Source: Gammaproteobacteria bacterium (lineage in GTDB: Bacteria; Pseudomonadota; Gammaproteobacteria; SZUA-152). Taken from it: a stretch of DNA of 41,946 bases. Below the pieces are notes generated by a model that was not told where the DNA came from, searched no databases, and worked only from the letters and a program-made list of their open reading frames with translations. The stretch is taken from positions 1-41,946 of the forward strand of contig JAKISS010000025.1 of NCBI GenBank assembly GCA_021648485.1, read 5' to 3'. The position numbers were made by a program, and so were the translations under genes. Below, piece after piece: positions 1 through 41,946 of this stretch (within the stretch, counting starts at the first letter, position 1; each line of letters begins with the position of its first letter).

Positions 1-120
1 AATCTACTGCGAGCGCCTAATGCACAGAATCTAAAGCATTTTTCAGAACATGTTGAACTCACCGTATGGGTGATACGCTTTCGTCCAAAATAACCTGAAA
101 AACGCTTTATCTTCCGCACC

Positions 121-233
121 TTAGTCGTTCTCGCTACGGTTTAACTGATTAATTTAGGTTTATAGATTTTTTTGTTCTGCGCTATTCAACACAGTGTAAA
201 GCTGTAGCCTGGAACAAGCGCAGCGGTTCCACA
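121..233. repeat. Composite dispersed repeat (left-end copy)
   Basis: Two repeat modules lie side by side. The first, 121-160, ends in ACTGATTAATTTAGGTT and recurs almost intact at 27626-27665; its reverse complement appears near 41886-41902. The second, about 168-231, starts TTTTTGTTC and ends in the palindrome TGGAACAAGCG...GGTTCCA (210-231); it matches 41801-41865. No ORF here resembles a protein, and those that exist are made of repeat sequence. Confidence 0.75.
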
Positions 234-394
234 ATAGGTTAATAAGAACCAACAAATCGCCTCTATGCTCACTGCCCGCTAACAAAAAATCAAAACCCTG
301 CAACAAAATCCCGATTGCCTGAAACAGAAAAAAGCCCTCATGCAATAACGATTCACTGGCAAGCGGCGACGACAGGACGACAAGATGAACGCCG

Positions 395-420
395 ATATCC
401 CCATAGCAATTGAGATCTAG
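395..420. repeat. Degenerate solo end of the 160-bp inverted-repeat element
   Basis: The sequence resembles the left end of the element at 473-631 (CCATAGCAATTGAGAT here against CCGTAGCGATTGAGAT there) but has no matching right end. It may be the relic of an older copy next to the complete one. Confidence 0.45.
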
Positions 421-472
421 AACTGACCGCATGCTCTATTGATTCCATAGCGGCGTTAAAATGGCTGGCAAT

Positions 473-631
473 ATACCCGTAGCGATTGAGATTTAGGTCT
501 AATTGTACGCCCTGTTTACCCCATGGCTGCGTTGTTGTCCTTGCAATAGAACGACTATTCCGCGCCATTTTGCTTGGCCATGAAATCAATATGACGCACA
601 TTCAAACCTAAACTCCAAACGCTATGGGTAT
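473..631. mobile_element. MITE-like element, copy 1
   Basis: This 159-bp element has terminal inverted repeats: the left end reads ATACCCGTAGCGATTGAG and the right end is its near reverse complement (CCAAACGCTATGGGTAT). A second copy with the same ends and a related interior lies at 26282-26443. It encodes no transposase. Frames inside it give only short repeat-derived ORFs. The non-coding interior and the inverted ends suggest a miniature inverted-repeat transposable element moved in trans. Confidence 0.75.
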
Positions 632-668
632 CGCTGATCGGGCTTTGAATATGTCCCTTATCCCGTTT

Positions 669-694
669 GGTGGAACCGCTACGCTTGTTCCACC
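669..694. repeat. REP-like palindrome (GGTGGAAC...GTTCCACC)
   Basis: A 26-bp imperfect palindrome with 8-bp arms GGTGGAAC/GTTCCACC. The same unit, in either orientation, occurs at 210-231, 41735-41760 and 41840-41865. It lies about 30 bp past the stop of the ABC ATPase gene and could act as a transcript end, but has no T-run. Confidence 0.7.
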
Positions 695-723
695 CTGCCC
701 AGGTGGGGCTTGGCCTGTGGAGT

Positions 724-1767
724 CTATTGGCTGAAAGCCACGACATGATGCATGTCAGCGCGGATGCCGACTTGTGTGCCAATCGTGTAGTCGTGATGGC
801 TGGGAAATAATGATAATACCTGATTACCGGACGGTAGCTCCAGGGTGTACATGACCTCGGCCCCTTTGAAAGCCTTTTGGGTGATAAGTCCAGTGAGGGG
901 GCCGTTGGTATCGGGCACAATATCATCCGGGCGGATCAGTACTTCCACTTCGGTGCCCTTAGGCCAGTTATAAGCACGGTCACCCGTCAGTCGTCCCAGC
1001 TCGGTATCAACCGTATCGGTTTCTACCATGATGCCTTTCAAAAAAGTGCCCTGGCCAATGAAGTTGGCGACAAAACGATTTTGTGGTTCGTGATAGAGGT
1101 TGAACGGTGTGTCCCATTGCCGAATACGTCCCTGATCCATGACACCGATGTAGTCGCCCAGCGCAAAGGCTTCGTCCTGGTGGTGGGTGACCAGAATGCC
1201 GGTGATACCTTCCTGTTTAAGGATTTCGCGCACTTCCAGACTGAGGCGTTCGCGTGTATCGATATCGAGATTGGAAAAGGGCTCGTCCAGCAAAATGGCC
1301 TCAGGCTGTGCGGCCAGCGCACGGGCCAGGGCGACACGCTGTTGTTGCCCGCCAGACAGCTCGTGGGGGAAGCGCGTCTTGAATTCTTCCAGGCCCACCA
1401 TGTGTAGCATGCGTGCTACCATTTTTCGTCGGTCTGTACGGGTGGTCTTGCGCAAGGCGAAGCCGACGTTGTCGCTGATAGTCATGTGCGGAAACAGGGC
1501 GTAGTCCTGAAACACCATGCCGAGACGGCGTTTTTCCGGTGCCAGCGCATAACCAGGGCGGGATATGGTGTTACCGTCGATGCAGATTTCGCCGTGGAAA
1601 ATGGGTTCAAAGCCAGCGATGGCACGTAACGCTGTGGTTTTGCCGCACCCGCTGGGGCCCAACAGACACACCAGACTGCCGCGTTTAACATGCATGGACA
1701 GGCCGCTGACCACCGTTTGATTACGATAGCGACATTCTATATCGCGCACATCCAGTAAGGGGCTCAT
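724..1767 (-). CDS. ABC transporter ATP-binding protein, FbpC/PotA-like
   Basis: ATPase subunit of a solute importer, 347 residues, cytoplasmic face of the membrane. In order: Walker A GPSGCGKTT (about residues 37-45), Q-loop QDYALFPHM, signature LSGGQQQR, Walker B ILLDEPFSNLD, H-loop VTHHQDEA, and a C-terminal TOBE-type segment (VLIRPDDI). This layout fits the ferric iron/polyamine/thiamine class, and iron is the best guess by overall resemblance. I use the ATG at 1767; the frame is open to a GTG at 1830, but family similarity starts at SPLLDV. No clear Shine-Dalgarno site is visible. It follows argF on the same strand after about 100 bp. No permease or binding-protein gene is adjacent, so it is either an orphan or works with subunits encoded elsewhere. 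Confidence 0.9.
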   Translation of the reverse strand: MSPLLDVRDIECRYRNQTVVSGLSMHVKRGSLVCLLGPSGCGKTTALRAIAGFEPIFHGEICIDGNTISRPGYALAPEKRRLGMVFQDYALFPHMTISDNVGFALRKTTRTDRRKMVARMLHMVGLEEFKTRFPHELSGGQQQRVALARALAAQPEAILLDEPFSNLDIDTRERLSLEVREILKQEGITGILVTHHQDEAFALGDYIGVMDQGRIRQWDTPFNLYHEPQNRFVANFIGQGTFLKGIMVETDTVDTELGRLTGDRAYNWPKGTEVEVLIRPDDIVPDTNGPLTGLITQKAFKGAEVMYTLELPSGNQVLSLFPSHHDYTIGTQVGIRADMHHVVAFSQ

Positions 1768-1867
1768 GAAGTTTTTCGGGCGTCGGTGGCAGCGTGAGTG
1801 AGAATCATTCCCGATATGATACCAGATCACCCGTGTTTAATGCGGGTGTATTGAGTCCTGCTTGAAT

Positions 1868-2770
1868 TCAGCCAATCAGAAACTCCAACAGGGCTTTTTG
1901 TGAGTGCAGGCGATTTTCCGCCTCATCCCACACCACGCTTTGCGTGCCATCAATGACGGCCGCCGCCACTTCTTCACCGCGGTGGGCAGGCAGGCAGTGC
2001 ATGAACAGGGCATCAGGTTTGGCCAGTGCCATTAATTCCGGGTTAACCTGATAGTCGGCAAATGCCTGTTCGCGTGCAGTCTGTTCTTCTTCCTGTCCCA
2101 TACTGGCCCACACATCGGTAACGATCAGGTCAGCATCCTGCACGGCTGTGTGAGGTGATGTGCTCAAAGCAGAATAGCCGTCACCCGCAGCGAGGATTTG
2201 TGCGTCAGGCAGATAACCCTCAGGACTGGCTATTTGCAGCTGGAAGCCAAATTGTTTTGCAGCGTTAATGTATGAGTGGCACATGTTGTTGCCATCACCG
2301 ATCCACGCCACACGCTTGCCGCTGATATCGCCGCGATGTTCAAAGTACGTCTGCATGTCGGCCAACAGTTGGCAGGGGTGGTATTCATTGGTGAGCGCAT
2401 TGATGACCGGCACTTGTGAATATTCTGCAAAGCGCTGGATTTTTTCATGCTCGAAGGTGCGGATCATGATGATATCCACCATGCGTGACAACACCCGTGC
2501 CGAATCCTCGATGGGTTCGCCGCGACCCAGTTGTGTGTCGCGCGGTGAGAGAAAAATGGCCTGGCCACCAAATTGCACCATGCCTGTTTCGAAGGAAACC
2601 CGGGTGCGGGTAGAGGATTTTTCAAACACCATGCCCAGCACTTTGTTTTTTAACGGCTCAAAAATTTTCCCCGCTTTTTGTTGAATTTTCAGTTCAATGG
2701 CACGTTGGATCAGTTTGTGTAACTCATCACGACTCAAATCATTGAGGGTTAAGAAATGGCGTACGTTCAT
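1868..2770 (-). CDS. argF: Ornithine carbamoyltransferase
   Basis: Makes citrulline from ornithine and carbamoyl phosphate in arginine synthesis; cytoplasmic, 300 residues, normal family length. The carbamoyl-phosphate loop KSSTRTR is at residues 51-57. HPCQLL is mid-protein, DVWASMGQ is the ornithine-binding SMG region, and HCLPAHRG carries the catalytic Cys. The start is the ATG at 2770; an in-frame GTG four codons upstream (2782) is less likely. It lies 28 bp after argD on the same strand, so argD-argF is probably one transcript. Confidence 0.96.
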
Positions 2771-2798
2771 GGACTGTCTCACTGGAATTTACAGATGA

Positions 2799-3977
2799 TT
2801 AACGGGAAAGAAAATCGCGGATAAGCGTGCTGAGCTGCTCAACCAGCTGTGTTGCTTCACTGTCGCTTATGACCAGCGGTGGCAGCAGTCGCACCACGTT
2901 GTTCGCAGTCACATTGATCAGTAGGCCGTCAGCCAGCGCGATTTTTACTAATTCGGCACAGGGTCGGTCCAGCTCAATGGCCAGCAACAGCCCCTTGCCG
3001 CGAATTTCGTTAATGCCCTCGATATTGGCCAGTTGCTCACCAAATGCATTTAGCAGCCGTGTGCCTAAAAATGCAGCACGTTCACAAAGCTTATTTTTTT
3101 CAATGGTGTCGATAACGCTCAGAGCCACCCGGCAGACCAACGGATTGCCTCCATAGGTGGAGCCATGGTTGCCAGGCTGGAAAGTGTGCGCTGCCGTGCC
3201 GCGCGCCAGACAGGCACCGATAGGCATACCATTGCCTAATGCCTTGGCGAGGGTCATTACGTCTGGAGTGGCATTGTTTTGTTGCTGGTGTGCAAACCAT
3301 TGTCCGCTACGCCCCATGCCAGTTTGAATTTCGTCCAGCATCATCAACCAGTTGTTTTTATCACACAGCGCACGAATGCCGGGCAGGTAATCGTCATCGG
3401 GAATGCGGATACCACCTTCGCCCTGTATGGGCTCCACAAGTACGGCCACTACGTTTTGATTGTTTTTGGCCACAGCAGCAATGGCATCAAGATCGTTGTA
3501 AGGCACCCGCAGGAAACCGCTCACCAGCGGCTCAAAACCCGCCTGCACCTTGCGATTGCCGGTAGCGCTCAGTGTGGCCAGGGTACGGCCATGGAAACTG
3601 CCTTCCATGACAATAACTGTGGGTTGTTCAATACCTCGGGCATGCCCGTGCAGGCGTGCAAGTTTGATGGCGGCCTCGTTGGCCTCAGCACCGGAATTAC
3701 TGAAAAACACTCGTTCCATGCCAGCCAGCGCAGTGAGTTTGTCGGCCAGTGCCTGCTGATGGGCGATGTTATAAAGGTTGGAGGTGTGTATCAGCTGGCC
3801 AGCCTGTTGGCAAATGGCCTCGGTCACTGCGGGGTGGGCATGGCCCAGACCGCAGACGGCGATACCGCCGAGGGCGTCGAGATAACGTTTACCCTCGGTG
3901 TCCCACAACCAGCAGCCGTCACCCCTATCAAAGGTAACGGGTAACGGAGCATAAGTGTGCATTAACGCATCGGACAT
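2799..3977 (-). CDS. argD: Acetylornithine aminotransferase
   Basis: PLP-dependent class-III aminotransferase of arginine synthesis, 392 residues. Visible family marks: GSFHGRTLATLSATGN (cofactor phosphate region), MLDEIQTGMGRSG, and MTLAKALGNGMPIGA containing the PLP-binding lysine (about residue 245). The frame runs upstream to 4055, but the family N-terminus (MHTYAPLPVTFDRGDG) fits the ATG at 3977, which has GGGA about 15 bases upstream. The adjacent argF makes arginine synthesis the natural role. A dual role as succinyldiaminopimelate aminotransferase, known for this family, is possible. Confidence 0.94.
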   Translation of the reverse strand: MSDALMHTYAPLPVTFDRGDGCWLWDTEGKRYLDALGGIAVCGLGHAHPAVTEAICQQAGQLIHTSNLYNIAHQQALADKLTALAGMERVFFSNSGAEANEAAIKLARLHGHARGIEQPTVIVMEGSFHGRTLATLSATGNRKVQAGFEPLVSGFLRVPYNDLDAIAAVAKNNQNVVAVLVEPIQGEGGIRIPDDDYLPGIRALCDKNNWLMMLDEIQTGMGRSGQWFAHQQQNNATPDVMTLAKALGNGMPIGACLARGTAAHTFQPGNHGSTYGGNPLVCRVALSVIDTIEKNKLCERAAFLGTRLLNAFGEQLANIEGINEIRGKGLLLAIELDRPCAELVKIALADGLLINVTANNVVRLLPPLVISDSEATQLVEQLSTLIRDFLSR

Positions 3978-4140
3978 AGCTTTCAATTTCCCAACGGACG
4001 GACAAAAAAACCGCCAAAAACAAAAAGGCAGTCCCCAATAGAGACCGCCATGCAATATCAGACGGAAATTCTAGCGATTTGCCGGGAGAGAGGCAATAGC
4101 CGGAAAACCCGCTGTGATTTTTTCAAGAGCCGCCGTGGCT

Positions 4141-4257
4141 TTAGGCTCCCATGTAATACAGCACTGGAATGGACAGAGCAACGTTGGCCGCAAGGCGAAT
4201 ATGCGCACGCAAGGAGGCCCGCAGAGAAGTGTTGCCAGCGTTTGATGATGAGGACAT
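4141..4257 (-). CDS. Possible 38-residue membrane-associated small protein
   Basis: A short ORF between argD and sodB starting at the ATG at 4257. A Ser/Arg-rich N-terminus (MSSSSNAGNTSLRASLRAH) is followed by a hydrophobic tail (IRLAANVALSIPVLYYMGA). The composition looks like a small membrane peptide rather than random frame noise, and the strand matches its neighbours. The ribosome site is weak (TGGAA close to the ATG). I recognise no family. It may be a chance ORF. Confidence 0.3.
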   Translation of the reverse strand: MSSSSNAGNTSLRASLRAHIRLAANVALSIPVLYYMGA

Positions 4258-4312
4258 ATTCCATCTGCCGGTGTCTGGGGTTAATGGAATGGATAAATAA
4301 TAGGCTGATACG

Positions 4313-4340
4313 AAGAAAGGGGCCAAAGACCCCTTTCTTT
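4313..4340. terminator. Terminator downstream of sodB
   Basis: A perfect 10-bp stem AAGAAAGGGG / CCCCTTTCTT with a 7-base loop, A-rich on one side and T-rich on the other. It lies about 20 bp past the sodB stop and can work in both directions. Confidence 0.8.
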
Positions 4341-4360
4341 AAATATCGATAAACGCGGGC

Positions 4361-4942
4361 TTAGCCGCCAAAGTTACCGGTTACGAAATCCCAGTTCACC
4401 AGGTTCCAGAATGCTTCCACATATTTGGGGCGAGCATTGCGGTAATCGATGTAGTAGGCATGCTCCCACACATCGCAGGTCATGATTGGCGTCTGGCCCG
4501 CTGTCATCGGGTTGGCGGCATTGGAAGTGTTAACAATTTCCAGTGTACCGTCGCTGTTTTTCACTAGCCAGGTCCAGCCGGAGCCGAAGTTGGTGGCACA
4601 GGAGGTCGCAAATTTTTGCTGGAAATCGGCAAAAGAACCGAAGGTGCTGTTAATGGCATCAGCCAGTGCGCCGCCAGGCTCACCTCCACCATTAGGGCTC
4701 AGACCATTCCAGTAAAAGGTGTGATTCCATACCTGGGCGGCGTTGTTAAACAGGCCGCCTTCGGCCTTCATGATGATGTCTTCGAGGCTGGCGTCGGCGA
4801 ACTCGGTGCCTTCGATAAGGTTGTTGAGATTGGTGACATAGGTCTGGTGATGTTTGCCGTAGTGGTACTCCAGGGTTTCCGCTGAGATGTGCGGGGCCAG
4901 GGCGTCTTGTGCGTAGGGCAGTGCAGGCAGTTCGTGTGCCAT
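4361..4942 (-). CDS. sodB: Superoxide dismutase [Fe]
   Basis: Cytoplasmic iron superoxide dismutase, 193 residues, standard length. Metal ligands are visible: His27 (EYHYGKHH), His in [12 protein letters not shown], and Asp/His in [11 protein letters not shown]. The AAQ-x-WNHTFYW and GSGWTWLV signatures are those of the iron rather than the manganese type. The start at 4942 has a good AGGAG site about 10 bases upstream. It is a single-gene unit: a terminator follows, and no gene precedes it closely. Confidence 0.95.
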
Positions 4943-5383
4943 GTTTTCTTTCTCCTGATCTTGCTTTAGTGTTTATGTCGAAGTCGTGCCAGGGTTTGTT
5001 CGCTGGCGGAATGTTGAAGCGCGATATTATGCGCGCAAGGCCGCCAAAAGGCGACGGCTGTGTATTCTACCCCGGACCAATAACCAAGTAAAATAATCAG
5101 GCATGGTGCCCGAGAGCTGGATGACGGATAACCGGTCGATCTCCTGATAACTCAATGTGATGCTCTCCTTTGTCACAACCTTTCCCGAAATCAAAAGGGG
5201 ACATTTTACTTTGGACAAAGGGGACATTACAGCTTTGGGCTAACACACATTTGGGGTCTATATTTTGATTATTGCAATGGCTTACCATAGGATCCCTTTA
5301 TAAACGCTTCCAGGGAAATCCACTCGCAGCTGTTTGTGCATAGAGGATATGCGCATTGCAATCAATAAAATACAGGAAAAAAC
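4943..5383. other. Gene-free gap with tandem GGGGACATT motif
   Basis: The gap between divergent sodB and the ankyrin cassette must hold both promoters. At about 5198-5228 GGGGACATT occurs twice, 22 bp apart, separated by TTACTTTGGACAAA. Short tandem direct repeats like these are typical of insertion-sequence ends or transposase-binding sites, but no transposase ORF is present. I see no credible gene. Confidence 0.5.
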
Positions 5384-5518
5384 ATGAGAACCTTTAAAAA
5401 ACTCCGCCAGTTTACCTCTGAAGAACTTCTTTTCAACGAAGAAGAAACCCGGGTCATTCTGAAATTTATATTTGAGTCAACGCACCATGAGAAAATCGAT
5501 TCGATTCGCTTCCTGTGA
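5384..5518 (+). CDS. 44-residue ORF, first of ankyrin cassette
   Basis: A small charged helical ORF (MRTFKKLRQFTSEELLF...) with an AGGAAAAAAC ribosome site directly before its ATG. Its last codons, CTG TGA, overlap the GTG start of the next ORF by four bases (5515-5518), so the two are either translationally coupled or are halves of one gene split by a frameshift. Read through, the joined protein (…DSIRFL then SDYLRGFAQGLL…) would be about 158 residues and looks like one continuous helical protein. I recognise no family. Confidence 0.6.
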   Translation: MRTFKKLRQFTSEELLFNEEETRVILKFIFESTHHEKIDSIRFL

Positions 5519-5859
5519 GTGATTATCTCAGGGGCTTTGCCCAGGGGCTGTTGCTGGAAGCAATTGACGCAACGTATGCCATTGGGTTTGTTGTTGCCAT
5601 CATCAAAGGCGCAAATCCGATACAAGGTGCCATTAAACTGTTAAAACGGTTTGGGAAAGAGGCCTCCATCGGTTGGTTCAAACATGCCTCAGTGCATGAC
5701 ATGCAGAATATTAAAATATACGATTTTGTGCGTGACGAAATAGGGCGAAGGTTTTCAGTTGTTTTACAAAATTTTCAGGCAAATATTGAGTCAGATAAAC
5801 CCGGTGCATTTCTTGCCTACGAAGTCCCTGCCTCAGGCTGCATGCAGGTATGGGGTTGA
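5515..5859 (+). CDS. Hypothetical protein, second of ankyrin cassette
   Basis: A 114-residue ORF from the GTG at 5515. The N-terminal half is rich in small and hydrophobic residues (AIDATYAIGFVVAIIKGANP) and could pack against or insert in a membrane; the rest is amphipathic. It overlaps the upstream ORF by GTGA and ends one base before the ankyrin gene. No family recognised. The tight packing suggests a joint function with the ankyrin protein, for example effector and partner, but nothing in the sequence proves it. Confidence 0.65.
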   Translation: MSDYLRGFAQGLLLEAIDATYAIGFVVAIIKGANPIQGAIKLLKRFGKEASIGWFKHASVHDMQNIKIYDFVRDEIGRRFSVVLQNFQANIESDKPGAFLAYEVPASGCMQVWG

Positions 5860-5860
5860 A

Positions 5861-6397
5861 ATGAAAAAGAAAATATTTTTTGGCAGTTTTGCTCTTGTTC
5901 TGTCAGGAATAGTGGGGTTCATACTGTATGCCATGACGCAATTGACAATTCAGGCATTGATTTCGTGTAGTGCAAACACGGGCGGTATACGAATACCCAG
6001 CTCTGTATGTGAATATTACATGCTCAATTATCGTCTCACGGAAGAAGACATTGCATCTCTGCGTGAAGGGGCGGGGCTTGGCTATATTCTTAATGGGCAA
6101 GATCCTGAAAAGCACAGAATAGCAGAAATCTTTATTTCACACGGGCTGGATATTAATGGCATTAACCACTATGGCAATCAGGATTTAACGCCACTTCATG
6201 GTTCCGCATTGATGGGGGATATAAAAACCCTTCAATTTCTATTGCGTCATGGGGCGGATATACATATCAAAAGCAATCAATATGAAACTGCACTGGAGTT
6301 GGCGAAAAAATTCCATAAAGCCAATGATAAGCTTCGAGACAGAACTGAAATCATCAGGCTTTTATCGGATGCTGAAGCTCAACACGTTCGGGAATGA
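5861..6397 (+). CDS. Ankyrin-repeat protein with N-terminal membrane segment
   Basis: 178 residues from the ATG at 5861. An N-terminal hydrophobic segment (about residues 5-25, FFGSFALVLSGIVGFILYAM) acts as a signal anchor and would place the rest in the periplasm. Two or three ankyrin repeats follow, with LTPLHGSALMGDIKTLQFLL and LLRHGADIHIKSNQYETAL as the clearest. Cys residues near 38 and 50 could form a disulfide. Ankyrin repeats bind proteins, so a binding partner, perhaps the product of the upstream ORF, is likely. The frame also opens upstream at 5759, but the ATG after the previous stop fits the signal sequence best. Confidence 0.8.
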   Translation: MKKKIFFGSFALVLSGIVGFILYAMTQLTIQALISCSANTGGIRIPSSVCEYYMLNYRLTEEDIASLREGAGLGYILNGQDPEKHRIAEIFISHGLDINGINHYGNQDLTPLHGSALMGDIKTLQFLLRHGADIHIKSNQYETALELAKKFHKANDKLRDRTEIIRLLSDAEAQHVRE

Positions 6398-6485
6398 TCG
6401 GTATGTGCTCCCGAACATTGCTTTCGGTAATTGCTTCTGCGTTGTACAACGGAGATGATAGTCGGGCATAGCGGCAGGGGCTGGA

Positions 6486-6516
6486 TGGACAGGGATCGGA
6501 GTGTTTGCGCTACACT
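6486..6516 (+). promoter_or_regulatory. Possible promoter giving a leaderless hyuB-like mRNA
   Basis: TGGACA (6486-6491) and TACACT (6511-6516) are spaced 19 bp apart. Transcription from this pair would start at about 6523, which is the ATG itself. No Shine-Dalgarno sequence precedes that ATG, so translation may be leaderless. Confidence 0.35.
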
Positions 6517-6522
6517 GGCATC

Positions 6523-8064
6523 ATGAATTCTATCGAACTCAGTTTGTTTGCCAGTCGCATCGAGGCCGTCTGCGAGGAAATGGGCGCGGTGCTGCAACGT
6601 ACCGCTTTTTCGCCCAACATCAAGGATCGTCTGGATTATTCCTGTGCAGTGTTTGATGCTGCTGGTGAACTCTGCGCTCAAGCGGCGCACATCCCCGTGC
6701 ATCTCGGTAGTATGGCCTACGCCATGCGTAACATTGTGTCCGATTTACCGTGGTCACCCGGTGACATGGTGATTCTTAACGACCCCTATCTTGGCGGTAC
6801 CCACTTACCCGATGTAACGGTCATTGCCCCCGTGTTTGCTGCAAATTCCATGGTGGGGTTTGTTGCCAATCGCGCTCATCATGCGGATATCGGGGCCAGT
6901 ACTCCCGGCTCCATGCCTATTTCCCGACAGTTGAGTGAAGAAGGCATGATTATTCCACCCACATTTTTGGTGCAGGAAGGCAGGCTGGACGAACATAGAT
7001 TGACGGCTATCATTGGGGCAACCAGCAACTCTGAGCAATCCGGCGGTGATTTCGCGGCACAGATTTCCGCTAATCGTACCGGGTTGGCACGGCTCACCGC
7101 ATTGGTGCAGAGCATGGGTGTGACGCGATATGAAGAGAGCCTGCAACAGCTCAATGCCTATGCTGAGCGTTTGGCGGACAGTTGTCTGGGCGATATTCCT
7201 GATGGTGAATATTATTTTGAGGATGTGATGGACGGTGATGGTTTGGGTAACACCGACATTTCCATTGTGGTGACACTGCGTGTGAGCGGCCATCAAGTCC
7301 ATGTGGATTTCACCGGTACTGCACCACAGACTGCGGGTAATATCAATTGTCCTTTGTCGGTGGCAGCGGCCGGTGTGTATTACGTGTTTCGTTGTTTGAT
7401 GCCACCACAGACACCGGCCTGTGCAGGCAGTTTTCGTAGCATTACCCTGACGGCACCCGAGGGCTCATTGCTTAACGCCAGACGACCTGCCGCAGTGGCG
7501 GCGGGCAATGTGGAAACCAGCACCCGCGTGGTGGATGTGGTGATGGGCGCATTGGCGCAGGCGTTGCCGGATAAAATTCCTGCCGCCAGCCATGGCAGCA
7601 TGAATAATCTTGCTATGGGTTCGCGTGTTGCCGGTGCGGAGTGGGACTATTACGAAACCATCGGGGGTGGTATGGGTGCCGGGCCGGAACATGATGGCAT
7701 TAGTGCTGTGCAAACGCACATGACGAATACATTAAACACACCTATTGAGGTGTTGGAAAGTCATTACCCGTTACGTATTTGCCGTTATGCCTTACGGGAA
7801 GGCTCGGGTGGTGAAGGCAAATATCGTGGTGGTAATGGTTTAATACGGGAATTTGAGTTTTTGTCACCAACCACCGTAACGCTGCTGACCGAACGTCGTC
7901 GTCATGCACCATGGGGACTGCAAGGCGGGGGTGACGGTCAGCCAGGCAATAATTTACACAATGGGGGAGTTTTGCCGGAGAAGACCTGTTTTGAGATTAA
8001 GTCGGGTGAGCGACTGATGATTGCAACACCGGGCGGTGGCGGTTGGGGCGACGAAGACCACTGA
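6523..8064 (+). CDS. Hydantoinase B / 5-oxoprolinase-type protein (HyuB family)
   Basis: 513 residues. Family marks: IEAVCEEMGAVLQRTAFSPNIKDRLDYSCAVFD-like N-terminus, GDMVILNDPYLGGTHLPD, and a glycine-rich C-terminus (TPGGGGWGDEDH). HyuB proteins normally pair with HyuA for ATP-dependent hydrolysis of hydantoins, oxoproline or related rings, or act as carboxylase subunits. No hyuA lies beside it, so the substrate cannot be assigned. The ATG at 6523 is used; an in-frame TTG at 6505 is weaker. A hairpin follows at 8109-8138. Confidence 0.9.
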   Translation: MNSIELSLFASRIEAVCEEMGAVLQRTAFSPNIKDRLDYSCAVFDAAGELCAQAAHIPVHLGSMAYAMRNIVSDLPWSPGDMVILNDPYLGGTHLPDVTVIAPVFAANSMVGFVANRAHHADIGASTPGSMPISRQLSEEGMIIPPTFLVQEGRLDEHRLTAIIGATSNSEQSGGDFAAQISANRTGLARLTALVQSMGVTRYEESLQQLNAYAERLADSCLGDIPDGEYYFEDVMDGDGLGNTDISIVVTLRVSGHQVHVDFTGTAPQTAGNINCPLSVAAAGVYYVFRCLMPPQTPACAGSFRSITLTAPEGSLLNARRPAAVAAGNVETSTRVVDVVMGALAQALPDKIPAASHGSMNNLAMGSRVAGAEWDYYETIGGGMGAGPEHDGISAVQTHMTNTLNTPIEVLESHYPLRICRYALREGSGGEGKYRGGNGLIREFEFLSPTTVTLLTERRRHAPWGLQGGGDGQPGNNLHNGGVLPEKTCFEIKSGERLMIATPGGGGWGDEDH

Positions 8065-8108
8065 TTTTTATTTGTCTTTTTGGTGAACGCTTTAAAAACC
8101 ATATCCGG

Positions 8109-8138
8109 GTAGCGACGGGCTTTGTTGCCCGCCGCTAC
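8109..8138. repeat. Palindromic hairpin after the hyuB-like gene
   Basis: Arms GTAGCGACGGGC and GCCCGCCGCTAC pair with one mismatch over a 6-base loop. No T-run follows, so it is more like a REP element or an mRNA-end hairpin than an intrinsic terminator. It lies between two convergent genes. Confidence 0.6.
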
Positions 8139-8157
8139 GTTGATCGTGTGAGGCAGG

Positions 8158-8583
8158 TTAATGACCGCTATTGTCTGCTGAAGCGATGGCGTGCCCGGAA
8201 TTCCCCCTGAGCAGCTGGCTATTGCCTGCCAGATCGACGGCGAGGATGTTGAAATCCAGATTATTGCCAAGATCGCGCTTACCCAGGTCCGTAATGTAGG
8301 CGTTGCTTTTGCCGACCCGTTTCATGCGTGTAGTCATAAACTGGGAGCTGTTGGGTGTGCGGTAGAACAAGGTCACGGACTGGATACCTTCGTCATCTTT
8401 TACCGTGACAGTGAAGGGTTTTTGATCGTCAGAGGAGGGTGGATGATAGAGCACGGTGGGTGCCTGTTTGTCATCCAGCAGTCTGGCTTGATGTTCGTGT
8501 TCGGCGTTGGCTGTTGTGGAAATACTGAGTACAGTGAACAGGGAAGTGAGCACGATTGCAGAGAGTGGTGTTCGAGTGTTCAT
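8158..8583 (-). CDS. Exported protein with one Ig/FN3-like domain
   Basis: 141 residues, ATG at 8583 with AAGGA about 10 bases upstream. A clear signal peptide ends near TANA-EHEH. The mature part reads as a single beta-sandwich: APTVLYHPP, FTVTVKDDEGIQSVTLFYR, YITDL, LDFNILAVDLAGN. The pattern of D-x-x-G-V-x-L-x-Y-R followed by A-x-D-x-A-G-N is common in Ig-like and FN3-like extracellular modules. No catalytic motif. Probably periplasmic, role unknown. It is convergent with the hyuB-like gene. Confidence 0.75.
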   Translation of the reverse strand: MNTRTPLSAIVLTSLFTVLSISTTANAEHEHQARLLDDKQAPTVLYHPPSSDDQKPFTVTVKDDEGIQSVTLFYRTPNSSQFMTTRMKRVGKSNAYITDLGKRDLGNNLDFNILAVDLAGNSQLLRGNSGHAIASADNSGH

Positions 8584-8869
8584 TAACAAGTCCTTTTGTA
8601 ATTACATTGACGTTGCATTTTGATGTTAGCACCGTTTTGTTGTGTTTCAAGGTGTTTTTTTGGAATGTCATGCTGGGGAGTTTATTGTCCCCATAAATAA
8701 TACAGTAGTCATACTTTCCTGGCATGTGTCTTCTCCTGGTGCCGTCGCTGGTTTTTCCGGATCAAAGTGAGTGAAAGGTAATTAATGCATTGTATTTCAT
8801 TGCTATTTCAGTTTTCACGCTAGAATAGCTGTTTTACTTTTTATGGTTGGTTTAACGAGGATTTGGCTG

Positions 8870-10648
8870 ATGTGCGGCATTTGCGGTGAATTACGGTTTG
8901 ATGGTCATGCTCCCGAGACAGCAACGCTGACGCGAATGAATCAAAAACTGGCTCGCCGTGGGCCGGATGATGAAGGGCTGTATATTTCCGGGCCGCTGGG
9001 TTTTGGTCACCGGCGTTTGTCGGTTATTGATCTCTCGGATCGTTCTCGTCAACCGATGATCGACGAAGAACTGGGCTTGTCGCTGGTGTTCAATGGTGCA
9101 ATTTACAATTATCAGGCGCTACGTGCGGAATTAATGGATGCCGGTTACCGGTTTTTTTCTGAGGGTGACACCGAAGTCATCATCAAAGCTTTTCACCGTT
9201 GGGGCGAGCGTTGTGTCGAACGCCTGCACGGCATGTTTGCTTTTGCCATTTGGAGTGAGAAACAGCAACGTCTGTTTTTGGCGCGCGACCGGCTGGGCAT
9301 CAAGCCCCTGTATTTTTCAAAAACAAAACACACTTTTCGTTTTGCCTCCAATCTGCAAGCCTTGCTGGCAGCCGGTGATGTGGATACCGATATTGACCCT
9401 GTGGGCCTGCATCATCAACTGACCCTGCACGCAGTGATTCCTGCACCGCACACCATTTTGAAGGGTGTGAGCAAATTGGCACCAGGGCACACGATGACTG
9501 TGGAACATGATGCACGCACAGAGCAGAAAAAATACTGGCATCTTTCTGCAACACGTCCCTCTGAACCCAAACATGAAAGCGAGTGGACGCAATTGATTCA
9601 CGATGCGTTGCGCAAAGCGGTGGAACGCCGCTTGTCAGTGGCTGATGTGCCGGTGGGTGTGCTGCTCTCCGGTGGATTGGACTCCAGCCTGCTGGTGGGG
9701 TTGTTGGCGGAAGCAGGCGTAAATGATTTACGCACCTTTTCCATTGGTTTTGAAGACATTGCCGATGAAGCAGGCAGTGAGTTTGAGTATTCTGATGCGG
9801 TGGCAGAACGGTTTGATACACGCCACCGAAAAATTCATATTCGTAATACGGACGTTTTACCACGGCTGCCTGACGCCGTGCGCAATATGGCTGAGCCCAT
9901 GGTAGGGCAGGATGCCGTGGCATTTTATTTGCTCGCCGAACAGGTGGCCAAAGAAGTGAAAGTGGTACAGAGTGGTCAGGGCGCAGATGAAGTGTTCGGT
10001 GGTTATTTCTGGTATCCGCAAATGGATGCCGACAGTGGTACAAACCTGGAACGGTTTCGCCGTCATTATTTTGATTGTCGTCACAGTGAATTTCGGGATT
10101 CAGTGACCGAGACTTATGTCAGCGAAGACTTTACCTCGATGCTGGTGGAAAAACATTTGGAGCAGGGCGGCGCTGATAGTTTCCTCGACCGTGTATTGCG
10201 TTTTGATATTACCACCCTGATTGTTGACGATCCGGTGAAGCGTGTGGACAATATGACCATGGCCTGGGGGCTGGAAGCGCGGGTACCCTTTCTGGATCAT
10301 GAACTGGTAGAACTGGCGATGCGCATGCCACCGGAGTTAAAAATGAAATCCGGTGGCAAGCACATCCTGAGGAATATCGCCCGTGGCCTGATTCCAGACT
10401 CAGTCATTGATCGTCCCAAGGGTTATTTTCCTATGCCGGCACTGAAATACGTGCGCGGAGATTTTCTCGATTTTATGTCCGGCATACTCAATTCTGAAGC
10501 CTGTCACCAGCGTGGGGTATTTAATCGCCACTATGTTGACCGGTTGCTTGCTGAGCCGGATAAACATTTTACAAAATTGCAGGGCAGCAAACTCTGGCAC
10601 ATGGCTTTGCTGGAATTATGGTTGCAACTCAATGTCGATGATATCTAA
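8870..10648 (+). CDS. Asparagine synthetase-like amidotransferase, NAGGN type
   Basis: 592 residues. The ATG at 8870 exposes the N-terminal nucleophile Cys2 (MCGICGEL), needed for the glutaminase domain; GAGG-like GAGG/AACGAGG lies upstream. RGPDDEG, GFGHRRLSVIDLS and NGAIYNYQALRAEL mark the glutaminase half; VLLSGGLDSSLLVGLLAEAG is the ATP pyrophosphatase loop (about residue 265). SGQGADEVFGGYFWYP is the distinctive AsnB-family motif. Overall wording of the sequence matches the amidotransferase that caps N-acetylglutaminylglutamine, an osmoprotectant dipeptide, rather than housekeeping AsnB. The usual partners (acetyltransferase/ATP-grasp synthetase, peptidase) are not adjacent. Confidence 0.85.
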   Translation: MCGICGELRFDGHAPETATLTRMNQKLARRGPDDEGLYISGPLGFGHRRLSVIDLSDRSRQPMIDEELGLSLVFNGAIYNYQALRAELMDAGYRFFSEGDTEVIIKAFHRWGERCVERLHGMFAFAIWSEKQQRLFLARDRLGIKPLYFSKTKHTFRFASNLQALLAAGDVDTDIDPVGLHHQLTLHAVIPAPHTILKGVSKLAPGHTMTVEHDARTEQKKYWHLSATRPSEPKHESEWTQLIHDALRKAVERRLSVADVPVGVLLSGGLDSSLLVGLLAEAGVNDLRTFSIGFEDIADEAGSEFEYSDAVAERFDTRHRKIHIRNTDVLPRLPDAVRNMAEPMVGQDAVAFYLLAEQVAKEVKVVQSGQGADEVFGGYFWYPQMDADSGTNLERFRRHYFDCRHSEFRDSVTETYVSEDFTSMLVEKHLEQGGADSFLDRVLRFDITTLIVDDPVKRVDNMTMAWGLEARVPFLDHELVELAMRMPPELKMKSGGKHILRNIARGLIPDSVIDRPKGYFPMPALKYVRGDFLDFMSGILNSEACHQRGVFNRHYVDRLLAEPDKHFTKLQGSKLWHMALLELWLQLNVDDI

Positions 10649-10666
10649 AGAGCATACACGTTTTGA

Positions 10667-10685
10667 ATTGGGCAGTTAGCCCAAT
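10667..10685. terminator. Hairpin after the NAGGN-type amidotransferase gene
   Basis: A perfect 7-bp stem ATTGGGC/GCCCAAT with a 5-base loop begins about 20 bp after the stop. It lacks a strong T-run. A second, looser inverted repeat (GTAGGATTGG ... CCAACCTAC) follows at about 10708-10752, before the convergent gene. Confidence 0.45.
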
Positions 10686-10803
10686 GCCGTTAAGTTAACC
10701 AATCGTGGTATAGCGTAGGATTGGGGGGGTTGCAGGCTCACCGCCAACCTACACCAGGCAGGAACTTTGACTTAACTCACTGATATTAGCAGAGTCTCAG
10801 CAG

Positions 10804-11826
10804 TTACCCTTTTTCTTCTTTGACCGGGGGGTGATAACCAAACTGGGCTTCCTTGTCGTACAGGCATGTCCAGTCCCTGTAGCGATGTGGTGATTTCCAT
10901 ACGCACATACGAAACACCACTCGGCCAGCACGATCCATCCAGCCATCTTTGCGCTCAATACAATGCAAGAGCTTCTGAAGCTCGGGTTTGGTTACTGATA
11001 CGCACCCACAAAATACGCCATGACCGGTTGTTACACGCTTAATGGGCAATGCGAAAATTTTACGCCAACATTCCACATTTTTTTTATGCAAATCGCCCGA
11101 GCCAGGGTAACGGAACTGTCTCACATAATCGAAGTAATGTATTACGCCGCAGCGCCGGGAAAAACTGATTGACCGTATGAGTTCCTGCATTAACCGAACC
11201 GCAATTCGACCATGGGGACGTGTTTCCGGCTCTCTGATGTAGAGGGTATCGCTACAGTAAAGCAAACCCGCCTCCTCGACGAATATTGCATGCTCCTGAT
11301 AAAAATCGGGCAGCCTGAAGTAGTGTGTACCGGCAAACAACGAGCCCTCTGTCGCTGCCGGAATTGCCGTACAGTGTTGTTGCAGTTCAGGCCGTTTCCA
11401 CAACATGCCTTGAGGAACCAGGAACGACGCTTCAGGGTAGGCATCAATGTATTGTGTGAGGAATGCATAATGAAAACAATTGGTCACAACGACACGTTGG
11501 ATGCTTCCCAGTTCATCCAGTTCTTTCCGCAGCTCTTCTGTCAGTGGACATGGGTTGTAAAGACATAACTCTCCGTTATGGACTACCACAAGCATACGCG
11601 AGAACTTGGTTATGCTTCTTGCCCATTTTCCGGAGTTACCCGAGTTGATGAAATGTTCACTGATGTAAACTGAAGATGAAATTTTAATGAGTGATGAGGA
11701 TGACAGCACGCCAATATCCGCAGTGGTCATGAAACAACAATAGAACGGATCCCACATGGCGCGGACGATAATGGCGATGGTGACGATGACAGCGATCGCA
11801 GCAACGATAATGATAGCTTCAAACAT
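10804..11826 (-). CDS. Membrane-anchored DUF4336-like protein
   Basis: 340 residues; the ATG at 11826 has AAGG about 12 bases upstream. One N-terminal transmembrane helix (IIIVAAIAVIVTIAIIVRAM, residues 5-24) anchors a cytoplasmic or periplasmic domain. The body resembles DUF4336, a degenerate metallo-beta-lactamase fold: LVVVHNGELCLYNPCPLTEEL, VVVTNCFHYAFL, LPDFYQEH, LLYCSDTLYI, TTGHG. The HxHxDH metal motif of true metallo-beta-lactamases is missing, so hydrolase activity is doubtful. An unusual Cys/His-rich C-terminus (VWKSPHRYRDWTCLYD) is present. Role unknown. Confidence 0.65.
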   Translation of the reverse strand: MFEAIIIVAAIAVIVTIAIIVRAMWDPFYCCFMTTADIGVLSSSSLIKISSSVYISEHFINSGNSGKWARSITKFSRMLVVVHNGELCLYNPCPLTEELRKELDELGSIQRVVVTNCFHYAFLTQYIDAYPEASFLVPQGMLWKRPELQQHCTAIPAATEGSLFAGTHYFRLPDFYQEHAIFVEEAGLLYCSDTLYIREPETRPHGRIAVRLMQELIRSISFSRRCGVIHYFDYVRQFRYPGSGDLHKKNVECWRKIFALPIKRVTTGHGVFCGCVSVTKPELQKLLHCIERKDGWMDRAGRVVFRMCVWKSPHRYRDWTCLYDKEAQFGYHPPVKEEKG

Positions 11827-12092
11827 AAGAGTACCTTGATAAATTTTAATTTTTAAAACTGAGTATTTTTACCGACATTTATTGGTATAAATAATGATCC
11901 TTGCGCTCATTTTTGATGCCTCTTGTTTTACGTTGTATTTTTTTTCGATTCACAGTAAGACTTTAAAATAACACTTGTTTTTCTAGATCGATCCAAGTTG
12001 TTTATCCACAGATGAGGTATCCATAAGATATTGCTTCAGCGGTAGACAACAGTTTTAATCCTTGCCGTTATGTTTTCTCGCACTAAGCGGGA
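11827..12092. other. AT-rich gene-free gap
   Basis: The upstream region of the DUF4336-like gene. It has long A/T runs and no convincing ORF, terminator or palindrome. Together with the remnant at 12093-12248 it forms a gap of about 550 bp. Confidence 0.5.
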
Positions 12093-12248
12093 TTATTTTC
12101 GTTGGTGTTTTCCGGGTTTCCGGCGTTTATTGACATACTGAATGGCTTTGTCTTTCCATTCGTTACGGCTTTGTAGGGTTTTGATCAGTGAAGTGTCAGC
12201 CTGCCTCCTTTCTGCTGGAAATGTCAGCTTGTTTCCTTTCGCTGAGAG
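12093..12248 (-). pseudogene. Probable transposase C-terminal remnant
   Basis: An open frame of 52 codons with no start codon, bounded by a TAA upstream. It reads SLIKTLQSRNEWKDKAIQYV, then a basic tail NKRRKPGKHQRK and a stop. The SRNxWKxKA pattern is common in transposase and transposon-associated proteins. On the same strand the imperfect 20-bp direct repeats around GCTGACATTTC and GCTGACACTTC, about 27 bp apart, resemble insertion-sequence end motifs. Best read as decayed IS sequence; a chance ORF is possible. Confidence 0.35.
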
Positions 12249-12304
12249 TTATCCTTTTTATCACTATTTATCGGTACGTTCTAGTCCGTTTTTTTAAAGT
12301 CTTT

Positions 12305-12324
12305 TAACAAAGGGTTGAAAACCC
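12305..12324 (-). terminator. Possible terminator after the RND gene
   Basis: On the minus strand GGGTT-TTC-AACCC is followed by TTTGTT, about 50 bp past the stop of the exporter gene. The stem is short (5 bp, extendable with mismatches). Confidence 0.4.
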
Positions 12325-12374
12325 CCACACCTTGTTGTTTTTATCCCGTTTTTATTTTTTATGCAGACAGAGAA

Positions 12375-14711
12375 CTACGCATGCCTAAGCGCCTTGGTGG
12401 CAGGTTGTTTATTGATTTTTTTCCTGTCAAACAACATGAGAATAGGAGGTAATAATAAAAAGTCCGCCAATAACGCAAAGGCGATGACGATAGCGGTGAG
12501 TAGCCCCATACCGGCATTCAGCTCAAAACTGGATAACGATAGCACCATGAAACCGACCACCAATACCACCGACGTTGTCAGCAGAGCCATGCCCACATTG
12601 CGGAATGCGTAACGCACGGCTTCTTCAGCATCCAATCCTTTTTCTCTGCGGGCACGCAGATATTTACTGAGAAAATGCACGGTGTCATCGACCACGATGC
12701 CCAGGGTCATACTCGCGACAATAGAAAGACTGAGCCCCACCTCGCCCACCAGCAGACCCCACAGGCCAAAACCCATCGCCGCAGGTATCAGATTGGGGAT
12801 CAGGCTCAGCAGGCCAATTTTAACTGAGCGCAGGGCGATGATCAGGATTAAGGAAATGCCGATCAACGCAAGAGTAGTACCGATCAGCATGCCAACGATA
12901 TTACGTCTTCCAATGTCCGCAAACATGATTGATACCCCGCTGCCTTCCTTGCCGCTGATGTGCGGGGTATTTTTTTTCAGCCAGTCATTGGCGCGTCTAT
13001 CCAGTGCCAGCAAGTCATTGGTTGACAAAGTTTGTAGTGTGGCAGTAAAGCGTGTGGCAGATTTTTCCACATTGACCTGATTATTCAGATCAAGCCCGTA
13101 GGGTAATGACATTTCATATAACAGCAAATATTGTGCCGCCAGATCGCGCTCATCGGGCAACCTGTACCAGCTTTGTTCATCACCGTGCATATTTTTATTG
13201 AGTCGTTTCATAATGTCGGTAATGCTGCTGACATGAATGGTTTCCGGTTGCGCACGATACCAGTCGGCAAAAGCGCTGACTTCTCGCAGGTATTCCGGGT
13301 CACTGATACCTCCAGGTTCACCGGAGTCCAACGAATAGTTGATGATATAAAGGCCCGTCAGATTTTCTGTCATAAAATCGGCATCGGTACGGAACTGCAT
13401 AGTCTCGTCAAAATAATGTACGAATACATCATTCATTTCATTGCGGGGTATTGATGCAATTAAAACAATGGCCACAATGCCCATTCCCCAAATCAGTTTC
13501 TGGCGTTGCCTGACCACAAAATCACCGACACGATGCATCATATGGAAATCATCATTGGCAATAGGGTTTACGCGCACGGGTAATACTGACATCAGTGCCG
13601 GCAAAAAAATGACGGATAAAAAGAAGGAAGCAACGACACCGATGGCGACCATATTACCCAGGTGCTGAAAGGGGGGTGCGTCGGAAAAATTCATGCTTAA
13701 AAACCCCAGGGTCGTTGTGATGCTGGCAAGAAATACCGGCTGCATATTGATACGCAGACTTTCTACAATGGCCGATTTTTTGTCACGGCCCATGCGCATT
13801 TCATGCAGCATGGTCACGAGAATATGCACGCAGTTAGCAATGGAAATAGTAAGCACAATCGTCGGCGTGGCAGCAGAGGGGGCGGTAATGGGAAAGTCCA
13901 GATAACTTCCCAGGCCCATAGCCGCTATGATGGAGCCGATGATCACCAGCAGAGTAGCAAAAGTGCCGGAAAACCCGCGAATCATCACGCCAAGGGTGAT
14001 CAGCATAAGTATAAAGCTGATGGGCACCAGCTTTTTCAAATCATCCTTTGCGGCTTCAGAGAAGGCATTGTTCATAAATATCACGCCGCTGAGATAGATA
14101 TCAATTTGTGGATATAATGCTTCAATTTCCGCCGCAATATTGCGTGCGAAAGTAGCAATTTCCAGAACTTCAGTTGATTTTTCACCGGGTAATTGCACGG
14201 TGACATTGATGCCAGTGACATGGGCGCGATCAGAAACAAAGCGGTTCAGCAGTACGGGTTCACTGAGTGCAATGCGTTTTATTTTTTTACGGTTATCATC
14301 CGTTAGCTCTATCTCTTCATCGATCAGGTTTCTTACCAGTAAATCATCACCTTCAGCTTCGGTGTTTTGAAAGTTGGCCAGTGAATCAACGCGAATGGAG
14401 TAGGGTGTTTGCCACGCTTTTTCGGTAAGTGTTTTTACTGCTTCCAAAGTCTCTCTACTGAAGACATTTCCGTCTTTGGGCGCCAGAATGAACATAACAT
14501 TATCATTTTTGGTGTACATCGCTCCCAGCGCTTCAAATGCGAGCAGTTGAGGATTATCCTCACTGAAAAAAATCCGGTAATCGGTTTTAATCGTCAGGTG
14601 TTTCATGCCCGTGGATGCGATTATCACCAGGAATACAGCGACGAATATTATTAGCCATGGATGGCGGGTAATCCAGCGGGCATAACGAATAACGAAAGTA
14701 GATTCACCCAT
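12375..14711 (-). CDS. RND superfamily (MMPL/HAE3-type) exporter
   Basis: 778 residues; the ATG at 14711 has AAGGA about 10 bases upstream. Inner-membrane protein with the duplicated RND plan: TM1 (residues about 16-34), a large periplasmic loop, a TM block with GSIIAAMGLGSYLDFPITAPSAATP-type RND4 sequence, then a second loop and TM block (LIPNLIPAAMGFGLWGLLVG, LGIVVDDTVHFLSKYLRAR). The HAE3/MMPL subgroup moves lipids, hopanoids or other hydrophobic molecules. The outer-membrane lipoprotein and regulator genes often found with such exporters are not adjacent, so the cargo is unknown. It stands alone in its transcript. Confidence 0.9.
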   Translation of the reverse strand: MGESTFVIRYARWITRHPWLIIFVAVFLVIIASTGMKHLTIKTDYRIFFSEDNPQLLAFEALGAMYTKNDNVMFILAPKDGNVFSRETLEAVKTLTEKAWQTPYSIRVDSLANFQNTEAEGDDLLVRNLIDEEIELTDDNRKKIKRIALSEPVLLNRFVSDRAHVTGINVTVQLPGEKSTEVLEIATFARNIAAEIEALYPQIDIYLSGVIFMNNAFSEAAKDDLKKLVPISFILMLITLGVMIRGFSGTFATLLVIIGSIIAAMGLGSYLDFPITAPSAATPTIVLTISIANCVHILVTMLHEMRMGRDKKSAIVESLRINMQPVFLASITTTLGFLSMNFSDAPPFQHLGNMVAIGVVASFFLSVIFLPALMSVLPVRVNPIANDDFHMMHRVGDFVVRQRQKLIWGMGIVAIVLIASIPRNEMNDVFVHYFDETMQFRTDADFMTENLTGLYIINYSLDSGEPGGISDPEYLREVSAFADWYRAQPETIHVSSITDIMKRLNKNMHGDEQSWYRLPDERDLAAQYLLLYEMSLPYGLDLNNQVNVEKSATRFTATLQTLSTNDLLALDRRANDWLKKNTPHISGKEGSGVSIMFADIGRRNIVGMLIGTTLALIGISLILIIALRSVKIGLLSLIPNLIPAAMGFGLWGLLVGEVGLSLSIVASMTLGIVVDDTVHFLSKYLRARREKGLDAEEAVRYAFRNVGMALLTTSVVLVVGFMVLSLSSFELNAGMGLLTAIVIAFALLADFLLLPPILMLFDRKKINKQPATKALRHA

Positions 14712-15635
14712 AATGCTTTCCTTTTCTTTCAGGGTTTTTGTGGTGCTGTGTATGGGCTTGCCGGTTTTTTCAGGGGTACTGCTTTAGGGATTTTTCCAAA
14801 GCAGCGTAAGGCTGAAGGTAGCCAAGCCAAAAAAGGGGAAACTCACTGAGGTCTTACGATAACAGCACCTGTATTACTGCGGGACAGGTTTGCGCGCAAG
14901 AATACTCCATGTTGGTATCATTGGCCAGGCAGAAAATAAAGGGCCGTCTACATATTAGTATATGTTAATAGTGCTGGATCGCTTCATTGTGTGCCATAGG
15001 CCACTCATTTCTGGTTGTTGGTTTTGTTCAGCTTGAGAAAACTGGCTGTCAGAAGTTGCAGGGTGATTGTAGCACCCATCCTTGCTTTGAAGGCAGATGA
15101 ATATCTCATAGGCTGGCTGATTTCAATGCGTATCGAGAAACAACATATCAGTGATATAAAGGTTGTGTTAAATAGAGCAATTTCTACTGTTAAAAGTAAA
15201 ATCTCGCATTATTTATATAACCTATAACACAACAGAGATATTCTGGTTGTCTGAATCGCATCAATCGGTGTCATACCTCTACGGATAAGGGATCCATAAT
15301 TAAATGGCCCAGTTTTTTTCGTAATAATAATTGTTGACAGTTTCTGATTTTTTTGAAGATTTCTCAAAGAAAATCTACAACTACAATGTCCATATTTAAA
15401 AATAGCCGACCTACCCATGTTTTTTTATTATGCAAAGCGGTATTTAGGGGGAGAGTATCAGGTTTCCCCTTAGGTTTTAGGTATTGCTGTGTATTGTCGT
15501 GTATGAAGAGATACTTTACACTTTCCCTGTAAAGCGGAGTTTTTTACAAATTAGAAAATATAAATACAGTTTGGAGCAGTATTTGAGTAAAAAGCTTGGT
15601 TTAGTCGTAAATACTTTATAAGGGATTATGAAAAA
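14712..15635. other. 924-bp AT-rich gap
   Basis: This holds the RND promoter at one end and the promoter of the secreted-protein gene at the other. I find no convincing ORF on either strand. A small hairpin (GCTTTAGG ... CCAAAGC) lies at 14781-14802, and a perfect -35-like TTGACA at 15334-15339 lacks a good -10. From about 14.9 kb the base composition drops to clearly AT-rich and stays so to about 17.9 kb. Confidence 0.5.
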
Positions 15636-16241
15636 ATGAAAAAACACGCGCGTATCATTATAGCAATGTCATTTTTGGTAACATCAGGCGCTTCATTTGC
15701 TGGAAACTGGAGTGAGCCGGTGGGTGTTCATATTCCTGGCAGGGAAACCTATTTGGAAGTTCAGGATTCATTGCCACTTAACTGGGTAATAACCGGGCTG
15801 GGGTTCAGAGCAAAAGACGGGGCAGTAACGACGATGCTGATTAATGCTCGTGAGGTTACACCGACGGGGTTGCAAGGAAACATGAAAAGACGTAGTGGCA
15901 GTGCTCCGTATAACCCGCTGGAAGTAGAGGCAAACTGTCCGTTTGGTTCCGTAGTTACCGCTGTTGCTATGAGAGAGGCAAGGGATAATATTACCAATTT
16001 AAGGCTGCGTTGCTCCAGATTTGATGCTGCAACCCAGCAGGTAAACTATTGGATCTTTCAGTATGTTGAGGCATTCAGCTCAATGGCTCATTTTGGGGCT
16101 GTATATGAGATTGAGTTTTCTTTTAACAATCTTGTCGCCTTTAATGACTATGGAAAGGTTTTCTTAACGGGCTTTGGTGCGCGAGACAGGAGTGATAGCA
16201 TGGAAAATGTATGGGGCCAGATCAGGTTGCTACACCCATAA
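15636..16241 (+). CDS. Secreted protein with three internal repeats (VMO-I/beta-prism-like)
   Basis: 201 residues. A typical signal peptide ends near SFA-GNW (residue 23). Three related segments follow: VITGLGFRAKDGAV...L (51-74), VVTAVAMREARDNITNLRLR (106-125) and VFLTGFGARDRSDSMENVWG (175-194). Each has a G/V-hydrophobic strand, a charged R-x-x-D turn and a second hydrophobic strand. That threefold pattern recalls vitelline-membrane-outer-layer-I and other beta-prism carbohydrate-binding folds, but this is inference. The ATG at 15636 has AAGGGA 10 bases upstream; an ATG at 15628 only gives a 3-codon ORF. A hairpin terminator follows. Confidence 0.75.
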   Translation: MKKHARIIIAMSFLVTSGASFAGNWSEPVGVHIPGRETYLEVQDSLPLNWVITGLGFRAKDGAVTTMLINAREVTPTGLQGNMKRRSGSAPYNPLEVEANCPFGSVVTAVAMREARDNITNLRLRCSRFDAATQQVNYWIFQYVEAFSSMAHFGAVYEIEFSFNNLVAFNDYGKVFLTGFGARDRSDSMENVWGQIRLLHP

Positions 16242-16260
16242 GAAAGCAAATATTACGGTG

Positions 16261-16285
16261 TGACTAAATACTTTAGTCATTATTA
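16261..16285 (+). terminator. Terminator after the secreted-protein gene
   Basis: A perfect 8-bp stem TGACTAAA/TTTAGTCA with a 3-base loop is followed by TTATTAT, about 20 bp after the stop. Confidence 0.55.
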
Positions 16286-16477
16286 TAGAATAATAACTAG
16301 GGTCCATAGTGATTGAGTTAAAAATGATTGGCAGAGAATCACTTGTATAAGTTATTGTGTTCTATTCCTTAGTTTGAGCATATCGAAATCCCGTTATTAT
16401 TTTTCTTATTAGAGCCTCTTGAAAGGTTTCATTCTGTCTTTAGTTCTGTATTTCTCGTTGAGTATTCTTTCGTTGGA

Positions 16478-16621
16478 ATGTGCTTCCAATGCATCGAATG
16501 TAATCGTGTTGTGACTTGTGGCCGAGAGAAATATTATTCTGCTGAATATGAGTCAATGATTTCATTTGGTTGGGTTTTTACATGCTGTGTATATTTCATT
16601 CCGAAGGATAGAGTGAGATGA
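16478..16621 (+). CDS. Possible 47-residue Cys-rich small protein
   Basis: The ORF starts at the ATG at 16478 with MCFQCIECNRVVTCG, giving Cys at 2, 5, 8 and 14, then a CC pair near residue 37. It ends in TGA overlapping the next gene's ATG (ATGA, 16618-16621), the classic layout for translational coupling. The spacing C-x2-C-x2-C-x5-C could bind zinc or an iron-sulfur cluster. Against it: the ribosome site is poor (GGA touches the ATG), and 47 codons can occur by chance in AT-rich DNA. The rest of the 376-bp gap holds only the hairpin terminator. Confidence 0.3.
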   Translation: MCFQCIECNRVVTCGREKYYSAEYESMISFGWVFTCCVYFIPKDRVR

Positions 16622-17844
16622 ATGAGAAAATAAAATGGCTGATCATTCTGCCTGTATCGGTTGTTATTCTTGTGGTAATAAGTTTGTTAAATCGTGAAGG
16701 TGATGTTCATAATCTGTCTCCAGGCATCAAGGAGGATATTGTTTTAGAAAATGATTTTTTTGGCAGCGATGAAATTGAAAATAAAGAAGATTCCTCATTT
16801 TCTGATGATTATCGCGTTGTAAAGGAATCAGAGAATGCCCAGAAAAACAATAAATTTCAGGATTTATATGCGGAAGAATCATTAGGTGATTGGGTTAATA
16901 AAATTGACGGTGTGCTATCCAGTAAAATATTGGATGAAGACTCAAAAACCAGAAAAATTCTTGGCTGGTTGAGTGAAAGTAATACCCCGAATGAGGTTCG
17001 GGTAAAACTTTACAGGGCATTAGTTCAGTTAAAGCCAGTCGATTATATAACAGACATATTTTCATTAATCAACCAAGAAAATAATCTTGCTATTAAATTG
17101 GCAGGAATAGAAGCATTGGCTTTAACAGGAAAGAAATTGATTGCGTCAGGGTATGCTGAGGGTCAGCTTATTCTTAATTTATTGAAGGGTGCGGATCAAC
17201 AAACACAGGAACCAGCGATCAGTAAAAAGCTGAACAGCCTTGTTGCTTATCTGGAAGGTATGTTATCGGGCAATAAAAATGAGTTGATTGAAATAGAGTA
17301 TTTAACGGGCAGGGATGCTTATGTCTGGGAATTGAGTGCGAAACTGGGCAGTAGTGAAAATATCAAAAATGATCTTTCCCGATTGCTCGACGATATATCG
17401 GTATTGGTCGATCAGGATGAGATGCTATTAAATGAGGAATACAATAAGCTCAACCTGGCATACTTGGACTATTTCGCGAATGGCTTCGATGGTGATGTGC
17501 CCAGCTATCAAGAGATGGGTCATTTTTTTGAAAAAATAAAGCCACAAAAAACCGAAACACTGACGGCTGATGCTGTATCCCGTTATCGAATCTGGCTTAC
17601 AGCATATTCTTATGCTAGTGAGCGAGGATCAAGTGACTATAATGATTTTATTATTAATGAATTAAGGGCCGCTGACTCCCCGGTTGCAGCGTTAGTTTTT
17701 GTTGAAAATGGATTAAATATCATTGATCAATTGGACCCGTCAACCAGGGAAAGGCTGGTAAGTCTGTTAGAAGAAAATGCTGTAACAGCACAAGGGGTAT
17801 TAAACGGAGATGTTGCTGAAGCATTGAGTGCTCTAGTGCAGTAA
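16618..17844 (+). CDS. Membrane-anchored protein of unknown function
   Basis: 408 residues; the ATG at 16618 has AAGGA about 8 bases upstream. One N-terminal hydrophobic helix (WLIILPVSVVILVVISLL, residues 7-24) is followed by an acidic, low-complexity linker (to about 80). The rest is all-helical, with heptad-like leucines that could form HEAT/TPR-type solenoid repeats (VKLYRALVQLKPVDYITDIF, LAGIEALALTGKKLI). No catalytic motif and no family recognised. Codon usage is AT-rich, like the upstream secreted-protein gene and unlike the flanking chromosome. It was probably acquired or is species-specific. Confidence 0.75.
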   Translation: MNEKIKWLIILPVSVVILVVISLLNREGDVHNLSPGIKEDIVLENDFFGSDEIENKEDSSFSDDYRVVKESENAQKNNKFQDLYAEESLGDWVNKIDGVLSSKILDEDSKTRKILGWLSESNTPNEVRVKLYRALVQLKPVDYITDIFSLINQENNLAIKLAGIEALALTGKKLIASGYAEGQLILNLLKGADQQTQEPAISKKLNSLVAYLEGMLSGNKNELIEIEYLTGRDAYVWELSAKLGSSENIKNDLSRLLDDISVLVDQDEMLLNEEYNKLNLAYLDYFANGFDGDVPSYQEMGHFFEKIKPQKTETLTADAVSRYRIWLTAYSYASERGSSDYNDFIINELRAADSPVAALVFVENGLNIIDQLDPSTRERLVSLLEENAVTAQGVLNGDVAEALSALVQ

Positions 17845-17900
17845 TACCCGATTCATCAAACCGTTTATACGTTTTGACAGTTGGATGTGTTGCAATAATT

Positions 17901-17929
17901 CCTCCCCCATTTTAACCGCACAGGGGAGG
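17901..17929. terminator. Bidirectional hairpin between convergent genes
   Basis: Arms CCTCCCC and GGGGAGG pair perfectly over a 15-base loop, between the stop of the 408-residue protein and the stop of the spondin-domain gene. A T-run is weak on both sides. Confidence 0.45.
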
Positions 17930-17953
17930 TTCATGCGGGGTTATAAAAATAAA

Positions 17954-18625
17954 TTATTTTACGCGCTTGATAACGATGCGTGCCGTCGGGTTGCGCCAGT
18001 CGTAATCAGCGCTTACCAGATCACCAATGCCTTGTATTCCCGCATGGATATGTACATAACCTTCACCATCGGCATCCGGTGAGCCGCCTTCTCCGCCGCA
18101 AGCAGGGCCGGGTATGTTGGCGCACAACTCATCGTTAGGCTCACTGCCGGCATCATAAGCAGGCGACATGATGACTTTTTGATGATGCCTTTTTTTCGGG
18201 CCTTTCACGCCGTTAACAGCAATAAAAGCATCGTTGGTCGGGATCAGCATGGAGGCCACGGTAACGTGCCTGAAATGCCTCGCCATTTTGACCATGATGG
18301 TTGTACTGGCACCGGGTGCTAACAGCTCACCATTGCTGGCAATGTCATAGGCTACCCCAGAATTCATCAGTCGGGCTGATAGTGGCTCAATGTCACCCCC
18401 TTCAGCAAGTGCGGCCAGTCCAGTGCTGGCCGCTTCTCCCAGCTGAAAAATCTGTACGCCTCTTTTATGTGTGGCGACCATAACTGGGGTCAGTGTTGTT
18501 CCGCGAGTCAGGTTGGTGATGGTGACGGCGTACACGCCTGCTTTATCATCTGCTTGTACTGCAAAGGCTGACAGGCCAATGAATATCAGGCCAATGGACA
18601 GTAAAAAACGGGTTATGCGTTTCAT
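17954..18625 (-). CDS. Secreted spondin-domain protein
   Basis: 223 residues with a clear signal peptide ending near AVQA-DDK. The mature protein matches the bacterial spondin_N family: YAVTITNLTRGTTLTPVMVATH, FQLGEAASTGLAALAEGGD, LAPGASTTI, ASMLIPTNDAFIAVNG, AYDAGSEPNDELCANIPGPAC. Spondin domains resemble C2 folds and are thought to bind ligands or metals at the surface. The role in bacteria is unknown. The start at 18625 follows the signal-peptide pattern. It is a single-gene unit, convergent with the AT-rich gene to its left. Confidence 0.85.
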   Translation of the reverse strand: MKRITRFLLSIGLIFIGLSAFAVQADDKAGVYAVTITNLTRGTTLTPVMVATHKRGVQIFQLGEAASTGLAALAEGGDIEPLSARLMNSGVAYDIASNGELLAPGASTTIMVKMARHFRHVTVASMLIPTNDAFIAVNGVKGPKKRHHQKVIMSPAYDAGSEPNDELCANIPGPACGGEGGSPDADGEGYVHIHAGIQGIGDLVSADYDWRNPTARIVIKRVK

Positions 18626-18774
18626 GATGTTTACTCCTCTTGAGTCTGGTTATCTTTATTTTTCTACAGTATCGACGGATGTTCGGTTTGCCGATGGATG
18701 CAGCATGGAGGAGAATATTCACATGTGTTTCACGCAAATATCACATTTTATTCACGCGATTGTTTGAAAATTAT

Positions 18775-18798
18775 ACAGGTGCTCGAAAAAGAGCCTGT
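18775..18798 (-). terminator. Putative terminator of the kinase operon
   Basis: Arms ACAGGTGCTC and GAGCCTGT pair with one bulged base over GAAAAA. It lies 20 bp past the histidine-kinase stop; the minus-strand tail TATAATTTTC is only moderately T-rich. Confidence 0.45.
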
Positions 18799-18817
18799 AA
18801 CGGGGGGGGTAAAAAAC

Positions 18818-20326
18818 TTAGCGGAACTGATACGTGGGCAAAGCAAAGCTGAAGGTTGTGCCATGATCAAGTTTACTGGCTGCCTGAATAGTGCCGCCAT
18901 GTAAATCGATAATGCGTTTGGCGATGGATAAACCCAATCCGGCATTGGTATCGCTGGCGGTGCGATTTTTTTCCAGGCGGTAAAACCGGTCGAAGATATG
19001 ATCAATTTCATCTTCAGGAATACCCTGTCCGGTATCGGCAACCTTGATCATGATATTGTCATATGCCGTAGTGAGTGACAGGGTGATACGTCCCCCGGCA
19101 GGTGTATAACGGAGGGCGTTCTCGATCAGATTGTCCAGTACCCGCTGAATCAGACCAATATCACCGTAGGCAAAGGGCAGGTCATTCACAAAGTTTGTCT
19201 GAATGCTGATGTTGCGCTTTTCTGCTTCCAGTTTGAATTTGTGCATGATGTCATGTGCCAGTTCAGTCAGTGAAAAAGGCTCGATGTTAAGCACAGTTTC
19301 ACTGGAGTCCAGCTTTGCCAGTTCGAACAGTTCTTCAATCAATTGCCGGAGTCGCATGCTTTGTGCTGTGGCAACTTGCAGGTATTGTCGTCTGTCCTGT
19401 TTCGACAGGGTGTCATCTTTTAATAACAGGGTTTCGAGATAGCCATGCAGAGAGGTTAAGGGCGTGCGCAAGTCGTGTGATACGTTGGCGACCATTTCTC
19501 GGCGCTTGGCATCATTTTGTGCCAGTTCTTTTAGTTGCTGATCAATACGGTCTGCCATCTGATTGAAGTTGATACCCAGCTGGTCGATTTCGTCAGTGGA
19601 TGTTGCCGAGACGGGGTAACGTGAGTTTGCATGGGGTGTCGAGGTATGTTTTATGGCGGTACCGTAAGTGGACATGATGCGCGTCAATATACGCAAGCGA
19701 CGTGTCAATAATGCGAATGCAGTTAGTCCCGCAGCCAGCGCAAGCAGCAGACTGGCACCAAGGCCTGTTGTGGTAAAGCGTAGAATGTAACTGCCTTTCA
19801 CTCTATCGGTAATGCTGTCAAAAGCTTGACCTTCGAGAATGACGTAAAGATAACCCGCAGGCTTGTCGGCAGTGTTACCGGGAATAACGGCTGCCGAAAA
19901 AACTTTTTGTCGTGAATGTTGATCATTGGTTGCTCGAGGGTCATCACCTGTCAGCGGGTATTCTTCCTTGCCGGAAAGAAATTTTTTGATGGGAGCGAGT
20001 GAAACCTGTTGACGTTTGACGTGACCTTCGGGTGCGGAAAAGGCTAAAATTTTCCCATTGGCATTTAACAGGTACAGTTCGATACTGGGATTAATGACCA
20101 TGAGCCAGTGAAAAAGTGATTTTAAGGCTTTTTGATTAACCCGTTGTTCCGTGAGCAGGGTCTCCTCATCCACAATATGTTTTGCCAGGGCGGCATTGAG
20201 TTTTTGGGTTAATTCCTGCTGATACATTTCCGATGAATACAACACCATGCTGTAAACCACATAGCCGATAAGCAATACCAGTGTAAACAGGACGGCGGCA
20301 ATGCGACTGTAAAGGGTGCGAAACAT
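18818..20326 (-). CDS. Sensor histidine kinase (HAMP, HisKA, HATPase)
   Basis: 502 residues. TM1 (about 10-30), a periplasmic sensor domain of about 150 residues, TM2 (about 185-207), HAMP, then the phospho-acceptor box VSHDLRTPL with His284. The ATP site is marked by the N-box NLIENALRYTP, G1 DTGQGIPEDE, the F-box, and G2 GLGLSIAKRI. It starts 5 bp after the OmpR-type regulator, so the two form a cognate pair on one transcript. The stimulus is unknown; the extracytoplasmic domain resembles no sensor family I can name. Confidence 0.92.
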   Translation of the reverse strand: MFRTLYSRIAAVLFTLVLLIGYVVYSMVLYSSEMYQQELTQKLNAALAKHIVDEETLLTEQRVNQKALKSLFHWLMVINPSIELYLLNANGKILAFSAPEGHVKRQQVSLAPIKKFLSGKEEYPLTGDDPRATNDQHSRQKVFSAAVIPGNTADKPAGYLYVILEGQAFDSITDRVKGSYILRFTTTGLGASLLLALAAGLTAFALLTRRLRILTRIMSTYGTAIKHTSTPHANSRYPVSATSTDEIDQLGINFNQMADRIDQQLKELAQNDAKRREMVANVSHDLRTPLTSLHGYLETLLLKDDTLSKQDRRQYLQVATAQSMRLRQLIEELFELAKLDSSETVLNIEPFSLTELAHDIMHKFKLEAEKRNISIQTNFVNDLPFAYGDIGLIQRVLDNLIENALRYTPAGGRITLSLTTAYDNIMIKVADTGQGIPEDEIDHIFDRFYRLEKNRTASDTNAGLGLSIAKRIIDLHGGTIQAASKLDHGTTFSFALPTYQFR

Positions 20327-20331
20327 GGTGT

Positions 20332-21030
20332 TTATACGTCTGAAAGTTTATCGGAGAATTTATAGCCCACGCCCCATACGGTGAGAATATAGGCGGGGGA
20401 AGAGGAGTCTTGCTCAATTTTGGCACGCAGCCGATTGATGTGCGAATTGACGGTATGTTCATAGCCATCATGACCATACCCCCAGACACTGTCGAGCAAT
20501 TGACTGCGGGTAAAGACCTGGCCGGGATGGGTGGCAAAATGCCAGAGAAGATCAAACTCGCGTGCAGTAAGATCGACCTCGTTACCCGTGATGCTGACCC
20601 GTCGCTTGGACGGTTCAAGGAAAAGAGCACCAGCCTGCAAGTTGTCAGTGGCAGGCGTGGTCTGTGTATCGACACGACGTAAAATAGCCTTGGCTCGGGC
20701 CACCAGTTCACGCACGCTGAAAGGTTTGGGCAGATAGTCATCGGCCCCCATTTCCAGGCCGACGATACGATCCAGTTCGGCTCCTTTAGCCGTTAACATC
20801 AGGATGGGCGTATGGTTATCAGCGCCGCGCAATCGGCGGCAAATTTCCAGGCCGTCAATACCGGGCAGCATGAGATCGAGAATGATCAGATCAAACCGGC
20901 TTTGTTGTGCCAGAGAAAGGCCGGTATTGCCGTCGTTGGCAATGTGTACCTCGGCACCCAGATCCTGTAAATGCATGGAGACCAGGTTGGCGATATCGTG
21001 ATTGTCTTCAACGACAAGAAACTGTTTCAT
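20332..21030 (-). CDS. OmpR/PhoB-family response regulator
   Basis: 232 residues. The receiver domain has the acidic pair ED (8-9), phospho-acceptor Asp52 (LIILDLMLPG), Thr (MLTAKG) and Lys (DYLPKPF). A winged-helix output domain follows (LTAREFDLLWHFATHPGQVFTRSQLLD, HINRLRAKIE). A DNA-binding transcriptional regulator, partner of the kinase immediately downstream. It lies 82 bp after the rhodanese gene and could be the end of the long dsrN-led run or have its own promoter in that gap. Confidence 0.94.
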   Translation of the reverse strand: MKQFLVVEDNHDIANLVSMHLQDLGAEVHIANDGNTGLSLAQQSRFDLIILDLMLPGIDGLEICRRLRGADNHTPILMLTAKGAELDRIVGLEMGADDYLPKPFSVRELVARAKAILRRVDTQTTPATDNLQAGALFLEPSKRRVSITGNEVDLTAREFDLLWHFATHPGQVFTRSQLLDSVWGYGHDGYEHTVNSHINRLRAKIEQDSSSPAYILTVWGVGYKFSDKLSDV

Positions 21031-21112
21031 GGAGAGCCTGGGGGGAAAACCTGTTTATTGCGACGAGTATAGTGTAGCCATGAATTGTCACAGAACCATC
21101 ACGCCCAGGAAA

Positions 21113-21583
21113 TCAGCTCCCTGGGTTACGTTGTTCAGGGTGCAATCGGGGGGTGAAGTAGGTTTCGGCAGTATCGGGATCAACCGGTTTCTGTTGTTCA
21201 TCCACCAGAGGGTATTCATCATCATTCCAGCCGCGCAGGCCGGTTTTGAGTGAGCGTACCTTGCTGAAACCCATCTGCATCAGCGTATAAGTTGCCAGTG
21301 CGCTGCGTCGGCCGGAGCGGCAAACAAGTACGAGATCACGATCACGCCCGGCGGCAAGTACCGGTACAGTTTCGTCATAATCATATTCACAGGCTGACTC
21401 CAGAATGCCGCGCGCGACGTTAAGTGAGCCAGGAATGTGTACGCGTGAAAACTCATCAGGTTCGCTGACATCAATAAGTAATAAATCAGGGTTTTCAGCG
21501 ATGTCATCGGCAAGATCCCAAGGGAAGACCTCTTCGATATGGGGCAGGCAATCATTCACCAAATCGTTGTAACGTTTCATCAT
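21113..21583 (-). CDS. Rhodanese-domain sulfurtransferase
   Basis: 156 residues, single rhodanese domain, cytoplasmic. The active loop is CRSGRRSA with the persulfide-forming Cys; DVSEPDEFSRVHIPGSLNVARG is the family's N-terminal motif, LMQMGFSKVRSLKTGLRGW the C-terminal one. It carries sulfane sulfur between donors and acceptors. The N-terminal extension (MMKRYNDLVNDCLPHIEEVFPWDLAD) is typical of rhodaneses involved in sulfur oxidation. Its place after the narL-like gene and the dsrNR pair supports a role in sulfur handling. Either of two adjacent ATGs (21583, 21580) may be used. Confidence 0.9.
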   Translation of the reverse strand: MMKRYNDLVNDCLPHIEEVFPWDLADDIAENPDLLLIDVSEPDEFSRVHIPGSLNVARGILESACEYDYDETVPVLAAGRDRDLVLVCRSGRRSALATYTLMQMGFSKVRSLKTGLRGWNDDEYPLVDEQQKPVDPDTAETYFTPRLHPEQRNPGS

Positions 21584-21644
21584 ATTGGCCGCAAAATAAC
21601 GTGGATGAAAAACAGGTAATTAAGAATTAAGAGGGAGCAGGTGC

Positions 21645-22301
21645 TCAGGAGGGAGGACTGCGCTGCCGCCCCAGCCCCTGTTCAACAGCAATAACCGCTG
21701 CCTCCACCCGCGAGCTGATTTCCAGTTTTCGCAATATGGCTTTTACGTGTAATTTTACCGTGCCATCGGTAATGCCCAGCTCTCGGGCAATGACCTTGTT
21801 ACTTTGGCCAAAGGCAAGATGCTCAATGATTTCCCGTTCGCGCGGAGTCAGTGCAGACAGGGGGGTTTTCTTTTCAGGTAATGCAGATTTCCCTTGCAGG
21901 GCGCGGGCCAGGGTACCGGCAAGTTGCGGCGCGACAATGGTTTCGCCTTTCATAATGTTGTGCAACGCGGCCACCAAGTCTTCCGGGTCCATATCTTTCA
22001 ACAGGTAACCCCGGGCACCACTGCGTAGGGATTCGAGTAAATCATGCTCTTCGGTGCTGGTAGTGAGCATGCCAATGGGGACAGTAACGCCTGCGTCACG
22101 TAATTTTTTCAGCACTTCCAAGCCGTCCATATCCGGCATGCGCATGTCCAGCAAAATGATATCGGGGTTGGCATCATGAACCGTGTCCAGCCCTTCCTGG
22201 CCCGTGCTGGCGGCGGCGATCACGTCAATGCCACTGCGTTCCAGCAGGTTTTTTAACCCCAGGCGAAACAGAGTGTGATCATCAATGAGCAGGACTTTCA
22301 T
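21645..22301 (-). CDS. NarL/FixJ-family response regulator
   Basis: 218 residues. Receiver with DDH (7-9), Asp52 (IILLDMRMPD), Thr and Lys (GYLLKDMDPED), then a LuxR-type HTH (LTPREREIIEHLAFGQSNKVIARELG, TVKLHVKAILRKL). The overall sequence is close to NarL/NarP. Its gene begins 46 bp after the NarX-like kinase, so the two are a cognate pair. Targets cannot be read from the window. No nitrate reductase genes are nearby, so the regulated process may be sulfur rather than nitrogen metabolism. Confidence 0.93.
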   Translation of the reverse strand: MKVLLIDDHTLFRLGLKNLLERSGIDVIAAASTGQEGLDTVHDANPDIILLDMRMPDMDGLEVLKKLRDAGVTVPIGMLTTSTEEHDLLESLRSGARGYLLKDMDPEDLVAALHNIMKGETIVAPQLAGTLARALQGKSALPEKKTPLSALTPREREIIEHLAFGQSNKVIARELGITDGTVKLHVKAILRKLEISSRVEAAVIAVEQGLGRQRSPPS

Positions 22302-22347
22302 ATGTCAATGATTCTAGCGGAATTTCATGTAGCCCGTCACTTATTCA

Positions 22348-23928
22348 TTACTGAAGGCGACGGTTTTTTTCACTGCATTGCATATCCTGCAATCGCAATT
22401 CAATACGGGTGCCCTCACCAGGGTCACTTTCAATGCTGAGTTCAGCACCGATGCGCTGTGCCCGTTCACGCATAATAGTGAGTCCAACATGTTCACCGGG
22501 CATGGCATTATTAATGTCAGACTCAATGCCCATACCATCATCTTCAATTAGCAAGTGAAACCCGAGTAACTCATCGCCACTGATTAAAATACGCACATAA
22601 TTGGCATGGCTGTGTTTGCGAATATTGGCTAATGCCTCCTGAATAATATGCAGAATATGCACTTCAAGCACGGGTGGTAATTTCAGTTCAGGGCACTCGT
22701 TCTGAAAAAATATCTGGCAGTGACTTTCATTCTTGAAACGTTCCACCAGGCCTTCCGTTGCCGGGATCAAACCCCGTTCATCCATGCGAATGCGAAAGTG
22801 AGCAAGCAGTTCACGCAGCTCAAAATTGGCTTCGTCCAGTCCGCCTTTGATTTGAGTCACTTCTTTCTGCGCATCCGTATTTTGGGTGTTCGAGTGAGTG
22901 TCCCCCGGAGAAAGGGTTTTTTGTAACATGCTGACCCGAAAACGCAGACTGGCCAGCGTCTGCGCCAGAGAATCATGCAGCTCATGAGCCAGCATGGTGC
23001 GTTCTTGCATGATGGATAAACGGTGGGACTCCGCATCCCAGTATGACTTGGTAATGGCCATGCTGAGGTGCTGACCAATGTTAGTGAGAATATCCTTAAT
23101 GTCCTCACGCTCAGTGAGCCCGAGTTTTTCCACAAACAAATTATAAATGCCCAGCGTGCGATTGTTGTAGCGTAGAGGAATAGCAATATTTTCCAGTTTG
23201 TCGCCTGAAAATAACAGATCGCCAGCAATATTCTGACAGCGCTCAAAACGGTTTTGGCATAACAGCATATTTTGGGAAAACTCCTGTGCGCACAAACAAT
23301 GTTCAATGGGTACAAGATGAATTCTTTCGATGATGCTGTCATCCAGGCCGACACTGCCGACCAGGCGCATTTTCCGGTCATCATTCATCAGCCGAACCGT
23401 ACCGGCATGGGCGTAAACGATCTCAGTCAACGTGTTGAGAAAACCAATGAGCAAGTCATCAATGTTTTTTGCTGAATTACTGCGGGCCGCGACATCATAC
23501 AAAATTTCCAGTGAACGGGTTTTTCGTTGCAGAATAATGGTTTGTTTATTGACCTGTTCATCCATGTCGCGTGTCAATGCGCGCAATGAGTCACCGAGTT
23601 TATTGATATCATTTGCCAATGCTGAAAATTCACCTTGTCTGGGTTGCTGAACACGAGCGGAAAGATCGCCGTTGCGCATGCGTTGTGCCCATTCACGTAA
23701 TTGCGCCAGTGGAGAGAGAAAGTGTTTTTTCATGCAGTACGCGATGCGTGAAATAAGGAAAAAACTGATGCTTGTAAGAATAATTTGACTGATGGCCAGA
23801 ATGGCCTGATATTGCGGCCAAAGCCAGGCGGCAATGCCGGAGAGTAATATGGCAAACAGGACAGTGATCAGGCTGATTAACAATGGCCGGAAAAACTCGC
23901 TGTTGTTGCTGACGCTATATGTTGACAT
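22348..23928 (-). CDS. NarX-like histidine kinase with Cys-rich GAF domain
   Basis: 526 residues. Two TM helices (about 15-37 and 41-62) are joined by only a few residues, so the periplasmic nitrate-sensing domain of true NarX is absent. HAMP (about 63-115) and a GAF-like domain (about 140-295) follow; within the GAF lie Cys211, 213, 224 and 231 (C-x-C-x10-C-x6-C). The HisKA_3 box HELHDSLAQTLASLR has the phospho-acceptor His318, and the HATPase has the N-box EALANIRKHS and the G-box DDGMGI. Sensing is therefore probably cytoplasmic, perhaps redox or an iron-sulfur cluster at the four cysteines. It is 37 bp after dsrR. Confidence 0.9.
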   Translation of the reverse strand: MSTYSVSNNSEFFRPLLISLITVLFAILLSGIAAWLWPQYQAILAISQIILTSISFFLISRIAYCMKKHFLSPLAQLREWAQRMRNGDLSARVQQPRQGEFSALANDINKLGDSLRALTRDMDEQVNKQTIILQRKTRSLEILYDVAARSNSAKNIDDLLIGFLNTLTEIVYAHAGTVRLMNDDRKMRLVGSVGLDDSIIERIHLVPIEHCLCAQEFSQNMLLCQNRFERCQNIAGDLLFSGDKLENIAIPLRYNNRTLGIYNLFVEKLGLTEREDIKDILTNIGQHLSMAITKSYWDAESHRLSIMQERTMLAHELHDSLAQTLASLRFRVSMLQKTLSPGDTHSNTQNTDAQKEVTQIKGGLDEANFELRELLAHFRIRMDERGLIPATEGLVERFKNESHCQIFFQNECPELKLPPVLEVHILHIIQEALANIRKHSHANYVRILISGDELLGFHLLIEDDGMGIESDINNAMPGEHVGLTIMRERAQRIGAELSIESDPGEGTRIELRLQDMQCSEKNRRLQ

Positions 23929-23965
23929 TATGAAAATGTGTTACCAGAGTTATTTCATTGTGTTT

Positions 23966-24283
23966 TTATTCTTTGGGTGGTTTGTAGTTGGGATCATTGG
24001 GGTTAAGAAAAATAAAATGATGCTGATCATTTTCAATGTCAACATAGTCGATGTGTACGCCGTTTAATAACTCCAGGCAATCCGGGCTGACCAGAAAATT
24101 AACGCCATCATCAGTAAACTGCACGTCATCTTTTTTTGTTTCATCGAACCCTATGCCGTAGTTAATGGTCTCATCTGCGGTCATGGTAGCGGCAATACGC
24201 AATGCCATGGCACCGTGCCCGTTGTCCTGTATGTTTGTTTTTATTTGTGCAATAGCGGCAGGAGAAAAGCTGATAATGTTCAT
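23966..24283 (-). CDS. dsrR: DsrR-like A-type carrier homologue lacking cluster cysteines
   Basis: 105 residues with the IscA/ErpA (HesB) fold pattern: FSPAAIAQIK, ALRIAAT, NYGIGFDETKKDD, GVNFLVSPDCLELLNGVHIDYV, FIFLNPNDPNYKPP. The three conserved Cys of IscA are replaced (the terminal CGCG becomes DPNY), leaving one unrelated Cys. This is the known hallmark of DsrR of sulfur-oxidiser dsr operons, reported to affect dsr expression rather than carry Fe-S clusters. In Allochromatium dsrR follows dsrN, as here (54 bp gap). The usual dsrS neighbour is missing. Confidence 0.82.
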   Translation of the reverse strand: MNIISFSPAAIAQIKTNIQDNGHGAMALRIAATMTADETINYGIGFDETKKDDVQFTDDGVNFLVSPDCLELLNGVHIDYVDIENDQHHFIFLNPNDPNYKPPKE

Positions 24284-24337
24284 ATATGATCGTTGCCTCT
24301 TCAGATTGATGATAATGGTTGTATGGAAAATCCCGGA

Positions 24338-25705
24338 TTATTTATGCCTGCGGACAAAATCAACAAACTGTTTTACCCACGGATTGTTTTCCACGTTACG
24401 CATATGGCTATAATTGGCCAGTACATTGTGATGAATAATGCCATCGTGCTGCCCCGTCATTCCATGGCCACGTAAGACACGATAAGCGAATTTCGTGGTT
24501 TTTTCGAGGTTTTCAGCGGATGAATAATGAAATTCATGAGCATTAATATTTTCGCCCTTATTTAACATTTCATCCCACAGTGTATTGTGCATTCTGGCCA
24601 GTTGCACATAGCCACGCCCCTGTGGGCGCTGATGCATACGTGTATCCATAGGCAGCGCACCCACCATGCTGCATTTGTTTTCATTCCATTGCAGACTGCG
24701 TGACAAATACATCAGACCACCACACTCGGCATACACCGGCAGGCCCGCTTCAATGGCTGTGCGAATGCTATCACGTAAAGAAATATTCGCCTCCAGTGTT
24801 TGCATCTGTGTCTCGGGAAAACCGCCGCCAATAAACAGGCCATCGATTTCGGGGAGTTGTGCGTCGTGCAGTGTATCGATACTCACTAATTCTGCACCCG
24901 CAATGCGAAAAGCCGCAAGATCATCGGGATAATAAAAACCAAAAGCAGCGTCTTGCGCGATACCGATGCGAATATCTACCGTGATGGATTCAGTTTTTAG
25001 TAGAGGCTGATAAGCAGGTGTTGTGGCATGGTTAGCGATATGTTGCAATTGGTCGAGATTCACCTGTTGGCCAATAACATCGGCAATGGCCTGAATTTGT
25101 CGTTCTACAGAGTCTGCCTCATTGCTAGGGATCAGGCCCAAATGCCGCTCCTGGATATCCAGCATGGGATCATGGTGTACCGCACCCACCACAGGCACAT
25201 CGGTATAATGCTCGATAACGGCACGCAGCTTGGACTCATGACGACTCCCGCCCAGTTTGTTGAGAATCACCCCTGCGATATTGATGCCTTTTTCAAAAGC
25301 CTGATAGCCGAGAATCAGCGGGGCAATGCCACGGGTCATACCTTGGGCATCGATCACCAGGATCACTGGCGAATCAAGCAGGGTAACCAGCGCTGCGTTA
25401 CTGTTTGTACCCTCAAGGTCAAGGCCATCGTAGAGCCCCTTGTTGCCCTCGATGATGCCGATGTCGGCTGAATCCGTACGATGACCAAAGGCACTGAGTA
25501 TCTCGCTGTGCTGTTGAGTATGGAAATCCAGATTGTAACAATCCTTTCCAGCAGCGCGGGACAGCCACATGGGATCGATGTAATCCGGGCCTTTTTTGAA
25601 GGGTTGCACACTAAGCCCGTGCTGGCGAAATGCACCGCAGAGACCGATGCTCAGTGTGGTTTTACCCGAAGACTTGTGGGCAGCGGAAATGAACAGATGA
25701 GCCAT
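24338..25705 (-). CDS. dsrN: DsrN-type siroheme amidase / cobyrinate a,c-diamide synthase family
   Basis: 455 residues. The N-terminal ATP-binding half starts FISAAHKSSGKTT and has FKKGPDYIDPMW and EGNKGLYDG. The C-terminal class-I glutaminase (GATase_3) has IGGGFPETQMQTL and the nucleophile in VYAECGGLMYLS. Amidates tetrapyrrole carboxylates with glutamine and ATP. CobB/CbiA uses cobyrinate; DsrN uses siroheme of sulfite reductase DsrAB. I choose DsrN because dsrR follows and no cobalamin gene is near. Start is the ATG at 25705 with AAGG 9 bases upstream; the frame opens at 25741. First gene of the run. Confidence 0.85.
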   Translation of the reverse strand: MAHLFISAAHKSSGKTTLSIGLCGAFRQHGLSVQPFKKGPDYIDPMWLSRAAGKDCYNLDFHTQQHSEILSAFGHRTDSADIGIIEGNKGLYDGLDLEGTNSNAALVTLLDSPVILVIDAQGMTRGIAPLILGYQAFEKGINIAGVILNKLGGSRHESKLRAVIEHYTDVPVVGAVHHDPMLDIQERHLGLIPSNEADSVERQIQAIADVIGQQVNLDQLQHIANHATTPAYQPLLKTESITVDIRIGIAQDAAFGFYYPDDLAAFRIAGAELVSIDTLHDAQLPEIDGLFIGGGFPETQMQTLEANISLRDSIRTAIEAGLPVYAECGGLMYLSRSLQWNENKCSMVGALPMDTRMHQRPQGRGYVQLARMHNTLWDEMLNKGENINAHEFHYSSAENLEKTTKFAYRVLRGHGMTGQHDGIIHHNVLANYSHMRNVENNPWVKQFVDFVRRHK

Positions 25706-25950
25706 GTAGTGCCTTATGTGAAAGGGCGAAATTGCCACCAAAAGCCGGATTACTCTGAAGCGGTATGCGATTAACGGTCAACTCACGAACAGTGTAGCCC
25801 AAAATATTCTTCGCTTTCTTTCACGCTATTTCCGCTGGTATGCCAGATTTATTCCAGAGTGAAGCGGGGTGATGAATAATAGAAGGCCTTTTGTACAAAA
25901 ATTCAACATAGTCATAGAATGAAAAAGGCATGCAGTGAATGATTGAGCCT

Positions 25951-25985
25951 CAAACGCGACGGGTATATACCCACTACGTTGTATG
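25951..25985. repeat. Back-to-back solo ends of the 160-bp element
   Basis: CAAACGCGACGGGTATA resembles the right end of the element at 26282-26443 and is followed at once by TATACCCACTACG, which resembles its left end. It looks like a joint of two decayed copies in the 837-bp gap upstream of dsrN. That gap also holds an 8-bp hairpin (CCTAACTT/AAGTTAGG, 26142-26174) and no credible gene. Confidence 0.4.
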
Positions 25986-26281
25986 CCATGGTAATGGCTG
26001 TATCTCTTTCAGGATATCGCTTTTGGCAATGACTGTTCGTCAGACGGTAACGGTTAAATAAGCAGCGTGAAATTTTAACCTTGAATAGGAGTAGCGTAGA
26101 TATAAAATACATGCACAGTCTGTAATAACCAGGAAAATAAACCTAACTTTATTTTGTGATTTGATTAAGTTAGGGGTCCGAAAAAAGTGAAGTCATTTAT
26201 TTTTCAGATTTGTGAGACATTGCCAGATTCTTCGGCGAGGTTCAGCAGACTGATCCTGTGTTTACTGATTTTCATGTTACT

Positions 26282-26443
26282 ATACCCGTAGCGATTGAAA
26301 TTTAGGCGCTCATTGCACACCCTCTTCATTCCATGGCTGCGTTGAAATTCCTCACAATAGACCGACTATTACTCGTCATTTCGCCTTGCCATGAAATGAA
26401 TATGACGCACACTGAACACCTAAATTTCAAACGCTACGGGTAT
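26282..26443. mobile_element. MITE-like element, copy 2
   Basis: This 162-bp element has ends ATACCCGTAGCGATTGAAA and its near-perfect inverse (TTTCAAACGCTACGGGTAT). The interior is related to the copy at 473-631, including CCATGGCTGCGTTG and GAATATGACGCAC. It has better-conserved ends than copy 1, so is probably the younger insertion. Confidence 0.78.
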
Positions 26444-26542
26444 ATCAAGAGCGTGCATGAAACAAGTTTAGGATATGGCGTTGATTTACTTGGGCTGTTA
26501 TCTGTATTGTGAGCTATAAAAACGGGAAGGTGACTTTCCGTA

Positions 26543-27109
26543 TTACAGTGTCTTTTCTTGTTGGTTTTTTTCAGGCCTGGCATCATTGATTATGTGTATG
26601 CCGCCTCTGATCACAATGGTAGCAATCAGTAAACTGATAATCAGGCCGGGCCAGAATAAGCCTGTATAGGCAACCAGAAAGCCAGCGCCAATCACGCCTA
26701 GGTTGGCAATCACGTCGTTTTTAGAAAAAATCCAGCTTGCGCGCATATGCACCTCATCCTGGCGATGTTTATAGATCAACGCCAGGCAAATAGTATTCGC
26801 GATCAGTGCCACCATGCCCACCACAATATCAATCAATACTCCAAGCCCCAGCACGATTTGAAAAACACCACTGATATGGGCTGCCTTCGCCTTGACCAGC
26901 AGGTTCCGCCCCACAGCATAGAGGCCAATGGCATAAACTGTGGCATCGGCCAGCATGTCCAGCGAATCAGCAATCAGGGCAGTGGAGTCACCGATAATGC
27001 CGGCGATGATTTCCGTAACAAACATCACACTGTTAATGGCCAGCAACAGGATGAGTATACGACGTTGATCTCTGTTTTTAATCTCAATCTCGCAACCACA
27101 GCCGGACAT
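26543..27109 (-). CDS. Short CDF-family cation transporter
   Basis: 188 residues. ATG at 27109 has CGGAG 9 bases upstream. A Cys-rich N-terminus (MSGCGCEIEI) and TM helices follow: ILILLLAINSVMFVTEIIAG, LIADSLDMLADATVYAIGLYAV (D-x3-D motif), and VHMRASWIFSKNDVIANLGVI (TM5 motif, SKND in place of HxxxD). It lacks the C-terminal cytoplasmic domain, as in this subfamily. From memory of relatives, about 20 residues between GVLIDI and VVGMVALIAN (the end of TM3 and a short loop) appear to be missing. Probably exports Zn, Co or a similar ion; controlled by the ArsR gene 12 bp upstream. Confidence 0.8.
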   Translation of the reverse strand: MSGCGCEIEIKNRDQRRILILLLAINSVMFVTEIIAGIIGDSTALIADSLDMLADATVYAIGLYAVGRNLLVKAKAAHISGVFQIVLGLGVLIDIVVGMVALIANTICLALIYKHRQDEVHMRASWIFSKNDVIANLGVIGAGFLVAYTGLFWPGLIISLLIATIVIRGGIHIINDARPEKNQQEKTL

Positions 27110-27121
27110 CGTTACTCCGCT

Positions 27122-27466
27122 TCAGTTTTGAGCGCTGCAAGACTGGATGCCGACCTGACAACGGCCGCCTTCGCGCAGGCACAGGCGGTCGTGGAAGCGT
27201 TTTAAATCTGCATGATAAACCCCGTTTGAGTTGGGAAGTGCCTGCACGGTGGCGTATAGCTGTTCCAGATACGCAGGCTTTGTCATCAGCCGGTGATAGA
27301 CCCAGCGTCCCTTTTTTTGAGATGACAACAGCCCTGCCTGGCGCAGAATTTTCAGATGACGGGAGAGTTTGTATGAGGGTTCCTGCAAGCTATCAACCAG
27401 TTCACATAAACAGGACTCGTCTCCCGTCATTACTTTCAGGCGAATGATCCGCAATCGGCGGGTCAA
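27122..27466 (-). CDS. ArsR/SmtB-family regulator with unclear start
   Basis: Winged-helix metal-responsive repressor: TGDESCLCELVDSL (alpha-3 with a C-x-C metal site), EPSYKLSRHLKILRQAGLLSS (recognition helix), KKGRWVYHRL (wing). The tail adds Cys in RLCLREGGRC. The family N-terminus, HPKAIFQALADLTRRLRI, is intact in frame up to about 27502, but there is no ATG, GTG or TTG before the TTG at 27466, which falls inside that conserved segment. So translation starts at TTG 27466 with a shortened protein, or at a rare codon (CTG 27475, ATT 27502). It forms an operon with the CDF gene. Confidence 0.82.
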   Translation of the reverse strand: MTRRLRIIRLKVMTGDESCLCELVDSLQEPSYKLSRHLKILRQAGLLSSQKKGRWVYHRLMTKPAYLEQLYATVQALPNSNGVYHADLKRFHDRLCLREGGRCQVGIQSCSAQN

Positions 27467-27506
27467 GTCTGCCAGTGCCTGGAAAATGGCTTTGGGGTGA
27501 ATGGTG

Positions 27507-27535
27507 ATTATCTGTACAGTTGCACTATGATGTAA
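27507..27535 (-). promoter_or_regulatory. Promoter of the arsR-CDF operon
   Basis: Minus-strand -35 TTACAT (27535-27530) and -10 GATAAT (27512-27507) with a 17-bp spacer. Transcription would start near 27500. The spacer contains an imperfect dyad, GTGCAACTGTAC, a plausible operator. The start point falls at the candidate ATT codon, so a leaderless message is possible. Confidence 0.5.
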
Positions 27536-27625
27536 CTATTGGTGCTTGATCAAGTAAAAGCACTTCGATTTTGGTTAGAAATGGTCGTGTCATAACTTTC
27601 CTGTTTAGCGGCTGGGTTGAGTGCG

Positions 27626-27665
27626 TTAGCCGTTCTCGCTACAGCTCAACTGATTAATTTAGGTT
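27626..27665. repeat. Dispersed repeat module (second copy)
   Basis: This 40-bp unit starts TTAGCCGTTCTCGCTAC and ends ACTGATTAATTTAGGTT; it matches 121-160 with few mismatches. Here it lies just downstream of the diguanylate cyclase gene. Confidence 0.7.
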
Positions 27666-27671
27666 AAAGAG

Positions 27672-29234
27672 TTAAGCGGATGAGGTGTTTTGCAGAGCTG
27701 TGTTGTAAATAATCACCTGGTTGCGACCATTATTTTTTGCAGCGTAAAGTGCTTTGTCGGCATGAAAGAGCAGGGTGGTTAGCGCGGCCTCTGCATCCAG
27801 CTGATTTTCGGTGAGCCCAATGCCAATGCTGGTGGTCATACTGATGAGCGACTGTTTGTATGTGATGGGGTTTTTTGCCAGGGTGTCACGGATTTTTTCT
27901 GCCAGTATTTTTCCTCCCTGAGTCGTGTCGCTCAAACTCAGAATTAAAAACTCTTCTCCGCCCATGCGAAAAATATAGTCACTGGCGCGACAGGATTCTT
28001 TTAATATTTCGCCTGTGTGGGTAAGACACTGGTCGCCGACGAGGTGACCGTATTGGTCATTAATGCGTTTGAAATAATCCAGGTCCAGCATGAGGCCACT
28101 GAGACAGTGAGTTTCACGTTGTGCCTGTGCAAACAGTTGCGGGAATATTTGTTTGAGATAACGACGGTTATGCAAGCCTGTCAGTGAGTCGGTGATGGCA
28201 GATTCTTCCAATCGTTGGTGGGCGCGGTCGATCTCGTCCTGTTTTTCGCGCAGGCTTTGCAGCATTTCGGAAAAACGATTGGATAAGGTGTCAATTTCGT
28301 TGGTTTCCACGGCCCGGCCCATCATGGGTAATGCACCTCGCGTCACTGCACGAGTGATCTCCATTAACTGATTTAGTGGCCGGTTGAAGTCACGCGCAAT
28401 GATCAAGCCCATGATCAGCGTGGCAAGGCTGCCAAATATGGCCAATGCAAGAATGATTTGGCTGTGTCGTTTTAATTGTTTGAGCACTTCCTGTTCTGAA
28501 ATACCGTGCCATAGGTGAGATGTGCTTAGACCCTCACCCGCGAGAGGAATAGCGCGCACCTGATAAATAGTGTCATTTATCACAATGCGGCCACCGCGCG
28601 GCAGAAACGTTTTACCTTCACTTTCGGGCAGGCTGCTTAATTGCACGACATTGTGTTTTTCGATGAATAGATGCCCGCTACTGTAGTTTTGATGCTGGCG
28701 GAGCCAATGATGATCAAGCCGATGGGTAATGGCAATGGTGCCCAGTGGGGTGCCCTGCCAGGAAATAGAGGCCCAGGCGACCAGTTCAAGCCCGTGTGAA
28801 CTCTGGGTGTAAAAAATCTTGTTTTGTGATTGACGCATGTGTTCCTGCACCGCATTGGCAAGATCGGCATTTTTTGTATTGAGTCGTGGTTGTCCGTTCA
28901 GGTCGAGAAAGACAAAGCGTTCTACAGGCAGCCAGCTAAAGTCGCGCTTGAAAAGCCGACGCAGAGCTTCTTCTTCAGCCCCTATTTTGGTAACCATATA
29001 CATATATTCCTGAATACGTGGGTCATCACGAATCACTTCAGCATGGTGCAGTAGCCCATTTTCTTCCATTTTGATATTGCCGGTGAGCAGTCGGGCTGTA
29101 TTGGCAAGGTTGTACCTGGCCTGTTCCAGAATGGCATCGCGGGAATAAATATAGGTATACGCAAGTGTTGTCACCAAAAATGTGATGAGCAAAATGGTGT
29201 AAAAAAACAGGCGTGCGCGGTAAGTGGTCAGCAT
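27672..29234 (-). CDS. Membrane diguanylate cyclase (GGDEF) with HAMP
   Basis: 520 residues. TM1 (about 9-29), a periplasmic sensor domain (about 30-255) of Cache-like size, TM2 (about 259-280), HAMP (about 281-335), then GGDEF. The catalytic GGEEF is at 425-429 and the inhibitory I-site RASD at 416-419, five residues before it, so an active, product-inhibited cyclase is expected. It makes cyclic di-GMP. It starts 12 bp after the PstS-like gene, so that periplasmic protein may supply the signal. No EAL domain. Confidence 0.93.
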   Translation of the reverse strand: MLTTYRARLFFYTILLITFLVTTLAYTYIYSRDAILEQARYNLANTARLLTGNIKMEENGLLHHAEVIRDDPRIQEYMYMVTKIGAEEEALRRLFKRDFSWLPVERFVFLDLNGQPRLNTKNADLANAVQEHMRQSQNKIFYTQSSHGLELVAWASISWQGTPLGTIAITHRLDHHWLRQHQNYSSGHLFIEKHNVVQLSSLPESEGKTFLPRGGRIVINDTIYQVRAIPLAGEGLSTSHLWHGISEQEVLKQLKRHSQIILALAIFGSLATLIMGLIIARDFNRPLNQLMEITRAVTRGALPMMGRAVETNEIDTLSNRFSEMLQSLREKQDEIDRAHQRLEESAITDSLTGLHNRRYLKQIFPQLFAQAQRETHCLSGLMLDLDYFKRINDQYGHLVGDQCLTHTGEILKESCRASDYIFRMGGEEFLILSLSDTTQGGKILAEKIRDTLAKNPITYKQSLISMTTSIGIGLTENQLDAEAALTTLLFHADKALYAAKNNGRNQVIIYNTALQNTSSA

Positions 29235-29246
29235 AAACAGAAAATA

Positions 29247-30167
29247 TTATTGTGCTGCGGCATTTGCCGATGACATTTGTCGCATCGGGTTGAGTGGCAG
29301 CAGCTCATATTGCCGGGCAACCTTGCGGAAGGCTTCGCCGGTTTGTGCTTCATTAATGAGTGTGACCACATCCGGTGACGGATTACGATTGGTGATGGCC
29401 GAGAGTTGGCGATAAAAGGGGTATTTACCATCGCGCAGGTTTTTTGCTGTGGGCCTGAAACCGTCTACCATGATAATTTTTATCTGGTCTTTGGTGTCAA
29501 ATATCCAGGTGGCTCCGGTATGGCCAATGGCACTGCGGAAGTCGCCGACCCGCTGCACCATGGCCGCAGCGCTGGTGACGTTCAAGCGTTCCTGACGGAA
29601 TGCCTTGTGGTTGGGTAAAATGGTTTTCCAGTGACCGGGACGTTTTTTACAGTGCAGGCGCGTGACCACCACAATGGGTTTGTCCGCTGCATCCACGTCG
29701 GCCCAGCTTGTCAGGTCACCACGGAAAATAGCGCGTACCTGATCTGAACTGAGGTTGTCCACCGGATTGTCTTTGTGAGTAAGAATCAGAATGGGTTCTT
29801 TGACCAGTGGATAGACGATAAGCTGTTCTTTTTCGATTTCTTCATCGCTTAATGAACAGCAGATAAAACCAAACGTTTCCCGGCTCTGGGTGGCTTGTCT
29901 GGCAGCCTTGATGCCCGCATTGCAGCCGACGCCAAGCATGGAATTCTCACCAAACAAAATGACACGGCGACCGACTTTGGTTTCCAGGTCGGCCTTGATG
30001 GCATCAAACAAAATCCACGCAAAATGGGCACCGACGCCCATGAGTGCGTTGTTATCTTCGTGGTCAGTGGCGTTGTGGTCAGCGGTACCTGTTGAAAAGA
30101 CAGGCAACGGGAAAAATGTGATGAACGCACATAAACAGATGCCGGTGATGCGTGAGCCTGTGTTCAT
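29247..30167 (-). CDS. PstS-like periplasmic binding protein
   Basis: 306 residues; signal peptide to about residue 25 (cleavage near VFS-TG). The mature protein resembles phosphate/anion-binding PstS-like proteins: a G-V-G-C type N-lobe loop, SDQVRAIFRGDLTSWADVDAADKPIVVVTR (strongly typical), and RQLSAITNRNPSPDVVTLINE. ATG at 30167 has GGAGAG upstream. It is not followed by PstCAB permease genes but by a diguanylate cyclase, which suggests ligand sensing rather than uptake. Confidence 0.83.
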   Translation of the reverse strand: MNTGSRITGICLCAFITFFPLPVFSTGTADHNATDHEDNNALMGVGAHFAWILFDAIKADLETKVGRRVILFGENSMLGVGCNAGIKAARQATQSRETFGFICCSLSDEEIEKEQLIVYPLVKEPILILTHKDNPVDNLSSDQVRAIFRGDLTSWADVDAADKPIVVVTRLHCKKRPGHWKTILPNHKAFRQERLNVTSAAAMVQRVGDFRSAIGHTGATWIFDTKDQIKIIMVDGFRPTAKNLRDGKYPFYRQLSAITNRNPSPDVVTLINEAQTGEAFRKVARQYELLPLNPMRQMSSANAAAQ

Positions 30168-30626
30168 TGTAAATTCTCTCCAATTTCCCTATATGCGCGT
30201 CCTGGTTTTGTCACCTGAGTCACTCCCTACCTCTCACGTCCATGCTGTTACTGTTTTTTTAAAGCACCTATTTATTGTTGTGTCCGTTCTTTAGCCGTTA
30301 GTGCCTGGACTATTTTCGTGTTTTTGTTCAAGGTTTTTGTCTTCCTCCAACGTTTTGTCAGTCATCAGAATGAATAAAAACTGACTGAAGTATGAGTGTT
30401 GAACAGAGGGGTATTACATGCACGTTTCTTAATAATACGTCAACAGTATGTTATGTAATATTTTCGCAGCTGTTAACGTCATGTCGGGTGAGAGGGAAAT
30501 ATTAACCGGCTCGTCTCCGGGATATCAGGAAAATATAGTGCTGAAACGACGACCACAGTATTTATTGAAAATATGACAAGGTCAATTTCTTTATGTTTAT
30601 AAGGGTTATATTTTGGCGGGTATGTT
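30168..30626. other. Gene-free gap upstream of the PstS-like gene
   Basis: About 460 bp. It should hold the promoter for the PstS-like/GGDEF pair (near 30.2-30.4 kb) and the end of the prfA-moeB transcript. No convincing ORF or terminator is visible. A loose inverted repeat (TCAGTCAT ... CTGACTGA) spans about 30358-30388. Confidence 0.45.
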
Positions 30627-31382
30627 TCATGGCTTACTACAGACTGGGCATTGCGGATCACGGCGCAGGCGAATTTCGCGGAATTCCAGCGTGCTGGCAT
30701 CCAGAGCTAACAAGCGTCCGGCAAGAGGTGTGCCCAGCCCACTGAGCAGTTTGATGGCTTCGGTGGCCTGAATGCTGCCAATGATGCCCACCAAGGGAGC
30801 GAGCACGCCTGTTTCACTGCATCTGGCTTCGGCTTCGGGGATATCATCGTAGAGGCAGCGATAACAAGGGGCATTTGTTGCCTCGTCGGGTGTGTTCGGG
30901 AAAACGGATACCTGTCCCTCCAGGCGAATAGCTGCACCAGATACCAAGGGTGTGTGCGTGCTGACACAGGCCTGGTTGATGGCAAAACGGGTGGCAAAAT
31001 TGTCGCAGGCATCGATGACCACATCTGCCTGCCGGACGGCCTGGGTGAGTGCTTCGTCAGTGAGTTTTTTGTCCAGCGTATTTATTTTGATTTCCGGATT
31101 CAGGGCATGGAGTGTATCTGCTGCAGAGTCTACTTTGGCGCGACCGATGTCACTGTGGCTGTGAGCAATCTGCCGTTGCAGATTGGATAAATCCACGGTA
31201 TCAAAATCCACCAACGTCAGTTGCCCCACGCCGGCTGATGCCAGATACATGGCAACGGGAGAGCCCAGTCCGCCGAGGCCGATAATCAATGCGTGGGACT
31301 GCATCAGGCGTTGCTGTCCGGCAATGTCCATCTGAGGCAGCATGATGTGTCGGCTATAGCGCAGGAGTTGCTGATCGTTCAT
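30627..31382 (-). CDS. moeB: MoeB/ThiF-family adenylyltransferase
   Basis: 251 residues. GLGGLGSPVAMYLASAGVG binds ATP; DFDTVDLSNLQRQI and DACDNFATR are the E1-like signature. Zinc Cys pairs are CYRCL and CPVCSK. It activates the C-terminal glycine of MoaD (molybdopterin) or ThiS-like sulfur carriers. It is last in the prfA-prmC operon, a common gammaproteobacterial arrangement. Because sulfur relay genes are frequent in this window, a ThiF-type role is an alternative. Confidence 0.92.
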   Translation of the reverse strand: MNDQQLLRYSRHIMLPQMDIAGQQRLMQSHALIIGLGGLGSPVAMYLASAGVGQLTLVDFDTVDLSNLQRQIAHSHSDIGRAKVDSAADTLHALNPEIKINTLDKKLTDEALTQAVRQADVVIDACDNFATRFAINQACVSTHTPLVSGAAIRLEGQVSVFPNTPDEATNAPCYRCLYDDIPEAEARCSETGVLAPLVGIIGSIQATEAIKLLSGLGTPLAGRLLALDASTLEFREIRLRRDPQCPVCSKP

Positions 31383-31418
31383 CGAAAGTCTCAGGGATAA
31401 CCGGAAGTGGGTGTTTTT

Positions 31419-31829
31419 TCAGGAGTAATGTCGCAGATACTCAGGCCGTCGATCACGGCAGCCATGTTTACGTTGATGATAACAATTGACAAAGATATCC
31501 AGCGTGGAGCTGGCTTGGTCATGTTGATGCCCCAGATTCATCAACTGGGTTTCTTCTGTGTAATAAAACAATGAGCGTTTCATTTTGATCAGCAGACTGT
31601 TGTCGAGATGGAAACCCACTTCCACCAGCGCGGCTTCCAGTGTTTTCAGGGTAACCTGGCGGAGGTCGTAGCTGACCTGAATACAGTCATTATTCAAGGC
31701 ACGAACATTCTCAATGCTGGGCGTGTCCAGTAACAGGCGCAATGCCTCGCGGGCGTCGTTGCTTGCCGGGTCCACGTTGCTAAAGTGGATTTCACGGGTT
31801 TTAATGAAATTGGTAGTAAGTGAATCCAT
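31419..31829 (-). CDS. Conserved hypothetical protein, HMA-like fold
   Basis: 136 residues, ATG at 31829 with AGGATTAGG upstream. Residues about 12-77 read as a ferredoxin-like (HMA-like) alternation of strands and helices: REIHFSNV, AREALRLLLDTPSIENVRAL, CIQVSYDLRQVTLKTLEAALVEVGF. It lacks the C-x2-C metal site of true HMA domains. The C-terminal part (DIFVNCYHQRKHGCRDRRPEYLRHY) has Cys/His residues that may bind metal. It lies between prmC and moeB in the same operon. Function unknown. Confidence 0.7.
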   Translation of the reverse strand: MDSLTTNFIKTREIHFSNVDPASNDAREALRLLLDTPSIENVRALNNDCIQVSYDLRQVTLKTLEAALVEVGFHLDNSLLIKMKRSLFYYTEETQLMNLGHQHDQASSTLDIFVNCYHQRKHGCRDRRPEYLRHYS

Positions 31830-31879
31830 GACCTAATCCTAGCCCGATTACGGTCGAAATTCTACGTTTTTTATGTGGG

Positions 31880-32743
31880 TTACACCCAGGTTCCCAGGCT
31901 GATTCGGTCGTTTTGCGCCAGATCTTTTTCTGTTTGTACTTGCTGATAGCCCTGTTTGTGCAAAATAGCGAGCACGGTCGTACCCTGGTTGTAACCGTGC
32001 TCCAATAGCAGCCAGCCGGGTGAGCGCAAATGCTGGCGGGCTTCGGCGCAAATAATGCGGATGTCTGCAAGACCATCCGGGCCGGATTGCAGTGCAGTGA
32101 GCGGCTCAAAACGCAGATCGCCCTGTTGCAGGTGAGGGTCATCGGCGTGTATGTAGGGCGGATTGCTGATGATTATTTCAAAATGTTCGTTAGCCAAGGG
32201 TTCACACCAGCGCCCTTCGGCAAAGCGCACATTGCTGATTTTGAGTCGAGCCGCGTTGTTGCGGGCGACGGTCAGTGCAGCAGCTGAAATATCCGTGGCG
32301 ACTATTTGGCAGTGGGGCCGTTCGCGGGCAATAGCCAGAGCGATGGCTCCGCTGCCCGTGCCAAGGTCGGCAATGCGCCAGCTGGCATTGGGCGGGATTT
32401 TTTCCAGCGCCCGCTCCACCAGCGTTTCAGTTTCCGGGCGGGGGATGAGGGTATGGGGCGATACGGTTAACGTCATATCCCAAAAATCACGTTTGCCGAT
32501 GAGGTAAGCAACGGGTTCGCCCAGACAGCGACGCGTGAGCAGGGTCCGAAATTGTGTGAGGTGTACCGGTTCGGGTGCGCGCTCGGGCCAAGTGCGCAAA
32601 AAAGTGCGTGTCTGCCCCAGTGCGTGGGCTAACAGCATTTCGGCATCCAGTTGGGAATGCTCGCGCAGACCCGCGTTATGCAATTGTGTTACCGCATCCA
32701 GCAGGGTGTTTTTGATCGTGGCGCTTTCGCGATTATTCGTCAC
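31880..32743 (-). CDS. prmC: Release-factor glutamine methyltransferase
   Basis: 287 residues. Methylates the GGQ glutamine of release factors. [27 protein letters not shown] (SAM site) and NPPYI (catalytic) are all visible. The start is the GTG at 32743, inside the last codons of prfA (AAGTGACGAATAA), so the two overlap by 11 bases and are translationally coupled. Confidence 0.95.
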
Positions 32744-33818
32744 TTAATTGCGCAAGTTGCTGGATTTGATGCTCGTTGACCAGCGGTTCAATGATCGGGT
32801 CGAGATTGCCCTGCATGATCTCATCGAGCTTGTACAGCGTGAGGTTGATACGATGGTCGGTGATGCGCCCCTGTGGGAAGTTATAGGTACGGATACGCCC
32901 GGAGCGGTCACCGCTGCCCACCAGTGATTTACGGGTTTCGGCCTGTTCGGCATCCTGTTTTTCACGCTCGGCATTGGTGATGCGGGCCTGCAATAACGAC
33001 ATGGCACGCGCGCGGTTTTTGTGTTGCGAGCGCTCGTCCTGACACTCCACCACCGTGCCGGTGGGCAGGTGGGTGATGCGAATCGCCGAATCGGTTTTAT
33101 TCACATGCTGACCACCCGCACCGGAGGCACGAAAAGTATCGACTTTCAGATCAGCGGAATTGATTTCGATTTTCTCCACCTCGGCCACCTCCGGCATAAT
33201 GGCCACAGTGCAGGCGGAAGTGTGAATACGTCCCTGGGACTCGGTTTCCGGCACACGCTGCACACGATGGCCGCCGGATTCAAATTTGAGCCGCGAATAG
33301 GCACCCTGACCGATGATGCGCAGAATAACTTCCTTATAACCACCGTGCTCGCCCTGGCTTTCGCTGATGATTTCGACCTGCCAGCGACGATTTTCCGCAT
33401 AACGCGAATACATGCGAAACAGATCACCGGCAAACAGCGCCGCTTCGTCACCGCCAGTGCCCGCACGGATTTCCAGAAACGTATTGCTGTTGTCATTAGG
33501 GTCTGTGGGCAATAACAGTTTTTGTAATTCGAGTTCCAGTGTCTGCTGGCGGTCTTTGGCGCTTTTGAGTTCTTCCTCGCCCATCTCGCGCATTTCAGGG
33601 TCGTCATCTTTAAGCAATGATTCCGCTTCACTGAAATCCGCTAACGTAGACTGGTAATCCTTGAAACATTTCACTAACGGGTCGATTTGTGCGTATTCTT
33701 TGGACAGCTCGCGAAACTGGTTCTGGTCCGACATTACGCCAGGGTCAGCGAGCAAGGCGCTGACCTCCTCAAGACGGTCGGCAATGGTTTCCAGTTTACT
33801 GTGAATCGATGGTTTCAT
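32733..33818 (-). CDS. prfA: Peptide chain release factor 1
   Basis: 361 residues, standard length. Recognises [19 protein letters not shown] carries the GGQ that triggers peptide release. ATG at 33818 with CAGGCGA about 10 bases upstream. In most gammaproteobacteria hemA lies just before prfA; here the upstream 330 bp hold only a repeat and a divergent region, so hemA has been separated. Confidence 0.96.
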
Positions 33819-33907
33819 AATTCGCCTGTGTGTTGTTCTGTCTTATTGTTCGTATTTTTCGGGTTGTCACAAAAAGAACTCCCCCCAATATTGCAATGTT
33901 ATAACAG

Positions 33908-34016
33908 GTAGGGTGTGCTGTGCGCACCATGCGATGCCGTGGTAGTGCCCCGTAACCGCTATTACACACGCTTTTATGGGCGAAGCATGAACATTGGTGC
34001 GCACAGCGCACCCTAC
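33908..34016. mobile_element. Small inverted-repeat element upstream of prfA
   Basis: About 109 bp with 23-bp terminal inverted repeats: GTAGGGTGTGCTGTGCGCAC on the left, GTGCGCACAGCGCACCCTAC on the right. The type (GGTGCGCA...CACCCTAC) is common as a dispersed, non-coding repeat in many bacteria. It occupies most of the 33819-34148 gap, where the prfA promoter must also lie. Confidence 0.7.
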
Positions 34017-34148
34017 AAATAAAGCGGTTTCATGCTTAGCGTAACAGCATTGAAGCTAACCTCTTTTTTTCATTTTCATTTTCAGTTGAGGCGCATCAGC
34101 TTTTGTAAAACCAATGTTGCCATTATCTCATTTTCGTGGCGGGAAACA

Positions 34149-34397
34149 ATGGGTTATCGATTGGGCATAGATCTTGGTGCCGCATTGGTTGAAAACATAT
34201 TGAGTGTTGGCCATTCAACATTAAGCCGATGGACAGTGAAGTCTAGAAACAATAAACTTAATGATGAAAAGAATCGCCGAATAATGACGGATATGGCGAA
34301 GAATAAAAGACCTCAGGGCTGGATCTCGAAAAATCGATTCAATATGGTGTTTGAGTGTGATGCGTTTGATGAGGAGTATATTTCTCTCCCGAGATAA
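34149..34397 (+). CDS. Possible 82-residue hypothetical protein
   Basis: Frame from the ATG at 34149 (GGGA 8 bases upstream); the frame itself is open to 34032. Basic and polar (MGYRLGIDLGAALVENIL..., NKRPQGWISKNRF). No family recognised. The upstream half of the longer frame looks non-coding. It is co-oriented with the response regulator about 200 bp downstream. Moderate chance of being a real small gene. Confidence 0.4.
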   Translation: MGYRLGIDLGAALVENILSVGHSTLSRWTVKSRNNKLNDEKNRRIMTDMAKNKRPQGWISKNRFNMVFECDAFDEEYISLPR

Positions 34398-34450
34398 AGG
34401 GGTAAATTCAATTGCCACCTTTATGGACCTCCAAGCGTGTATTTGGCTGG

Positions 34451-34469
34451 AATACACTTGAAGTGTATT
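34451..34469. promoter_or_regulatory. 19-bp palindrome, candidate operator
   Basis: AATACACTT-G-AAGTGTATT has perfect 9-bp arms around one base. It lies 120 bp upstream of the response-regulator gene. Perfect odd-centred palindromes of this length usually bind a dimeric regulator. Confidence 0.5.
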
Positions 34470-34503
34470 GCTGCTAACAGGAGAATAGGAGGGAGATACT
34501 ACG

Positions 34504-34560
34504 ATGCGAGTCATCGCAGGGCTATTTCCCTGCTCATTAAATCGGGTGGAGCCCGGATAG
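34504..34560 (+). CDS. Possible 18-codon leader ORF
   Basis: ATG at 34504 is preceded by the strong ribosome site GGAGGGAG; the ORF reads MRVIAGLFPCSLNRVEPG and stops 30 bp before the response regulator's ATG. It could be a short leader peptide or a chance ORF. Confidence 0.3.
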   Translation: MRVIAGLFPCSLNRVEPG

Positions 34561-34590
34561 TTAAACAGTCAACGGGAAAAGGAATCACCC

Positions 34591-35322
34591 ATGAATATAC
34601 TTATCGCGGAAGATGCACCCATTCTTCAGTCATTAAACATAAGGCTGATGGAACATTGGGGGTACGATTTTGATATCGCCTCAAACGGAAAGGAAGCTCT
34701 GGAATATGCTTTGAAAAATGATGGAAAATATGATCTCGGCCTGATGGATATCGAAATGCCGATAATGAATGGCATGGAAGCCACTCAGCGTATCCGGCAG
34801 GAAACAAAATATTTTCCCATCATCGCCTATACTTCGGACTCGTCTCATCGAAGACAATGTTTTGAATACGGGTGTGATGCGTTTGTCGAAAAACCAATGA
34901 TGCCTGGCAGACTTTACAAAAAAATAAAAGAATTAACAGTAAAGTCGCTTCTTTTATGCATCGAAAAGAACAATATATCAATAAAACAGGTGACGCCTAT
35001 GAGTTCAGATGAATTGGAAGAATTAAGGAGGTTGGAAAAACAGGGATTGGCTAAATTTAGCCTCATTGGTACAGAGTATAAGTTTCTGGTTCACAAAAAC
35101 ATACAGAATAAACTGTCACATGACTTCATTGCGGAGAAAAAACTGCTGTCCGAATTCATTGATCGTTCGCCTGACAGTCCAGGAATAATTCATGTCTATG
35201 CATCAAACCTGCATGCCAATAAAAAATTCATATCAACAGAATTGCTTAATCAGTTGATACCGGAAGAAGATAAAAAAATGGAACAATTTACTGACAAAGT
35301 AGTGCGTGCCCCCCTACGTTAA
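34591..35322 (+). CDS. Response regulator with uncharacterised C-terminal region
   Basis: 243 residues; AAGGA about 10 bases before the ATG at 34591. Receiver domain residues 1-118: ED (7-8), Asp53 (DLGLMDIEMP), Thr/Ser (IAYTSDSS) and Lys101 (DAFVEKP). The C-terminal half (119-243) is charged and helical, with no HTH, GGDEF or enzyme motif; it may bind a protein partner. No kinase gene is adjacent, so it is probably driven by a hybrid kinase elsewhere. AT-richer than glnA next to it. Confidence 0.85.
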   Translation: MNILIAEDAPILQSLNIRLMEHWGYDFDIASNGKEALEYALKNDGKYDLGLMDIEMPIMNGMEATQRIRQETKYFPIIAYTSDSSHRRQCFEYGCDAFVEKPMMPGRLYKKIKELTVKSLLLCIEKNNISIKQVTPMSSDELEELRRLEKQGLAKFSLIGTEYKFLVHKNIQNKLSHDFIAEKKLLSEFIDRSPDSPGIIHVYASNLHANKKFISTELLNQLIPEEDKKMEQFTDKVVRAPLR

Positions 35323-35356
35323 AAAACGCCCCCTCTCATGCGAAAGGGGGCGTTTT
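35323..35356. terminator. Strong bidirectional terminator
   Basis: A perfect 12-bp stem AAAACGCCCCCT/AGGGGGCGTTTT over a 10-base loop. The ends give T-runs in both directions. It lies between the convergent response-regulator gene and glnA and serves both. Confidence 0.93.
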
Positions 35357-35407
35357 ATTTTACGGCAAAGGCAGCAAGTTAACGGCTGCCTTTATGCTGA
35401 CTAAACA

Positions 35408-36817
35408 TCAGCAGGAGTAGTACATATCGAACTCAACCGGATGCGTGCTCATGCGCAGGCGGGTAATTTCTTCCATTTTCAGGTCGATGAAGGCGCTGAT
35501 CATGTCGTCTGTAAACACGCCACCTGCGGTGAGGAAGCTGCGGTCAGCGTCCAGCTCTTCCAAAGCCTGATCAAAAGAATGACAAACCTGTGGAATTTCA
35601 GCCGCTTCTTCGGCGGGCAGGTCGTATAAATCTTTATCCATGGCTTCGCCAGGGTGAGTCTTGTTTTGAATGCCGTCCAGACCGGCCATCATCATGGCAG
35701 CGAAGGCCAGATAAGGATTGGCGGTGGGGTCGGGGAAGCGCAGTTCAATACGACGACCCTTAGGGTTGCTCACAAACGGGATGCGGATGGAAGCAGAACG
35801 GTTGCGCGCGGAATAGGCCAGCATTACGGGAGCCTCAAAACCAGGCACCAGGCGCTTGTAGCTGTTGGTTGAAGCATTGGTGAAGGCATTCAGTGCGCGC
35901 GCATGTTTAATGATGCCGCCAATATAGAACAATGCAGTTTCAGAAAGACCGCCGTATTCGTCACCGGCAAACAAGTTATCGCCACCTTTGAACAGGGACA
36001 TGTGTACATGCATGCCGGAGCCGTTGTCGCCTACCAGTGGTTTTGGCATAAAGGTAGCGGTTTTTCCATAGGCGTGGGCCACGTTGTGTGTGCAGTATTT
36101 CTGGATTTGCACCCAGTCAGCGCGTTGGGTCAGGGTGGAGAATTTGGTGCCGATTTCGCACTGGCCAGCGGTTGCTACTTCATGGTGATGCACTTCAACA
36201 GGCACACCCATTTCTTCCATAGCCAGACACATGGCGGCACGGATATCGTGCAGGCTGTCCACAGGTGGCACGGGGAAGTAACCCCCCTTTACGCCGGGAC
36301 GGTGACCAATATTACCGTCTTCATAAACCTTTTCGGAATTCCACTCGGATTCTTCGGAGTCAATTTTGTAAAAGCTGCCGGACATGGTGGTGCCCCAGCG
36401 TACGTCATCGAGAATGAAGAATTCAGGCTCTGGACCAAAGTAGGCTGTATCGGCAATACCCGTGCTTTTCAGATAGGCTTCAGCGCGATTGGCAACAGAG
36501 CGGGGATCACGCTCGTAACCCTGGCCGGTGGATGGCTCGACAATGTCGCAGGTGATGTTGAGCATGGACTCGTCGGAAAACAAGTCCATTACGGCGGTGG
36601 AGGTATCAGGCATGAGAATCATGTCGGATTCGTTGATGCCCTTCCAGCCTTCGATGGAGGAACCGTCAAACATCTTGCCTTCGGTGAAGACATCCTCGTC
36701 CACGGTACTGGAAGGCACAGTGACGTGCTGCTCTTTACCGTGGGTGTCGGTGAAGCGAAAATCAACAAATTTCGCTTCGTTGTCTTTGATCATATTCAAT
36801 ACGTCTTGTGCAGACAT
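35408..36817 (-). CDS. glnA: Glutamine synthetase type I
   Basis: 469 residues, dodecameric GSI-beta. [39 protein letters not shown] and [16 protein letters not shown] are catalytic or structural blocks. [10 protein letters not shown] carries the adenylylation tyrosine (E. coli Tyr397), so activity is likely regulated by GlnE. ATG at 36817 has AGGAGAG upstream. Upstream sites suggest sigma-54/NtrC control. The main ammonium-assimilating enzyme. Confidence 0.97.
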
Positions 36818-36961
36818 GATGGACTCTCCTGATTGCTTATTTTAGTAATGTTGACTAAGTGAATGATTCTTTGAGAATGTTTTGGCCCGGTTTTTTCAGG
36901 CTGCTCTATTCTCTTTTATTTTAATTTTCGATTCGTACGGTTCTGCTCAATAGTGCTGTCA

Positions 36962-36977
36962 AGCATGAAATATGCCA
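36962..36977 (-). promoter_or_regulatory. Candidate sigma-54 promoter of glnA
   Basis: On the minus strand TGGCATATTTCATGCT has GG and GC 12 bases apart, matching the -24/-12 pattern TGGCA-N7-TGC. Transcription would start near 36951, giving a 134-base leader before glnA. Confidence 0.55.
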
Positions 36978-37096
36978 TTGCTCCCTACAAGGCATTGCTG
37001 CGCCTTATTTCTGTAAAACTGTTGCGATAACGACAGGTTATGCGGGAAACCTACCTTACCCGTATTTTTGGGTCACGGAAACCGCTGCATTACTAT

Positions 37097-37113
37097 TGCA
37101 CAATAATGGTGCG
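37097..37113. promoter_or_regulatory. NtrC-like enhancer site 1
   Basis: TGCACAATAATGGTGCG matches the NtrC dyad TGCACCA-N3-TGGTGCA at 12 of 14 positions. Its centre is about 154 bp upstream of the predicted glnA start. Confidence 0.55.
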
Positions 37114-37126
37114 CAAAGGTGCCTGG

Positions 37127-37143
37127 CGCACCATGGTCGCGCA
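37127..37143. promoter_or_regulatory. NtrC-like enhancer site 2
   Basis: CGCACCATGGTCGCGCA is a weaker match (11 of 14). Its centre is 30 bp from site 1, about three helical turns, as in E. coli glnA where the two strong NtrC sites are 32 bp apart. The region also contains an inverted repeat (TGGTGCGC/GCGCACCA, 37107-37133). Confidence 0.4.
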
Positions 37144-37159
37144 CTTTATAGCTGCTGTT

Positions 37160-38362
37160 TCAGTGAAAGCGCACCACAACGTCGGCAATATGATCCATAC
37201 CGGGCTGCGCTGTTGCCTGCTGGCGTAATGTGTGTGCTGCGGCTTGTGCTGCATTTATGTCTGTCATGCGGGACAGGGGCAATAATACCTCTACATGAAT
37301 TTTCCCGTCCAGATAGTGCAGCACAGTGTCTTCTTCTTCGATGTATCGGGCTGCCTCAATACTGGCCCAGCGTTGTTGAAGCCGGGCCAGTATCTCGTTG
37401 CGTAGTGGCAATCCGCTGCTGGGGGCTGCTTGTTCATCGTCTTCCGGGTCAATATGCACCATCACATCAGTAACTGTAGTCACGTCGCGCATGATTTGTG
37501 CATGCACAGTTTCGCTGATGCGATGTCCTTCGGAGACACTGATGCGTGGGTTTACTAAAATGTGTACGTCCACCAGACCGCTATCACCCATGCGCCGGGT
37601 ACGCAGCATGTGCAGAGCCTGTACGCCGTTCACGGATTGAATCGAATGGCGAATCTGCGCTACCTTTTCTGGTTCCATGGCGGTATCGATGAGTTCCTGG
37701 GCGCTGTGCCAGGCTAGCTTGCCGCCAATCCAGGCCACCATTAACGCCACACCGATGGCGGCGACGGCATCCAGGTAATGCAGTCCGCTCATGCTGCCCA
37801 GTATGCCGATGACCACAATGACTGAAGAAATGGCATCCGAGCGACTATGCCAGGCATTGGCACGCAGCAGGCTGGAATTCCATTTCTTCGCAACGCGCAG
37901 GGTGTACTGGTAAATGGCTTCTTTGGAAACAATCGAAATACTGGCGACCACTAGCGCCAGCCAGCCAGGATGCATGAGCAGTTCAGGGTGTCGCAGGCGC
38001 AATAAGGCATCCCAGGCGATGCCGATAGCGATGCCGATCAGCGCTACGCCGAGTGTGATGGTGGCCAGGGTTTCGATACGGGCGTGGCCATAGGGGTGTT
38101 TTTCGTCGGCCTCGCGGGAGCCGTGTTTCATGGCGAACAGAACCACGCCGTCAGTAGCGAGATCGGATAACGAATGTATGCCGTCGGCAATCAAAGCCTG
38201 GGAGCTGCCGATATAACCCGCCACAATTTTTGCCACGCCCAGCAGCAAATCCACTGCCGAACCGATCAGAGTGACTTTACGAGCCGCTTTGTAGCGCGCA
38301 TCGTGATAGCTGTCTCCACCGGTTCCGGTATCGGGCTGGTGATGGGGGTGACTGTGGGTCAT
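37160..38362 (-). CDS. CDF cation efflux transporter (FieF-like)
   Basis: 400 residues; ATG at 38362 overlaps the tusA stop by one base (TGATG). A His-rich N-terminus (MTHSHPHHQPD) and six TM helices: ALIADGIHSLSDLATD carries the D-x3-D metal site and NAWHSRSDAISS the H-x3-D site. A long C-terminal cytoplasmic domain (VDVHILVNPRISVSEGHRISE, VMVHIDPEDDE) is followed by a further, unusual repeat-like extension to the end. Exports Zn, Fe or similar by proton antiport. Coupling to tusA and an MnmA-like gene is unusual. Confidence 0.9.
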   Translation of the reverse strand: MTHSHPHHQPDTGTGGDSYHDARYKAARKVTLIGSAVDLLLGVAKIVAGYIGSSQALIADGIHSLSDLATDGVVLFAMKHGSREADEKHPYGHARIETLATITLGVALIGIAIGIAWDALLRLRHPELLMHPGWLALVVASISIVSKEAIYQYTLRVAKKWNSSLLRANAWHSRSDAISSVIVVIGILGSMSGLHYLDAVAAIGVALMVAWIGGKLAWHSAQELIDTAMEPEKVAQIRHSIQSVNGVQALHMLRTRRMGDSGLVDVHILVNPRISVSEGHRISETVHAQIMRDVTTVTDVMVHIDPEDDEQAAPSSGLPLRNEILARLQQRWASIEAARYIEEEDTVLHYLDGKIHVEVLLPLSRMTDINAAQAAAHTLRQQATAQPGMDHIADVVVRFH

Positions 38363-38598
38363 CAGTCGGCGTTGATACCTACGCGCACGCTGATCATCAG
38401 CTCGCCATCCTGTTCCTGCGTGCCGATGATTTCGTGGCCATGGATGCGGCACCAGGCCGGAATATCGTGGAGTGCGCCGGGGTCAGTGCAGAGCACGTCC
38501 ACGGTGTCACCCGCAGGTAGTTTGGCCACGAAATTTTGTGTACGGATCACCGGCATGGGGCAGAGCATGCGGCGGGCATCGAGTTGATGATGGCTCAT
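38362..38598 (-). CDS. tusA: TusA-family sulfur carrier
   Basis: 78 residues. LDARRMLCPMPVIRTQNFVAKL is the family signature, with the persulfide-forming Cys in C-P-x-P. ATG at 38598 overlaps the stop of the upstream MnmA-like gene (ATGA). TusA hands sulfur to tRNA thiolation and, in sulfur oxidisers, to the Dsr pathway. The upstream gene is a plausible acceptor. Final residues GINAD overlap the CDF start. Confidence 0.93.
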   Translation of the reverse strand: MSHHQLDARRMLCPMPVIRTQNFVAKLPAGDTVDVLCTDPGALHDIPAWCRIHGHEIIGTQEQDGELMISVRVGINAD

Positions 38599-39650
38599 AA
38601 ATACCACTCCACAGGGATTTCTTCGTTAGTGAGTGGTGCCACATCCAGCTCGCGTTTGGCGGCCCCTTTTTCATGCAGTTCAACGCGCACCGTTTCGGCC
38701 ATTTTACCCTGACTGAAGCGGGCCGTCAGTTGTGCTGCCAATTGCAGATCGTCGTTATTGGCCTCGCCATCCAGCAAGACCAGCGGGCCGGGATGGCTGA
38801 TGGTATACAAGTGAGTGAACTGCTTGCGATAGCCTTCGAGAAAGCGGTTTTCGCCTTCCTCGCGTCCGACGATAATCTTGAAATGGGGTCGTGGGCGCAA
38901 GTGACGTCCCACCTTGAGCAGCATAATGTCATCGAGTTCGTAACGACGCTCGCCGCGTGCCGACCACAAATCGGCCAGCTTGCCGGAATAGGCCGCGTCA
39001 GTGAGAAAACAGCAACCGCCGGCAGGTTGGGCAAAATCCGATATGCCCATTTTTTCGGCCAGGGCGATTTGCGGCTTGCGGCCACGGCCATTGAAATCAA
39101 ACAGTTTTTCACGATCCACCCAGCCTTCACGCTCGGGCAGGGTGGCGGGCAGGATTTTGGCGCACAACGGGCGCAGCAGGCGGTCTTCGGCTCCGGATTC
39201 ACGCTGGATGACCGGCATGGTGTCCCGTCGTTGCGACATGGGTCGCTGACCCACCACCTCGCCAGTGATGATGAAATCAAAGTTGTGTTCTTTAATCCAC
39301 TCATGCGCCTTGCGCACCATAAAACACTTACAGTCCAGGCAAGGGTTCATGTTGCTGCCGTAGCCGTGTTTGGGATTGATCACCACGTCTTTGTATTCAT
39401 CGATAACATCAATGATGTGCAGCTTGATGCCCAGTTGTTCCGCCACCCACAAGGCGTTGTTGCGCTTGGGCTTCGCCTTGTCTTTTTTACGAATCGCGTG
39501 AGTATGGCCCTCCACGCAAAAACCGGTATAAAAATTAATGCCTTCCACATGAATGCCTTGCTCTAGCATGGCCTGGGTGGCCAGCATGGAGTCGAGCCCT
39601 CCGGAAATCAGGGAAACGGCTTTACGTTGTCGGGATAGTGGCTGGGTCAT
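38595..39650 (-). CDS. MnmA/ThiI-like PP-loop tRNA sulfurtransferase
   Basis: 351 residues. The PP-loop is SLISGGLDSMLATQAML (near residue 14); NPCLDCKCFMV and GGCCFLTD carry Cys pairs that may hold persulfide or a cluster; GEVVGQRPMSQ is the second ATP-binding block. The C-terminal domain (FKIIVGREEGENRFL, HPGPLVLLDG) is not in canonical MnmA. Probably thiolates uridine 34 or another tRNA base with sulfur delivered by the adjacent TusA. The target base cannot be read from the sequence. No strong ribosome site at the ATG at 39650. Confidence 0.85.
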   Translation of the reverse strand: MTQPLSRQRKAVSLISGGLDSMLATQAMLEQGIHVEGINFYTGFCVEGHTHAIRKKDKAKPKRNNALWVAEQLGIKLHIIDVIDEYKDVVINPKHGYGSNMNPCLDCKCFMVRKAHEWIKEHNFDFIITGEVVGQRPMSQRRDTMPVIQRESGAEDRLLRPLCAKILPATLPEREGWVDREKLFDFNGRGRKPQIALAEKMGISDFAQPAGGCCFLTDAAYSGKLADLWSARGERRYELDDIMLLKVGRHLRPRPHFKIIVGREEGENRFLEGYRKQFTHLYTISHPGPLVLLDGEANNDDLQLAAQLTARFSQGKMAETVRVELHEKGAAKRELDVAPLTNEEIPVEWYL

Positions 39651-39819
39651 GAGATACGTCGCGTCGGAAACGGGTTCGGAAAAAAGGTTGGTGATTATAG
39701 CTGAAAATGGCTGTCTCGGTCTTGTCTCCGCTGTTTGCTGACGATGGACGTACTCGTGAGGCCAGACTTTGTTAGAATTCGGCCTTAACTAAACCCCACA
39801 AACATTACAAGTGAATAAT

Positions 39820-40179
39820 ATGTCCGAGCAAAACATTCTCAACGCTATTCAGCAAATCAAAAAAACCCTGGAAAATTTTATGGTTAGTATCGGTATTCTT
39901 TCCGGCATGATTTTACTGGTTTATTTTTTCACCTATGGCGCACTGGTGGATTCTGTTGGCAGTTTTCTCCTTTGGTTTGAAGTGGTCACCAGTATTATGG
40001 TGCTTTTTGTGTTGCTGTTTCTCAGGCGAGTGTGTTTCTTTTTGACTCGACTGAAGCTGGGGCGGCGGGCGGATTGCTCGGCGGTTTTAAAGAAATTGAA
40101 ACTTGTTGATCTAGCTCTGGATGATAATGCCTTGTTGACCAGGCTGACGGGCAGTTATGTGAATGACTCAACATCGTAA
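39820..40179 (+). CDS. Small membrane protein, two TM helices
   Basis: 119 residues from the ATG at 39820 (a GTG at 39811 is possible). An amphipathic N-terminus is followed by TM1 (VSIGILSGMILLVYFFTYGA) and TM2 (FEVVTSIMVLFVLLFL), then a basic cytoplasmic tail. No family recognised. A rho-independent terminator follows, so it is its own unit. Confidence 0.65.
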   Translation: MSEQNILNAIQQIKKTLENFMVSIGILSGMILLVYFFTYGALVDSVGSFLLWFEVVTSIMVLFVLLFLRRVCFFLTRLKLGRRADCSAVLKKLKLVDLALDDNALLTRLTGSYVNDSTS

Positions 40180-40193
40180 GGGGCATTGGTAAT

Positions 40194-40225
40194 AACAAGC
40201 CCTGTTTTGTCGGGAGCTTGTTTTT
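40194..40225 (+). terminator. Terminator of the small membrane protein gene
   Basis: Arms AACAAGC and GCTTGTT with inner CC/GG pairs are followed directly by TTTTT, 15 bp past the stop. Confidence 0.75.
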
Positions 40226-40372
40226 CATACCACACGTAACAGTACCCGTTTAATAAACCTGGGTAAAATTACCGTTGTTCCCAGTAAATAATATGGATAG
40301 CCTTGCCTAGGTCAAAATAATAAAGAGACTTTTACAGCCTATAAATCATTTCAGTTTTTAAAGGGAGTTAAT

Positions 40373-40957
40373 ATGGAAAAGTATTTATTGTGGTTATTGT
40401 TGTGTCTCAGCTCATCCATTGCGTATGCGGACGAAGAAGACTGGTACACTTATTGGGCAATTGGCACGGTAAATCATGATTATCCAAGCGGTTTGAATTC
40501 AGAGTTGAATTTTTTGGAGACTTTATCGGGCGTTGATCGTACCGAAACGGCTTTCGATATGTTTGGTTTTTATTGGCCTCAAGCCAAAAACAGCTTGTTG
40601 GGCTTTGTCATTTCAGGTTCTGTTGATCGGTTTGAATCCGGATTGGCTGAATTACAGATTACTCAAAATCTGTTGGGCATAAGCGGTATGAGATTTTTTG
40701 GCTCGGAAATTGGTGATGGGTTTTTTATTCGTGTTGATGCAGGGTTGGCGCAGGTTACTTTTAAAAACAATTTTTCAACGGTAACCAGTGAACATGGTTT
40801 TGGCTATTTATTGGGTGCTGGATATGCTTTTCCTGTTTCCAGTGAGTCACGTATATTAATTGGTGTGAGTTTTTCCGATAAGCAGGTAAATTTTAATGGA
40901 GAAATAGGCAACAGTAATTGGAAATCCACAACCTTTACTGTAGGTGGACTTTGGTAA
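40373..40957 (+). CDS. Outer-membrane beta-barrel-like protein
   Basis: 194 residues; AGGGAG ribosome site 7 bases before the ATG. The signal peptide (MEKYLLWLLLCLSSSIAYA) cleaves near residue 19. The mature chain alternates polar and hydrophobic residues in strands (WAIGTVNHDY, FGFYWPQAK, FFIRVDAGLAQVTF, FGYLLGAGYAFPV, RILIGVSFSDK) and ends in W, as outer-membrane barrels do (usually F, sometimes W). About eight strands. Could be an OmpW/OprF-like small barrel; function unknown. Confidence 0.75.
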   Translation: MEKYLLWLLLCLSSSIAYADEEDWYTYWAIGTVNHDYPSGLNSELNFLETLSGVDRTETAFDMFGFYWPQAKNSLLGFVISGSVDRFESGLAELQITQNLLGISGMRFFGSEIGDGFFIRVDAGLAQVTFKNNFSTVTSEHGFGYLLGAGYAFPVSSESRILIGVSFSDKQVNFNGEIGNSNWKSTTFTVGGLW

Positions 40958-41052
40958 GTTTTTAATACCCCGGATTAACGGTTAACAGTTGGATTAGATA
41001 GCTTTTTGACGGACAGATGATTTATCGCTTCTCGCCAGAGAAGCGAATGCAA

Positions 41053-41637
41053 TCAATGTCGTTGCGTTGATGGACCCTGTTTGCTGATAAACACTGGCTG
41101 CCCATTGCTCACATCCCGCAATCGCCGCCGTGCCTGCGTGCTGTCGGTGTGTTGCCAGAGTTCATGTGCGGTGAGTGGATCAAGCAGCGGTTGTGAATCG
41201 CCCATGTTCCGAATCGTTTGCAACACATCCATAGCCGGAACAAATCCTTCGTACAGATGTTCATAAAGCTGGCCTTGCTGGTGTGCGGTGTTGTGGTGTA
41301 ACTGGTAATAGGCTCCAATACCAAGGTCAACGTAATAATTCACACTGACGCGACGACGACGGGCGCGTTGTGGAAAAAAACCGGCATGCAACAGGCAAAT
41401 GTCGCCCACGTCGCGCAGCTTGCCAATTTGCCGTTGTCCGGCGATGCGAAAACTTTTTAGATAATCCAGTGCGAGAATACGACCGGTCATTTCCGGTCTG
41501 TTGAGAAAACGTTGCAGCAAAAATACCAGGTAACTTTGCAGTTCCTCATTCAGGCTGCGTTGTGCCTGCTGTTCCGCCTCACACACCAGTTTGTGCCAGT
41601 GCGCGGTGGATGTGGGTTGCAAATCAAGATTACGCAT
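41053..41637 (-). CDS. Conserved hypothetical protein
   Basis: 194 residues; ATG at 41637 with a strong AGGAGG site 5 bases upstream, which settles the start over the GTG at 41643. Helical, with YLVFLLQRFLNRPEM, LRDVGDICLLHAGFFPQRARRRRVSVNYYVDLG and LLDPLTAHELW. It resembles an uncharacterised family seen in many gammaproteobacteria. No catalytic motif visible. Role unknown. Confidence 0.75.
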   Translation of the reverse strand: MRNLDLQPTSTAHWHKLVCEAEQQAQRSLNEELQSYLVFLLQRFLNRPEMTGRILALDYLKSFRIAGQRQIGKLRDVGDICLLHAGFFPQRARRRRVSVNYYVDLGIGAYYQLHHNTAHQQGQLYEHLYEGFVPAMDVLQTIRNMGDSQPLLDPLTAHELWQHTDSTQARRRLRDVSNGQPVFISKQGPSTQRH

Positions 41638-41734
41638 ACACACCTCCTGTGACTACCCTTGTTACCAAAGGCTATCGGCGTGCAATGACGAAGGCTTGAG
41701 CCTAAGCAAGCTTGTTCATTATTGATAAGATCAT

Positions 41735-41865
41735 GGTGGAACCGCTGCGCTTGTTCCACCCTGCCCCGGATAGAGGGCAGCATTGAGGCACTCATCGATC
41801 TTTTTGTTCCGTTCTATTCAATACAAGGTAAAATCGTAGGGTGGAACAAGCGCAGCGGTTCCACC
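41735..41865. mobile_element. MITE-like pair of inverted REP units (right end)
   Basis: The 26-bp palindrome GGTGGAACCG...GTTCCACC at 41735-41760 recurs inverted at 41840-41865, framing a 131-bp unit. Its right half (41801-41865) matches 168-231 at the other end of the window. AACCTGAATTAATCAG at 41886-41901 is the inverse of the repeat module at 121-160. This fills the final 300 bp; no gene is seen there. Confidence 0.7.
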
Positions 41866-41946
41866 AAGCGAAAAAGGATATCTTCAACCTGAATTAATCA
41901 GCTGGGCATTTTGGAGAAAAATGGTGGATATTGGCGGGTCGAAAAA

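Follow-up and report, generated by a model that had tools for sequence, protein, structure and literature searches.

The window, which is the whole 41,946-bp stretch of gammaproteobacterial DNA analyzed here, carries on its minus strand a run of seven genes that opens with dsrN and dsrR. The order, strand, and gaps of 54, 37, 46, 61, 82, and 5 bp given in a preliminary description of the locus were all reproduced. The genes and neighboring features are as follows:

24338..25705, minus strand: dsrN, predicted siroheme amidase of the cobyrinate a,c-diamide synthase family (ORF list, domains, relatives' proteins)
23966..24283, minus strand: dsrR, A-type protein without ligand cysteines (solved match 2k4z, E 7.7e-25)
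22348..23928, minus strand: NarX-family kinase with a two-helix membrane hairpin, HAMP, GAF, HisKA_3, and HATPase domains, without P-box
21645..22301, minus strand: NarL-family response regulator, recognition helix DGTVKLHVK (domains, solved match)
21113..21583, minus strand: single-domain rhodanese, CRSGRRS loop as read by eye (ORF list, domains)
20332..21030, minus strand: OmpR-type response regulator (domains, order in relatives)
18818..20326, minus strand: HisKA histidine kinase that presumably partners the OmpR-type regulator (domains, order in relatives)
25706..26000, minus strand: leader of the detached module (by-eye comparison with genomes G006 and G005)
26001..26016, no strand assigned: TATCTCTTTCAGGATA, dsrA operator pattern with one mismatch; weak candidate that may be due to chance

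The dsrN start was placed at the ATG at 25705; the ORF list also gives a frame that begins further upstream, with a TTG at 25741. A scan that performed no better than on shuffles found no minus-strand intergenic terminators in the run, and its two minus-strand matches fell inside genes. We infer that the seven genes are co-transcribed. The leader is common to the window and G006 up to about 26000 when compared by eye. It contains a promoter-like plus-strand TACACT (25791–25796), a candidate promoter element, that is kept in G006 and, with slightly changed surroundings, in G005. A search for E. coli-type NarL boxes before dsrN led nowhere.

Members of the DsrN family amidate the siroheme of DsrAB, and those of the DsrR family are helpers in the pathway. 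DsrN shared 53–97% identity with relatives' proteins standing behind dsrP, vs 32–36% with CobB-type paralogues (42% for one partial piece), one such paralogue also being encoded by the window's own genome at C55:13335. These identities rule out CobB and group the protein with its dsrP-linked relatives; of the 70 named loci that could be tested, 65 have dsrP within 2.5 kb upstream of dsrN. By its family, DsrN is predicted to be a siroheme amidase. The identity of DsrR is firm, with A. vinosum DsrR (2k4z) as the best solved match and the next match at 1.5e-6. It had been described as Cys-less, which holds for the A-type ligand positions read in the 2k4z alignment, but not overall, since one Cys lies elsewhere.

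The reported split from the dsr core was borne out, and no queried core gene was found in the window. The wider claim that dsrP, dsrS, and the rest are absent from the window holds for dsrA, F, H, C, M, K, L, O, P, and a DsrS-like gene, none of which gave a match. Locating dsrAB in the window's assembly was unsuccessful, with no dsrA over the cut-off and no DsrP. In searches run without a positive control, core DNA of the closest relative G006, in which the rDsr core is present, matched this assembly only in spacers, and ribF, a neighbor of dsrAB in two sister genomes, was not found either. Because ribF is missing along with dsrAB, the absence is likely due to an incomplete bin. The window's genome also has DsrC copies, at C50 and C89; these were rejected as dsr operon markers, as other dsr queries were negative in the stretches read around them.

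The order and orientation of dsrN and dsrR are those of the reverse dsr operon dsrABEFHCMKLJOPNRS of Allochromatium vinosum and the Solemya velum symbiont. Relatives of the window keep the core in front of dsrN, many with a TrpD2-like gene between dsrP and dsrN, whereas the tail in the window is detached; the window yielded no DsrS-like gene, and genes for NarX, NarL, rhodanese, OmpR, and kinase come after dsrR. The idea that relocation had fused these signaling genes to dsrN-dsrR was rejected, as the order dsrN-dsrR-narX-narL-rhodanese(-ompR-kinase) already stands behind dsrP in relatives. Counted by eye in 24 dsrN-bearing genomes (the window's included), the first gene detected after dsrN(R) was narX in 20; the run itself followed dsrP in 18, frequently separated from it by the trpD2-like gene. 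Among 80 named DsrN loci, 28 carry narX downstream of dsrN in the same orientation and 9 in the opposite one, 33 have none, and 10 were too short to judge; the two surveys overlap, with L112, L113, and L123 apparently being G004, G015, and G014. The rhodanese gene 3' of narL is conserved in part of the surveyed loci. A DsrS-like gene followed dsrR in 8 of 121 sources, none of which had narX there. The narX-narL pair occurs elsewhere in 11 of 13 gammaproteobacterial genomes without narX behind dsrN (accompanied by rhodanese in 6 of the 11). G003, G009, and G021 have dsrA, and neither dsrN nor a dsr-type narX was found in them, which suggests that the block is lost as a whole. Linkage of the signaling genes to dsrN is old, and only the break before dsrN, seen in the window genome, G006, and G005 and in another form in G002, is lineage-specific.

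Domain searches gave the NarX-type kinase a HAMP domain, a Cys-bearing central GAF domain, HisKA_3, and HATPase. The P-box was absent from all 61 dsr-associated kinases (35 of them linked; cut or duplicate ones excluded) and present in 5/5 long paralogues, which had been chosen after inspection of their N-termini. With a looser pattern over 86 kinases, only the six long paralogues matched. A structure model predicts the N-terminus as a bare helix hairpin without a periplasmic domain, and the loop of the GAF Cys triad (C211/C213/C231) was modeled at low confidence. A cytoplasmic sensor had been proposed, and the kinase does lack a periplasmic domain and travels with the regulator and dsrN-dsrR. 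In a tree of 28/35 linked, 10/10 unlinked, 12/16 beta, and 5/5 long kinases, the gamma kinases, linked and unlinked, formed one branch (95/93) separate from P-box NarX and from beta kinases. The P-box-less kinase is therefore a single clade across gammaproteobacterial sulfur oxidizers, even where unlinked; both this clade and its lack of the P-box are new to this work, as is the palindrome upstream of dsrA described below. The Cys triad is also common to part of the nitrate-type kinases.

The NarL-type regulator combines a receiver with a GerE HTH, and its best solved match was E. coli NarL (1a04, E 5e-51). The recognition helix GTVKLHVK was found in 41/41 gamma regulators (31 linked; DGTVKLHVK in 40), vs 0/16 beta and 0/5 nitrate-type regulators. 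The pair belongs to the same kinase and regulator families as NarX-NarL and NarQ-NarP, sharing the helix core TVKxHV, and differs in its missing P-box and periplasmic domain, its own branch, and its dsr linkage.

Upstream of dsrA, TAYCNC-N4-GNGRTA with at most one mismatch was found in 39 of 51 gammaproteobacterial loci and 0 of 13 others (3 alpha, 8 beta, and 2 whose titles say only Proteobacteria), with about 2.2 and 0.5 expected by chance and a pattern widened after other lineages had been seen. Two of the 51 (L122, L133) are titled only Proteobacteria. Set aside from the count were four dsrA loci that lack the anchor motif (L154, L174, L182, L184), whose best sites in a separate scan had 2 mismatches, that of L154 off the usual place; L195; fragments or short genes behind L176, L177, L179, L183, and L185; the fragments L216 and L217; L218–L220, whose scores do not mark them as dsrA; second copies of dsrA lacking loci; and G005, G018, G020, and G022 (family f1). 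The palindrome has 7-2-7 geometry, TATCMC-N4-GRGATA. The E. coli NarL half-site is TACYYMT; the proposed half-site is instead mostly TATCMC, its third base differing in 32 of 39 sites. Genome-wide, exact palindromes in 10 genomes were barely above the reversed control (31 vs 22). An exact shared palindrome at C24:10449 was rejected as a second target, as it coincides with the end of a flagellin-like gene. Unlinked narX-narL cassettes had matches with at most one mismatch in only 3 of 11 loci, which gives no sign of self-control. In the count upstream of dsrA, the loci grouped as unlinked include L119, L122, and L138; their dsrN contigs stop shortly after dsrR, and these three may be linked. 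An alpha or beta counterpart was sought, and the search led nowhere.

On balance, we judge it somewhat probable that the run represents the 3' end of a reverse dsr operon, split off from dsrA-P as a single block in some members of the genus, and that the NarX-NarL pair are dedicated dsr regulators acting through the dsrA operator. Via its Cys-triad GAF domain, the kinase would sense a signal from within the cell, be it redox or sulfane sulfur. Phosphorylated NarL would then bind the palindrome, a putative site, and set transcription of the core dsr operon in trans. The rhodanese would act on sulfane sulfur and could pass information to the kinase. That the split is an assembly artefact of the metagenome bin would fit a 102-contig draft whose upstream neighbors differ from those of G006. 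However, reading 11.8 kb upstream of dsrN in G006 revealed neither dsrP nor trpD2, the place of trpD2 is taken by the same leader in G005, and dsrP is followed by other genes over 2.7 kb in G002; we regard an artefact as improbable.

Presence of the pair and presence of the palindrome do not track perfectly. At this threshold, 12 of the 51 gamma loci have no palindrome, including 7 of the 20 whose narX is linked; L156 and L158 lack it, yet have NarX elsewhere in the genome. The palindrome is present in G090, G003, G009, and G021, where no dsr-type NarX was found (all bins or drafts; G003 and G021 less than 90% complete). This pattern, together with the pair being an independent cassette in several genomes, would suit a passenger near dsr that controls, e.g., respiration, with the dsrA palindrome read by a different protein such as DsrC, which has reportedly been proposed to bind DNA there. 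Against this stand the linkage to dsrN across several families, the single P-box-less kinase branch, the 7-2-7 geometry, and a recognition helix fixed in the gamma set only, and we consider a passenger rather unlikely. The regulator could also mainly control its own detached block (dsrN, dsrR, rhodanese) and hence cofactor supply: it sits in the same run, the one-mismatch site at 26001–26016 lies about 300 bp before dsrN, and a narrower pattern at up to 2 mismatches has 8 matches in the window (6 places, two on both strands) vs 1.45 expected. However, that site is missing from the leader of G006, the window holds 7 one-mismatch matches in its 41,946 bp, a rate of about one per 6 kb, with the other places scattered, and in relatives the block stands behind dsrA-P, leaving self-directed control highly improbable. 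The preliminary description had the regulator controlling the Dsr cofactor or sulfur relay; the likelier target of the dedicated pair is the whole dsr operon, via the operator upstream of dsrA.

Dedicated regulators are reported for other sulfur oxidation pathways: the Hyphomicrobium ArsR-type sulfane-sulfur repressors sHdrR and SoxR, of a different protein family than NarX-NarL, for the thiosulfate and sHdr pathways (PMC12423496), and Acidithiobacillus RsrS-RsrR for the tetrathionate pathway (PMC5093147). No paper linking NarX-NarL to dsr was found in the open-access PMC literature. NarX-NarL is reported in A. vinosum, with no obvious nitrate reduction genes (PMC3368242). We tentatively propose, at a little below even confidence, that a NarX-NarL-type system turned from nitrate to internal sulfur or redox sensing is the missing regulator of the gammaproteobacterial reverse dsr operon, acting via the dsrA palindrome and, here, from a trans-acting block. 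Our results provide a defined candidate regulator and operator sequence, along with a genome list for testing dsr control, and A. vinosum would be a direct test case if its NarX-NarL pair belongs to the gamma clade.

The open reading frames of the window reproduced the strand, order and gaps of the seven genes in the preliminary description.

17954-18625, minus strand: Spondin_N-domain protein gene behind the kinase, a neighbor kept in the relatives G006, G010 and G011
18818-25705, minus strand: dsrN, dsrR, narX, narL, rhodanese, ompR and kinase genes
26281-26444: MITE-like inverted repeat, its 57-bp arms 81% complementary

Family scans assigned the products to a cobyrinate-type diamide synthase, an A-type protein, a NarX/NarQ-like kinase, a NarL-like regulator, a rhodanese, an OmpR-type regulator and a HisKA kinase. 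DsrR (2k4z) was the best structure match of the A-type protein (E 7.7e-25; runner-up 1.5e-6), and the regulator matched E. coli NarL (1a04, E 5e-51). For the dsrN product, the NCBIfam matches included no DsrN model, the nearest being CfbB and CobB; context and identity were used instead to decide orthology. Window-type DsrN occurred in 24 of 40 genomes (the window's own, counted, and 39 relatives). The other copies were 53–97% identical to it (G007 in two pieces, G018 and G020 partial), whereas CobB-type paralogues, one of them in the window's own genome (contig C55:13335), formed a separate layer at 32–36% (one partial piece, 42%). DsrN is therefore not CobB, a possibility that the preliminary description had raised.

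Gene order in the relatives was read with proteins of the window and of G004 as queries, a set without dsrB, dsrE and dsrJ. One relative, G010, was contiguous for dsrA-F-H-C-M-K-L-O-P-trpD2-dsrN-dsrR-narX-narL-rhodanese-ompR-kinase, followed by the Spondin_N-domain gene, and parts of this order recurred in many others.

Gene order around dsrN in the 24 dsrN-bearing genomes (G000, the window's own)
dsrP before dsrN: G001, G004, G010-G019, G022-G024, G032, G037, G038
dsrP not before dsrN: G000, G002, G006, G005
State of dsrP cannot be judged: G007, G020
narX not next behind dsrN(R): G001 (end of contig), G016 (narX some 8.6 kb downstream), G018 and G038 (narX on another contig)

Counted by eye, dsrP, with or without trpD2, lay ahead of dsrN on the contig in 18 of the 24 genomes, and narX was the next same-strand query gene behind dsrN(R) in 20, the window's included. 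Together these counts argue that the join of dsrN(R) to the two-component system and rhodanese is old. The signaling module of the preliminary description thus goes back to a join older than the split. In many relatives the trpD2 gene, a TrpD2/YbiB-like gene named by eye, separates dsrP from dsrN (L058:12824-13825 in G004; L056:889-1896 in G002).

A wider survey covered the best 80 of 573 named DsrN loci, with narX scored at ≥100 bits and a start ≤5.2 kb behind dsrN. Among these 80, narX and dsrN shared a strand in 28 loci, and in another 9, all betaproteobacterial by title, narX was encoded on the opposite strand. A further 33 had no narX behind dsrN, and the last 10 had <2.5 kb of sequence. 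A rhodanese followed in 15 of the 28, and trpD2 preceded dsrN in 13/80. The opposite-strand beta loci with a GAF-kinase/NarL pair near dsrN (L127, L139, L140, L149, L160, L161, L173, L181, L191) were without the gamma operator where tested. Sequence upstream of dsrN exceeded 2.2 kb in 70 of the surveyed loci, and dsrP lay ≤2.5 kb upstream of dsrN in 65 of them. The other five (L143 Thiomargarita, L147, L154 Leucothrix, L162, L178 Thioploca) had dsrN without dsrP, so dsrN has probably left the core on more than one occasion. Of 121 sources searched, 8 had a DsrS-like gene in the place of narX behind dsrR (L094, L145, L163, L174, L175 at 11714-12823, L180, L182, L184). Since none of these eight has narX there, the two genes are alternative tails.

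In the window, dsrN is preceded by CDF, ArsR and GGDEF genes, the last named by eye. In G006, with a dsrN 97% identical to that of the window, CbbO-like, CbbQ-like and form II RubisCO genes, named by reading translations, stand there instead. The two share a leader of about 300 bp before dsrN and diverge beyond it, near the inverted repeat. In G002, 2.7 kb of other genes follow dsrP and trpD2-dsrN is on a different contig; the contig of G005 begins 248 bp ahead of dsrN, with no trpD2 in that stretch. The split of the dsrN-dsrR tail from the core is probably real. The dsrN-narX block also seems to be absent as a unit in G003, G009 and G021 (73, 96 and 86% complete), since these have dsrA and neither dsrN nor dsr-type narX was found in them.

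The preliminary description had proposed locating dsrAB in the full genome, and no dsrA was found above cut-off in this 86% complete draft of 102 contigs; two weak dsrA matches resembled those from controls without an over-cut-off match, E. coli included. With 40 of 108 first-look candidates scored, the 10-kb dsr stretch of G006 gave 51 rows against the genome: 38 at query 6906-7166 and 13 at 1-189 or 2485-2590, all in repeats and spacers, with no row crossing a dsr gene. The 38 rows fall at a repeat upstream of dsrA in G006 (L053:6909-7132). The ribF gene, named from sequence, adjoins dsrA in G006 and G009 (2 of 15 loci searched) and is essential, and neither it nor DsrP was found in the genome, in searches without a positive control. 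A missing assembly stretch therefore explains the absence of dsrAB and ribF better than dsr loss. Contig C50 carries two DsrC-like domains in tandem in one 242-aa ORF (L004:13918-14646).

The kinase clade extends beyond linked loci. Thirty further genomes without a same-strand narX seen behind dsrN comprised, by title, 13 gamma, 12 beta, 3 alpha and 2 Proteobacteria. NarX (300–497 bits) stood beside NarL in 11 of the 13 gamma genomes, six of them also with the same rhodanese, and was not found in G090 and G096 (Thiomargarita nelsonii). The three alpha genomes had none, and beta matches were weaker (up to 243 bits). G099 and G098 may be linked after all, because their dsrN contigs end shortly behind dsrR. 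In a midpoint-rooted tree, with long branches meeting among nitrate-type kinases flagged by the tool, linked and unlinked gamma kinases intermixed in one branch (95/93), separate from beta (100/98) and long nitrate-type kinases (90/83).

We aligned 35 linked, 10 unlinked and 16 beta kinases with five long paralogues. The P-box motif, the nitrate site of NarX, was present in 5/5 long paralogues and 0/61 others, and a looser pattern over 86 kinases matched six long paralogues only. Positions C211 and C213 were each Cys in 30/35 linked kinases and C231 in 32/35; each was Cys in 9/10 unlinked kinases, and beta kinases had a shifted version. As the long paralogues carry Cys at these positions in 3, 5 and 3 of 5, the triad is not special to dsr. 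The AlphaFold model (mean pLDDT 75, pTM 0.41) showed two long helices with a joint of about one residue, followed by the HAMP, GAF and kinase domains, the Cys loop being of low certainty. This near-loopless hairpin without a P-box makes it likely that the signal comes from inside the cell.

A 16-bp palindrome upstream of dsrA first stood out in family f1. At ≤1 mismatch to TAYCNCNNNNGNGRTA, a pattern loosened once TACCCC forms had been seen, the 600 bp preceding the conserved GPWPSF codons of dsrA held it in 15/15 f1 genomes (mutually non-independent; 0.69 expected by first-order Markov resampling), 4/4 other relatives of the class (0.14), 13/20 linked gamma (0.97), 7/12 unlinked gamma (0.42) and 0/13 alpha, beta and unlabelled dsrA loci (0.53). 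Without a preset pattern, a search for 7-2-7 palindromes with 6 of 7 pairs matching recovered forms of the type TAYC..GRTA upstream of dsrA in 20 of the 51 gamma loci; by eye, no other form recurred in it beyond near relatives. Positions 2, 13 and 16 were invariant across 39 sites. Both the 7-2-7 spacing and the TACCCC variants agree with the NarL box of E. coli, TACYYMT. The recognition helix GTVKLHVK was found in 41/41 aligned gamma NarL regulators (DGTVKLHVK in 40), 0/16 beta and 0/5 nitrate-type regulators. We infer that NarL would act at the dsrA site. Co-occurrence of operator and NarX was imperfect: the palindrome was present without a dsr-type NarX found in G090, G003, G009 and G021, and absent despite NarX in L156, L158 and 7/20 linked loci. 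Exact matches in 10 genomes barely exceeded a reversed-pattern control (31 vs 22), which argues against a large regulon, and included the dsrA site in 7/10. The window held eight matches in six scattered places to a narrower pattern, TATCNCYNNAGRGATA, at ≤2 mismatches, against 1.45 expected.

No report of such a cassette with a dsrA operator appeared in the open literature searched. The split itself is of modest interest. The stronger result is a conserved NarX-NarL(-rhodanese) cassette that is associated with dsr and lacks the nitrate site, accompanied by a conserved candidate dsrA operator.
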